Shown: positions 1 to 51,019 of the stretch, piece by piece | How the letters are laid out: each line of letters opens with the position of its first letter | Numbering within the stretch: the stretch's first letter is position 1 | Assembly: GCA_902785295.1 (NCBI GenBank) | Contig: CACZYK010000054.1 | Span: 1 to 51,019 of the forward strand | Source: an uncultured Clostridium sp. | Lineage (GTDB): Bacteria; Bacillota; Clostridia; Clostridiales; Clostridiaceae | Direction of reading: 5' to 3' | DNA: 51,019 bases | Notes under the pieces: generated by a model | Databases searched by the model: none | Told to the model about the DNA's origin: nothing | Seen by the model: only the letters and a program-made list of their open reading frames with translations | Position numbers and translations under genes: made by a program

Positions 1-319
1 TTTTTAATGCAGAGTAATTAATTTGTTTGTTACATACTAATATTGTTGGTTCTCCATCAATAATTTTTCTTGCTTTTTGACTTTTTAGTTCTATTAAGGA
101 TAAAAGAATTTTTAATAAAAGTAATGTTACTATAGGAATAACTCCTAAAAGTAAGGGAAATCTAGTGTCTTGCATAGGCAAAGCTGCTAAATCTGAAATC
201 ATTATTGTTATTACAAATTCGTAGGGCTGAAGTTCACCAATTTGACGTTTCCCCATAAGTCTCATTGTAAAAATTACCAATGCATAAAGTAATGCAGTTC
301 TGATAAAAACTATAAACAT
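1..319 (-). CDS. DUF421 (YetF/YcaP family) membrane protein, 3' part cut off by window edge
   Basis: Reading the minus strand from ATG at 319 down to base 1 gives 106 codons without a stop. The start is preceded by GAGGTG at 325-330. The product has N-terminal hydrophobic segments (roughly residues 1-20 and 57-78) and the conserved family stretch MRLMGKRQIGELQPYEFVIT, followed by a basic linker and the start of the soluble domain (DGEPTILV). DUF421/YetF proteins are three-helix inner-membrane proteins with a cytoplasmic domain; their biochemical role is unknown. It is divergent from the nucleoside kinase gene, and the 319-487 gap probably carries both promoters. Only the N-terminal part is visible, so intactness cannot be judged. 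Confidence 0.85.
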   Translation of the reverse strand, partial: MFIVFIRTALLYALVIFTMRLMGKRQIGELQPYEFVITIMISDLAALPMQDTRFPLLLGVIPIVTLLLLKILLSLIELKSQKARKIIDGEPTILVCNKQINYSALK

Positions 320-486
320 AAAAACACCTCGCTTATAAGTAATATCTCCATAAAAAGAAATTTTATTCAAAAATATAAAATAAATTTGGAATTCTTTTAG
401 AATAAGATATAATATTATTTATCAATTTTAATGGCTATGATAAGATATAAAATACCAAGATTTAAGTACTAGGAAGGAGGAGCTCT

Positions 487-2130
487 ATGAAAATTATTTT
501 AGGTGAAGGAAAAATAGTAGAAGTAAAAGAAAAAACAAGATTTAAAGAAATAGTAGATATATATTCAGAAAGTAAAAAAATAGTTTTATGCAAACTAGAT
601 GGAAAGTATTATGAATTAGATGAGGAAATTCCAAAAGAAGGATTTTTAGAATTTATAGATGTAAATAGTGAAATAGGATGGAAAGTATATGCAAGAACTT
701 TACAATATATTTTCATAAAGGCAACATTAGATTTATTTCCACAGGCAACCATAACAATACAACATTCAATATCTAAGGGAACTTTTGGAGAAATATTTAA
801 GGATGAAAAACTTAACAAAGAAGATATAGAAAAAATAAAGATAGAGATGAAAAATTTGATAAAACGAGATATTCCTATAACAAAAGTTTCTGTGACTAAA
901 GAAAAAGCAATTAATATTTTTAGAGACTATGGAATGGAAGATAAAATACGTTTATTAAGTCAAATAAAAAAGGATAAGGTAAGTCTTTATGAATTGGATG
1001 GAAGATATGATTATTTTTATGGAGATATGGCATATTCAACTGGAATTATAGAAGCTTTTGACTTAATATTATATGCTCATGGTTTTGTATTAAGAAATCC
1101 AAAGGAAGGAGATGTTTCAACTCTTCCAGAATTTAAAGAGCAAAAGGCTTTAGCTAAAGTTTTTTATGAAACAGAGCATTGGATTAATATCTTGGGTGTT
1201 GGAGATGTTGGAAGGCTTAATGAAAGAATTTTAAAAGGGGAATTAATTGATATTATTTTAGTTTCTGAAGCACTTCATGAGAAAAAGATAGCCTATCTTG
1301 CAGATAATATTTCAAATAAAGATAATATAAAGCTTGTATTAATAGCAGGACCATCATCTTCAGGAAAAACAACTTTTTTAAATAGGTTAGGAATTCAGCT
1401 TAAGGTTAATGGTGCAATACCAGTAAAGATATCTCTTGATGATTATTTTATTGATAGAGAAAATTCTCCAAGAGATGAGAATGGAAATTATGATTTTGAG
1501 TCTATAAAATCTATTGATTTAAAGCTTTTTAATGATCATATTAATGAATTATTAAAAGGAAATGAAATAGAAATACCAAGATATAATTTTAAAACAGGTA
1601 AAAGAGAGTGGTATGGAGAAAGATTAAGACTTCCTAATAATGGAGTTATACTTGTAGAAGGAATACATGGACTAAACCCTCTTTTAACAAAGGATATTCC
1701 AGATGAAAATAAATTTAAAATATATATATCAGCTTTAACACAACTTAATGTAGATAATCATAATAGAATATCAACAACTGATGTAAGAAAAATAAGAAGA
1801 ATTGTAAGAGATTATTTATCAAGAGGATATAGTGCAGAAGAAACTCTTCTTATGTGGCCATCTATAAAAAATGGAGAAAAGAAAAATATTTTTGTATATC
1901 AAGAAGAAGCAGACGAAATGATAAATTCAACATTAGTGTATGAATTATGTGTTTTAAAACCATATGCAATAAAAGAACTAAAAAAGATAAAACCTTCAAG
2001 TTCAGTTTACTATGAAGCTTGCAGACTTATTTCATTTTTAGACTTCTTTGAAGAAATAGATAAGGAAGAGGTTCCTAAAAACTCTATATTAAAAGAATTT
2101 ATTGGTGGCAGTTGTTTTTATAAATATTAA
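487..2130 (+). CDS. uridine kinase-like nucleoside kinase with ThrRS-type N-terminal domains
   Basis: 547 residues. The C-terminal half is a P-loop nucleoside kinase: Walker A GPSSSGKT near residue 288, the uridine-kinase-like segment KISLDDYFIDRE, and EGIHGLNP. The N-terminal ~220 residues resemble the TGS-like and second additional domain of threonyl-tRNA synthetase (for example QHSISKGTFGEIF), which is the usual build of this clostridial family. It most likely phosphorylates a pyrimidine nucleoside in salvage; the substrate is inferred from the fold only. A very strong Shine-Dalgarno (AGGAAGGAGG) precedes the ATG. It appears monocistronic and ends at a strong terminator. Confidence 0.88.
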   Translation: MKIILGEGKIVEVKEKTRFKEIVDIYSESKKIVLCKLDGKYYELDEEIPKEGFLEFIDVNSEIGWKVYARTLQYIFIKATLDLFPQATITIQHSISKGTFGEIFKDEKLNKEDIEKIKIEMKNLIKRDIPITKVSVTKEKAINIFRDYGMEDKIRLLSQIKKDKVSLYELDGRYDYFYGDMAYSTGIIEAFDLILYAHGFVLRNPKEGDVSTLPEFKEQKALAKVFYETEHWINILGVGDVGRLNERILKGELIDIILVSEALHEKKIAYLADNISNKDNIKLVLIAGPSSSGKTTFLNRLGIQLKVNGAIPVKISLDDYFIDRENSPRDENGNYDFESIKSIDLKLFNDHINELLKGNEIEIPRYNFKTGKREWYGERLRLPNNGVILVEGIHGLNPLLTKDIPDENKFKIYISALTQLNVDNHNRISTTDVRKIRRIVRDYLSRGYSAEETLLMWPSIKNGEKKNIFVYQEEADEMINSTLVYELCVLKPYAIKELKKIKPSSSVYYEACRLISFLDFFEEIDKEEVPKNSILKEFIGGSCFYKY

Positions 2131-2135
2131 TTATA

Positions 2136-2192
2136 AAGTGTGAATTATTGATTTGTTTTGATTTAATAAAGATCAATAATTCACACTTTTTA
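2136..2192 (+). terminator. Rho-independent terminator after nucleoside kinase gene
   Basis: A long near-perfect inverted repeat (AAGTGTGAATTATTGAT and ATCAATAATTCACACTT) is separated by about 20 bases and ends in a T run. It directly follows the kinase stop codon. Confidence 0.85.
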
Positions 2193-2444
2193 TTTATTTG
2201 CATTGAATAGATAATATTAAAAATTAAAAATATATTAAAATCTTCATAAGAGGGAGAAAATTACAGATTAATAAAGAAAAAGGAAAATATTCATTAAAAA
2301 TAGAAGTATAATACAGTAGAGTGAATTTGTGTTTTGATAAATGATAACTTAAAATATAAGTCGTAGTAATTAATACGATATTTAATAATATTAATTATAA
2401 ACAATAAAGGTTTTAAATATTATTTAAGAGGGAGAGAAGATAAA
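2193..2444. other. AT-rich intergenic stretch with no gene seen
   Basis: This stretch follows the terminator and precedes the 2445 gene. It is nearly all A and T with stop codons in all frames. It presumably holds the promoter of the following two genes. The only site I can name is the Shine-Dalgarno AGAGGGAGAG just upstream of the next ATG. Confidence 0.5.
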
Positions 2445-2828
2445 ATGGGGAAAAAGTTTGTTAAGATTTTGGTGGTAATACTCATATTAGGAGGAATTGC
2501 TGGAGGAGCTTATTATTTTACTGATGGATTTGGAACTAAAAATACAAGCATAATAGGTAATTGGAAAAGGTCAGAGGAAAAATATGAGGGAAATGGTGTA
2601 GTGTGGAAGTTCTTTGAGAATGGCACATTATTTCTAGGCAAGGCAAACATATATTGTAGTTATGAAATAAATGGAGATATATTAAAAGTGGATATAGATC
2701 CATTAAATATGGCTGATGGTACTCTTGATATTGATTGTGAAAAGGAGTATAGCTATAAAATAGAAAGAAATTCTTTAACATTAAAGAGATTGGATAATGG
2801 AGATGTACTTAAATTTAAAAGAGAATAA
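2445..2828 (+). CDS. small membrane-anchored protein with lipocalin-like extracellular domain, function unknown
   Basis: 127 residues. The N-terminus (MGKKFVKILVVILILGGIAG) is a signal anchor with no lipobox cysteine. After a short linker the segment GNWKR...G..WKFFENGTLFL...YEINGDILKVD is the beta-strand pattern of small lipocalin-like/META-like secreted proteins of Firmicutes, ending in LKRLDNGDVLKFKRE. The role is unknown. A strong Shine-Dalgarno precedes the ATG. The next gene follows after 45 bases, so the two may be cotranscribed. Confidence 0.75.
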   Translation: MGKKFVKILVVILILGGIAGGAYYFTDGFGTKNTSIIGNWKRSEEKYEGNGVVWKFFENGTLFLGKANIYCSYEINGDILKVDIDPLNMADGTLDIDCEKEYSYKIERNSLTLKRLDNGDVLKFKRE

Positions 2829-2873
2829 AAAATAGAGTATGCTAAAAACTATAATAATAAGGCAGGTGATAAT

Positions 2874-3521
2874 ATGATTATAAGAAAAGATAATGGTAAG
2901 AAGTTATTAGAATTAAATGAAAAAGAACTTATAATATATGGCTTTTTTAAGGATAAGCATATTGATAGAAAAGATATATTAAGTGCAGGTGTATTTAATG
3001 GTAATATGTTAATTATTTTATATAAAGGAAACTATAATTTTTGCAAGAATATATCTAATATGAAATTTAGTGAGAGAGAAAGTTTAAATGCAATTTTAAA
3101 TGAATTAAATAAGGAAGAATTAATATTTTTCCCTACTTCTTACAACATTGACCCTTCAACCTATATAATAATATTATCACCAATGCTAATTAATTTTATA
3201 TTTAGTAATGATGATATTGTAACGAAAATTATAGCTATAGTAGCTTGTATACTTCTTTTACTTTTATATTTTATACCAGATTTAAGAAAACAAAGAGGAT
3301 GGATTTATAGTATACAAAGCAAAGAATTTCAGTTAAGAGATAAGAATAATAGTATTTTGTCAAATATTAATATTAATGAAATAGAAGAAGTAAAAAGGGA
3401 TAGTTTTTCAGCAGCATTTTGTTTTAAAAAAGGAAGAACAAAAATAAAAATGCCAATATATGAACTTATGGATTATCCAATTAAGTATAAACAAATACTT
3501 AAAGAAATAACGTTAAAATAA
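2874..3521 (+). CDS. hypothetical protein with paired central transmembrane helices
   Basis: 215 residues. Residues about 1-90 are soluble and charged. Two adjacent hydrophobic segments follow (about residues 99-113 and 118-137), then a soluble C-terminal half with strand-like repeats. The layout (soluble, helical hairpin, soluble) recalls YcxB-like or bacterial PH-domain membrane proteins, but I do not recognise a specific family. A Shine-Dalgarno (AGGTGAT) precedes the ATG. It lies 45 bases after the 2445 gene and ends before a clear terminator, so 2445-3521 looks like a two-gene unit. Confidence 0.7.
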   Translation: MIIRKDNGKKLLELNEKELIIYGFFKDKHIDRKDILSAGVFNGNMLIILYKGNYNFCKNISNMKFSERESLNAILNELNKEELIFFPTSYNIDPSTYIIILSPMLINFIFSNDDIVTKIIAIVACILLLLLYFIPDLRKQRGWIYSIQSKEFQLRDKNNSILSNININEIEEVKRDSFSAAFCFKKGRTKIKMPIYELMDYPIKYKQILKEITLK

Positions 3522-3561
3522 GAAAAGAATTCCTAAATATTTTTTATTAAAATTTAAATAG

Positions 3562-3610
3562 AGCAGATTAGTATATTATTATAAAAAATAATATGCTAAT
3601 CTGCTTTTGT
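3562..3610 (+). terminator. Rho-independent terminator
   Basis: AGCAGATTAG..TATTA pairs with TAATATGCTAATCTGCT across a short A-rich loop, followed by TTTTG. It ends the 2445-3521 unit. Confidence 0.75.
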
Positions 3611-3615
3611 ATTAT

Positions 3616-3798
3616 ACTATCAGGAAATTATATATTTTGAAAACTGTGGATAACTTGCTAAGTTAATAATAAAGCTTAATAAAAGAAATGAGTTTAAGAA
3701 TTTCCTTTCATTTAGTTATAAAGTATTAATTATTACTTTGCGTTGACTTGGAGTCTGTCGACGGAAGAGCAAAATAATATATTCACTATGCTTTTTTT
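3616..3798 (+). repeat. dispersed intergenic repeat, long copy (copy 1)
   Basis: This begins CTATCAGGAAATTATATATT and ends AATATATTCACTATGCTTTT. The same ends occur at 33854-33930 and, inverted, at 38003-38105. This copy is the longest (about 183 bp). It carries the shared left part (AAAACTG.GGATAACTTGCTAAG, then AAAGCTTAATAAAAGAAA) and an extra module of about 85 bp containing the hairpin element listed at 3729-3778. No transposase is encoded. It fills almost the whole space upstream of thiW. Confidence 0.7.
3729..3778 (+). repeat. structured hairpin element, copy A
   Basis: An outer AT-rich helix (ATTAT..TTTGC with GCAAAATAAT) encloses an inner helix CGTTGAC (3741-3747) / GTCGACG (3757-3763). 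The core ACTTGGAGT spans 3746-3754. A second copy with the same core but a different, still paired, inner stem lies at 42788-42840. Confidence 0.55.
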
Positions 3799-3839
3799 AT
3801 ATAAATTATGTTAAAATATTTTAGAAAGGGGATGAAAAA

Positions 3840-4343
3840 ATGGATAAGAAACATATAGCATATAAAATGACATTAAGTGGAGTTTTAATAGCAATTGCAG
3901 TTATTCTTGGAACATTTTCAGTACCAGTATTTGGTGGAAGAATGTCACCTATACAGCATTTTGTAAATGTTGTTTCTGCTGTTTGTTTAGGACCATATTA
4001 TGCACTTCTTAATGGATTTTTATCAGCATTTATTAGAAATATTTTAGGAACAGGAAGTTTTTTAGCATTTCCAGGAAGTATGATAGGTGGATTTTTAGCA
4101 GGACTTCTTTATAAAAAATTTAAAAAGCTTGAATTAGCATTAGTAGGTGAGATAATAGGAACAGGAATAATAGGTGCATTAATTGCTTATCCAATTGCTA
4201 AATTAGCTTTAGGGCAAGATGTAGCAGTGTTTACATATGTTATACCATTTTTAATAAGCTGTACAGGTGGTGCAGTAATGGCATACATATTTTTAAAAGT
4301 ACCAGCAATAAGAAAAATACTAATAAGAGAAGGTGAAAAATAA
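3840..4343 (+). CDS. thiW: ThiW, thiamin-precursor ECF transporter S component
   Basis: 167 residues, almost entirely hydrophobic with about five to six transmembrane helices. It has the family pattern GTFSVPVFGGRMSPIQHFVNV, then FLSAFIRNILGTGSFLAFPGS and a conserved glycine-rich helix. ThiW is the substrate-binding S subunit of an energy-coupling-factor transporter, predicted to take up the thiazole or another thiamin precursor using shared EcfAAT modules encoded elsewhere. thiD follows immediately, supporting the assignment. The Shine-Dalgarno is GAAAGGGGATG. No TPP riboswitch is visible upstream; a dispersed repeat occupies that space. Confidence 0.88.
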   Translation: MDKKHIAYKMTLSGVLIAIAVILGTFSVPVFGGRMSPIQHFVNVVSAVCLGPYYALLNGFLSAFIRNILGTGSFLAFPGSMIGGFLAGLLYKKFKKLELALVGEIIGTGIIGALIAYPIAKLALGQDVAVFTYVIPFLISCTGGAVMAYIFLKVPAIRKILIREGEK

Positions 4344-4344
4344 T

Positions 4345-5133
4345 ATGAAAACAGCATTAACAATAGCAGGTTCAGATAGTTCAGGAGGAGCAGGAATACA
4401 AGCAGATATAAAATCAATGTCTGCAAATGGCGTGTTTGCTATGAGTGTAATAACAGCTATAACTGCTCAAAATACTATGGGAGTGTTTGGCATAGAAGAT
4501 ATAAGTCCTGAAATGATAAAATCTCAAATAAAAGTAATTTTTGATGATATAAAAGTAGATGCAGTAAAAATAGGAATGGTTTCTAAAATAGAATCTATAA
4601 AAGCTATAAGTGAAGCTCTTAGAGAGATAAAAGATTTACCACCTATTATTTTAGACCCAGTAATGGTATCAACTAGTGGATATAAATTATTATCAGATGA
4701 TGCAAAAGAAACCTTAATTAAAGAATTATTTCCATTATCCACATTAATAACACCTAATTTACCAGAAGTTGAAGAAATTTTGGGGATAAAAATTGAAGAT
4801 GTAGAAGATATGAAGGAAGCCGCTAAAAAATTAAAGAAGCTTGGAACAAAATATGTTTTAATTAAGGGTGGACATCTAAAAAATGATGCTACTGACTTAT
4901 TATTTGATGGAGAAAATTTTATATATTTTAAAGAACAAAAAATAAACACAAATAATACACATGGAACAGGTTGTACATTATCTTCAGCAATAGCTGCAAA
5001 TTTAGCTAAAGGTATGAGTATAGAAGAAGCAATAAGAGAATCAAAAGAGTATATAACCTTAGCTATAAAGCATGGCTTTAAGATTGGACATGGTGTAGGA
5101 CCAACAAATCATTTCTATGAATTATATAAATAG
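4345..5133 (+). CDS. thiD: hydroxymethylpyrimidine/phosphomethylpyrimidine kinase
   Basis: 262 residues, using the ATG at 4345 because AAGGTG at 4331-4335 is then the Shine-Dalgarno; an in-frame GTG at 4333 lies inside that site. The ribokinase-like fold is shown by ALTIAGSDSSGGAGIQADIK at the start, LDPVMVSTSGYKL in the middle and THGTGCTLSSAIAANLA near the C-terminus, with the anion-hole GTGC. It makes HMP-PP for thiamin synthesis from HMP. It is separated from the thiW stop by one base, so the genes are translationally coupled in a salvage unit. Confidence 0.93.
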   Translation: MKTALTIAGSDSSGGAGIQADIKSMSANGVFAMSVITAITAQNTMGVFGIEDISPEMIKSQIKVIFDDIKVDAVKIGMVSKIESIKAISEALREIKDLPPIILDPVMVSTSGYKLLSDDAKETLIKELFPLSTLITPNLPEVEEILGIKIEDVEDMKEAAKKLKKLGTKYVLIKGGHLKNDATDLLFDGENFIYFKEQKINTNNTHGTGCTLSSAIAANLAKGMSIEEAIRESKEYITLAIKHGFKIGHGVGPTNHFYELYK

Positions 5134-5185
5134 TTATAATATAGAAACAAAGTGTTAATAATAGAAAAAGGGGTGAAAATTTACT

Positions 5186-6949
5186 ATGAATAATAAAGAA
5201 AAAGCACAATATGCATTAAAAAAGTTTTTTGGTTATGATAATTTTAGGGAAGGTCAGCTTAATATTATTTTAAATATATTATCAAATAAAGATGTATTTT
5301 GCATAATGCCAACTGGTGCTGGAAAGTCTATCTGTTATCAAATACCTGCTTTGATTATGGATGGAATAACATTAGTAATTTCTCCTCTTATTTCTTTAAT
5401 GAAAGACCAAGTAGATTCTTTAAAAGAAAATGGAGTAAGTGCTACATACATAAATAGTACTAAAAGTTTAGAAGAAATAAAAGAAATATTAAAAGATGCT
5501 TCACTTGGAATTTATAAGCTTATTTATATTGCACCAGAAAGGCTTGAATCAAAAATATTTGTAAATATGATTAAAGATTTAAATATTTCTCAGGTAGCTG
5601 TAGATGAAGCTCATTGTGTTTCCCAGTGGGGGCATGACTTTAGAATAAGCTATGGATATATAAAGATTTTTATTGATGCATTAAATAAAAGACCAGTAGT
5701 TTCAGCTTTTACAAGTACTGCAACAGAAGAAGTTAAAAAAGATTCTATTAAACTTCTTGGAATTAAGAATCCTTATATATTTATAGGTGATATAAACAGA
5801 GAAAATCTTATAATAAATGTATATAAAGAAGAAGATAAATTAGAAAAAATAAAAGATATAATAAGAAAACATGAAGATGAATCAGGAATAATATATTGTC
5901 TTTCAAGAAAAGAAGTTGAAATGCTTTATTTTAAATTAAAAGATTTAGGCTATAAGGTAGGAATGTATCATGCAGGTCTTGAAGATGATGAAAGAGAAAA
6001 ATTTCAAGAAGATTTTCTTTTTGAAAGGATAGATATAATGATAGCAACTAATGCTTTTGGAATGGGGATAGATAAGTCTAATGTAAGATATATAATACAT
6101 ACTACCATCCCTAAAAATTTAGAAAGCTACTATCAAGAGATTGGAAGAGGGGGAAGAGATGGTCAAAAGTGTGGCTGTTATCTTTTTTATAATAGAGATG
6201 ATATAAAAAGAGTAGAATTTATAATAAATAAGAGTAGCAACTTAAATAGAAGAGAAATAGCTTTAAGTAAGCTTCAGTCCATGATAGATTTTTGTGAAGA
6301 GGATAACTGCTATAAAAATAATTTACTAAGATATTTTAACAAACAAACAGAAAATTTTTATTGTGGAACTTGTAGTAATTGTGTAAAAAATGATGAGGTT
6401 AAAGATTTTACAAAGGAAGCACAAATGATATTATCAACAGTATATAGAACAAGAGAAAAGTATGGAATATCAGTGCTTACAGATATATTAAGAGGAATAA
6501 AGGGACCTAAAATAATTCAGTTTAAGCTTAACAATATAACCACTTTTGGATTAATGAAAAATTATACCTCTTCTTTTATAAAAGCTATTATTAAAGAAAT
6601 GCTCCTTCAAAAATATGTAAATCTTAAAGAGGGAACCTATTCAATGCTTAGATTAAATCAAAAGTCTATGGATATATTACTAGGAAAACAAAAAGTTATG
6701 TTTTTGCTAAAAGAATATGAAGAGCCTATTAATAAAGAATTATTTGAAAAATTAAAGACTTGGAGAAGAGTAACAGCTAATAAAGAAAATATAAAACCAT
6801 ATATAATATTTTCAGATACCTCATTAATAGAAATTGCCAATAAACTTCCTAAAAATTTAGATGAATTAAAAGAAATACGAGGTGTTGGAGAAAAGAAAAT
6901 TGAAAAATATGGTGATGAAGTTTTAAAGCTTATTAATATAAAAAAATGA
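5186..6949 (+). CDS. recQ: RecQ family ATP-dependent DNA helicase
   Basis: 587 residues. Motifs in order are FFGYDNFREGQ (motif 0), Walker A MPTGAGKS (about residue 42), DEAHCVSQWGHDFR (motif II and aromatic-rich loop, about residue 139), ATNAFGMGIDKSNVR, and YYQEIGRGGRDG (motif VI). A four-cysteine zinc site follows (CEEDNCYKN...CGTCSNC), then an RQC winged helix and a C-terminal HRDC domain (FSDTSLIEIA...IRGVGEKK). RecQ unwinds DNA 3'-5' in recombination and fork repair. The Shine-Dalgarno is AAAGGGGTG. Its 3' end faces the convergent Pro-rich gene across a shared terminator. Confidence 0.95.
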   Translation: MNNKEKAQYALKKFFGYDNFREGQLNIILNILSNKDVFCIMPTGAGKSICYQIPALIMDGITLVISPLISLMKDQVDSLKENGVSATYINSTKSLEEIKEILKDASLGIYKLIYIAPERLESKIFVNMIKDLNISQVAVDEAHCVSQWGHDFRISYGYIKIFIDALNKRPVVSAFTSTATEEVKKDSIKLLGIKNPYIFIGDINRENLIINVYKEEDKLEKIKDIIRKHEDESGIIYCLSRKEVEMLYFKLKDLGYKVGMYHAGLEDDEREKFQEDFLFERIDIMIATNAFGMGIDKSNVRYIIHTTIPKNLESYYQEIGRGGRDGQKCGCYLFYNRDDIKRVEFIINKSSNLNRREIALSKLQSMIDFCEEDNCYKNNLLRYFNKQTENFYCGTCSNCVKNDEVKDFTKEAQMILSTVYRTREKYGISVLTDILRGIKGPKIIQFKLNNITTFGLMKNYTSSFIKAIIKEMLLQKYVNLKEGTYSMLRLNQKSMDILLGKQKVMFLLKEYEEPINKELFEKLKTWRRVTANKENIKPYIIFSDTSLIEIANKLPKNLDELKEIRGVGEKKIEKYGDEVLKLINIKK

Positions 6950-6988
6950 TATTGAATATAGTATTTTGGAAAAATTATATTAAATAAT

Positions 6989-7042
6989 AAAGGAATTGAT
7001 TTAGATATAAAGTTTGTAATCTAAACCAATTCCTTTAATTTT
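6989..7042. terminator. bidirectional terminator between recQ and the convergent Pro-rich gene
   Basis: AAAGGAATTGATTTAGAT pairs with ATCTAAACCAATTCCTTT (one mismatch), flanked by A-rich and T-rich runs on both sides. It can serve both strands. Confidence 0.8.
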
Positions 7043-7076
7043 TAAGATTTTGTGTTATGTAAAAATTTATAGTTTT

Positions 7077-7733
7077 CTATTCAACAGAGGTTGATGGGTC
7101 ATTAGTTTGTTCGTTAGAATCATCTGGTTGAACAGGTTCTTCTGGCTGAACAGGTTCATCTGGTTGAGTAGGTTCATCTGGTTGAGTAGGTTCATCTGGT
7201 TGAGTAGGTTCTTCTGGTTGAGCAGGTTCATTTGGTTGAACAGGCTCATCTGGTTGAATAGGTTCAGTAGGTTCTTCTGGAGTTGTAGGTATTATTGGGT
7301 CAACTGGTTCTGTATTTGGTGTTTCATTATAATTTTCATCTGAATTATTTGTATTAGTATTCTCTCCATTTAAGTTATTTTCATCTAAAGTATTTTCATT
7401 AGTTTGAATATCCTCAATTGTTGTTTCTGATGGTGTTGAAGTTTCTACTAGTGAAACTGTAGATGTTTCTTCAGGTGTAACAGTTGCTGTAGCTGTACTT
7501 GTAGCTGTTACTGTGCTTGTAGCAGTAGCTGTACTTCTACTTGTAGAGGTAGTAACAGTCTCTTTTTTGTTAGTGTAATAATTTCCATCATAAGCATTTG
7601 AATCTTGAGTTATAAGAATAAATGCTATTAAAGCTAAAAGCATTATAAATAAGAAAATCATTAATTTTGTCATAAAGCTACTTTCACTAAGAACTATAAA
7701 AAAATTAAAGCCTTTTTTATCTGAATTTTTCAT
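7077..7733 (-). CDS. single-pass membrane protein with Ser/Thr-rich and Pro-rich repeat extracellular region
   Basis: 218 residues from ATG at 7733, chosen because GGGAGG lies just upstream; a longer in-frame ORF starts at 7784. A short cytoplasmic tail (MKNSDKKGFNFF) is followed by a hydrophobic segment (MTKLMIFLFIMLLALIAFIL), then about 60 Ser/Thr/Ala-rich residues, an Asn/Glu-rich part and about 80 residues of six-residue repeats of the type QPDEPT/QPEEPV. Such Pro/Glu repeats usually act as stiff wall-spanning stalks. There is no LPXTG motif or C-terminal domain, so its job is unknown. The repeat DNA is listed separately. Confidence 0.75.
   Translation of the reverse strand: MKNSDKKGFNFFIVLSESSFMTKLMIFLFIMLLALIAFILITQDSNAYDGNYYTNKKETVTTSTSRSTATATSTVTATSTATATVTPEETSTVSLVETSTPSETTIEDIQTNENTLDENNLNGENTNTNNSDENYNETPNTEPVDPIIPTTPEEPTEPIQPDEPVQPNEPAQPEEPTQPDEPTQPDEPTQPDEPVQPEEPVQPDDSNEQTNDPSTSVE
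7118..7283 (-). repeat. 18-bp tandem repeats encoding (Q-P-[DE]-E-P-x)n
   Basis: About eight units of the type GGTTCATCTGGTTGAGTA (plus strand) run head to tail, with single-base variants such as GGTTCTTCTGGCTGAACA. The 18-bp unit keeps the reading frame, so copy-number change would lengthen or shorten the stalk by six residues without a frameshift. Confidence 0.85.
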
Positions 7734-7920
7734 ATTTTCCTCCCATAAAATGATATTAGAACAATTACTTACAATATTATACAATAGGAAATATTAATAA
7801 GTAAAGTATTTGTTAAATATAGTGAAATAAAAAATAGTTATAATCATTAAAAAATCATTATTTTAAGTCATAGAGTGTAACATAAGATGAATATATTAAA
7901 GTATAAAGGAGGGAGAAGGT

Positions 7921-9843
7921 ATGAACTTTAGAGAATTTATTGAGAGTGATAGAGAAAATAGAAATAAAGAAAAGTTTGAAGGGTCTTTTTTAGATTATCT
8001 AGAAATAGTAAAAAATAATCCAGATATAGCAAAGTTAGCTCATAAGAGAATACAGGATATGATTATAAGTAAAGGTGTAGAAATATTAAAGGGTGAAGAA
8101 AATGCAAGGATAAGAAAGATTTATGGTAATGATGTTATCAGAAAATATGGCTTTTTTAAAGACGATTTTTACGGAATTGATAAAGTTATAATGAAGATAG
8201 CAAATTACTTTAATTCTGCTGCAATGAAAGGAGAAGAATCTAGACAAGTTTTATACTTAGTTGGACCTGTTGGAGCTGGAAAGTCTTCCTTAGTTGAAAG
8301 CTTAAAGAAGGCTTTAGAGAATTGTGAACCAATATATTCACTAAAAGGATGTCCAATGCATGAAGAACCATTGCATCTTGTTCCAAATCATTTAAGGGAT
8401 GAATTTGAAAAGAATCTTGGAGTACAGATTGAAGGAGACCTTTGTCCAATATGCAAATATAGATTGAAGCATGAGTATCATGGACATTATGAAGATTTTC
8501 CAGTTGAGAGAGTTAATTTTTCTATACGTTCAAGAAAGGGTGTAGGGGTAGTACCACCAGTTGACCCTAACAATCAAGATACCTCAATATTAACAGGGTC
8601 AGTTGATATTTCAAAAATGGATATGTATTCAGAGGATGACCCAAGAATATTCTCTTTAAATGGTGCTTTTAATGTAGGAAATAGAGGATTAGTTGAATTT
8701 ATAGAGGTATTTAAGAATGATGTTGAATATCTTCACACAATAATAACAGCTACTCAGGAAAAATCAGTTCCTTCACCAGGAAAGGGAGCTATGATTTATT
8801 TTGATGGAGTTATTATAGCTCATTCAAATGAAGCTGAATGGAATAAGTTTAAGTCAGACCATACAAATGAAGCAATATTAGATAGAATTGTAAAAGTAGA
8901 AGTACCTTATTGTCTTGAACTTGATGAAGAAAAGAAGATTTATCAAAAGATTCTTAAAAAGAGTAATTTCAAAGCTCATATTGCCCCTCATACTATTGAA
9001 ATAGCAGCTATGTTTGCAATATTAACAAGACTTGCTCCATCTGCAAAGGTTGACCCTATGACAAAGCTTAAAATTTATAATGGAGAAGAGATTGTAGAAA
9101 AAGGTACTACAAAAAGAATTGATATTATGGAACTTAGAGAAGAAGCTGGTTCATATGAAGGTATGAAGGGCATATCAACTAGATTTATTATTAAGGCTAT
9201 TGATAATGCACTTTCTAATTCTGAATATGATTGCATAAATCCATTAAGCATAATGGAAAGTATAACAAAATCTATTAAAGAAATGGACATTGGAGCAGAT
9301 GATAAAAAGAGATATTTAGCTTTTATTCAAGATAGTATAAGAAAAGAATATAATAAGATTCTTGAAAAAGAAATTACAAAAGCTTTTATACATTCATTTA
9401 AGGAACAAGCAGAAAGCTTATTTAATAATTATATAGATAATGCAGAAGCTTTTGTAAATAAGAGCAAAATAAAAGATAATTCAACAGGAGAAGAATTAAA
9501 TCCTGATGAAGAGTTTATGAGAAATATAGAAGAGCAGATAGGAGTTTCAGAGAATTCAAGTAAAGGTTTTAGAGCTGATGTAACTTCTTATATGTTCTAT
9601 CTTGTAAGAAATGGAGGAAAAATAGATTATACATCCTACGAACCACTTAAAGAGGCTATTGAAAAGAAACTATTAGCTTCAGTTAAGGATTTATCAAGGA
9701 TAGTTACAAAATCAAGAGTAAGAGATAAAGAGCAAACAGAAAAATATAATGCTATGGTAGAAGAGCTTAAGAGCAAGGGATATTGTCTACATTGCTGTGA
9801 TGTTATATTAAAATATGCTGCAAATAATTTGTGGAAGGATTGA
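7921..9843 (+). CDS. prkA: PrkA family serine protein kinase / AAA protein (sporulation)
   Basis: 640 residues, close to B. subtilis PrkA in length. The N-terminus (GSFLDYLEIVKNNPDIAKLAHKR) and Walker A (LVGPVGAGKSSL, about residue 115) belong to the PrkA AAA domain. A cysteine/histidine cluster (CPMHEEPLHLVP, LCPICKYRLKHEY) and IRSRKGVGVVPPVDPNNQD follow; the C-terminal part resembles protein-kinase folds. It is linked to sporulation and stress in Bacillus. It is the first gene of prkA-yhbH-spoVR. A strong Shine-Dalgarno (AAAGGAGGGAG) lies at 7905-7915. The promoter region has no confident SigA site; a sporulation-sigma promoter is possible but not shown. Confidence 0.93.
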   Translation: MNFREFIESDRENRNKEKFEGSFLDYLEIVKNNPDIAKLAHKRIQDMIISKGVEILKGEENARIRKIYGNDVIRKYGFFKDDFYGIDKVIMKIANYFNSAAMKGEESRQVLYLVGPVGAGKSSLVESLKKALENCEPIYSLKGCPMHEEPLHLVPNHLRDEFEKNLGVQIEGDLCPICKYRLKHEYHGHYEDFPVERVNFSIRSRKGVGVVPPVDPNNQDTSILTGSVDISKMDMYSEDDPRIFSLNGAFNVGNRGLVEFIEVFKNDVEYLHTIITATQEKSVPSPGKGAMIYFDGVIIAHSNEAEWNKFKSDHTNEAILDRIVKVEVPYCLELDEEKKIYQKILKKSNFKAHIAPHTIEIAAMFAILTRLAPSAKVDPMTKLKIYNGEEIVEKGTTKRIDIMELREEAGSYEGMKGISTRFIIKAIDNALSNSEYDCINPLSIMESITKSIKEMDIGADDKKRYLAFIQDSIRKEYNKILEKEITKAFIHSFKEQAESLFNNYIDNAEAFVNKSKIKDNSTGEELNPDEEFMRNIEEQIGVSENSSKGFRADVTSYMFYLVRNGGKIDYTSYEPLKEAIEKKLLASVKDLSRIVTKSRVRDKEQTEKYNAMVEELKSKGYCLHCCDVILKYAANNLWKD

Positions 9844-9849
9844 TAGTAC

Positions 9850-11028
9850 ATGGCAATCTTTAGAGATAATAGTGATAATTTTGTAGACCATGATAGGTCT
9901 ATTGAAGATAGAAGAAGACATAGACAATTAGTTGAAAAATCAATAAAGGAAAATTTAGGAGATATATTATCAGAAGAAAGCATTATAGGTGAAGGAAAAA
10001 ATAAAAAGTTTAAAATTCCCATAAGAGGAATAAAAGAGTATCAATTTATATATGGAAAAAATTCTAAAGGGGTTGTAACAGGTACTGGAGAAGAAAAAAG
10101 AGGTGACAAGATAGCTTCAGGAAAACCTCAAGGTGGAAAAGGAAAGGATAGGGCAGGTAATGAAGAGGGAGAAGATATATATGAAACTGAAATTACCCTA
10201 GAGGAAATTTTAGATTATATAGTAGAAGACTTAGATTTACCTAACTTAGATAGAAAAAAATATTCTGATATATTAGTAGAAAGCTCTGGGAAAAAGCGAG
10301 GATATCAGAAATATGGAATTAATCCAAGACTTGCAAAGAAGAAAACTGTAATGTCTAAGATAGCAAGAAAGCAAGGGAAAAAAAGGGCTTTAAGAGAAGA
10401 AGGACTAGAGGAAGAAATAGAAAGATTTCCTTTTAAGGAGGAGGATTTAAGATATTACAGAGTAAAAAAGAAACCTAAAAGAGAAAGTAATGCAGTAATG
10501 ATTTTTATTATGGATGTTTCAGGTTCTATGGATAATTCAAAAAAATACTTAGCAAGGTCATTTTTCTTTGTTTTATCTAAATTTTTAAGAAGAAAATATA
10601 ATAATATAGCTTTTGAATTTGTTTCTCATACTACTGTTGCAAAACATGTTGATGAGGATGAATTTTTTCATAAAGCAGAATCTGGAGGAACCTATATATC
10701 AAGTGGATTAAATATGGCATTAGATATTATAAAAGAAAAATATCCTCCAATGATGTGGAATATATATCCTGTATATGCTTCTGATGGAGATAACTGGTCT
10801 GAAGATAATGAAAATGCAATAAAGGCTGTAAAAGAACTTTGTAAGGTTAGTAATATGTTTGGATATGCAGAACTTCTTCCTTCAACTTATTCTACTACAA
10901 TGTATTTTAAGTTCACTAATGAAGTTAAGGAAGAAAATTTTACTCCAGTAATTGTTAGAGAAAAAAAGGACTTATGGAATGCATTAAAGCTTATGCTTAC
11001 TAATGAAATGAGGGAGGATGAAAGGTGA
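9850..11028 (+). CDS. yhbH: YhbH/DUF444 family sporulation protein
   Basis: 392 residues, starting 7 bases after the prkA stop with a weak Shine-Dalgarno (GGAAGGA), suggesting coupling. The N-terminus [20 protein letters not shown] is typical of DUF444. A Gly/Lys-rich linker precedes the von Willebrand-A-like C-terminal domain with MIDAS-like [11 protein letters not shown] (about residue 223) and GGTYISSGL. The gene is needed for normal sporulation in Bacillus; the molecular function is unknown. It is genetically tied to prkA and spoVR across bacteria, as here. Confidence 0.93.
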
Positions 11029-12404
11029 CATACAGTTTAAAAGAATTAAAAGAATGGAATAAAAAAATTGAAGATAAGGCATTAGAGCTTGGATTAGATT
11101 TTTATCCACAAGAATTTGAGATAATAGGCTTTAATGAAATGATAGGATATGAAGCATATTTAGGTATTCCTACTAGATATCCTCATTGGAGTTTTGGAAA
11201 GGCATATGAAAAAAATAAAACTCTATATTCATTAAATTTGACAGGACTTCCTTATGAAATGGTTATAAATTCTAATCCTTGCCTTGCATATTTAATGAAA
11301 GAAAATACATTATTACTTCAAATCTTAACTATGGCACATGTATATGGACATAATGATTTCTTTAAAAATAATAGACTTTTTAAAGAAGGAACAAGAGCTA
11401 AGAATTCTTTAGAAATGTTTAAGCTTGATGGAGATATCATAAGAGGATATATAAACACTCCAGGAATAGGTTATGAAAAAGTAGAGAGAATATTGGATGC
11501 AGTTCATGCTATAAGATATAACATAGGCAGAGTTATTGGAAGAAAAGAAAAAACTCAAGATGAAATAAAAAAATCTTTAATTGATGAATATGAAAGAAAA
11601 TTAGATAATAGAAGCATTTTTGAAAATGAAGAAATAGAACCTCCTAATTTAGAAAAGATACCGCTTGAGCCTTATGATGATTTAGTTGGATTTATCATAG
11701 AGTATGGCAAGATTGAAGAATGGGAAAAAAATATTTTAAAAGTAGTGAAAAGAGAAACAGAATATTTTCTTCCTCAAATTGAAACAAAAACTATGAATGA
11801 AGGCTGGGCTAGCTACTGGCACTACACTATATTAAAAAATTTAAATCTTGATGAAAATCTTCATTTTGAATTTTTAAAAAGACATAATGATGTGGTAGCT
11901 CCTATTATTGGAGGAATAAATCCATATTATATAGGTTTTAAAATGTTTCAAGATTTAGAAAAAAGATATGGAAGAGAAAAAATATTTGAGGTAAGGGAAT
12001 TAGAAAGAGATGCTTCGTTTATAAGAAGATATTTAACTTTGGATTTATGTGAGGAGTTAAATTTATTTCAGTATGGAAAGAGAAATTTTGATTACTATAT
12101 TGAAGAAGTATCCGATGATGAAGGTTGGAAGAAAATTAGAGATAATCTTGCCTTTACAAGTGGCTTAGGAGGAGTGCCTTATATAAGAGTAATAGATTTA
12201 AATACAAAAAATTATACATTAACACTTGAGCATGTTTATGATGGACGAGAATTAGATATAGTTTATGCAAAGCAGACTTTAAAATATATTCAAGCTTTAT
12301 GGGGAAGGAAAGTAAGACTTATAACAAAAGCAAAGGAATTTAGGGAGTTTGCTATTAACTGTAATGAAAATGGAGAGCTTACATTAACAGAAAATTCTCA
12401 TTAG
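11025..12404 (+). CDS. spoVR: SpoVR family protein
   Basis: 459 residues, beginning at GTG 11025, which overlaps the yhbH TGA (GTGA), with GGGAGGATG as Shine-Dalgarno. Family signatures include [13 protein letters not shown] (about residue 105), [15 protein letters not shown] (about residue 264) and the C-terminal [13 protein letters not shown]. SpoVR acts in spore cortex formation in B. subtilis by an unknown mechanism; the conserved H/E residues suggest a metal-dependent enzyme. It is the last gene of the three-gene operon. Confidence 0.94.
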
Positions 12405-12486
12405 CAATAAAAATTATAGTAAATAGTAACCATTAACATTTTCCTTGAATAAAGTAAAAATGTAATGAATTTGCTTGGAGATTAAA

Positions 12487-13023
12487 ATGAATATAAAAGG
12501 AAGTCAAACAGAAAAAAATTTATATAAGACCTTTGCTGGTGAATCAAGAGCAAGAAATAAATATACATTTTATGCTGAGGAAGCTAGATGTGAAGGGTAT
12601 AGATGGATAGCAGAAATATTTGAGGAAACTGCTGAAAATGAAAAAGCTCATGCTAGAGAAGCAATAAGCAGATATTTAAGAAAAGTAAAAAATACTGAAT
12701 GGAATTTACAAGATGCAGCGAAAGGAGAAATGGAAGAAAATAAAAAGATATATAAGGAGTTTGAAGAGGTAGCAGAAAAAGAAGGATTTTATGAAATTGC
12801 TAAATTCTACAAAGAACTTAGAGAAGTTGAAGAAGAGCATGAAAAAAGATTTTTAAAACTTTTGGATATGATAAAAAGAGATGAAATGTTTAAAAGTGAA
12901 GAAAACATTATGTGGCAGTGTATGAATTGTGGTTATATATATGAAGGAAAGGAAGCACCAGAATATTGTCCATTATGCAAATATCCTAGGGAATATTTTA
13001 AACATTATTGTAAAATTAAATAA
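12487..13023 (+). CDS. rbr: rubrerythrin
   Basis: 178 residues from ATG at 12487; TTGGAG at 12475-12480 is its Shine-Dalgarno, so the in-frame TTG there is not the start. The ferritin-like di-iron part has ARNKYTFYAEEA, EETAENEKAHARE and EVEEEHEKRF. The C-terminus is a rubredoxin-like iron site (CMNCGYIYEG...CPLCKYPREYF). Rubrerythrin reduces hydrogen peroxide in the anaerobe cytoplasm. It follows spoVR by about 80 bases without a visible terminator and precedes two small unknown genes. Confidence 0.94.
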   Translation: MNIKGSQTEKNLYKTFAGESRARNKYTFYAEEARCEGYRWIAEIFEETAENEKAHAREAISRYLRKVKNTEWNLQDAAKGEMEENKKIYKEFEEVAEKEGFYEIAKFYKELREVEEEHEKRFLKLLDMIKRDEMFKSEENIMWQCMNCGYIYEGKEAPEYCPLCKYPREYFKHYCKIK

Positions 13024-13042
13024 TTACTGAGGAGGCAACAAA

Positions 13043-13228
13043 ATGTATCAAAATTTTCCAAAAGATTATTTAATCCCGGTAATTAATGATTATATAAATA
13101 AAGATAATAAGGGATTTAGATTCATAGATGAGTTTGAAAAATGTGAAGATAAATACATCTATTGTGAAGAAAATGAAAATATTGAATATTATGATGATGA
13201 ATATGCAGAAAAATGCATAGAGGAATGA
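13043..13228 (+). CDS. small acidic protein, function unknown
   Basis: 61 residues starting with a near-consensus Shine-Dalgarno (GAGGAGG) 20 bases after rubrerythrin. It is rich in Asp, Glu and Tyr, with a YIPVIND-like start (DYLIPVINDYINKDNKG) and a very acidic C-terminus with three cysteines in total. No family is recognised. Its spacing and ribosome site argue that it is real and cotranscribed with rbr and the next gene. Confidence 0.65.
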   Translation: MYQNFPKDYLIPVINDYINKDNKGFRFIDEFEKCEDKYIYCEENENIEYYDDEYAEKCIEE

Positions 13229-13229
13229 G

Positions 13230-13562
13230 ATGGGTTATGATAATATCATTCAAAAAAATTATAATGATTTAAATAATCTTACAGCACTTCTTAGAAACTA
13301 TATTGAAATGTATAGAATGCTTATAAGTGGAGCTATGGAATTGAATGGTAATTCTGCAATTAAAAAAGGAAATTTAAAGGACTTAATAGCACGAATGGAC
13401 TCTATTGGAGATATTATTGATGACCTTTTAAAGATTGTAAAAAAATGTGAAGGCTCATATACCAAATATTGTTATATAAAAAATGAAGTTGTTTCAGTAA
13501 ACAGAGAAAAAATTAAAGCAGAACTTAATGAAGAGTTAGAAAATGATACAATTTCCGAATAA
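13230..13562 (+). CDS. small helical protein, function unknown
   Basis: 110 residues from the ATG at 13230, one base after the preceding stop, with AGAGGA at 13219-13224 inside the previous gene. It is predicted mostly alpha-helical and charged (NLTALLRNYIEMYRMLI, RMDSIGDIIDDLLKIVKKC). No signal peptide or membrane segment. No family is recognised. It is tightly coupled to the 61-residue gene upstream and ends at a terminator, so both probably act together. Confidence 0.65.
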   Translation: MGYDNIIQKNYNDLNNLTALLRNYIEMYRMLISGAMELNGNSAIKKGNLKDLIARMDSIGDIIDDLLKIVKKCEGSYTKYCYIKNEVVSVNREKIKAELNEELENDTISE

Positions 13563-13568
13563 GAAAAA

Positions 13569-13607
13569 ACCCTCTTTTAGTAAAAATAAACTTAAAGAGG
13601 GTCTTAT
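13569..13607. terminator. bidirectional terminator between small gene and pssA
   Basis: ACCCTCTTT pairs with AAAGAGGGT around a 16-base loop. It is flanked by an A run on the left and T-rich sequence on the right, so it serves convergent genes. Confidence 0.8.
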
Positions 13608-13608
13608 T

Positions 13609-14130
13609 TTAAACTTTTTTTAGTTTAATATTGCTTACCATAAGGTAAGAGCCTAAAATCATAAATATAACAGATAATATGGCAGGAATATGAATATAAT
13701 TTGATAATAATTCTAAAAAAGCAAGAAAACATCCAATTATAGTTATAGGAACTCCTGTAAAAATACCATCAAAAGTTGAAGTATTATATCGTGCAAGTCT
13801 AAAAGCACCACATATAGGAAGAGTAATTAAAATTGCTGTTCCTATAATTCCTTTTGGGCCTATTAAGTTAAGGTTAAAAGATATATATATTAATAATGAA
13901 GGTGCGACTCCAAAAGAAACTAAATCTGCAAGAGAATCTAGTTCTTTCCCTAATTCGCTAGAAACATTAAGATATCTTGCAACCCTTCCATCATATCTAT
14001 CTACCAATCCAGCTAAAAGTATAAATATACTTGATAAAACAAATTTTTCTTGAAAAGTTAATAATAACGAAATAACTCCACATGATAGATTTGTAAAAGT
14101 AAAAATGTTAGGAATACAACTTTTTTGCAT
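13609..14130 (-). CDS. pssA: CDP-diacylglycerol--serine O-phosphatidyltransferase
   Basis: 173 residues from ATG 14130, which has AGGAGTG upstream; a GTG at 14139 sits inside that site and is less likely. The CDP-alcohol phosphotransferase signature D..DG..AR........G...D...D is present as DRYDGRVARYLNVSSELGKE followed by LDSLAD. Five or so membrane helices. The short form and the sequence PNIFTFTNLSCG fit the Gram-positive PssA type that makes phosphatidylserine for phosphatidylethanolamine. Monocistronic and divergent from the lipid kinase gene. Confidence 0.9.
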   Translation of the reverse strand: MQKSCIPNIFTFTNLSCGVISLLLTFQEKFVLSSIFILLAGLVDRYDGRVARYLNVSSELGKELDSLADLVSFGVAPSLLIYISFNLNLIGPKGIIGTAILITLPICGAFRLARYNTSTFDGIFTGVPITIIGCFLAFLELLSNYIHIPAILSVIFMILGSYLMVSNIKLKKV

Positions 14131-14325
14131 ATAATCCACTCCTAAAAACTAATAAAAAAATAATTCCAAACTTATAGTATAAGATTATATCATAAAATTA
14201 TAGATAATATAAGAGGGTTTTAAAATTTACTTATTTTTAACATAATCATCAAGTGGCTCGTACATAGACAGTATTTGTTATAAGTGATATAATTTTAGGT
14301 ATATTTACAATATGGAGGTATATTT

Positions 14326-15180
14326 ATGAAGAAAGTAAGATTTATATATAATCCAATTGATAAAATTATTGAAATGCACGAGGAAAGAGATTATCAAATC
14401 GTACCTTTTAGAATATCAAAAAACAAGGGAATAAAAGAAGCCTTAGAAATAGTAGATGAAAGCTATAGTTATATCTTAATAGCAGGAGGAGATGGAACTG
14501 TAGATATACTTATAAATGCTATGAAAGAAAAAGGATTAAACTTACCAATAGGAATATTACCAGTAGGTACTGCAAATGATTTTGGAAAGTTTATTAATAT
14601 GCCTCAAGATATTGAAAAGGCTTGTGAGCAAATATTATCTTCAGAACCAGTAAAAGTGGACATAGGAAAGATTAATGAAAGATATTTTATAAATGTCGCA
14701 AGTACAGGACTTTTTACAGATGTTTCTCAAAAGACAGATATAGCACTAAAAAACACTATAGGAAAGCTTGCATACTATATAAAAGGTATAGAAGAGCTTC
14801 CTAATTTTAGAAAATTGAAAATTAAACTTAAATCTAAAGAAGTAAATTATGATGGAGAAATGTATTTAATGCTTATATTCAATGGTCAAACAGCTGGTAA
14901 TTTTAAGCTAGCAACTAGGTCAAGTGCAATGGATGGATTCTTAGATGTTATAGTAATAAAAGCTGTTCAAATATTTGAGATACTTCCATTATTTATAAAG
15001 GTACTAAAAGGAGAACACTTAGATTCTAATAAAGTAATTTACTTTAAAACAGATGACTTATATATAGAATGTGAAGAAGGTATAGTAACTGATGTAGACG
15101 GAGAAAGAGGACCAGATTTTCCATTACATGTTCAATGTATTAAGGGAGCAATAGAAGTTTTAGGTGTAAAAGAAAGTTAA
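14326..15180 (+). CDS. diacylglycerol kinase-like lipid kinase (YegS/DgkB family)
   Basis: 284 residues. The catalytic loop IAGGDGTVDILINAM and LPVGTANDFGKFI are the hallmarks of the DAGK catalytic family. The C-terminal beta-sandwich carries FNGQTAGNFKLATRSS and DGERGPDFPLHV. It probably phosphorylates diacylglycerol to recycle it into phosphatidic acid, though sphingosine-type or other lipid substrates are not excluded. Strong Shine-Dalgarno (TGGAGG). It lies opposite pssA, so two lipid genes share one divergent intergenic region. A small frameshifted membrane gene follows. Confidence 0.88.
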   Translation: MKKVRFIYNPIDKIIEMHEERDYQIVPFRISKNKGIKEALEIVDESYSYILIAGGDGTVDILINAMKEKGLNLPIGILPVGTANDFGKFINMPQDIEKACEQILSSEPVKVDIGKINERYFINVASTGLFTDVSQKTDIALKNTIGKLAYYIKGIEELPNFRKLKIKLKSKEVNYDGEMYLMLIFNGQTAGNFKLATRSSAMDGFLDVIVIKAVQIFEILPLFIKVLKGEHLDSNKVIYFKTDDLYIECEEGIVTDVDGERGPDFPLHVQCIKGAIEVLGVKES

Positions 15181-15208
15181 TGGTTATGAGTTAAGAAAGG
15201 CAGAGAGA

Positions 15209-15854
15209 ATGGAGTTATATATTTTTTTAGTTTGTTTATTTTAATACAATAGCAGTTATAAATTATGAAATTAAAAAAAGAAAAAAATATGAATGTAAGG
15301 ATATAAGAAAAATAAGTAATGAAGAGTATATTATTTTAAAGCATAATTCAAAGGAAAAGAACTCTGATTTTATAAAATATAAACTATATGTTTATCAATA
15401 TATAGCTTCAGTAGAAGGAAGGCTTGGAATATTTTCATCAAATAAAAATGTGGATTTTTATAGTTTAAATAAAGCAGAAAAGCTTATTTATAATTTTTTT
15501 ACTGGAAAGCCAAAAAGATTAAGATTTGCAAATGGAGATAAGAATATAAATATGGCAATAACTCAACAAAGGCTATCTATAAAAAGAAATCTATTAAATG
15601 AAGGGCTAGTAAAAAATAAATTATTTGATTTTGAAATTTTATTTGGATATGTTGTTAGAGTTTTATCTATTTTTACAATAGCAACTATTTTTATGCACTT
15701 ACAAATTTTATCTCCGAAATTTCAGCCTAAAATTACAGATATAATAGTAGATGCTTTTAGTGAAGAAGTTATTTTTCAGGAACCAGAAAAAAGTCTAAAA
15801 AAATATTTAATTAATAAAATAGATTTTCTTAAAATTTTAGGGTTAGGAAGATAG
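15209..15854 (+). pseudogene. frameshifted small membrane protein, function unknown
   Basis: An ATG at 15209 begins a membrane-segment-like reading (MELYIFLVCLF) that stops at 15242. The next frame is open from 15231 to 15854 and continues it (NTIAVINYEIKKRKKYECKD). Removing one T from the TTTT run at 15239-15242 would join them into a protein of about 214 residues. The downstream frame has no ATG start; its first usual start is GTG 15450, giving a 134-residue product with a helix (VVRVLSIFTIATIFMHLQIL). I do not recognise the family. Either a real broken gene or a one-base sequence error. Confidence 0.55.
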
Positions 15855-15866
15855 TAATAAAAATGT

Positions 15867-15912
15867 AGGCTATACATAATAATTTTATGTTGATTATGTA
15901 TAGCCTTTACTT
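15867..15912. terminator. bidirectional terminator
   Basis: AGGCTATACATAAT pairs perfectly with ATTATGTATAGCCT around a 12-base loop. It is followed by TTTAC on the plus strand and faces the convergent ygiQ gene. Confidence 0.8.
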
Positions 15913-15922
15913 TTAATTTATA

Positions 15923-17845
15923 TTATTTTCTCTTGTTTCTAGCCTTTTTACTATGACTTGAAGGTTTCTTTTTAATCTGATTATTAGAAGGTTTAACTTT
16001 ATCAGATTTATTTGCACTTTTATAATTATTATTATTATGTCTTGGAGGATTAGCTGGGATAAGACAATCTTTACCATTACCTATTAACTCTGTTCTTCCA
16101 GCTTTAATAAGTGCTTTTTTAACAATTTCATAGTTTTTAGGAACTGCAAATTGTATAAGTGCTCTTTGCATATTCTTTTCTTCCTGAGTTTTAGGAGTAT
16201 ATATTTTTTCTCCTGTTAATGGATTAAATCCAGTATAATATATTGTAGTTGAAAGACTTCCAGGTGTTGGATAGAAGTCTTGAACTTGCTCAGGCGTATA
16301 TCCCATCCTTTTAACATATTGTGCAAGCTCTATTGCAGCATTTAAGTCAGAACCAGGGTGAGAAGACATAAGATAAGGAACTAAAAATTGTTTTTTATTA
16401 ATCTTTTTATTTATATCAAAGTATTTTTGTACAAACTTATCATAAACTTCTCTAGTTGGTTTTCCCATCTGTGCTAAAACTCTAGGAGTAACATGTTCTG
16501 GAGCAACTTTAAGTTGACCACTTATATGATATTTACAAAGTTCTTTAAAGAAGGTATCATCATTGTCATGTATTAAATAATCATATCTTATACCAGAACG
16601 AACAAATACTTTTTTTACTCCTTCTATAGAACGTACTCTTCTTAAAACAGATAAATATTCTTTATGGTCTATAATAAGATTCTTACAAGGATTTGGGAAC
16701 ATACATTGTCTATTTTTACAAGTTCCATGTTCTATTTGAGTTTTGCAGGCTCTATGTCTAAAATTAGCAGTAGGTCCTCCCACATCATGAATATATCCTT
16801 TAAAGTCAGGAAGCTTTGTTAATAGTTTAGCCTCATCAACAATAGAATCTGCATTTCTTGTTTGAATAACTCTTCCTTGGTGGAAAGTTAGGGCACAGAA
16901 AGAGCATGAACCATAACATCCTCTATGACTTGTAATTGAAAATTTAACTTCTTGTATTGCAGGTATTCCACCAGCAGCTTCATATATTGGATGATAAGTT
17001 CTCATAAATGGAAGATTATAAGTAAAATCCATTTCCTCATTTGTTAAAGGAACTTGAGGAGGATTTTGAACTAAATATCTATCACCATGTTTTTGAACTA
17101 TCATGTGACCTCTTATAGAATCTTGCTCATAATATTCTTCCTTATAAGCTTCTCCATAAGCTTTTTTATCTGTTGATACTTCTTCAAAAGAAGGAACTTC
17201 TATATAGTTTGAAAGATTATCAATATTTTTAGTTACATAGCATGTTCCTCTAATATCAGTCATATCACTTATTTTTGAACCATATTTAAACATTTCAGCT
17301 ATTTGAATTATTGTTTTTTCACCCATTCCATAGCTTAAAAGGTCAGCTTTAGAATCTAATAAAATACTTCTTCTTACTTTATCAGACCAATAATCATAAT
17401 GAGCAAATCTTCTAAGACTTGCTTCAATTCCTCCTATTACTATAGGAATATCTTTAAAAGCCTCTCTTATTTTATTACAATAAACAATAACTGCTCTATC
17501 AGGTCTAAAGCCAGATTTTCCACCAGGGGAATATAAATCATCATGTCTTTTCTTTTTTGCAGCAGTATAGTGATTTACCATAGAATCTATATTACCTGAA
17601 TTAACTAAGAAGGCATACTTTGGAGTTCCTAGTTTTTTGAAGTCATCAGTATTATCCCATCTTGGTTGAGGAATAATACCAACTGTAAAGCCTTGAGATT
17701 CCAAAGTCCTTCCAATAATAGCTGTTCCAAAAGAAGGATGGTCAACATAAGCATCACCAGTTACTATTATAAAATCTAATTGGTCTATATTTCTCTTTTT
17801 TAAATCTTCTTTGCTAATGGGTAAAAAATCTTTAGCTAAATTCAT
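15923..17845 (-). CDS. ygiQ: YgiQ family radical SAM protein
   Basis: 640 residues. The N-terminal B12-binding-like part starts [19 protein letters not shown] and includes the conserved [10 protein letters not shown]. The radical SAM CxxxCxxC motif is [18 protein letters not shown] at about residue 310. [10 protein letters not shown] and a Cys-rich C..CMFPNPC segment follow. The C-terminus ends in a Lys/Ser/Asn-rich basic tail. Members are widespread in anaerobes, but the reaction is not established. The rpe gene lies 16 bases upstream on the same strand and the two are probably cotranscribed. Confidence 0.92.
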
Positions 17846-17861
17846 TATATTAACTCCATTT

Positions 17862-18503
17862 CTATTTAAAACTATTTATGTTATCTTGTATTGCATTGTT
17901 TTTAAATATATCAGAACCAGCAACAAGCATATCAGCACCAGCTTCTAACATTTCTTTATAGTTTGTGCTTTTTATACCTCCATCAACACTTATTTTAAAA
18001 TCTAAGTTTTCAGCTTTTCTTATAGCATCTAACTCTTTAACTTTATCAATAGTGAAGGGTATTAGTGACTGTCCACCAAAGCCTGGATTAACTCCCATTA
18101 CTAAAACTAAATCTAAATCTTGAAGTAAGTGTTTTAATGATGAAACAGGTGTTCCAGGATTTATAGCAATCCCAGCCTTTACATTATAAGACTTAACATT
18201 TTGTATTAATCTATGAATATGGTTATTTCCTTCTAAATGAACAGTAATCATATCAGCACCACTTTTAACAAACTCTTCTATATAATTTGCAGGGTTTTCA
18301 ATCATTAAATGCACATCAAAAGTCATTTTAGTAATTGGTCTTAAAGACTTTATTACAGGAAATCCAAAAGATATATTAGGAACAAAATGTCCATCCATAA
18401 TATCTATATGTACTATTTCTATTCCATTATTTTCAAGTTCTTTTACTTGAGCACCTAAATTTGCAAAATCAGCAGATAAAATTGATGGTAAAATAAATTT
18501 CAT
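17862..18503 (-). CDS. rpe: ribulose-phosphate 3-epimerase
   Basis: 213 residues from ATG 18503, which has AAGGAG upstream; the ORF extends further but without a ribosome site. TIM-barrel signatures are [27 protein letters not shown] (catalytic Asp and metal-binding His), [23 protein letters not shown] and SVDGGI. It interconverts ribulose-5-phosphate and xylulose-5-phosphate in the pentose phosphate pathway. It is the first gene of an rpe-ygiQ unit, divergent from the MgtE-N/CBS leader region. Confidence 0.95.
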
Positions 18504-18628
18504 TGTTATTCTCCTTACATTAAAAATATTTACTAAACACAATTTTAACACAGTAAGATTTTTGTATCAATAAAACAAAATACAAGTATAAGCTATTGTA
18601 AAATAATATTTAAAAATAAAATAATTTG

Positions 18629-18656
18629 TTGCCTTTTAAAAGTATTATAATATAAT
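18629..18656 (+). promoter_or_regulatory. putative SigA promoter for the MgtE-N/CBS transcript
   Basis: TTGCCT (18629-18634) and TATAAT (18651-18656) are 16 bases apart, giving a predicted transcript with about 190 bases of leader before the main start codon. The -35 box is weak; the -10 is perfect. Confidence 0.5.
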
Positions 18657-18674
18657 ATAGAAGAAGGTAAGTAG

Positions 18675-18700
18675 GCAGACTATAAAGAGTGTAGGTCTGC
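18675..18700 (+). promoter_or_regulatory. leader hairpin P1
   Basis: GCAGAC (18675-18680) pairs with GTCTGC (18695-18700) around a 14-base loop, a few bases before the leader ORF's ribosome site. It has no T run, so it is not a terminator. Confidence 0.55.
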
Positions 18701-18731
18701 TAATTTTATGATAAAGAAGGCGGTGTAAATA

Positions 18732-18812
18732 ATGGAGGCTGGACCTGAACGAATAGACAATCCAAAACTGAATAATCTTCTAAGAAGGAAGAAGCCAAAG
18801 TTATTTACTTAA
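18732..18812 (+). CDS. 26-residue MgtL-like leader peptide
   Basis: ATG at 18732 follows an excellent Shine-Dalgarno (AAGGCGGTG at 18717-18725) and gives a 26-residue peptide beginning MEAGPERIDNP and ending LLRRKKPKLFT, then TAA. As I recall it, the enterobacterial mgtA leader peptide MgtL reads [17 protein letters not shown]. The shared plan is Met-Glu, acidic and proline residues, then an Arg/Lys cluster and a Lys-Leu-Phe ending. The ORF lies in the 5' leader of a gene with an MgtE N-terminal domain, and its codons overlap one arm of alternative RNA hairpins. A peptide this short could arise by chance, but ribosome site, position, resemblance and pairing agree. Confidence 0.6.
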   Translation: MEAGPERIDNPKLNNLLRRKKPKLFT

Positions 18813-18845
18813 AGATTTCCTCCTTAGAAGAAAATAAGGAGGAGA
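18776..18845 (+). promoter_or_regulatory. mutually exclusive anti-sequestor / Shine-Dalgarno sequestor hairpins
   Basis: Arm 1 (18776-18791, over the leader's Leu-Leu-Arg-Arg-Lys codons) can pair with arm 2 (18816-18831): TCTTCTAAGAAGGAAG against TTTCCTCCTTAGAAGA, about 15 of 16 positions including one G-U. Arm 2 bases 18816-18826 can instead pair with 18835-18845, which contains the main Shine-Dalgarno (TCCTCCTTA with TAAGGAGGA plus two further pairs; 8-base loop). The two helices share arm 2 and cannot coexist. The first opens and the second hides the ribosome site of the 18852 gene. Confidence 0.65.
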
Positions 18846-18851
18846 ATTATT

Positions 18852-20120
18852 ATGAAAAGATTATCTGTATTTTTATATTCTCAAATACTTGGTAAAAAAA
18901 TTTATGATGAGTTTAATGATGTATTAGGAGAACTTAAGGATATTTATGTTAGCACAGATGAAGGTTATCCTAGGGCAATAGGATATAATGTGAAAAAGGA
19001 TGGTTCTACATTTCATTATGAATTTAGAAGTATTGGAGTTTATGATGATAATGGAAAAATAGCAATAAAAACAGTAGGAAGCAGAGAAATACTTCCAAGA
19101 ACCTATACCTATCTTTTATCTGAGCATCTTTTAGATAAAAAGATAGTTGATATTAATGGAAAAAAGGTTGTTAGAGTTAATGATTTAAGTATTGCAGAAA
19201 TAGTAGGAGAATATAGAGTAGTGGCAGTTGAAACAGGTCCTCTTGCTAGATTTAGAAGAAAAGGCTTAGAAGGCTTTGGAAGATTTCTTTATAAAATATT
19301 TAATAAAGAATATGAAGATAAAATACTTACTTGGGATGATGTTGAATCTCTTGAAATGATAAATAATAATCTTCAACTATCAGATTCATATAAAAAACTT
19401 TCAACTTTACATCCAGCAGATTTAGCAGATATTTTAGAAGAACTTGATGAAGGGTCAAGAAAACAATTATTTGAATCTCTTGATGAAGATTTAGCAGCAG
19501 ATACATTTGAAGAAATGGAGGATGATGTTAAAGGAAGCATCATAAAAGACCTTTCAGAAACAAAAACAGCAGAACTTCTTGAAAATATGGGCAATGATGA
19601 AATTGCAGACCTTTTAGAAGAACTTGAAGGAGAAGAAAGAGAGAAGGTTTTAGTTAATCTTGAACAAGATGATGCTGAAGAGGTTAAGGAACTATTAAAA
19701 TATGAAGATGAAACCGCAGGTAGTATAATGTCTACTGATTTTATATCTTTTAGACAGACAGTAACAGTTGGTGAAGCTATCGATATATTAAAAGAAATGG
19801 ATCCTGATGAAGAATGTATGCATTATATATATGTAACTGATGAGGAAGATAAATTAAAAGGATTAGTAATATTAAAAGATTTATTATTAAAGGATTCTTC
19901 TACACCTTTAAAGGATATTATGGAAGAAAATATATCAACAGTAAAGCATGGAGATACAATTGATAATTTAACAGAATTAGCTGTAAAATATAACTTACTA
20001 TTAACAGCAGTTATAGATGAGGAAGAAAGATTAGTAGGTGTTGTGCAAATACATGATATAATAGATGAGGTATTATATCCACTATGGAAAAAGAAAAATA
20101 ATTTAATGAAGAAAAATTAA
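18852..20120 (+). CDS. soluble PRC-barrel / MgtE-N / CBS-domain protein, putative divalent-cation sensor
   Basis: 422 residues with no transmembrane segment. Residues about 1-165 hold two PRC-barrel-like units (FNDVLGELKDIYVSTDEG; VNDLSIAEIVGEYRVVAVE). Residues about 180-285 are the MgtE N-terminal superhelical domain (LHPADLADILEELDEG, IADLLEELEGEER). ETAGSIMSTDF starts a pair of CBS motifs reaching about residue 415. MgtE uses these domains to sense Mg2+, but this protein lacks the MgtE channel. Related clostridial proteins are, as far as I recall, often next to NRAMP-like Mg/Mn transporters; none lies here. Expression looks controlled by the leader described above. The start is ATG 18852 behind AAGGAGG. 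Confidence 0.82.
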   Translation: MKRLSVFLYSQILGKKIYDEFNDVLGELKDIYVSTDEGYPRAIGYNVKKDGSTFHYEFRSIGVYDDNGKIAIKTVGSREILPRTYTYLLSEHLLDKKIVDINGKKVVRVNDLSIAEIVGEYRVVAVETGPLARFRRKGLEGFGRFLYKIFNKEYEDKILTWDDVESLEMINNNLQLSDSYKKLSTLHPADLADILEELDEGSRKQLFESLDEDLAADTFEEMEDDVKGSIIKDLSETKTAELLENMGNDEIADLLEELEGEEREKVLVNLEQDDAEEVKELLKYEDETAGSIMSTDFISFRQTVTVGEAIDILKEMDPDEECMHYIYVTDEEDKLKGLVILKDLLLKDSSTPLKDIMEENISTVKHGDTIDNLTELAVKYNLLLTAVIDEEERLVGVVQIHDIIDEVLYPLWKKKNNLMKKN

Positions 20121-20232
20121 TTAACAAAAAACATAAATCAATTATATTGACAAAAAAGAACAATGGAATATAATAATATTAAAACTAAATAGAGTAAATA
20201 AATAAAAACTTAGAAAAAGAAAAGTAGCATTT

Positions 20233-20471
20233 AGGAGGAATACAGAGAAAAAAGCAAAGCTGAAAGCTTTTTATCCATAATTTATGTGAAGTGCCCTTTT
20301 GAGTTGGAATTTGAACTAAAGTAGGATTCCCCGGGTTCGCCCGTTATAGTGATAAAATATTAAATTTAAGTTTAGTATTTGACTTTAAGTTGGGATTTTT
20401 TAATCCAATTAGAGTGGAACCGCGAATAATATTCGTCTCTATATATTTTTTATAGGACGAATTTTTTTTTG
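20233..20471 (+). promoter_or_regulatory. cysteine-specific T-box leader with terminator
   Basis: The T-box AGAGTGGAACCGCG is at 20411-20424, followed by the terminator helix (ATTCGTC at 20431-20437 with GACGAAT at 20456-20462) and a run of nine Ts. Stem I carries the usual GAA-specifier context GTGAAG-TGC-CCTTTTGAG, making TGC (Cys) at 20292-20294 the specifier, in agreement with the cysK-cysE genes downstream. Uncharged tRNA-Cys would favour the antiterminator and read-through into cysKE. The 5' boundary is approximate. Confidence 0.88.
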
Positions 20472-20511
20472 AGTTAATTATTAAAAATTATAATTTAGAA
20501 GGAGAAATAAT

Positions 20512-21417
20512 ATGATTTATAATGGAGTATTAGATTTAATTGGAAAGACACCTATAGTAAAAGTTAATAATATGGTAGATGAAAATAGTGCAGAAGTTTA
20601 TGTAAAGCTTGAAAAATTTAATCCAGGTGGAAGTACTAAAGATAGAGCAGCCTTAGGAATGATAGAAGATGCAGAGAAAAAAGGATTATTAAAAAAAGGC
20701 TATACAATAGTTGAACCAACAAGTGGAAATACTGGAATAGGTCTTGCATTTATAGGAAGAGTAAAAGGGTATAAAGTTATAATAGTTATGCCTGAAACAA
20801 TGAGTAAAGAAAGAAGAGATTTAATAAAAGCTTATGGAGCAGAACTTATTTTAACAGAAGGAAGTAAGGGGATGCAAGGAGCAATTGAAAAAGCATTAGA
20901 ATATAAAGATAAAGAAGGATATTTTATTCCTCAACAGTTTGAAAATGAAGCAAACACCCAAAAACATTATGAAACTACAGCAGAAGAAATTTATGAAGAT
21001 TTAAGTGATGTAGATTATGTAGTTGGAGGAGTTGGAACTGGTGGAACAATTGTTGGAGTTGCTAAAAAGCTTAAAGAAAAAAATAAAAATATAAAAGTAG
21101 TAGCAATTGAACCAAAAACATCAGCAGTAATAAGTGGAGGAAGACCAGGAGCACATAATATACAAGGAATAGGTGCAGGATTTATTCCTTCAATATATGA
21201 TGAAAGTGTTATTGATGAAGTTGTAGCTGTTTCAGATTCAAATTCTATAAAAACAACAAAGGAGTTTGTAGAAAAAGAAGGAATACTATTAGGAATATCT
21301 TCAGGAGCAGCAATATATGTAGCTATGCAAATTGCTAAAGAGATAGGTAAAGGAAAGAAGGTTCTTGCAATAGCACCAGATGGTGGTGAAAAATATATTT
21401 CAATGGGAGTATTTTAA
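20512..21417 (+). CDS. cysK: cysteine synthase A (O-acetylserine sulfhydrylase)
   Basis: 301 residues. PLP-lysine motif KFNPGGSTKDRAALGMI (about residue 42), the Asn loop PTSGNTGIGLAFI, the phosphate-binding GGVGTGGTIVGV, and SSGAAIYVA near the C-terminus. It forms cysteine from O-acetylserine and sulfide. A strong Shine-Dalgarno (AGAAGGAG) follows the T-box terminator, and cysE begins 16 bases after its stop, giving a complete serine-to-cysteine pathway under Cys T-box control. Confidence 0.96.
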   Translation: MIYNGVLDLIGKTPIVKVNNMVDENSAEVYVKLEKFNPGGSTKDRAALGMIEDAEKKGLLKKGYTIVEPTSGNTGIGLAFIGRVKGYKVIIVMPETMSKERRDLIKAYGAELILTEGSKGMQGAIEKALEYKDKEGYFIPQQFENEANTQKHYETTAEEIYEDLSDVDYVVGGVGTGGTIVGVAKKLKEKNKNIKVVAIEPKTSAVISGGRPGAHNIQGIGAGFIPSIYDESVIDEVVAVSDSNSIKTTKEFVEKEGILLGISSGAAIYVAMQIAKEIGKGKKVLAIAPDGGEKYISMGVF

Positions 21418-21433
21418 AAAGGGGTTGTGAAAT

Positions 21434-22024
21434 TTGTTTAAGAATCTTAATTATGAGTTACAAAGAGTGTTAGATAATGACCCAGCAGCAAGAAGTAAAA
21501 TTGAAGTTTTTCTTTTATACCCATGTATTCATGCTTTAATAGCATATAGAATTGCTCATTTTTTTTATAAGCATAAATGTTTTTTTATAGCAAGACTTAT
21601 CTCTCAAATATCAAGATTTTTTACTGGAATAGAAATTCATCCAGGTGCAAAAATTGGAAGAGGATTATTTATAGATCATGGAATGGGAGTTGTTATAGGA
21701 GAAACAACAGAAATTGGTGATGATGTTATGCTATATCATGGAGTAACATTAGGTGGAACTGGAAAAGATAAAGGAAAAAGACATCCTACCGTTGGGAATG
21801 GAGTTCTTATTGGGGCAGGAGCAAAGGTTCTTGGACCAATAAAAATTGGAGATAATGCTAAAATAGGTAGTAATTCAGTAGTTCTTAAGGATGTACCTCC
21901 AAATGCAACAGCAGTTGGAATTTCTGCGAGAAATATTGTAAGAACAAATAAGCAAATTGTAGAAATAACAACATTAAGAGGATTAGAATATTTTGTATAT
22001 GTTGACAAATTATTAAAGAAATAA
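21434..22024 (+). CDS. cysE: serine O-acetyltransferase
   Basis: 196 residues, starting at TTG 21434; the upstream AAAAGGGG serves as ribosome site and the GTG at 21427 is closed by a stop. The N-terminal helical domain ([20 protein letters not shown]) is the short SAT type. The left-handed beta-helix has hexapeptide repeats ([41 protein letters not shown]). The catalytic His is in [10 protein letters not shown]. It makes O-acetylserine for CysK. Second gene of the T-box unit. Confidence 0.94.
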
Positions 22025-22113
22025 TAAAGTTTAATATAATTATATAGACTTCTAATTTTAACTATCATATAATAGATGTGTTTATAAATAAGTGTAAGAA
22101 AGGGGTATAAATA

Positions 22114-22818
22114 ATGTTATCACCATTAGCTGTTAAAATAATATCTAGTCTGCCAGACAATATGCTTTTTTATGTTGCAAAGAAAATTGTGTTGGGATAT
22201 ATAAAAAAGTATGCTAATATTGTAGTAAAAGATTTTGATAAGGTAGATAAGGTAGAAGGAACAAAAATATTTATATGTAATCACTTAAGCAATTCTGATG
22301 GACTTGTTTTAAGTAAAATATTAAAAGAAAAGTATGATCCATACTTTATAGCAGGAGTAAAGCTTGATAATGATCCTGTAACTCGTTTAGGGGCAATGTT
22401 AGTTAAGAGAATAGAAATAAAGCCTAATTCTCCAGATAAGGATTCTATGACAAAAATAGTTAAAGCAATTAAAGATGGAAATAATATATTAATTTTCCCA
22501 GAAGGAACAAGAAGTAGGACAGGAGCTATGATTGAAGGAAAAAGGGGAATACTACTTTTTGCAAGGCTTACAAAAGCAAAAATAATTCCAATAGGAATGA
22601 GTGGAACAGATATATTATTACCAATTAATACTTCAGGGAATATGGGAGATGAAAATTGGAATAAGTCAGATGTAGTTGTTAAGTTTGGAGACCCTGTTGA
22701 GCTCCCAAAGAAAGAAGAGGGTGAAGATAAACATTCTTATGATGATAGATGTATGTATACTTTAATGAAATCTATAGCTGAGTTATTACCAGAAAAATAT
22801 AGAGGTGTATATAAATAA
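22114..22818 (+). CDS. plsC: 1-acyl-sn-glycerol-3-phosphate acyltransferase (PlsC family)
   Basis: 234 residues. The acyltransferase motif NHxxxxD appears as CNHLSNSDG (about residue 54) and block III as IFPEGTRSRTGAM (about residue 129). One amphipathic or membrane-associated N-terminal segment. It probably acylates lysophosphatidic acid to phosphatidic acid. Shine-Dalgarno AAAGGGG. nth begins at the base after its stop, so they are coupled. Confidence 0.88.
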   Translation: MLSPLAVKIISSLPDNMLFYVAKKIVLGYIKKYANIVVKDFDKVDKVEGTKIFICNHLSNSDGLVLSKILKEKYDPYFIAGVKLDNDPVTRLGAMLVKRIEIKPNSPDKDSMTKIVKAIKDGNNILIFPEGTRSRTGAMIEGKRGILLFARLTKAKIIPIGMSGTDILLPINTSGNMGDENWNKSDVVVKFGDPVELPKKEEGEDKHSYDDRCMYTLMKSIAELLPEKYRGVYK

Positions 22819-23457
22819 ATGAAAAAAAGAACAAAAGAAATATTAGATATTTTAAAAGAAACTTATCCAGATGCAAAATGTGAATTAAATTATGAAACAC
22901 CATTTCAACTCTTAGTTGCAACAATTTTATCTGCACAAACAACAGATAAAAAGGTAAATCAGGTTACAGAAGGTTTGTTTAAAGACTATCCAGATTTAGA
23001 TTCTTTTTTAAAGCTTACTAATGAAGAACTTGAAGAAAGAATAAGAGAAATAGGGTTATATAGAAATAAGGCTAAAAATTTAATATTAATGTGTCATCAA
23101 TTAAAGGATAATTTTAATGGAGAAGTTCCTAAAACCATGGAGGAGATAACTACATTAGCAGGTGCAGGAAGAAAAACTGCCAATGTAGTTTTATCAAATG
23201 CTTTTAACGTTCCATCTATAGCAGTAGATACACATGTTTTTAGAGTATCTAATAGACTTGGGTTAGCAGATTCTGAAAATGTCTTGGAAGTAGAAAAACA
23301 ACTTCAAAAAGAACTTCCAAAAAAAGAATGGTCTCTTACCCATCATCTTTTGATTTTTCATGGAAGAAGATGTTGCATAGCAAGAAAACCAAAATGTGAA
23401 GAGTGTCCTTTAGCTCATTTGTGTAAATATAGAAAAGAGATGGCTCTTAAAAAATAA
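22819..23457 (+). CDS. nth: endonuclease III
   Basis: 212 residues. Helix-hairpin-helix with catalytic Lys and Asp: EITTLAGAGRKTANVVLSNA then IAVDTHVFRVSNRLGL. The 4Fe-4S loop C-x6-C-x2-C-x5-C is CIARKPKCEECPLAHLC near the C-terminus. It removes oxidised pyrimidines and cuts abasic sites. It starts directly after the plsC stop, with the ribosome site inside plsC, and ends at a hairpin. Confidence 0.95.
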   Translation: MKKRTKEILDILKETYPDAKCELNYETPFQLLVATILSAQTTDKKVNQVTEGLFKDYPDLDSFLKLTNEELEERIREIGLYRNKAKNLILMCHQLKDNFNGEVPKTMEEITTLAGAGRKTANVVLSNAFNVPSIAVDTHVFRVSNRLGLADSENVLEVEKQLQKELPKKEWSLTHHLLIFHGRRCCIARKPKCEECPLAHLCKYRKEMALKK

Positions 23458-23498
23458 ACCACTAGTAATAAAATTTTTAAAGCTAGTGGTACTATTAT
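23458..23498 (+). terminator. hairpin terminator after nth
   Basis: ACCACTAG pairs with CTAGTGGT around a 17-base AT-rich loop, followed only by the weak T-containing tract ACTATTAT. Confidence 0.55.
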
Positions 23499-23595
23499 AA
23501 ATAGGATTTTTATAATAGTATAATAATATGAAATAGAAATAAAAGTTGATTTGTGAAATTAAAATATAGAAAATAAGCCATAGGAGGACATTATT

Positions 23596-24507
23596 ATGAA
23601 AGTTGGAGTTATTATGGGTGGAATTTCTTCTGAAAGAGAAATATCACTTCAAAGTGGAAATTCAATAATTGAAAATATAGATAAAAGCAAATATGAGGTA
23701 GTACCTATTGTTATAGATAAAAAAGAAGATATAGTAACTAAAGTAAAAGGAATAGATTTTGCTTTGCTTGCATTACATGGTCAATTTGGAGAAGATGGAA
23801 CAGTTCAATCTGTTTTACAAACTTTAGGAATTGCCTATTCAGGATGTGGACCTTTAAGTAGTGCAGCTTGTATGGATAAGGATGTAACAAAAAGTCTTTT
23901 AAAAGCAGCAGGAATTAGAACAGCACCTTGGATAAATGTAAAGTCATTAGAAGAAATAGATTATAAGAAAATAGAAGAAATGGGATATCCAGTAGTAGTT
24001 AAGCCTACTCATGGAGGTTCAAGTGTAGCAACCTTTATAATAAAAGAAGAAAGTGGGATAGAAGAAGCTGTTAAGGCAGGATTTGAATGGGATACTGAAG
24101 TTATGATAGAAAAATTCATAAAAGGTGATGAAATAACATGCCCAATACTTGCAGGAGAAATGTTCCCTGTAATTGCAATAAAACCAAGTGCAGAATTTGA
24201 ATTTTTTGATTTTACGGCAAAATATAAAGATGGAGGAGCATCTGAAGTAGTAGTAGAACTTGAAGAAAACCTTCATAAAGAAGTTGAAAAAATGGCACTT
24301 GCAACTTATAAGGCACTTAAATGTTCTGTATATTCAAGAGTAGATATGATTGTAACTAAAGAAGGAGTTCCATATATTTTAGAGGTTAATACATTGCCAG
24401 GAATGACTAAAAATAGCTTATTCCCAAAGAGTGCAGCAGGAAGAAATATAAGCTTCTCAGGTCTTTTAGACTTAATAATAAAAGAATCTCTTAAAGAAAA
24501 TAGATAA
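23596..24507 (+). CDS. ddl: D-alanine--D-alanine ligase
   Basis: 303 residues. Family motifs are [17 protein letters not shown] (catalytic Glu), [24 protein letters not shown], the omega-loop AKY (Tyr, as in D-Ala-D-Ala rather than D-Ala-D-Lac ligases), and [16 protein letters not shown]. It builds the dipeptide end of peptidoglycan precursors. Shine-Dalgarno AGGAGG. The nudix gene overlaps its stop by one base. Confidence 0.95.
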
Positions 24508-25118
24508 TGAATTTAGAAGAAATAACAAAGAAAATAAAAAACACAGAAAAATATATTGATGGTTGGGAAACCATGAAAAGAGCTTCTGTTGCTATTTTAT
24601 TAACTGAGATAAATGGAATTCCTAATATTATATTTGAAGTAAGAGGAAAAAATCTTAGAGAACAGCCAGGAGATATCTGTTTTCCAGGAGGCAAAATAGA
24701 TAAAGATGAAACACCAAAAGAAGCAGTTATAAGAGAAATAGAAGAGGAATTAGGATTATCTTTTAAAAATGTAGAAATAATAAAAGAATTAGACACTCTT
24801 ATAAGATATAATGGGTTAATAGTTCATCCTTTCTTTGGAATGGTAAAAGACTTAAGTGAAATAAAATTAAGTGAAAATGAAGTAGAAGAACTTTTTTATG
24901 TCCCAATAGATTACTTAATAAATTATAATCCATTAAAAATCCACAGTAAAATAAAAGTTGAAAGAGCAGATGATTTCCCATTTCATCTTATTAAGCAAGG
25001 TAGAAATTATAAGTTTAAAGATGGAGAATACATTTCATTATTTTATCAATATAAGAATTATGTTATTTGGGGCTTAACAGCACAAATACTAAATAGTTTT
25101 TTAAAAAATATTAAATAA
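24507..25118 (+). CDS. nudix hydrolase, CoA pyrophosphatase-like
   Basis: 203 residues. The nudix box GX5EX7REUXEEXGU is GGKIDKDETPKEAVIREIEEELG at about residues 63-85 (first 20 bases of the motif start at GGKIDKDETP). The preceding LREQPGDICFPGG matches the UPF0035/NudL pattern found in coenzyme A pyrophosphatases. Substrate not proven. Its ATG shares one base with the ddl stop (TAATG), so it is translationally coupled to ddl. Confidence 0.85.
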   Translation: MNLEEITKKIKNTEKYIDGWETMKRASVAILLTEINGIPNIIFEVRGKNLREQPGDICFPGGKIDKDETPKEAVIREIEEELGLSFKNVEIIKELDTLIRYNGLIVHPFFGMVKDLSEIKLSENEVEELFYVPIDYLINYNPLKIHSKIKVERADDFPFHLIKQGRNYKFKDGEYISLFYQYKNYVIWGLTAQILNSFLKNIK

Positions 25119-25125
25119 TAATATA

Positions 25126-25165
25126 AAAAGATACTTGTTTTTATTTAAAGATGAGTATCTTTTTT
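25126..25165 (+). terminator. Rho-independent terminator
   Basis: AAAAGATACT pairs with AGTATCTTTT around an 18-base loop, followed by T5. It closes the ddl-nudix unit. Confidence 0.8.
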
Positions 25166-25276
25166 ACTTGTACTAAATTTTAAAATAATGTCTTTAATGA
25201 AACTTATAGATAACTCAAAGCTACTAATATCAATACCTCTTAGGTATAAAAAACAACATTTTAGGCTAAATTTTAT

Positions 25277-25335
25277 AAATATACAAATAAATTTGTATAT
25301 TATGAATATAGTATACTATATTTATTTGTATATTT
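25277..25335 (+). promoter_or_regulatory. 16-bp perfect inverted repeat, putative operator of the secreted-peptide gene
   Basis: AAATATACAAATAAAT (25277-25292) is exactly complementary to ATTTATTTGTATATTT (25320-25335). The left arm also forms a local palindrome ATACAAAT-AA-ATTTGTAT (25281-25298), so ATTTGTAT half-sites occur three times. The right arm ends 7 bases before the Shine-Dalgarno AGGAGGG (25342-25348) of the peptide gene. Possible regulator binding sites; no regulator is assigned. Confidence 0.5.
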
Positions 25336-25354
25336 ATATTAAGGAGGGTTTATT

Positions 25355-25726
25355 ATGAAAAAAATTAATTTCAAAAGAACTTCAAAAATTGTATTAGGAT
25401 TAAGTTTAACTATGGTAGTATCAGCTTCAGCAGATATAACAATTCCAGTTGGACAAACTGGCTAAAAACTTCAAGAGTGTTATTGTGGACCAACTGGTAA
25501 TTGGCGTCATGTTGAATATGTAGAAAAAAAATATTCATCTGGAACAACATCAGGAATAGCTAGGCTAAGTATAAGTCAATCAAGCCATAGTGCAACACAA
25601 GTACTTTATGTGGGAAATTCTTGGACTAATAAAAAATACTATGGTACAGGAGTACATAATACTGGAACTCAATATCAACAAGGAGATGTAGAGGTTAGGG
25701 AAACTCATACATATTACCCATATTAA
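25355..25726 (+). pseudogene. secreted peptide/bacteriocin-like precursor with in-frame stop
   Basis: ATG 25355 behind a consensus ribosome site starts a Sec-type signal peptide (MKKINFKRTSKIVLGLSLTM then VVSASA). TAA at 25463-25465 ends it after 36 codons. The same frame then stays open to TAA 25724, encoding 86 more residues (KLQECYCGPTGNWRH ... SSHSATQVLYVGNSW ... ETHTYYPY). A G-N-W-R-H start, an HSAT motif and the Tyr-rich end faintly resemble lactococcin-972-type bacteriocins; I hold that family call at about 0.3. No other start with a ribosome site serves the second part, so it looks like a nonsense mutation. It lies just upstream of an ABC transporter and a LytTR system. Confidence 0.65.
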
Positions 25727-25772
25727 AATAGAAAATATATATGAGTATAAAAATTGTACACAATATCTGAAA

Positions 25773-25867
25773 GAGGCTATCGCATAAAAAAATAAACAAT
25801 ATATAGTATAATATTATCTTGGTAAAGAACTATATATTGTATTAATATTTCTTAATGCGATAGTGTC
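25773..25867. mobile_element. MITE-like nested palindrome (about 95 bp)
   Basis: The ends GAGGCTATCGCAT (25773-25785) and ATGCGATAGTGTC (25855-25867) are inverted repeats, with 11 or 12 of 13 pairing counting one G-U. Inside them ACAATATATAGT (25796-25807) and ACTATATATTGT (25829-25840) are perfectly complementary. The GAGGCTATCGCAT end looks like an insertion-sequence terminal repeat. No ORF inside and no clear target duplication. It could also act as a terminator-like cruciform between the peptide gene and the ABC genes. Confidence 0.5.
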
Positions 25868-26075
25868 TTGCTAATTTTAATATAATAATAGATAAATTAT
25901 AAAATGCGAATCAAGAATTGAATTTAAAAAAATTCTAAAAATAAATTGTATGTTTAATAAATAGATAGTTATATTTTGTTAAATTTTAGTTGTTGATTTG
26001 CATTATAAAATGATTAAAAAATAAGAAATTATAATCAGTTGAATAAAGTAATCGTTTATATTAGGAGGGATATTT

Positions 26076-27173
26076 GTGAAAATTTCTAAAAACTCTTTTT
26101 TTATTTTTTTATGTAATTTTATAATTTTGATTTTTTTATTAGTATTACTTATAAGTATAAAGCAATTGGAAGAAAGCTATATTGAATTAAATAATCAAAA
26201 TACAAGAAATGTAGTGTATATAACTCATGATGAAAATATAACTTGTGAAGAATATAGAAATGAATTGTATAGCTTTTTTGAAAAAGTTAAAGAAAAGGAA
26301 AATATAATATTGAAAGTTGAAGGTTTAGATATAGGTTTTGAAAATTCAGGTAGCAGTATTGGGATATATTTTAGTAATGAAATAAATAATTTTTACAACA
26401 TATTAGAAGGTAGAGGATTTAGCCTTGATGATATAAAAAACAAAAGAAAAGTAGTTTTAATTGGCAAATCTTTATTACCTAAGTGTTTAGAGAAAAATGG
26501 CAAAAAATATTTAATTAGAGGAAAAGATGAATTTGAGGTTATAGGAATTGTAGGAAAGGATGGCATAACTACCCAATATGATGAGTATGTTATATATAAT
26601 TTAACTTCTTTAATTTATGACATAAGACAAGTAGAACTTGGAGCCTGGAGTTTAGATAGTTTAAAATATAGTGGAGATGAACTGAATAAGATTATACAAG
26701 ATTCTGATTTGAGTGGACATTTACAAGGGAAAAAAGCATCTGAATTTGCACCTTCATTTAATCCACTAAAAGAGACTTTAAATAGTAATAAAAATATATT
26801 AATTACATTTGGATTAATAATAATAACTATAATTTTAGCATTAATTCAGGCAATATTTTATTGGATAAAAAGAAGTAAATTAGAAATGGGGATAAGGAGA
26901 ACTTATGGAGCTACAAATTTCAATATAGTATTAGGAATGTTAAAAAATTATTATATTGTTACATTCTCAGCTATGATTTTAGCTTTAATTTTCATATATG
27001 CTTTTTCAACTATATTTAATATGGGATTATCAATAACAGATAAAGATTTTATTAAAGTAACTGAATTAATTTTTATAGCAAATTTTATATTAGGAATTTT
27101 CCCATTTATATCTACTGTTTATGTTTTAAAACATGACACTATAGTAAATATGCTTAAGGAGGGAACAAGTTAA
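26076..27173 (+). CDS. ABC transporter permease, FtsX/MacB-like (subunit 1)
   Basis: 365 residues from GTG 26076, with AGGAGGG at 26063-26069. N-terminal helix about residues 7-28 (FFIFLCNFIILIFLLVLLIS), a long extracytoplasmic domain to about residue 240, then three helices (FGLIIITIILALIQAIFYWI and two more), the FtsX plan. GIRRTYGATNFNIV is the coupling segment seen in MacB-type permeases. Likely partner of the next two genes in moving or sensing a peptide. TTG/GTG start and 27175 ATG spacing of one base show tight coupling. Confidence 0.82.
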   Translation: MKISKNSFFIFLCNFIILIFLLVLLISIKQLEESYIELNNQNTRNVVYITHDENITCEEYRNELYSFFEKVKEKENIILKVEGLDIGFENSGSSIGIYFSNEINNFYNILEGRGFSLDDIKNKRKVVLIGKSLLPKCLEKNGKKYLIRGKDEFEVIGIVGKDGITTQYDEYVIYNLTSLIYDIRQVELGAWSLDSLKYSGDELNKIIQDSDLSGHLQGKKASEFAPSFNPLKETLNSNKNILITFGLIIITIILALIQAIFYWIKRSKLEMGIRRTYGATNFNIVLGMLKNYYIVTFSAMILALIFIYAFSTIFNMGLSITDKDFIKVTELIFIANFILGIFPFISTVYVLKHDTIVNMLKEGTS

Positions 27174-27174
27174 T

Positions 27175-28485
27175 ATGATAAAGTATGTATTAAAATCTAT
27201 AAAAAATTCAAAGATAATAAGCATAATGATAGTAATGCAGTTTATATGTCTGTTCATAGCATTATACAATATCTTTTATTATAGTAATACTGTTAATAAT
27301 TTATCTGAAAAAGTAGAGAAAGTGTACTCCAATAGAAGTATATATAGACTAGTTAGTGATGAGGAAGCTCCTAAAGAAATAGATACAGCCAAGGTTATTG
27401 AAGGTATAAATATACTATCTGAAAATAAAGATTATAAATTTGTATTAAGTGCTCCAGAAGAATTTAGAGTAAAGATATTTAATGGATATGAAAAGTTTAT
27501 GTATGAGGGATGCACAGAGATTTTTAAAGCTAAAAATGGAGAAGAGTTTACTATGTTAAATGCTTTTCTTGTAAATAAAAATGCTTTAGAGACATTTAAT
27601 GTAGAATTAGATGAAGGAAGATATTTTAAACCAGAAGAATTTTATCAGAAAGAAGGAATTTTGCCTTTAATATTGGGAAGTGGCTATAAAGGTATATTTA
27701 ACATAGGAGATAAAATAGAATTTTGTTCTCAAGATAATTCATTTAAAGAAGCACAAGTTATTGGAATATTAAAAGAAGGAGAAAGTATGCCAACCAAATT
27801 TGATACTTTTAATGTTAAATTTAATGCTAATGTTAGTCCTAATAATTATATATTAGATAATTCAATTGTTGTACCACTAAATTTTAATTCAGCAGATGGT
27901 TTTTTTATGGTATCATACAGTTTTTTCTATAATTTTATTGTTATGGATAAAGATTTAGATATAAATAAAAAGTATTCTTTGTTGAATGAAATAGAGGAAT
28001 ATGCTGAAAAAAATTTTGAAATTAAGTATGTGAGAAAAAGTTATGATAATGAGATAACAGCTGAGCTTAATAGTAACAAAAGATTTAAAGATAGGGCTAT
28101 TAAAACAACAATAATAGTAGTATTTTTTTCAACCATAACAATGATAGTATCAATATTAAATTTTATAAATGACAGAAAAAGAGAATTTGGAGTTCATATG
28201 CTAAGTGGAGCAAGTATCAAAAATATCGCATATATGATATTCTTACAGATACTATTATTAACTTTAATTGGATTTATATTATCTATGATAGTTTTAAAAA
28301 TATATTTTAGATACTTTGAAATAGATAAAATGCTTATTGCTGATATAGGAACAAGAAAGTTAGAAATAGATATTATGTGTAAGCTTATAATTTGGGGAAT
28401 AGCTTATTCATCAGTAATTTCTATATTACCATTAAAAAAACTTCTTAGTTTAGGAATAAAAGATTTATTAAGGAGGGATGATTAA
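27175..28485 (+). CDS. ABC transporter permease, FtsX/MacB-like (subunit 2)
   Basis: 436 residues. N-terminal helix about residues 14-35, extracytoplasmic domain to about residue 300, then three C-terminal helices (TTIIVVFFSTITMIVSIL, FLQILLLTLIGFILSMIV, and a last one near residue 405). The segment KREFGVHMLSGASIKNIAYM is the FtsX coupling region. Paired non-identical FtsX permeases with one ATPase are common in peptide export, self-protection and antimicrobial-peptide detox systems. The Shine-Dalgarno is AAGGAGGGA inside the previous gene. Confidence 0.8.
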   Translation: MIKYVLKSIKNSKIISIMIVMQFICLFIALYNIFYYSNTVNNLSEKVEKVYSNRSIYRLVSDEEAPKEIDTAKVIEGINILSENKDYKFVLSAPEEFRVKIFNGYEKFMYEGCTEIFKAKNGEEFTMLNAFLVNKNALETFNVELDEGRYFKPEEFYQKEGILPLILGSGYKGIFNIGDKIEFCSQDNSFKEAQVIGILKEGESMPTKFDTFNVKFNANVSPNNYILDNSIVVPLNFNSADGFFMVSYSFFYNFIVMDKDLDINKKYSLLNEIEEYAEKNFEIKYVRKSYDNEITAELNSNKRFKDRAIKTTIIVVFFSTITMIVSILNFINDRKREFGVHMLSGASIKNIAYMIFLQILLLTLIGFILSMIVLKIYFRYFEIDKMLIADIGTRKLEIDIMCKLIIWGIAYSSVISILPLKKLLSLGIKDLLRRDD

Positions 28486-29162
28486 TGTTAGAATTGAAGA
28501 ATATATGTAAAACGTTTGGAAAGGATAATTCAAAAGTAGAGGCCTTAAAAGATATAAGCTTATGTATAAAAGCTGGAGAAATGGTTGCTATTATGGGAAG
28601 TTCAGGTTCAGGAAAATCAACACTTCTAAATATAATAGGAACTTTAGAAAATTATACAAAAGGAACATATATTATAGATGGAAAAGATGTATCAAAATTA
28701 AAGACAAAGCAATTAGCAAGACTTAGAAATAAAAAATTTGGTTTTATAGTTCAAAACTTTGCATTAGTAAAAGACTTTACAGTTTATGAGAATGTAGAAA
28801 TTCCATTAGTTTATGGTAAGAAAAAACAAAGAAAAGAGAAAATTATTAATATATTAAAGAGTTTAGGAATTGATGACAAAGAAAAATTTAAACCCAAACA
28901 ACTTTCAGGTGGACAATGCCAAAGAGTTGCCATAGCTAGAGCATTAGTAAATGATGCAGATATAATATTAGCAGATGAACCAACAGGAGCTCTTGATAAA
29001 AATAATGGAAAAGAAGTAATGGAAATATTAAAAAAGCTTAATAAAAAAGGAAAAACAATAATAATAGTTACTCATGATATAGATATTGCAAATGAGTGTG
29101 AAAGAATAATTAAAATTGAAGATGGAAAATTAGAAGACTCTAAAATTATAAAAACTTTATAA
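28485..29162 (+). CDS. ABC transporter ATP-binding protein (LolD/MacB type)
   Basis: 225 residues. Walker A MGSSGSGKSTLLNIIG (about residue 36), Q-loop VQNFALVKDFTVYENVEIP, signature LSGGQCQRVAIARALV, Walker B ILADEPTGALD, and the switch His in VTHD. It drives the two adjacent FtsX-type permeases. Its ATG shares one base with the preceding stop (TAATG). A perfect terminator follows. Confidence 0.93.
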   Translation: MLELKNICKTFGKDNSKVEALKDISLCIKAGEMVAIMGSSGSGKSTLLNIIGTLENYTKGTYIIDGKDVSKLKTKQLARLRNKKFGFIVQNFALVKDFTVYENVEIPLVYGKKKQRKEKIINILKSLGIDDKEKFKPKQLSGGQCQRVAIARALVNDADIILADEPTGALDKNNGKEVMEILKKLNKKGKTIIIVTHDIDIANECERIIKIEDGKLEDSKIIKTL

Positions 29163-29180
29163 AATAAATATATTACTTTG

Positions 29181-29218
29181 GAAGGATTGTTTTTAAAAGT
29201 GCAATCCTTCTTTTTTTA
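29181..29218 (+). terminator. Rho-independent terminator
   Basis: GAAGGATTG (29181-29189) pairs with CAATCCTTC (29202-29210), followed by T7. It ends the three-gene ABC operon. Confidence 0.9.
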
Positions 29219-29328
29219 TAGGATTTTACAGTATTCTTAATTACTAGACAATAAAAAAATAATAAATTATAATAAAAATATGTATTTTTTACAAATTATT
29301 ATACAGTAAAAGTTTAGGTGAAAAGTTA

Positions 29329-30063
29329 ATGAACTTAATAATATGCGAAGATGATAGGAGATTTAGAGAGAATATTAACAAAGTTGTTAATAGAGAAATA
29401 ATAATAAATGATTATAATGTAAAGATTTCTTTAGTTACAGACAAAGAAGAAGAGATTTTAAATTATGTAAAAAATCATTTATATGATGAAAATATATATT
29501 TTTTAGACATAGAACTTAATACAAAAAATGAAGGAATAGATTTGGCAAAAAAAATAAGAGAGTATGATAAAAGGGGATACATAGTATTTATAACTTCTCA
29601 TGAGGAACTTGCTATTTTAACATATAAATACAAATTAGCTGCATTTGATTATATAGTTAAAAGTACTTTTGAAAATTTAAAAAAAGATATAGGACAAGTT
29701 TTAAAAAACATATTATCTGAAGAAAATGAAGTTAATGAAGAAAAATATTTAAGAATAGATAATGGAAGTAATTTTATTAAAATTAAGTATGAGGAAATTT
29801 TATTTATAGAAACAATAGGAAATCATAGAATAAGAATAAATGGATTAAATGATATTTTTGAATTTTATGGTTCATTAAAGGATTTAGAAGAAAAGTTACC
29901 AAGTTATTATATAAGAATACACAAGTCCTATATTGTAAATCAAAATAATATAAAAAGAATAAATAAGAGGCTTCATGAGATTGAAATGATAAATGGAAGT
30001 GTGTGTTATTATTCTAGAAGCTATTATGGAGAGCTTAGAAAATATGTGGGAAATATTATATAA
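29329..30063 (+). CDS. LytTR-family response regulator (AgrA-like)
   Basis: 244 residues. Receiver domain with acidic pocket ICEDD, phospho-acceptor Asp in FLDIEL (about residue 63) and conserved Lys in VKST. The C-terminal LytTR DNA-binding domain begins LRIDNGSNFIKIKYEEILFIE and has YYIRIHKSYIVN. Such regulators bind direct repeats upstream of peptide-related genes. The kinase gene overlaps its end by 20 bases. It probably controls the adjacent ABC/peptide locus; that link is inferred from position. Confidence 0.9.
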   Translation: MNLIICEDDRRFRENINKVVNREIIINDYNVKISLVTDKEEEILNYVKNHLYDENIYFLDIELNTKNEGIDLAKKIREYDKRGYIVFITSHEELAILTYKYKLAAFDYIVKSTFENLKKDIGQVLKNILSEENEVNEEKYLRIDNGSNFIKIKYEEILFIETIGNHRIRINGLNDIFEFYGSLKDLEEKLPSYYIRIHKSYIVNQNNIKRINKRLHEIEMINGSVCYYSRSYYGELRKYVGNII

Positions 30064-31399
30064 AGTAATATATGCAATTATAGACACTATTGGCATTAAT
30101 TTAACTTTTTTTAATATAGAAAATTTATATGTAAGTAAAAAAAGTTGTAATAAAAGATATGTTATTAGTTTTTTACTATTTTTTTTGGTTATATACATTT
30201 TTTCATTTTCAAAATTTGAATATATGATTACCCCTTTACAATTAATAATAGGATTTATTATAGTTTATAGTAAATTAAAAAGTCTAATACAAGCATTAAT
30301 AATTAATTCTCTATTCTTAATAGTATTTATGCTAAGTGATGGAATAGCAGGTTTTATAATAGTGGTGTTATTAAAAAAAGAATTTGTAGCTGGTATGAAT
30401 AGTTTATATATGAGTACTATTTGTTTAATAAGTTTTTTGTCAATTTTAATTAGTTATTTGTTGGCTAAAATTTATAAAAAGTATTCCTATAAAAAAATAA
30501 GCTTTAGAGAGTTTATAAAAAATAGGATAGTAATAGTTTTATTTTTAGTAATTAGTCTTTTAGTTGGATATGTTAATGTAATATTTTTAAAGTATATTGT
30601 AAAAGAATTAAGCTTGGCAGTAGTAAGTATAAATATTTTATTTTTAGCTTTAAATTTTATTATAACAATAATAATTTTTTATATTAATAATAAAAGCATA
30701 GAAGTTAAATTAAATAATTATTATAAAGAGCAAGAATATGAGAAATTAAAAGAATATACAAATACAATAGAACAATTAGTAGAAGAAATAAGAAATTTCA
30801 AACATGATTATAGGAATATATTATATTCCTTAGAAGATTATATAGAAGATGGGAATATGGCAGAATTAAAAAAGTATTATGAAGAGGAAATACTTTTAGA
30901 GAGCAAAAAAATATTAGGTAATGATAAAAATTTATATTTATTAAAAAACATAAAAATTACTCCATTAAAATCATTATTATCTTGTAAATTAATTAATGCT
31001 AAATATAATGGAATAAAAGTAGATATAGAAGTGTTAGATGAAATTAATGCTATTAACATTAGCAATATAGATATATGTAGGATTATGGGAATATTATTAG
31101 ATAATGCAATTGAGGCAAGTGTTGAATGTGAAGATAAACATATGAGTTTTATAGCTATTAAAGATGAAGATAAGGTTATTTTTATAATAAAAAATACATT
31201 TAAGAAACAAAAAAATACAATTCCTATAAATGATATTTATAAAAAAGGAATCTCTTCAAAGGGAGAAAATAGGGGATTGGGTTTAAGTAATTTAATGGAT
31301 ATCATAAATGAAAAATATTCTAAAAATATAAGCATATATACAAATGTAAAAGAAAATATATTTATTCAAAAATTAGAAATAAAAATAGTTAAAAAGTGA
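30044..31399 (+). CDS. AgrC-like sensor histidine kinase (GHKL)
   Basis: 451 residues from ATG 30044, chosen because GGAGAG lies 10 bases upstream; the ORF opens further upstream inside the regulator gene. About six transmembrane helices fill residues 1-215, then a coiled-coil dimerisation helix with the phospho-acceptor His in NFKHDYRNIL, N-box LLDNAIEAS and G-box RGLGLSNL. This is the peptide-sensing AgrC/ComD architecture paired with LytTR regulators. No pheromone precursor is seen nearby other than the broken secreted peptide at 25355. Confidence 0.88.
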   Translation: MWEILYKVIYAIIDTIGINLTFFNIENLYVSKKSCNKRYVISFLLFFLVIYIFSFSKFEYMITPLQLIIGFIIVYSKLKSLIQALIINSLFLIVFMLSDGIAGFIIVVLLKKEFVAGMNSLYMSTICLISFLSILISYLLAKIYKKYSYKKISFREFIKNRIVIVLFLVISLLVGYVNVIFLKYIVKELSLAVVSINILFLALNFIITIIIFYINNKSIEVKLNNYYKEQEYEKLKEYTNTIEQLVEEIRNFKHDYRNILYSLEDYIEDGNMAELKKYYEEEILLESKKILGNDKNLYLLKNIKITPLKSLLSCKLINAKYNGIKVDIEVLDEINAINISNIDICRIMGILLDNAIEASVECEDKHMSFIAIKDEDKVIFIIKNTFKKQKNTIPINDIYKKGISSKGENRGLGLSNLMDIINEKYSKNISIYTNVKENIFIQKLEIKIVKK

Positions 31400-31425
31400 C
31401 ATATTTCAATATGCCACTTTTTAAC
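31388..31425 (+). terminator. terminator overlapping the kinase stop codon
   Basis: GTTAAAAAGTG..CATAT pairs with ATATG.CACTTTTTAAC around TTCA, followed by TACTTTTTT. The stop TGA (31397-31399) lies in the left arm. Confidence 0.8.
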
Positions 31426-31560
31426 TACTTTTTTATCCTAAAAAACATAAAAATATACCTAAGATGACAAATGAATTAATTTTCATTAAATACTATTTCA
31501 TATCATTCTTGACCATGTGCTTTTTTATAGTCTTTTTATAAAGCTAATAAAAGAAACAAG

Positions 31561-31610
31561 TTAAGAAATTTTTAAGAACTATATAGCTTTTATATTAAGA
31601 AATGTATAAT
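31561..31610 (+). promoter_or_regulatory. TTAAGAA direct repeats and -10 box before the OmpR-type regulator
   Basis: TTAAGAA occurs at 31561-31567, 31572-31578 (11-base period) and 31595-31601, ending just before TATAAT at 31605-31610. Tandem half-sites one helical turn apart beside a poor -35 are what an OmpR/PhoB-family regulator binds, so autoregulation by the adjacent gene product is plausible. Confidence 0.45.
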
Positions 31611-31653
31611 AAAATAAAAAACATATAAATATGAAAATATTTTGGAGGATAAA

Positions 31654-32352
31654 ATGCAAAAAATTTTAATTGTTGATGATGAAAAAGAAATAAGAGATTT
31701 AATAGAGATATATTTAAAAAGTGAAGGATATGAAACTTTAAAAGCAGCAGATGGAGAAGAAGCTTTAAAGATTTTAAGTATGGAAGAGCCAGATTTAATA
31801 ATACTTGATGTAATGATGCCTAAAATGAACGGTATAGATGCATGTTTAAAAATTCGTGAGGAAAGACAAATGCCAATAATAATGCTTTCTGCAAAATCAG
31901 AAGATGTAGATAAAATATTAGGATTAAATATGGGTGCAGATGATTATTTAACAAAACCATTTAATCCATTAGAGCTTATTGCAAGAGTTAAATCTCAATT
32001 AAGAAGGTTTTATAAATTAAATCCTAAGGTAAAAGAAAAGGAAGAAGAAGGAAATATTATAAACATAGATGATATGAAAATAAATTTAGATACTCATGAA
32101 ATATTTATTGGAGATAATGAAGTTAAACTTACACCTACAGAATTTGATATTTTAGTGCTTTTAGCAAAAAATAAGGGAAAGGTATTTTCAATAGCTAATA
32201 TTTATGAAAGTGTGTGGAATCAGGAGTTTTTGGAATCAGATAATACAGTAATGGTCCATATTAGAAAGATAAGAGAAAAAACAGAAGAAAATCCAAGAAA
32301 GCCTAAATTTATAAAAACAGTGTGGGGAGTTGGATATAAGATTGAAAAATAA
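31654..32352 (+). CDS. OmpR/VanR-family response regulator
   Basis: 232 residues from ATG 31654; GGAGG at 31644-31648 is its ribosome site, so the in-frame TTG at 31642 is not used. Receiver domain: VDDEKE, phospho-Asp in LIILDVMMPKMNG, Lys in DYLTKPFNP. The C-terminal winged helix has LTPTEFDILVLLAKNKGKVF and VMVHIRKIREK...VWGVGYKIEK. It pairs with the kinase downstream and lies next to GH25 and VanW genes, suggesting an envelope-stress role. Confidence 0.92.
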   Translation: MQKILIVDDEKEIRDLIEIYLKSEGYETLKAADGEEALKILSMEEPDLIILDVMMPKMNGIDACLKIREERQMPIIMLSAKSEDVDKILGLNMGADDYLTKPFNPLELIARVKSQLRRFYKLNPKVKEKEEEGNIINIDDMKINLDTHEIFIGDNEVKLTPTEFDILVLLAKNKGKVFSIANIYESVWNQEFLESDNTVMVHIRKIREKTEENPRKPKFIKTVWGVGYKIEK

Positions 32353-32426
32353 AGGCTTTATAAGAAAATTAATTTTAAAAATATATAACATGAAAATTTT
32401 TAATCCCATAAGAAAAATTTGAAGCA

Positions 32427-33845
32427 ATGGCAGGAGTAGCTATATGCTTTGTTATATCATTTATATTTTATGCCTTTGCAAGTGATTTTTTTACAAGAGA
32501 AGAGAAGTATGGAAATATTAAATATGATTATGAATCAATAGAAAATAGTGCAAAAAATTATTTTAAACAACTTAGTAATAGTGATGAAGAATTTGTATAT
32601 GAAGAAGATACACCAGAAAGTAGTACTGAAAATAATTCTACAAAATATAATGAAAAATACTTTGAAGACTTTTTTAAATACTTTAGTGGAAGTCAAATAG
32701 GATATATTACTGACTTAGATGGAAAGGTACTATATAGGTCTGAAAATGCAGTCGAAGATAAAGTTGATATATTTCAAATATTATCAAAAACTATGAGCAT
32801 TAATAATTCATGGGAAGAGGGACAAGCAAAAAGTTTTATATATCCATTAACTTTACAAAATCAAAAATACTATTTTATTTATTCTGATGTTCCAAAAGCA
32901 GAAATTTCTTATGAGGTAATTGTGAAAAATAATAATTTTTTAGTGTTAATTCTTTCATGCATCATATTTATAGTAAGCTTTTTAATAATAACTAATAATA
33001 AAATGAAATATTTAGATGAAATAGCTCAAGGGCTAAAAAGAATAGCTAATGGAGAACTAGACTATAGAATAGAAGAAAAAGGAAAAGATGAATTTAAAAA
33101 TCTTGCAGTTAATATAAATTATATGTCAGAAGAAATTAAGAAAAAAATTGAAGCTGAAAGAAATGCAGAAAAAACAAAAGCAGACCTTATAACTAATGTT
33201 TCTCATGACCTTAGAACTCCTTTAACTTCAATAATGGGTTATATAGGATTAATAAAAAATAAGAAATATGATAATGAAGAAACAATGATGGAATATCTTA
33301 ATATTGCATTTAAAAAGTCAGAAAAATTAAAATGTCTTATTGAGGATTTATTTGAATATACTAAATTAAATAATGATGGAATAAAGCTAAAACTTAGTGA
33401 AGTAAACTTAAATGAATTTATTTTACAGCTTACAGATGAACTTGCACCTATATTTGATGAAAATGGAATAACCATTATAAATAAATATTCAGAAGAAGGT
33501 ATCATGGTTAATGTAGATACAGATAAGATGTTAAGAGTATTTGAAAATTTATTAACTAATGCAATAAAATATTCCTATAAACCAGGAAAAGTAATAATAG
33601 GAGTATATAAATCAGAAAAAAGTGCAATAGTTGCAATAAAAAATAAAGGACAAAATATTCCTAAAGAAAAGTTAGATAGATTATTTGATAGATTTTACAG
33701 AGTTGATGAATCAAGAAATGCAGAAATGGGAGGTTCAGGCTTAGGTCTTGCTATATCTAAAAATATAATAGAACTTCATGGAGGTAAAATATGGGCAGAA
33801 TGTGAAGGGGAAGACATAAGCTTCTATGTTAAATTAAATATTTAA
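32427..33845 (+). CDS. sensor histidine kinase (VanS-like), N-terminus apparently frameshifted
   Basis: 472 residues from ATG 32427. TM1 is right at the start (AGVAICFVISFIFYAFA), extracellular part to about residue 165, TM2, HAMP (GLKRIANGELDYRIEE), phospho-acceptor NVSHDLRTPLTSIMGY, then N, G1 and G2 boxes (NLLTNAIKYS, GSGLGLAISKNI). No ribosome site precedes 32427. A cytoplasmic N-terminus reads in another frame from TTG 32342 (KNKGFIRKLILKIYN...PIRK) and ends at TGA 32420. Removing one A from the A5 run at 32413-32417 would fuse them. Either a frameshift, a sequence error, or coupled reinitiation five bases after the TGA. Confidence 0.82.
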   Translation: MAGVAICFVISFIFYAFASDFFTREEKYGNIKYDYESIENSAKNYFKQLSNSDEEFVYEEDTPESSTENNSTKYNEKYFEDFFKYFSGSQIGYITDLDGKVLYRSENAVEDKVDIFQILSKTMSINNSWEEGQAKSFIYPLTLQNQKYYFIYSDVPKAEISYEVIVKNNNFLVLILSCIIFIVSFLIITNNKMKYLDEIAQGLKRIANGELDYRIEEKGKDEFKNLAVNINYMSEEIKKKIEAERNAEKTKADLITNVSHDLRTPLTSIMGYIGLIKNKKYDNEETMMEYLNIAFKKSEKLKCLIEDLFEYTKLNNDGIKLKLSEVNLNEFILQLTDELAPIFDENGITIINKYSEEGIMVNVDTDKMLRVFENLLTNAIKYSYKPGKVIIGVYKSEKSAIVAIKNKGQNIPKEKLDRLFDRFYRVDESRNAEMGGSGLGLAISKNIIELHGGKIWAECEGEDISFYVKLNI

Positions 33846-33853
33846 CTACTTTT

Positions 33854-33930
33854 ATTCTATAGGAAATTATATATTTTGAAAACTGCTGATAACTTGCTAA
33901 GTTAATAATATATTCACTATGCTTTTTTTT
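33854..33930 (+). repeat. dispersed intergenic repeat, short copy (copy 2)
   Basis: This begins TTCTATAGGAAATTATATAT, includes TTTTGAAAACTGCTGATAAC and TTGCTAAGTTAATAAT, then jumps straight to ATATTCACTATGCTTTTTTT. Compared with copies 1 and 3 it lacks the AAAGCTTAATAAAAGAAA module. It lies 8 bases after the kinase stop codon. Confidence 0.7.
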
Positions 33931-33998
33931 AATAGTAACGTTTTAAATAAACATAAAATATTCTATATAGGAGAGTTATTTTTTATTGGAGGAATTTA

Positions 33999-34946
33999 AT
34001 GCAAAATAAAAATCCTAATAGTTTATTTGGAATAGATATTAATGAATACACACAAGGAGTTAATTTTAATATACTTGCAAGAAAAATTGATTTTTTATAT
34101 ATAAGGTCATCTGGTTCTGGAAGTGGAAGATTTAGAGTAGATAGAAAATTTTTAGAATACTCACAAACATCAAGAAATTATGGAATTCCAGTAGGAGCAT
34201 ATCATTACGCATTACCTTCATGGGATTTAAATACAGCAGATGAACAATGTGATGACTTTCTAAAAATATTACAAGAAGGATTTGGAAATAAAGATTATGG
34301 AGATTTATTTCCTGCATTAGATGTAGAAGCTCCTGTGGAAAAAACATTAACTACTGAAGCTTTAATTAATTGGATAGATAGCTTTAGAAAAAGATTTGAG
34401 AGAAAAAGTAGAAGAAGATTAATGCTTTATACAGGTTCTTTTTTTATAGACTTATATAATAATTTTTATATTCCAGGACGAGGATATCCTTTAAAGAGCA
34501 TGCCTCTTTGGATTGCTATGTATACAAAATATCCAGGAAATCCTCGATATCCAAATAATCAGGCAGGATGGACCAGATGGAGAATATGGCAGTTTAGTGA
34601 AGATTTAAGAGTTGAGGGGGTAGGAAATCCAGTAGATGCTAACTGGGGACCTAATAATATAGATTTATTAACACAGCCTGATGTAGTAAGAGGATTTAGA
34701 GTTAGAGTTGAAGGAAATAAAATAATTCTTAATTGGGACAGAAATAAAGACATAGATTTATTAGGATATAATATTTTTGCAAATAATTATTGGATTGGAA
34801 CAGTAGATGAAAATGATACAGAATTTGTATTCAATAAAGATATATTAAATGTTCCAGAAAATTCAATAGTAAAGATAACAATTGAAGCCTTTGATTATGA
34901 TGGAGAAACATCAAAAGAAAGAGCAAGTGTAAATCTAAGAGTATAA
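33999..34946 (+). CDS. GH25 muramidase (lysozyme) with Fn3-like C-terminal domain, no signal peptide
   Basis: 315 residues. GH25 catalytic features: FGIDINEYTQGVNFN (first Asp), FLYIRSSGSG, PVGAYHYALPSW, FPALDVEAP (catalytic Asp/Glu), LPLW-like MPLWIAMYTKYP and WRIWQFSE. From about residue 230 (RGFRVRVEGNKIILNWDRN) there is a fibronectin-III-like domain. It hydrolyses the MurNAc-GlcNAc bond. No N-terminal signal or membrane segment is seen, so export would need lysis, a holin-like route or mother-cell release. Start is ATG 33999 behind GGAGG. Confidence 0.88.
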   Translation: MQNKNPNSLFGIDINEYTQGVNFNILARKIDFLYIRSSGSGSGRFRVDRKFLEYSQTSRNYGIPVGAYHYALPSWDLNTADEQCDDFLKILQEGFGNKDYGDLFPALDVEAPVEKTLTTEALINWIDSFRKRFERKSRRRLMLYTGSFFIDLYNNFYIPGRGYPLKSMPLWIAMYTKYPGNPRYPNNQAGWTRWRIWQFSEDLRVEGVGNPVDANWGPNNIDLLTQPDVVRGFRVRVEGNKIILNWDRNKDIDLLGYNIFANNYWIGTVDENDTEFVFNKDILNVPENSIVKITIEAFDYDGETSKERASVNLRV

Positions 34947-35112
34947 AAGAAAATAGTTTGTAAAATAATTCCTTTTAAAACTTTATATACAAATAGTATT
35001 AAAATTAAATTAAAAAAATATAAAAATTGTTAGAAAATCTTATATTTTACCCACATTTACTATATAATAAGATAATGAAATTTTGTATAGAGATTTTTGA
35101 AAGGAGAAATTC

Positions 35113-36516
35113 ATGAGAAACAGAAAGAAGAAAAAAAAGAGAAAGCAAGCATTAATATTAATATTATCTGTTATAGTAGTTTTAATAATTGCAGCTTCTG
35201 GAATTTTTTTAGTTTATTATAATAATACAAAAAAGTTATCTGAAGAATGGGAAAATAAGATTTATCCAGGAGTGACTATAAATGGTGTAGATTTAACTGG
35301 AAAAACTTTTGAAGAGGCTAAAGAAATATTAAATACACAATGTACAGAAAGGTTACTTGATAAAGAATTAAAAATAGTAGTTCAAGATAAGGAATTTGAA
35401 TATAAATATAGTGATATTTCAGCAGAATATGATATTGATAAATCTATTGAGGAAGCTATTAATTATGGTAAAGATTTAAGTATATTTAAACAAAAGAGAC
35501 TGATAAAAAATAAAGATAATAAGAAAAAAGAATTTGAACTAGATTTTACTTATGATGAAGAAAAATTTGCTCAACTAGAAGAAGCAATAAAATCACAAGT
35601 AGATATAGAGCCTCAAAATGCAATTTTACACTTTAATTGGGGCTCATTCTCTATTACACCAGAGGTTGTAGGTTATGAACTAAATACAGAAGGTATAAAT
35701 GAAAAGATAAAAGAAGCTATTAGTGGAGATTTAAATAAAGAATCTATAATTAATCTTGAAATGATAGAAAAAGAACCTGAAATAACAGAGGCACAGTTAT
35801 CAAAAATAACAGGACAGATGTCTTATTATGAAACTTCATTTAATAAAGGCTATGACACAGGAAGAGATTATAATTTATCAGTTGCAGCTGCTCAAGTTAA
35901 TGGAACTTTATTAATGCCAGGAGATGTTTTCAGCTATGCAGAAAAAACTAGAGCAGTTGAAAGTAAATACAAGAATGCAATGGTAATTGGTGCAAATAAT
36001 CAATATGTACCAGGAAATGCTGGTGGCATATGTCAAGTTTCAACAACTCTTTATAATGCTGCAATGAGAGCTAATATAAGGTCTGTTGAAAGACATAATC
36101 ATTCAATAGCCTCAGGATATGTTCCAGTGGGACTTGATGCTACTGTATCATGGGGATATTTAGATTATAAATTTGCTAATACATATGATTTTCCTATTTA
36201 TATTTATGCAGCAATAGCTGGAAATACAGTACAAGTTGCTATTTATGGAGATCCTTCAGCTATGGGCAACAGAACATATTCAATGACAAGTGAAGTTGAA
36301 GTGAAAAAAGCTGAAAATAAGCAAATAGCAAAATCTTATTTAATAACTTATGAAAATGGACAAGAAATAAATAGAGAATATATAGATACTAGTACATATA
36401 TACTTGATAATACTCCTGCTAATGAAAAAAATGAACAAGAAAAAAATGCAGATGTAGCACAACCTAATACATCAGAAAATAAAGTAGATACATCAACAGC
36501 TAATACAAATCAATAA
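35113..36516 (+). CDS. VanW family protein with peptidoglycan-binding-like domain
   Basis: 467 residues. A basic tail and one transmembrane helix (LILILSVIVVLIIAASGIFL, about residues 14-33) anchor it outside. Residues about 50-200 are duplicated YkuD/PG_binding_4-like units (IYPGVTINGVDLTGKTFEEA). The VanW domain includes MPGDVFSYAEKTRAVESKYK, GGICQVSTTLYNAAMRANI and RHNHS. The tail is Asn/Thr/Gln-rich. VanW occurs in vanB-type clusters but is common in clostridia without resistance genes; vanH/A/X are absent here. Role in the wall unknown. Good Shine-Dalgarno (AAAGGAG). Confidence 0.9.
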   Translation: MRNRKKKKKRKQALILILSVIVVLIIAASGIFLVYYNNTKKLSEEWENKIYPGVTINGVDLTGKTFEEAKEILNTQCTERLLDKELKIVVQDKEFEYKYSDISAEYDIDKSIEEAINYGKDLSIFKQKRLIKNKDNKKKEFELDFTYDEEKFAQLEEAIKSQVDIEPQNAILHFNWGSFSITPEVVGYELNTEGINEKIKEAISGDLNKESIINLEMIEKEPEITEAQLSKITGQMSYYETSFNKGYDTGRDYNLSVAAAQVNGTLLMPGDVFSYAEKTRAVESKYKNAMVIGANNQYVPGNAGGICQVSTTLYNAAMRANIRSVERHNHSIASGYVPVGLDATVSWGYLDYKFANTYDFPIYIYAAIAGNTVQVAIYGDPSAMGNRTYSMTSEVEVKKAENKQIAKSYLITYENGQEINREYIDTSTYILDNTPANEKNEQEKNADVAQPNTSENKVDTSTANTNQ

Positions 36517-36554
36517 GATAAAATTTGAAGCCAGTCTTAACTTAATAAAACATA

Positions 36555-36602
36555 GAAGGATTGTTATATAATGAAAATATTTATTATATGGCAATCCTTT
36601 TA
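36555..36602 (+). terminator. Rho-independent terminator after vanW-family gene
   Basis: AAGGATTG and an adjoining ATATAAT arm pair with ATTATAT and CAATCCTT, ending in TTTT. Confidence 0.75.
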
Positions 36603-36686
36603 TAATAATAAAAACTTTGACTAAATATATTATAGTGTTGTATCATTAAGACTATAACAATAATCCCATTTATGGAGGTCTTAATT

Positions 36687-37148
36687 TTGAATTTTAATAT
36701 AGTTTTATATCAACCAGAAATACCACAAAACACTGGAAATATAGCAAGAACTTGCGTTTTAACAGATTGTAAGCTTCATCTTATTAAGCCTTTAGGTTTT
36801 GAGCTTGATGAAAAACATTTAAGAAGAGCAGGGTTAGATTATTGGAAGGATCTTGTTTTAGAGGTACATGAAAGTTATGAAGACTTCATGAAAAAATATG
36901 GAGAAAATAAAATATTTTTAGCTAGTACCCATGGTGGAGAGCATTATGATGAGGTTGAGTTTAAGCAAGGTGATTTTATAATGTTTGGAAGAGAGTCATC
37001 AGGAGTTCCTGAATTTATTCATGAAAAGTTGGAAAATATAAGAGTGCCAATGATAAAAAGCAGTACTAGAAGTTTAAATTTATCTAATACTGTTGCAATA
37101 ATTGCATATGAAGGGTTAAGACAAATAGGCTTTCCAAATATGAAATAA
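36687..37148 (+). CDS. trmL: tRNA (cytidine(34)-2'-O)-methyltransferase
   Basis: 153 residues from TTG 36687, with GGAGGTC at 36674-36680 upstream; the ATG at 36672 sits within that site. SPOUT-fold motifs: VLYQPEIPQNTGNIARTC, LIKPLGFELDEKHLRRAGLDY, IMFGRESSGVPE and MIKSSTRSLNLSNTVAI. It 2'-O-methylates the wobble base of tRNA-Leu isoacceptors. degV follows after 19 bases. Confidence 0.94.
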   Translation: MNFNIVLYQPEIPQNTGNIARTCVLTDCKLHLIKPLGFELDEKHLRRAGLDYWKDLVLEVHESYEDFMKKYGENKIFLASTHGGEHYDEVEFKQGDFIMFGRESSGVPEFIHEKLENIRVPMIKSSTRSLNLSNTVAIIAYEGLRQIGFPNMK

Positions 37149-37167
37149 TATTGGAGGATTAAATTTA

Positions 37168-38004
37168 ATGAAAAAAATTAAATTAATTACAGATAGTACA
37201 TGTGATTTACCAAAAGATGTTTTAGAAAAAAATAACATAGAAGTCATGCCACTATTAATAAATTTTGGAGAAGAAAGTTATTTAGATGGTATAGAAATAA
37301 GTCAAGATGAATTATTTGAAAAAATAGAATCAGGAAATATATTTCCAACAACAGCTCAAGTAACACCAAATAGATTTTTAGAAGTTTTTGAAAATGCAAA
37401 AAAAAATGATGAAATTCTTATTTTAGTTTTGATATCTTCAGTTATGAGTGGAACCTATCAATCAGCTTGTTTAGCAAGAGAAATGATTGAGTATGATGAT
37501 ATATATATAGTAGATTCTAAAAGCACTTGTTCAGGACTTGGTGTTTTAGTACTTAGAGCTGCTAATCTTATAAAAGAAGGAAAAAGTGTTCAAGAAATAA
37601 TAGATGACTTAGAAAAAGAAAAATATAAAATAAATTCTTCTTTAAGTTTTGATTCATTAGATAACTTAATAAAAGGTGGAAGAATATCAAAAACAGTAGG
37701 AATAGTAACAGGAATACTTGGCATAAAGCTTATTCTAGAAATAAAAGATGGATTAATGGCAGTAAAAGATAAGGTAAGGGGAAGCAAAAAGGCTGTTAAA
37801 AGAATAATAGAAGATATTGAAAAATATGGATACAGAAAAGATTTGCCAGTAATACTTGTTAATGTAGATATGGAAGATATAGCAGGTCCATTAAGGGAAT
37901 ATTTAAAGGCAAATAATATAGATTTTATAGAAACAACAGTTGGATGTACAGTTGCAATTCATGCAGGAAAAAAAGCTTCAGGTTTATTCTTTATATCAGA
38001 ATAA
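37168..38004 (+). CDS. DegV family fatty-acid-binding protein
   Basis: 278 residues. DegV motifs: LITDSTCDLPKDVLEKN, FPTTAQVTPNRFLEVFE, ISSVMSGTYQSACLA and IYIVDSKSTCSGLG. Firmicute DegV/FakB proteins bind fatty acids and can hand them to FakA kinase; whether this one does is inferred. Ribosome site TTGGAGGA. The stop codon abuts a reverse-oriented dispersed repeat. Confidence 0.9.
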   Translation: MKKIKLITDSTCDLPKDVLEKNNIEVMPLLINFGEESYLDGIEISQDELFEKIESGNIFPTTAQVTPNRFLEVFENAKKNDEILILVLISSVMSGTYQSACLAREMIEYDDIYIVDSKSTCSGLGVLVLRAANLIKEGKSVQEIIDDLEKEKYKINSSLSFDSLDNLIKGGRISKTVGIVTGILGIKLILEIKDGLMAVKDKVRGSKKAVKRIIEDIEKYGYRKDLPVILVNVDMEDIAGPLREYLKANNIDFIETTVGCTVAIHAGKKASGLFFISE

Positions 38005-38105
38005 AAAAAGCATAGTGAATATATTATTTTGTTTCTTTTATTAAGCTTTATTATTATTTAGCAAGATATCTGCAGTTTTCAAAATATATAATTTCCTATA
38101 GAATA
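38003..38105 (-). repeat. dispersed intergenic repeat, medium copy (copy 3, inverted)
   Basis: Read on the minus strand it goes TATTCTATAGGAAATTATAT, GAAAACTGCAGATATCTTGC, AAAGCTTAATAAAAGAAAC, then AAAATAATATATTCACTATG and a T run. It has the AAAGCTTAATAAAAG module missing from copy 2 but lacks the hairpin module of copy 1. It begins within the degV stop codon. Confidence 0.7.
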
Positions 38106-38178
38106 AAAAAATAAAAAAAAGGTTATATTAAGTATGAACTTATTATTATAAATAAAAATAAATTTTGTAAAATGATTA

Positions 38179-38229
38179 TTTTATATTTTATGATTAAGTT
38201 TACAATTAGCAATTTTATAAAATATAAAA
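38179..38229. repeat. 13-bp AT inverted repeat in the cggR upstream region
   Basis: TTTTATATTTTAT (38179-38191) and ATAAAATATAAAA (38217-38229) are exactly complementary. The sequence is low complexity, so it may be fortuitous. The rest of 38106-38300 is AT-rich with no gene seen. Confidence 0.35.
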
Positions 38230-38301
38230 TTTTTAGAGTTTAATGTCAAAAAAAAATAAAAAAATTTCAATGAAAGTCTTTTTTTTTTCTCAAATCTGAT
38301 T

Positions 38302-38307
38302 TATAAT
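38302..38307 (+). promoter_or_regulatory. -10 box of the cggR-glycolytic promoter
   Basis: A perfect TATAAT lies 8 bases upstream of the CggR operator. No good -35 is visible (a T run sits there), so the promoter call is tentative. Confidence 0.45.
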
Positions 38308-38314
38308 AAACATG

Positions 38315-38350
38315 TGGGACATGACAATACAACATGGGACATAAGGTGTC
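38315..38350 (+). promoter_or_regulatory. CggR operator
   Basis: TGGGAC-N6-ATAC-N4-TGGGAC-N6-TGTC has exactly the spacing of the B. subtilis CggR site (CGGGAC-N6-TGTC-N4-CGGGAC-N6-TGTC). It sits between the -10 box and the cggR ribosome site, where bound repressor would block transcription. Confidence 0.85.
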
Positions 38351-38366
38351 CAAAGGAGTGTTTTAG

Positions 38367-39404
38367 TTGCAGGAAATATTAAAATTGCAAAAGAAAATAA
38401 TTCCTGAACTTGTAGAACTTCTTGAAAAAAGGTATAATATATTAAGTACAATATACTACAATCAACCAATAGGAAGACGAATTTTAGCAAATAAGTTAAA
38501 TTTGGGGGAGAGAGTAGTAAGAACTGAAATTAACTTTTTTAAAGAACAGGGATTAATAGAAGTACATACTCCTGGCATGACAATAACAAAAAGCGGAGAA
38601 GAAGTTGTTAATGAACTTAAAGATTTTATCCATGATATAAGAGGATTATCAGAAGTTGAAGAACAAGTTAGAACTTTGCTTAATATAAAAAAAGTCATAA
38701 TTGTTCCAGGGGACATTGAAAAGGATTCTGAAATAGTAAAAGACTTAGGAAAAGCTAGTGCAAAGTACTTAAGAGAAATAATTAAGGATGATAGTATAAT
38801 AGCTTTAACTGGAGGAAGTACTATAAAAGAAGTTGTGGAAGCCTTTCCAAAAACAAACTTTTCAAATGTTTTGGTGGTTCCTGCTAGAGGCGGAATGGGA
38901 AAAAATGTGGAAACACAATCAAATACATTAGCAGCTTCTTTGGCGAAAAAAGTTAATGGAACCTATAAGATGCTCCATATACCAGAAAATTTATCTGATG
39001 ATATTATAGAAACAATATCAAAAGAAAAAAACATAAGCGAAGTAGCAGAATGTATTCGTAAAGCAGATATATTGCTTTATGGAATAGGAAATGCAAAACA
39101 TATGGCAGAAAAAAGAGGAGCAGAAGATTCAGAAATAATTAAACTTATTGAACTAGGTGCAATAGGAGAAGCCTTTGGATGTTATTTTAACAAAGAAGGA
39201 AGAGTTGTTTTTCGTGCAGCTGTGGTAGGTCTTGACGTTGATGAAGCAAAGAAAGTAAAAACTCATATAGCTGTTGCAGGTGGAAAAAATAAAGTGGATT
39301 CAATTATTTCAACTCAACTTAATAATAGCAATAGTATTCTTGTTACAGATGAGGCAGCAGGAAAAGAAATAGTGCGCATTTTAAGCAAGGATATTAAATA
39401 TTAA
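38367..39404 (+). CDS. cggR: central glycolytic genes regulator
   Basis: 345 residues from TTG 38367, with AAAGGAGTG at 38352-38360. N-terminal winged helix (LANKLNLGERVVRTEINFFKE), then a SorC-type sugar-phosphate sensor domain (SIIALTGGSTIKEVVEAFP, LVVPARGGMGKNVETQSN, GAIGEAFGCYF, VAGGKNKVDSI). CggR represses the gap operon and is released by fructose-1,6-bisphosphate. It heads cggR-gap-pgk-tpiA-gpmI and has its own operator just upstream, so it is autoregulated. Confidence 0.94.
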   Translation: MQEILKLQKKIIPELVELLEKRYNILSTIYYNQPIGRRILANKLNLGERVVRTEINFFKEQGLIEVHTPGMTITKSGEEVVNELKDFIHDIRGLSEVEEQVRTLLNIKKVIIVPGDIEKDSEIVKDLGKASAKYLREIIKDDSIIALTGGSTIKEVVEAFPKTNFSNVLVVPARGGMGKNVETQSNTLAASLAKKVNGTYKMLHIPENLSDDIIETISKEKNISEVAECIRKADILLYGIGNAKHMAEKRGAEDSEIIKLIELGAIGEAFGCYFNKEGRVVFRAAVVGLDVDEAKKVKTHIAVAGGKNKVDSIISTQLNNSNSILVTDEAAGKEIVRILSKDIKY

Positions 39405-39409
39405 ATTTG

Positions 39410-39433
39410 TTTATAAAAAATAATTTTTATAAA
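39410..39433 (+). other. AT hairpin before gap
   Basis: TTTATAAAAA and TTTTTATAAA form a 10-bp stem with loop ATAA, 13 bases before the gap Shine-Dalgarno. It could shield a processed gap mRNA 5' end, or be a weak attenuator. Confidence 0.4.
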
Positions 39434-39459
39434 GATGAACTTTTAGGAGGTAATTTTTA

Positions 39460-40476
39460 ATGGCAAACGTAAAAGTAGCAATCAATGGTTTTGGACGTAT
39501 TGGACGTCTTGCATTCAGACAAATGTTCGGAGCAGAGGGATATGAAGTAGTTGCAATCAACGACTTAACTAGCCCTAAGATGTTAGCTCACTTATTAAAA
39601 TATGATTCAGCTCAAGGTAAGTATGCTTTAGCAGATAAGGTTACTGCTGGAGAAGATTCTATCACAGTTGATGGAAAAGAAATAAAGATATATGCAAAAG
39701 CAGATGCTAAGGAACTTCCATGGGGAGAAATCGGAGTAGATGTTGTTCTTGAATGTACAGGATTCTACACTTCAAAGGCTAAGGCAGAAGCTCATATTCA
39801 AGCAGGTGCTAAGAAAGTTGTTATTTCAGCTCCAGCTGGTAATGACCTTCCAACAATAGTTTACAGCGTAAACGAAAAGACTTTAAAAGCTACAGATACA
39901 GTAATTTCAGCTGCATCATGTACTACAAACTGTTTAGCTCCAATGGCTAACACTTTAAACAACTTAGCTAAGATAAAGAAAGGATACATGACTACTATCC
40001 ATGCTTACACTGGAGATCAAATGACTCTAGATGGACCTCAAAGAAAGGGAGATTTAAGAAGAGCTAGAGCTGCAGCTGTTAACATAGTTCCAAACTCAAC
40101 TGGAGCAGCTAAAGCAATCGGATTAGTTATCCCAGAATTAAACGGAGTATTAGATGGATGTGCTCAAAGAGTTCCAGTTCCAACAGGTTCTTTAACTCAA
40201 TTAATAGCTATCGTTGAAGGAAAAGTTACAGAAGCAGACGTTAACGCAGCTATGAAAGCAGCTCAATCAGCTTCATTTGGATACACTGAAGAAGAATTAG
40301 TTTCTTCTGATATAATCGGAATCACTTATGGTTCATTATTCGATGCTACTCAAACAAAGGTAATGGATATGGGTGATGGAACAACTTTAGTTAAGGTTGT
40401 ATCTTGGTATGATAATGAAAATTCATACACTAGCCAAATGGTTAGAACAATAAAATACTTTGCTGAATTAGCTTAA
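39460..40476 (+). CDS. gap: glyceraldehyde-3-phosphate dehydrogenase
   Basis: 338 residues. NAD-binding [15 protein letters not shown], the catalytic Cys in [17 protein letters not shown] (about residue 155), [20 protein letters not shown] and the C-terminal [16 protein letters not shown]. It oxidises G3P to 1,3-bisphosphoglycerate. Codon use here and in pgk and tpiA shifts to more C- and G-ending codons (AAC, TTC, ATC, AAG) than in neighbours, as expected for very highly expressed genes. Ribosome site TAGGAGG. Confidence 0.97.
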
Positions 40477-40543
40477 TTTAGTATATATTTAAAAACGGAT
40501 ATTGAATGCTTTAATTAACAGCACTCTTATAAGATCCTAATTG

Positions 40544-40583
40544 GGTCCGGTCTTAGGTACACTTATAAGACCGGACCTTTTAT
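40544..40583 (+). terminator. GC-rich hairpin between gap and pgk (terminator/attenuator)
   Basis: GGTCCGGTCTTA (40544-40555) pairs exactly with TAAGACCGGACC (40566-40577), followed by TTTTATTAT. GATCC at 40534-40538 can pair with GGGTC at 40543-40547 and would compete with its base. CTTATAAG occurs on both sides. It may end most gap transcripts before pgk. Confidence 0.7.
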
Positions 40584-40614
40584 TATAAAACAAATTTATT
40601 ATGAGGTGAAAAAC

Positions 40615-41793
40615 ATGAGCTTTAACAAGAAAACTATAGAAGATATTGATGTTAAGGGAAAAAGAGTATTAGTAAGATGTGATTTTAATGTTCCATTAAA
40701 AGATGGTGTTATAACAGATGAAAATAGATTAAATGGAGCACTTCCAACAATAAAATATTTAGTTGCTCAAGGAGCTAAAGTTATACTTTGCTCACATTTA
40801 GGAAAGGATGCTTCTAAATCATTAGCACCAGTTGCAAAGAGATTAAGCGAAATGCTAGGTCAAGAAGTTAAGTTCCCAAGAGATGAAGAAGTAGTTGGAC
40901 CTAACGCTAAGGCTGCAGTTGCAGAAATGAAAGATGGAGATGTTATATTATTAGAAAATACTAGATGCAGAAAAGAAGAAACTAAGAATATAGATACTTT
41001 CTCTAAAGAATTAGCATCACTTGCAGAAGTTTTTGTTAATGATGCATTTGGTACAGCTCACAGAGCTCACTGTTCAACAGTTGGAGTTACTGACTATATA
41101 GATACAGCTGTATGTGGATACTTAATCCAAAAAGAATTAAAATTCTTAGGAGAAGCTGTAAACTCTCCAGTTAGACCTTTTGTTGCTATATTAGGTGGTT
41201 CAAAGGTTTCAGACAAGATTGCTGTTATAAATAACTTATTAGAAAAAGTTGATACAATAATCATTGGTGGAGGAATGGCTTACACATTCTTAAAAGCTCA
41301 AGGATATAAGATAGGAACTTCATTATGTGAAGATGACAGATTAGACTATGCTAAGGAAATGATTCAAAAGGCTGCTGATAAGGGGGTTAAGTTCTTATTA
41401 CCAGTAGACCACAGAGTAGCTGCTGAATTTAAGGATGTTGAAGCTACAGTTACAGAAGGTCAAGATATTCCAGATGGATTCATGGGATTAGATATTGGAC
41501 CTAAGACAGAAGCTTTATATGCTGATGCTATAAAAGATGCTAAGACAGTTATCTGGAATGGACCTATGGGAGTATTTGAATTTGAAAACTACAACAAGGG
41601 TACAATAGCAGTTGCTAAGGCTATGGCTGATTCTGATGCTACAACAGTTATTGGTGGAGGAGATTCTGCTGCTGCTGTTAACACATTAGGATTTGGAGAT
41701 AAGATGACTCACATTTCAACTGGTGGTGGAGCTTCTCTAGAATTCCTAGAAGGAAAAACTTTACCAGGAATTGCTGCTTTAAATGATAAGTAA
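40615..41793 (+). CDS. pgk: phosphoglycerate kinase
   Basis: 392 residues from ATG 40615; GAGGTG at 40604-40608 is the ribosome site, containing the in-frame GTG at 40606. Motifs: [23 protein letters not shown]-like region, [36 protein letters not shown] and [24 protein letters not shown]. It makes ATP from 1,3-bisphosphoglycerate. Its stop codon is the first triplet of a 38-bp repeat. Confidence 0.97.
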
Positions 41794-41828
41794 TCCTCCA
41801 AAACTTGTTTTTGGCTAAGGATTACTTA
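41791..41828 (+). repeat. 38-bp direct repeat, copy 1 (imperfect hairpin)
   Basis: Begins TAATCCTCCAAAACTTGTTT and ends AAGGATTACTTA. It is identical over all 38 bases to 41860-41897. TAATCC/GGATTA and AAAAC/GTTTT arms fold within each copy. It contains the pgk stop codon. Confidence 0.9.
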
Positions 41829-41859
41829 CCCAGCGAACGTATGTGAGTCGGGTTTCCTA

Positions 41860-41897
41860 TAATCCTCCAAAACTTGTTTTTGGCTAAGGATTACTTA
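41860..41897 (+). repeat. 38-bp direct repeat, copy 2
   Basis: Exact copy of 41791-41828. The 31-base spacer contains a GC-richer small hairpin (ACCC at 41828-41831 region with GGGT near 41850). Confidence 0.9.
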
Positions 41898-41898
41898 A

Positions 41899-41937
41899 GT
41901 GAGAATCTAGCAAGAAAATGCAAAGTAGATTCTCACA
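41899..41937 (+). other. stable hairpin before tpiA
   Basis: GTGAGAATCTA (41899-41909) pairs exactly with TAGATTCTCAC (41926-41936 region) around a 16-base loop. It is followed by As rather than Ts, so on the plus strand it is not a normal terminator; it may protect or stop mRNA processing. Confidence 0.6.
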
Positions 41938-41971
41938 AAAAATATATAATTAAATTATGAGGTGAATTTTA

Positions 41972-42721
41972 ATGACAAGAAGAGCTGTTATAGCTGGAAA
42001 CTGGAAGATGAACAAAACTCCAGAAGAAGCTGTTAAAGTTATAAATGAATTAAAACCATTAGTAAAGGATGCTACTTGTGAAGTAGTTATATTCCCAACT
42101 TTTGTTTGCTTAAGTGCTGCATTAGAAGCTGCTAAGGGTTCAAATGTTAAAATAGGTGCTCAAAATATGCATTTTGAAGAAAGTGGAGCTTTCACAGGAG
42201 AAGTTGCTCCAGGAATGCTTGAAGCTATGGGTGTTGAATATGTAATATTAGGACACAGTGAAAGAAGACAATACTTCAATGAAACTGATGAAGCTTTAAA
42301 TAAGAAAGTTAAGGCTGCTTTTGCTCACAACCTAATCCCAGTTCTTTGCTGTGGAGAAACTTTAGAACAAAGAGAAGCAGGAGTAACTGATGACTTTATA
42401 GCTATGCAAATAAAGACAGATTTAGCTGGTTTAGATAAAGAATTAGCAGAAAAAGTTATTATAGCTTACGAACCAATCTGGGCTATAGGAACAGGAAAAA
42501 CTGCTACAAAAGAACAAGCTAATGAAACAATTGCTGCAATAAGAAAAGTTGTTGCTGGAATGTTTGGTCAAGAAGTTGCAGATAAGATAAGAATTCAATA
42601 CGGTGGTTCAGTTAAACCATCTACTATAAAGGACCAAATGGCTATGTCTGACATAGACGGTGCTTTAGTTGGTGGAGCTAGCTTAGTTGCAGATGACTTC
42701 TCTAAGATAGTTAACTACTAA
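41972..42721 (+). CDS. tpiA: triosephosphate isomerase
   Basis: 249 residues. [26 protein letters not shown] (catalytic His), [15 protein letters not shown] (catalytic Glu and loop 6), and the phosphate-binding [10 protein letters not shown] and GALVGGASL. It interconverts DHAP and G3P. Ribosome site GAGGTGA. A strong terminator follows, so gpmI probably has its own promoter. Confidence 0.97.
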
Positions 42722-42730
42722 TATTAATTA

Positions 42731-42780
42731 AAAGAGACTTTAAATGATGAACTTAATTCATTATTTAAGTCTCTTTTTTT
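42731..42780 (+). terminator. Rho-independent terminator after tpiA
   Basis: AAAGAGACTTTAAATGA pairs with TCATTATTTAAGTCTCTTT (one bulge), followed by T7. Confidence 0.9.
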
Positions 42781-42787
42781 GAATAAT

Positions 42788-42840
42788 TTATTATTTTGTC
42801 CTGACTTGGAGTTAGCAGGGCAGAAAAAGCAAGATAATAA
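42788..42840 (+). repeat. structured hairpin element, copy B
   Basis: The outer arms TTATTATTTTG (42788-42798) and CAAGATAATAA (42830-42840) pair over 11 positions (one G-U). The inner stem is TGTCCTG (42797-42803) with CAGGGCA (42816-42822). The core ACTTGGAGT (42804-42812) and a 3' A/G-rich strand before GCAA are shared with copy A at 3729-3778. Confidence 0.55.
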
Positions 42841-42971
42841 TTAGAACTTTTTTATATAAGCATATAAGTAAGTTGCATTGAACATAAAAAAAATATATAA
42901 TAATTATGTTAAAATATAAACAATGTATAATATTTTTTATCATAATACTTAATTTATACGGAGGTAGAGGT

Positions 42972-44507
42972 ATGTCAAAGAAACCAGTTATGTTAATGAT
43001 ACTAGATGGATTTGGTATAGCAGAAAAATCAGAAGGAAATGCAGTTGCATTAGCAAATAAGCCAAATTTCGATAGATTAGTAAAGGAGTATCCTAATACT
43101 CAATTACAAGCAAGTGGAATGGCAGTTGGTCTTCCAGAAGGACAAATGGGTAATTCAGAAGTTGGACATTTAAATATAGGTGCAGGAAGAATAGTATATC
43201 AAGAATTAACTAGAATTACTAAAGCAATTGAAGATGGAGACTTTTTTGAAAATGAAGCTTTAATGAAGGCTATGAAAAATGCTAAAGAAAATAATGCTTC
43301 ATTACACTTAATGGGACTTTTATCAGATGGAGGAGTTCATTCTCACATTGAACATTTAAAAGGACTTTTAGAATTTGCAAAGAAAGAAGGTCTTCAAAAG
43401 GTTTATGTTCATGCATTTATGGATGGAAGAGATGTACCACCATCTTCAGGTAAAGATTTCATAATAAAAGCAGAAGAAATGATGAAAGAAGTTGGAGTTG
43501 GTCAAATAGCTACAGTAAGTGGAAGATACTATGCTATGGATAGAGACAACAGATGGGAAAGAGTTCAACTTGCTTACAATGCTATAGTTTTAGGAGAAGG
43601 TGAAAAAGCATCATCAGCAGTAGAAGCTATAGATAATTCATATCATGATGAAAAAACAGATGAATTTGTATTACCATGTGTAATAGAAGAAGATGGTCAC
43701 CCAACAGCTACAATAAAAAATGGTGATTCAGTTGTATTCTTTAACTTTAGACCAGATAGAGCTAGAGAATTAACTAGAGCTATAAATGATAAAGAATTTG
43801 CAGGATTTAATAGAGAAACTTTAGATCTTACTTTTGTAACAATGACTCAATATGATAAAACTTTAGAAAGAGTTAACATAGCATTTAAGCCTCAAACTTT
43901 AGTTAATACATTAGGAGAATATGTTTCAAGCAAGGGACTAGAACAATTAAGAATAGCGGAAACTGAAAAGTATGCTCATGTTACTTTCTTCTTTAATGGT
44001 GGAGTAGAAAAGGAAAACCCAGGAGAAGAAAGAAAGGTTATACCTTCTCCAAAAGTTGCTACATATGACTTAAAACCAGAAATGTCTGCATATGAAGTTA
44101 CAGATGAATTATTAAATAGATTAGACCAAGATAAATATGACATGATTATATTAAACTTTGCAAATCCAGACATGGTTGGTCATACAGGAGTAGTTCAAGC
44201 AGCTGTTAAAGCAATTGAAGCTGTTGATGAATGTTTAGGAAAGATAGTAGATAAGGTTTTAGAAAAGGATGGAACTGTATTTATAACTGCTGACCACGGA
44301 AATGCAGAAACAGAAATTGACTTCTCAACAGGAAATCCATTTACTGCACATACTACTAATCCAGTACCTTTTGTATGGGTTTCAAACAACATAGATGGAA
44401 GAACTTTAAAAAGCGGAAAGCTTGCAGATATTGCACCAACAATGCTTAATGTTATGAATCTTGAAGTTCCAGAAGAAATGACAGGAGAATGCTTAATAAC
44501 TAAATAA
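42972..44507 (+). CDS. gpmI: 2,3-bisphosphoglycerate-independent phosphoglycerate mutase
   Basis: 511 residues from ATG 42972, preceded by GGAGGTAGAGG; the ORF is open further upstream (from 42906) but that part lacks a ribosome site. Motifs: [19 protein letters not shown], the phospho-Ser loop [50 protein letters not shown] and the C-terminal [10 protein letters not shown]. It is the Mn-dependent iPGM that Clostridium uses, with activity known to fall with pH during sporulation in related species. Last gene of the glycolytic block. Confidence 0.96.
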
Positions 44508-44534
44508 TAACAAAATATTTACAAAATATTTAAA

Positions 44535-44572
44535 ATAGGACTAAAATTAAATTTTAGTTCTATTTTTTTGTG
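44535..44572 (+). terminator. Rho-independent terminator after gpmI
   Basis: AATAGGACTAAAATT pairs with AATTTTAGTTCTATT (one G-U), followed by T6. Confidence 0.85.
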
Positions 44573-44618
44573 AAAATGTCGTATTATATATATGATAAAA
44601 CATTTTAGAGGTGGTTAA

Positions 44619-45407
44619 ATGAAACTAAAAATGAAAGTAGTATATATTTTTTTGTTATTAGTAATATTTTTTTCTTTAGCATCAAAAAATGTTATACCAT
44701 CATCTATTAGTGAAAATACGAAAACTGGTATAGAAAAAATAAATAGTATGCAAACTAAAACGGTTGCTGATATTAAGAAATATGCCACAAATAAAAAAAT
44801 TGATGTTGAAGAAAAAAATATAGAAAATATAATAGATAAAGCAATAAATGCTCCAGTATATACTACAAAAGACTATAAAGAGTTTTTTAATAATACTGTA
44901 TTTATGGGAGATTCATTGACAGAAGCAATATATGCTTATGGATTTTTAGATAGCACATCAGTAGTTGCAGAAAAGGGCAAAAATGTTATGACAGCATTAG
45001 AAGATGATGTGCCTAAAGTAGTAAATTTGGTACCAAATAGAGTGATAATGCTTTATGGCATGAATGATTTAGAATGTTTTGGAAATTTAAGTGATTTTTA
45101 TGATAAGTATAAGATTTTAATAAATTCAACAAAAGAAAAACTACCAGAAGTTCAGATTATAGTTATATCAACCTTTTATACTACAGATGAAGCAGCAATG
45201 ACTTCACAAAGTTTATCTAGAGATAGGGTTGATGAAGCAAATAAGTACATAAAAAAAATGTGTGAAGAAGAAAGTATAACATATCTTGATTTAAGAAACA
45301 TAACCTCTAAAAAGCCAAAGCTTTATGAACCAGATGGAATTCATGTGGTGGGGGATTTTTACAATATATACTTAGAGGTATTAATGAATGTTTTAAAAGG
45401 TGAATAA
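44619..45407 (+). CDS. SGNH/GDSL-type hydrolase, membrane-anchored
   Basis: 262 residues. N-terminal signal anchor (VVYIFLLLVIFFSLASK). Block I is VFMGDSLTEAIYAYG (catalytic Ser, about residue 97), block III MLYGMNDLECF (Asn), and block V EPDGIHVVGDFY (Asp-x-x-His). Such proteins add or remove acetyl groups on exported polysaccharide when next to MBOAT and DHHW genes, as here. Ribosome site AGAGGTGG. First gene of a four-gene unit. Confidence 0.85.
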   Translation: MKLKMKVVYIFLLLVIFFSLASKNVIPSSISENTKTGIEKINSMQTKTVADIKKYATNKKIDVEEKNIENIIDKAINAPVYTTKDYKEFFNNTVFMGDSLTEAIYAYGFLDSTSVVAEKGKNVMTALEDDVPKVVNLVPNRVIMLYGMNDLECFGNLSDFYDKYKILINSTKEKLPEVQIIVISTFYTTDEAAMTSQSLSRDRVDEANKYIKKMCEEESITYLDLRNITSKKPKLYEPDGIHVVGDFYNIYLEVLMNVLKGE

Positions 45408-45408
45408 T

Positions 45409-45873
45409 ATGAAAATAAAAAAAATATTAGTAATGTTTTTAATTATCATATGTAGCTTTACAATGATAACATGCGGATATAAAGATGTTTCCTTAAGTGA
45501 CTTATGTGATAAAGTATTATCAGTAACAGATGAATCAAAATTTGTACTTGGTGATAGCAAGACATTAAGAAGATATTATGGACTTAATTCTAATGATTAT
45601 GATGAAGTTTGTATATATACTCCAAGTTCAACTATGGAAGTAAGTGAACTTCTTATAATAAAAATGAAAGACAGTTCTTCTCAAGCAGATGCAATAGAAG
45701 CAAGTATTGATAGTAGAATTCAAAAACAAAGTGATAACTTTAGAGATTATGCACCAGAGCAATATGGAATTGTGCAAAATTATGAAATATCTATTAAAGG
45801 AAATTATGTATTTTTTGCTATCTCAGAAGATGCACATGATATGAAAAAGGAATTTAAAGATTATATAAAATAA
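45409..45873 (+). CDS. DUF4358 lipoprotein
   Basis: 154 residues from ATG 45409, using AAAAGGTG at 45396-45402; the GTG at 45400 falls inside that site. The signal peptide ends in a lipobox-like MITCGY (Cys about residue 23). The rest matches the DUF4358 pattern: YYGLNSNDYDEVCIYTP, ELLIIKMKDSSQA-like stretch, then an acidic C-terminus. These small lipoproteins accompany MBOAT/SGNH acetylation genes in Firmicutes; the role is unknown. Confidence 0.8.
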   Translation: MKIKKILVMFLIIICSFTMITCGYKDVSLSDLCDKVLSVTDESKFVLGDSKTLRRYYGLNSNDYDEVCIYTPSSTMEVSELLIIKMKDSSSQADAIEASIDSRIQKQSDNFRDYAPEQYGIVQNYEISIKGNYVFFAISEDAHDMKKEFKDYIK

Positions 45874-45889
45874 GAATGGAGTAGTAATA

Positions 45890-47222
45890 ATGATTTTTAG
45901 TAGTATTATATTTATTTTTACTTTTCTTCCTATAGTATTAGCAATTTATTATATTTCTCCTAAAAAATTCAGAAATTTTATTTTACTTATTGCAAGTCTT
46001 GTTTTTTATGCTTGGGGAGAACCAATATACATTTTTTTAATGATATTTACAACTATCTTTAATTACTTAATGGCATTATGGATAAATATAAGAAAAGGAA
46101 AGGGGAAAAGGACATTACTTATAATAACAATTATAGTTAATTTGCTCATTTTAGGATATTTTAAGTATTGTGGATTTTTAATAGAAATAATAAATAATAT
46201 TTTTCATGTATCAATTAAATATACACAACTAGCACTTCCAATAGGAATATCATTTTATACATTTCAAACTTTATCATATGTAGTAGATGTATATTTAAAG
46301 AAAGTGAAAGTACAAAAGAATATAATAGATTTTAGTACATATGTAACAATGTTTCCACAATTAGTTGCTGGACCTATAGTTAAATATTCAGACATTCAAA
46401 GGCAACTTAAAAATAGAAAAGAAAGTTTTGATAATTTTGGAATAGGTGTTGAAAAATTTATAATAGGATTAGGAAAAAAAGTTCTTCTTGCAAATAATAT
46501 AGGAATGTTGTGGAATACAATACAAGCTCAAAATTTAGAAAGCATATCAGTTTTAACAGCATGGCTTGGGGCAATTGCTTACACTATGCAAATTTATTTT
46601 GAGAAACTTTAATTATCCATATATATCAAAAAGTGTAACTGAGTTTTGGAGAAGGTGGCATATTTCATTAAGTAGTTGGTTTAAGGAATATGTATACATA
46701 CCTCTTGGAGGAAATAGAGCAGGAGAGTTAAAGCAATTTAGAAATCTTCTAATAGTATGGACTCTTACAGGCTTATGGCATGGGGCAAGTTATAACTTTG
46801 TAGCATGGGGTCTTTATTATGGAATATTTCTTATTTTTGAAAAGTTTATTTTTGAAAGAGTTTTAAAAAAATTACCAGTATTAGTAAAAAAACTTTATAC
46901 TATGGTAATAGTTATTGTAGGATGGGTTCTTTTTGCAGCACCAACTTTATCATGGGCTGTTAAGTACATAAAAATTTTATTTTTTGTAGGAAAAAATAAA
47001 TTTATAGATGGAAACTTTAAGTATTATTTTAATAATAATTTTATATTGCTTATAATACTTATTTTGGCTTCAACACCTTTCCTAAGAAATATATTTAATA
47101 GCATAAAAAAATCAAGAGGAGGATATGCAATTTCAATAATTATACAATGTACTTTGTTTATATTAGCAATAGCATATTTACTTAATGCAAGTTACAATCC
47201 ATTTTTATATTTTAGATTTTAA
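45890..47222 (+). pseudogene. MBOAT O-acyltransferase (AlgI-like), disrupted by internal deletion
   Basis: The first frame (45890-46612) reads from IFSSIIFIFTFLPIVLAIYY to AIAYTMQIYF, then EKL-stop. The next frame (46599-47222) resumes with LRNFNYPYISKSVTEFWRRW, HISLSSWFKEYVYIPLGGNR and the catalytic LWHGASYN. Intact AlgI-type proteins have about 20 residues between QIYF and NFNYP (typically DFSGYSDMAIGLG...). Those residues are missing and the frame changes at about 46599, so roughly 60 bases were lost in a number not divisible by three. The acetyl-channelling enzyme is therefore probably not made whole. Confidence 0.85.
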
Positions 47223-47291
47223 GGAGTAAAATTTTTATGGATGAAAAAGAATTATATAAAAGATTAGAGTTGTATAGAAAAAGAAAATTAT

Positions 47292-48476
47292 ATGAAAAAG
47301 ATCCTTCACACAAAAAGAAAATCAATCTCATATAAAAAGAAAAGAACATATAATATTTTAATTAGTATTTTTTTTATTGTTTTTATAGAAGGAATATTTA
47401 TTATAAATTTATTTAAAAGTGATACAGATGTTTCAGTTATGGAGAATAGAACATTAACTCATAAGCCTAGATTTGATATAGATAATTTAATTGAAGGAAG
47501 ATATACTAAAAAATATGAAAGCTATAAAAATGATCAGTTTATTTGTAGAGAAAAATTTATAAATATAAAAGCTTCAATAGATTCTTTACTTATGAAAAAA
47601 GATAATAATAATGTTTATAAAGGCAAGGATGGTTACTTATTTGAAGCTTTTGAAAAACCAAATGAAGAAGATGAAAAAAGTAATATAGAGGCAATAAATT
47701 CCTTTATGGAAAAGCATAGTGATATAAATACAACATTTATGCTTATTCCAATATCATCAACAGTATTAAAAGAAAAACTTCCTAAAAATGCACCTATTTT
47801 AGATGAAAAGATATATGTAGATGAATTTGAAAAAAGTTTAGATAGTAGGATAAATTTTATTTATCCATATGAGACAATGCGTTCTCATAAAAGAGAATAC
47901 ATTTATTATAAAACTGACCATCATTGGACAACTCTTGGTGCATATTATGCTTATGAAGAACTGTGTGAAAAATTAGAATTAGATAAGAAAAATTTAGATG
48001 ATTATACAAAAGTATTAGCTACAGATGAATTTTATGGAACATTATATTCAAAGGGATTATTTAAAATAAAAAAAGGTGATGATATTTATGTATATATTAA
48101 TGAAGATGAAAAGGAAGAAAGTGTAATAACATATACAGAAGAAAAGAAAAAGAGTGCATCATTTTATGATACAGATAAGCTTAAAGAAAAAAATAAATAT
48201 GATTTATTCTTAGATGGAAATCATCCCCTTGTAGAAATAGAAAATGTAAATGTTAATAATGATAAAAAACTTCTTATGATAAAAGATTCATATGCAAATA
48301 GTTTTGTAGAGTTCTTGACTCCTTTCTTTTCAGAAATAGTAATGTTAGATCCAAGATATTATTATGATGACATTGAAGAATTAATTTCTGAAAAAGAATT
48401 CACAGATATTATATATTTGTATAATTCAAATACATTTTTTCAAGATAACTCACTTTCACTTGTTTTAAATAATTAA
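47292..48476 (+). CDS. DHHW family protein (AlgJ/AlgX-like), start uncertain
   Basis: 394 residues from ATG 47292. Membrane anchor (YNILISIFFIVFIEGIFIIN), NRTLTHKPRFDI, then YKTDHHWTTLGAYYAYEEL (the DHHW motif, about residue 212) and LMIKDSYANSFVEFL (SGNH-type Ser loop). Such proteins act with MBOAT in polysaccharide O-acetylation. ATG 47292 has no ribosome site. ATG 47237, with AAGGAG at 47221-47226, starts a 32-codon Lys-rich ORF in another frame that ends at 47335. A one-base difference in an A run would join it to this gene. Confidence 0.82.
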   Translation: MKKILHTKRKSISYKKKRTYNILISIFFIVFIEGIFIINLFKSDTDVSVMENRTLTHKPRFDIDNLIEGRYTKKYESYKNDQFICREKFINIKASIDSLLMKKDNNNVYKGKDGYLFEAFEKPNEEDEKSNIEAINSFMEKHSDINTTFMLIPISSTVLKEKLPKNAPILDEKIYVDEFEKSLDSRINFIYPYETMRSHKREYIYYKTDHHWTTLGAYYAYEELCEKLELDKKNLDDYTKVLATDEFYGTLYSKGLFKIKKGDDIYVYINEDEKEESVITYTEEKKKSASFYDTDKLKEKNKYDLFLDGNHPLVEIENVNVNNDKKLLMIKDSYANSFVEFLTPFFSEIVMLDPRYYYDDIEELISEKEFTDIIYLYNSNTFFQDNSLSLVLNN

Positions 48477-48485
48477 ATTAAAAGT

Positions 48486-48515
48486 CAAGTTTCTACTGAG
48501 AATAAGTGAAACTTG
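48486..48515. other. hairpin after the DHHW gene
   Basis: CAAGTTTC (48486-48493) pairs with GAAACTTG (48508-48515). There is no T run on the plus side, so termination is doubtful. The rest of 48516-48749 is AT-rich with a possible -10 (TATAAT at about 48600) for glgB. Confidence 0.45.
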
Positions 48516-48763
48516 GCTAAAATAATCTTATTTAAAGAATAATAAAGAAAAAATCCTATAAAAAAATTAGCAAATGTATAATATATAAAAAAATTGTAGT
48601 ATAATATAGGTATAGTAGATAAAGATATCTAATAATAAAGAGATAATAAATTGAGAAAAGATATAAAAATAACTTACAATAGTTGTAAATTGATTTAAAA
48701 TTTAGTAAAATTAAGATATAAGTTTAATTTATATAATTTCTAAGAGGATGAGGAGGAATAAGA

Positions 48764-51019
48764 TTGACAGAAACTAAAAATGACAAAGGAATTGAAAATT
48801 TAAATACTGAGAAATCAGAAGAAATATTAGTAAGCAAAGGAATTGAAACATTTTCAAAAGATGAATCTGTTTCAGTGAAAGCAACAGAAGAAGAAAAACC
48901 AAAAAAAACAAGAGTAAGAAAAAAGAAAGAAGAAAAAGCTTTAGCTGATGAAAAGCTAGAAGAAAGTGAAAATACAAAACCAAAAACCAAAAGAACAAGA
49001 AAAAAAGAAGCAGTAAAAGATAACAAAGTAGATATTAAAGAAGAAGTAGCAATAAAAGAAGAAGTAGTAAAAGAAGAAGAAAAAGCTGTTAAACCAAAAA
49101 GAACTGTTAAATCAAAAAAAGCTGATGATTCAGAAAATGAATTATTAAAAAGTGTACAAGTTAAAGAAGATAGTGTAGTAGATAAAGATGAAGTTAAAGA
49201 AACAAAACCAGCTAAAAAGACAAGAGCAAAGAAAAAATCAACCACAGAAGAAAAAGAAATTATTATAGAAGTACAAAAAGAAGCAACAAATAAAGCAACT
49301 GAACCCAAAATAGAAAATAAAGAAAAAGATAATGAAGAAAAAACAGAAACAAAAGAAGCAACAGATAAAGTAGAAAAAGTAAAAGAATCAAAAGTAGAAG
49401 ATAAAGAAAAAGGTAACGAAGAAAAAACAGAAGTAAAAGAAGCAGAAGTAGAAGAAGATAAAAAGACTACAAAGAAGAGAACAACTACTACTAAAAAAAC
49501 TACAACGGCAAAAAAAGTTAGCTATACAAATTTCTATGCTGGAAAAGAATATGAAGCTCAAGAATTATTTGGCTCTCACTTTGTTACAGAAAACGGTGTA
49601 AAGGGAGTAAAATTTACAGTATGGGCACCAAGTGCTAAGGAAATATGGTTAGTATGTGATTCAAATGGATTTAAACTAGATGACAACTATAAGTTAAAAA
49701 AGGTATCTAAGAAAGGAATATGGTCAATTTTTATTCCTAATATGGAAGCTAGAGAAAAATATAAATATGCTGTTATGAGTCCATGGGATAATGTTGTATA
49801 TAAGGCAGACCCATATGCAATATGTTCAGAAGTTAGACCTAATACAGCATCAATAGTATATAAGCCTGAAAAATTCACATGGGAAGATAGAAACTGGATA
49901 GCGAAGAGAAAAAGAAGAAATTTCTTTACAACTCCAATGAATATATATGAAGTACATTTAGGTTCTTGGAAACGTAAAGAGGATGGAAGTTTTTATACTT
50001 ATGATGAGTTAGCAGACATGCTTCCTGAATATGTTGAAGAAATGGGATATACTCATATAGAATTTATGCCTCTTATTGAATATCCTTTAGATGCTTCATG
50101 GGGTTATCAAGGAGTTGGATACTTCTCATTAACATCAAGATATGGAACTATTGAAGGTTTTAAAAAGCTTGTAAATGAATTCCATAAGAGAAATATTGGA
50201 ATAATTCTAGATTGGGTTCCAGGACACTTCTGTAGAGATGCACATGGATTATATATGTTTGATGGAACTCCAACTTATGAATATCAAGATGCTTGGAGAG
50301 CAGATAATAAGGGATGGGGAACATCAAACTTTGACTTAGGAAGACCAGAAGTTAAGAGCTTTTTAATTTCTAGTGCAATGTATTGGATAAAAGAATTCCA
50401 TATAGATGGAATAAGAATGGATGCAGTATCTAATATGCTTTATTTAGATTATGATAGAAATCCAGGAGAATGGGTTCCAAATATTTATGGTGACCATGGC
50501 AATCTTCAAGGTATAGAGTTCTTAAAAGAACTAAATAAAGTAATAGATGAATCTAATACAAATGTTATGATGATTGCAGAAGAATCAACAGCTTGGAAGA
50601 ATGTTACTAAGCATGATGGAGAAGATAGTCTTGGCTTTGACTTTAAGTGGAATATGGGATGGATGAATGACACATTAGAATATGTAAAACTAGATCCTAT
50701 ATACAGAAAATATCATCATAATAATATAACTTTCTCTATTCATTATAACTATACAGAAAATTTTGTATTACCAATATCTCATGATGAAGTTGTTCATGGA
50801 AAAGGTTCACTTATTGAAAAAATGCACGGAGATCTTTGGAATAAATATGCAGGATTAAGATTATATCTTACTTATATGATTGGACATCCAGGAAAGAAAC
50901 TTCTATTTATGGGAACAGAATTTGGACAATTCACAGAATGGAAGGAAAATGAACAAGTATCTTGGGATGTAATAGAGAAATATCCAATTCATAAACAAAT
51001 TCATAATTTCACAAAGGAA
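48764..51019 (+). CDS. glgB: 1,4-alpha-glucan branching enzyme with long Lys/Glu-rich N-terminal extension, 3' end beyond window
   Basis: TTG 48764 follows GAGGAGGAA (48750-48758); the frame is open for 752 codons to the window edge. Residues about 1-245 are low complexity: KE-rich stretches with repeated basic clusters (KPKKTRVRKKKEEK, KPKTKRTRKKE, KPAKKTRAKKKS, KKRTTTTKKTTTAKK). The enzyme proper starts near FYAGKEYEAQELFG: CBM48 (FTVWAPSAKEIWLV), IYEVHLGSWKR, GYFSLTSRYGT, DGIRMDAVSNML (nucleophile Asp), MIAEESTAW (acid Glu), VLPISHDEVVHGKGS. GlgB adds alpha-1,6 branches to glycogen. The C-terminal domain is outside the window. Confidence 0.92.
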   Translation, partial: MTETKNDKGIENLNTEKSEEILVSKGIETFSKDESVSVKATEEEKPKKTRVRKKKEEKALADEKLEESENTKPKTKRTRKKEAVKDNKVDIKEEVAIKEEVVKEEEKAVKPKRTVKSKKADDSENELLKSVQVKEDSVVDKDEVKETKPAKKTRAKKKSTTEEKEIIIEVQKEATNKATEPKIENKEKDNEEKTETKEATDKVEKVKESKVEDKEKGNEEKTEVKEAEVEEDKKTTKKRTTTTKKTTTAKKVSYTNFYAGKEYEAQELFGSHFVTENGVKGVKFTVWAPSAKEIWLVCDSNGFKLDDNYKLKKVSKKGIWSIFIPNMEAREKYKYAVMSPWDNVVYKADPYAICSEVRPNTASIVYKPEKFTWEDRNWIAKRKRRNFFTTPMNIYEVHLGSWKRKEDGSFYTYDELADMLPEYVEEMGYTHIEFMPLIEYPLDASWGYQGVGYFSLTSRYGTIEGFKKLVNEFHKRNIGIILDWVPGHFCRDAHGLYMFDGTPTYEYQDAWRADNKGWGTSNFDLGRPEVKSFLISSAMYWIKEFHIDGIRMDAVSNMLYLDYDRNPGEWVPNIYGDHGNLQGIEFLKELNKVIDESNTNVMMIAEESTAWKNVTKHDGEDSLGFDFKWNMGWMNDTLEYVKLDPIYRKYHHNNITFSIHYNYTENFVLPISHDEVVHGKGSLIEKMHGDLWNKYAGLRLYLTYMIGHPGKKLLFMGTEFGQFTEWKENEQVSWDVIEKYPIHKQIHNFTKE

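Follow-up and report, generated by a model that had tools for sequence, protein, structure and literature searches.

The window, by which we mean the whole 51,019-nt stretch of DNA that was analysed, carries a gene whose product matches the Pfam families PF03448 (2e-29), PF00571 (5.7e-15) and PF05239 (3.9e-9). The gene is preceded by a short ORF and by leader segments that can pair with each other in alternative ways (Table 1). A first-pass annotation of this DNA had described a 26-codon leader ORF with its own ribosome site, followed by two alternative hairpins, and both are borne out by the sequence. The helix between arms 1 and 2 (1:2; 18775-18791 with 18816-18832) has a calculated energy of −18.4 kcal/mol, and the helix between arms 2 and 3 (2:3; 18815-18827 with 18834-18846), which covers the Shine-Dalgarno (SD) sequence of the main gene, one of −16.2 kcal/mol. 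The leader start region is a fourth arm (arm 0) that had been missed; it pairs with arm 1 (0:1), with an energy of −18.1 kcal/mol in the window. The 2:3 hairpin is the sole terminator-like site flagged in the region and has a poor T tail. A scan of the leader against Rfam 15 gave no family at gathering score.

Table 1. Features of the leader and the gene downstream of it; numbers are positions in the window.
Feature	Position	Strand	Remarks
Promoter-like site TTGCCT-16-TATAAT	18629..18656	+	10/12 consensus matches
5′ hairpin GGCAGACT...GGTCTGCT with AT-rich tail, between promoter-like site and leader	18674..18709	+	
Ribosome site of the leader ORF, AAGGCGGTG	18717..18725	+	seen in the sequence
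Leader ORF, 26 codons, MEAGPERIDNPKLNNLLRRKKPKLFT	18732..18812	+	ATG at 18732, stop codon at 18810-18812
Arm 0, leader start region and codons 1-8	18725..18754	+	pairs with 18777-18809
Arm 1, Leu-Leu-Arg-Arg-Lys codons	18775..18791	+	pairs with arm 2 (open state)
Arm 2, anti-Shine-Dalgarno	18815..18832	+	pairs with arm 1 or arm 3
Arm 3, SD of the main gene (AGGAGG at 18837-18842)	18834..18846	+	pairs with arm 2
Putatively controlled gene, soluble 422-aa PRC-barrel, MgtE_N and CBS protein	18852..20120	+	Pfam

Five promoter-like sites were found in this region of the window, compared with 3.0 expected by shuffling, which is weak evidence when taken alone; a stretch similar to the site listed in Table 1, TTGCCTTTT...TATAAT, was noticed by eye in several relatives. 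A terminator-like hairpin 5′ of the leader ORF, like the one at 18674-18709, is present in 27 of 56 representative loci (10.4 expected by shuffling). The hairpin of the window is perhaps a remnant of an M-box terminator. In some loci in which an M-box and the leader stand in tandem, the terminator-like hairpin sits at the position expected for the terminator of the M-box. Among 67 distinct leaders, the place of the leader ribosome site is occupied by GGTGGTG-, GGGGTG- or GGAGTG-like sites. Downstream of the main gene, a T-box leader (RF00230, 118 bits) at 20202-20443 precedes a cysK-like ORF at 20512, and in many relatives, too, the orthologue is followed by a T-box.

Conservation of the leader and constraint on its codons

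The leader ORF was present in all 88 orthologue loci of a first set, which comprised 67 distinct leaders. A further 45 upstream regions were fetched from other genera of the order, and removal of duplicates gave 106 regions. We defined a leader signature as ATG or GTG followed by GA, proline at position 5, an SD sequence, and either at least nine codons or a frame open to the main start. The signature, complete with a ribosome site for the ORF, matched 101 of the 106 regions, while 20 dinucleotide-shuffled sets yielded a mean of 0.15. Since the signature requires GA and Pro 5, fixity at these sites is partly a matter of choice; when the GA requirement was dropped, 104 leaders matched, and residue 2 was acidic (Glu or Asp) in 101 of them. 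The five regions lacking the signature are L135, which has its proline at position 6, and L115, L137, L140 and L144. For counting, 96 of 99 leaders were kept, without L135 and without L139 and L141, whose GTG starts are doubtful; L139 and L141 remain in the count of 101/106 and in the codon tallies of 98 leaders, and their labels were left out of the 25 genus labels that the signature spans. De-replication resulted in 56 representatives. Three loci (L142, L143 and L145) belong to another family of the order, and in them the ORF starts with MECGPY... and continues without a stop over the anti-SD to the main start; no M-box was found in the 561 nt scanned upstream of them.

The titles and abstract openings covered by our literature search describe no such leader; the supplement of an RNA survey of C. 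novyi (PMC6429828) may list it. A pattern search for additional copies in 67 genomes of the genus, with a pattern that the leader of the window itself does not fit, returned scattered matches beside the leaders. Five of these were inspected: three are located within long reading frames, and two are open for only 6 codons. An ORF starting with MDIRYCPETSRDANG... ahead of L119, L125 and L131 was rejected as M-box sequence read as protein, because it lies inside M-box matches.

All 96 leaders are free of stops in frame 0 over codons 2-14, compared with 21 and 8 leaders for the other two frames, in a test for which the first 67 leaders were taken without length requirement and the added ones had been required to have 9 codons. 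A K-[LFVI]-[NK] motif occurs in 35 of the 56 representatives; shuffled peptides contained it in 6.2 cases on average and in 14 at most (1000 shuffles), and the other frames in 7 and 10. For 58 nearest pairs the synonymous fraction was 0.26 over codons 2-20 (null mean 0.23, maximum 0.28) and 0.23 over codons 2-6 (null 0.32). The strong selection at the peptide level that we had expected was not found; judged from these comparisons, the overall amino-acid constraint on the leader peptide is weak.

Codon usage differs between the leaders and the main genes. Glutamate is encoded by GAG 66 times and by GAA 18 times in the leaders, whereas GAG accounts for 18% in the main genes. The Pro-5 codon (98 leaders) is CCT in 92 cases, CCC in 4, CCG in 2 and never CCA, which makes up 61% of the proline codons in the main genes. 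The bias in this region is attributable to pairing, since codons 5-6 and the start region pair with arm 1, and a base-pairing role fits the bias of the Pro-5 codon. A hairpin formed by the start region itself (nt 4-8 with 12-16) was considered as the source of the GAG/CCT bias and rejected, because compensating changes are missing and the hairpin is broken in leaders with GAA and GAT; pairing with arm 1 is the better account.

The peptide had been called MgtL-like, a description that the orthologues do not sustain. They keep the acidic residue 2 and Pro 5, and mostly not the rest: a further acidic residue within positions 3-6 is found in 17 of 56 representatives and a second proline in 12, and the orthologue leaders lack an EPDP start of the MgtL type. 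In 25 of the 56, nucleotides 4 and 5 (the GA of codon 2) are both unpaired in 0:1; these 25 leaders encode Glu (19) or Asp (6), in a set that was selected for GA.

Four pairing arms and their predicted states

An alignment of 17 leaders by MAFFT did not line up the arms, and a column-wise count of covariation was therefore replaced by a swap test, in which arms were exchanged between distant leaders and native energies were compared with swapped ones for the 56 representatives. Native pairing was stronger for 0:1 (−17.8 versus −14.2 kcal/mol, p=1.7e-6; 43/56), for 1:2 (−20.8 versus −11.6 kcal/mol, p=4e-11; 55/56) and for 2:3 (−12.0 versus −10.4 kcal/mol, p=9e-5; 38/56). The last is the weakest of the three supported helices; the native combination had no advantage in 13 of 56 representatives for 0:1 and in 18 for 2:3. 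The control pairings 0:2, 0:3 and 1:3 received no support in this test (p=0.57, 0.97 and 0.38; 26, 18 and 27 of 56). Compared with mononucleotide shuffles, 0:1 ranked among the best 5% in 72 of 96 leaders, 1:2 in 91 and 2:3 in 58, with slices for 1:2 and 2:3 that clip some arms. In all 96 leaders, arm 1 has nucleotides common to 0:1 and 1:2, and arm 2 has nucleotides common to 1:2 and 2:3, a count that asks for at least 4 nt each and has no control; stricter criteria for shared arms left 76 of 96, compared with a shuffled mean of 1.75 and a maximum of 6. The coevolution of 1:2 and 2:3 in the swap test supports the two mutually exclusive helices, and with them the translational switch, that the first-pass annotation had put forward.

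The leaders were folded with a ribosome-sized block, which gives equilibrium sums under one energy model. For the 56 representatives, the predicted value for an unpaired SD was 0.29 in the free leader, 0.57 with a ribosome at the start and 0.17 with a ribosome on arm 1. Shuffling of the first 45 nt of the free leader changed this value to 0.46, compared with 0.29 for the native sequence. In the equilibrium fold of the window the 2:3 hairpin is predicted to be strong enough to keep the SD closed in all three states (about 0, 0.00), and switching there would therefore need a co-transcriptional order of folding. For transcripts that end before the SD, 1:2 is predicted with a mean probability, over the 56 representatives, of 0.70 when no ribosome is present (0.96 in the window), and of 0.05 when a ribosome covers arm 1. 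Re-initiation after translation of the leader was also considered and judged to be unlikely, because the stop codon of the leader is located 33-135 nt before the main start (67 leaders).

Magnesium context of the leader gene and its paralogues

That the downstream gene has a function in Mg2+ homeostasis, as proposed earlier, is supported by its protein family and by its genomic context. Of 60 related sources that were scanned, 26 (25 of them distinct) carry an M-box Mg2+ riboswitch at a distance of 54-216 nt upstream of the leader. The upstream sequence comprises only 500 nt in many of these sources, and absence of an M-box is for this reason weak evidence. The covariance model of the M-box (RF00380) gave no match in the window and none in the genome it belongs to, and in its genus no M-box at a leader gene was seen by eye among the matches listed, which come from 45 of 67 genomes and passed strict filters. 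The original description of the control as riboswitch-free applies to some lineages and not to those in which an M-box precedes the leader.

An M-box precedes 15 of 19 full-length paralogues (36-39% identical) by about 230-260 nt. We tried to recover leaders at 14 paralogue loci with a rule that required an acidic residue 2; seven gave no main start. The seven leaders recovered start with MDGDSTD (twice), MDDPDTD, MDDYDTD, MDDNDTD, MEGDGSTD and MDGDPYD, and contain 3-6 acidic residues among residues 2-10. An eighth leader, L154 (MDSDPYSQKN), has two acidic residues. One leader from an M-box paralogue, MDDPDTD, comes nearer to the EPDP of MgtL than the orthologue leaders do, and MDDNDTDEDN... 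is one of the acidic leader ORFs in M-box-controlled paralogue operons. Acidic leader ORFs between M-box and gene were observed at L089, L090, L091, L095, L096, L100, L154 and L155. In single folds, the start region folds onto the end of the ORF, with a long helix in six paralogue leaders and a shorter one in L155. By these predictions, the paralogue leaders are different from the orthologue leaders in sequence and the same in plan.

The next gene at the C. carboxidivorans locus (L051) encodes an Nramp protein that is closest to EleNRMT (7qia, 5.5e-116), with 10ky (4e-29) and MntH (4e-18) as the next matches. An ORF with the same motif is found at the same place in L052 and L054-L056. Three M-box-controlled paralogue operons include an Nramp gene, and the one that was compared with solved structures is again closest to 7qia. 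Such NrmT proteins are reported to transport Mg2+, and the function of the MgtE-like protein that accompanies them is described as open (PMC4072509). In the genome of the window (96% complete) one CorA was found, and a search for Nramp and MgtE membrane proteins found neither. Altogether, the genomic context points to a link of the leader gene to magnesium that is strong but indirect.

A candidate attenuator and its relation to known leaders

We lean slightly towards the view that the leader is a four-arm, ribosome-mediated translational attenuator similar to mgtQ-mgtB, in which ribosomes that are held at the start of the ORF, or abort there, would turn the gene on. We favour this model because the plan of the leader equals that of mgtQ-mgtB. 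In the absence of a ribosome, 0:1 and 2:3 would form and hide the main ribosome site. Full translation of the leader would also keep the gene off, with a ribosome covering arm 1 and 2:3 formed. Ribosomes that are held within about the first six codons, or abort and restart there, would cover arm 0; arm 1 would then be free, 1:2 would form, and the main ribosome site would open. Low Mg2+ would hold or abort ribosomes at the acidic start, and the gene would be switched on at low Mg2+, as are its relatives under M-box control. The leader would thus turn the gene on, probably when magnesium is low. A point against the four-arm model is that early acidic residues and prolines number just one each in most orthologue leaders, fewer than in the EPDP of MgtL. 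It is a tentative proposal, with a chance that we put just short of even, that clostridia possess here a ribosome-based sensor of low Mg2+ which arose apart from mgtL and mgtQ and acts in tandem with an M-box, and alone in the genus of the window. Abortive cycles at the acidic N-terminus would clear arm 0, and the M-box would act first, on transcription, and the leader second, on translation.

The model of the first-pass annotation involves three arms: arm 0 is idle, a leader that is empty or left early is on through 1:2, and a ribosome on arm 1 turns the gene off. The early formation of 1:2 predicted for transcripts that end before the SD, and its near loss with a ribosome on arm 1, fit this model equally well, and 1:2 is the best-supported helix. 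We nevertheless consider it somewhat unlikely, because 0:1 coevolves (p=1.7e-6) and the free full-length RNA is predicted to be mostly closed, more so than with a shuffled start. The claim that early drop-off frees arm 1 is not supported in that form, since it ignores arm 0; with arm 0 included, an empty leader is predicted to be mostly closed (0.29) and a leader with a ribosome held at its start to be more open (0.57). It appears highly improbable that the RNA itself senses Mg2+ or temperature, or that 2:3 is a transcription terminator, with translation of the ORF being incidental. Mg2+ stabilises RNA generally, the helices are real, and 2:3 is the one terminator-like site of the region; however, the other frames do not share the openness of frame 0, K-[LFVI]-[NK] is far more frequent than in shuffled peptides, the leader matches no Rfam family at gathering score, and the stretch that follows 2:3 is poor as a T tail and contains the main start codon.

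An attenuator of this build could also respond to another cue, such as a general slowdown of translation at initiation or elongation, the activity of EF-P or ABC-F, or the supply of tRNA, while the M-box alone reports Mg2+. The weak amino-acid constraint, the single early acidic residue in most orthologues and the separate M-box in many sister genera are consistent with such a cue, and in Salmonella the leaders mgtM and mgtP sense ATP and charged tRNA-Pro (PMC8092293). We regard it as quite unlikely, since the leader persists where an M-box is absent (by eye, among the matches listed) and since the beginning of the paralogue leaders is more acidic, a property linked to the destabilisation of ribosomes in MgtL.

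If the four-arm model with low Mg2+ as its signal is correct, ribosome-based control by Mg2+ would extend from enterobacteria to Gram-positives, and the MgtE-like partner of NRMT transporters would gain a regulator. Sister genera offer a natural experiment, since some of them have an M-box in front of this leader and others do not, and two paralogue lineages keep the acidic start while their leader sequences differ. With these contrasts one could examine whether sensing is done by the nascent acidic start, by the position of the ribosome or by the RNA.

The topology of the leader is that of Salmonella mgtQ-mgtB rather than that of MgtL. In mgtQ-mgtB, which follows a four-arm logic, a ribosome on the start of the ORF frees the ribosome-binding site; acidic residues of mgtQ lower translation of the ORF, and a Pro codon acts by base pairing (PMC8092293). 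In our leaders, too, the start region of the ORF pairs with an arm that alternatively pairs with the anti-SD, and the anti-SD can bind the SD of the downstream gene (p=9e-5). Both systems have a short ORF ahead of a Mg2+ gene, with its start region as the first of four arms, a read-out by hiding or freeing a ribosome site, an acidic residue 2 and a Pro codon involved in pairing. They differ in phylum and in the peptide, which is unrelated, and the leader described here is a 5′ leader, whereas mgtQ is positioned inside an operon. MgtQ-mgtB controls the P-type ATPase MgtB in the mgtC-mgtB operon, while a PRC/MgtE_N/CBS gene follows here; and mgtQ is acidic at positions 2 and 5, while a second acidic residue (positions 3-6) is limited to 17 of our 56 representatives.

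In the enterobacterial MgtL-mgtA system, too, a Mg2+ gene is preceded by a leader ORF whose second residue is Glu, and the proposed sensor is the behaviour of ribosomes at the leader start; MgtL acts through a Rho-dependent terminator (PMC11282234) and starts with EPDP, whereas the read-out here would be a ribosome site and the orthologues do not conserve the acidic/Pro run. In Clostridium acetobutylicum, M-box-controlled NrmT with an MgtE-like ORF represents the same gene family in magnesium transport operons; in contrast to that system the window has no M-box, and the excerpt of the report mentions no leader ORF (PMC4072509). In M. tuberculosis an M-box is also followed by conserved small ORFs, but there the M-box platform hides the small ORF's own ribosome site, and peptide and gene are different (PMC12810186).
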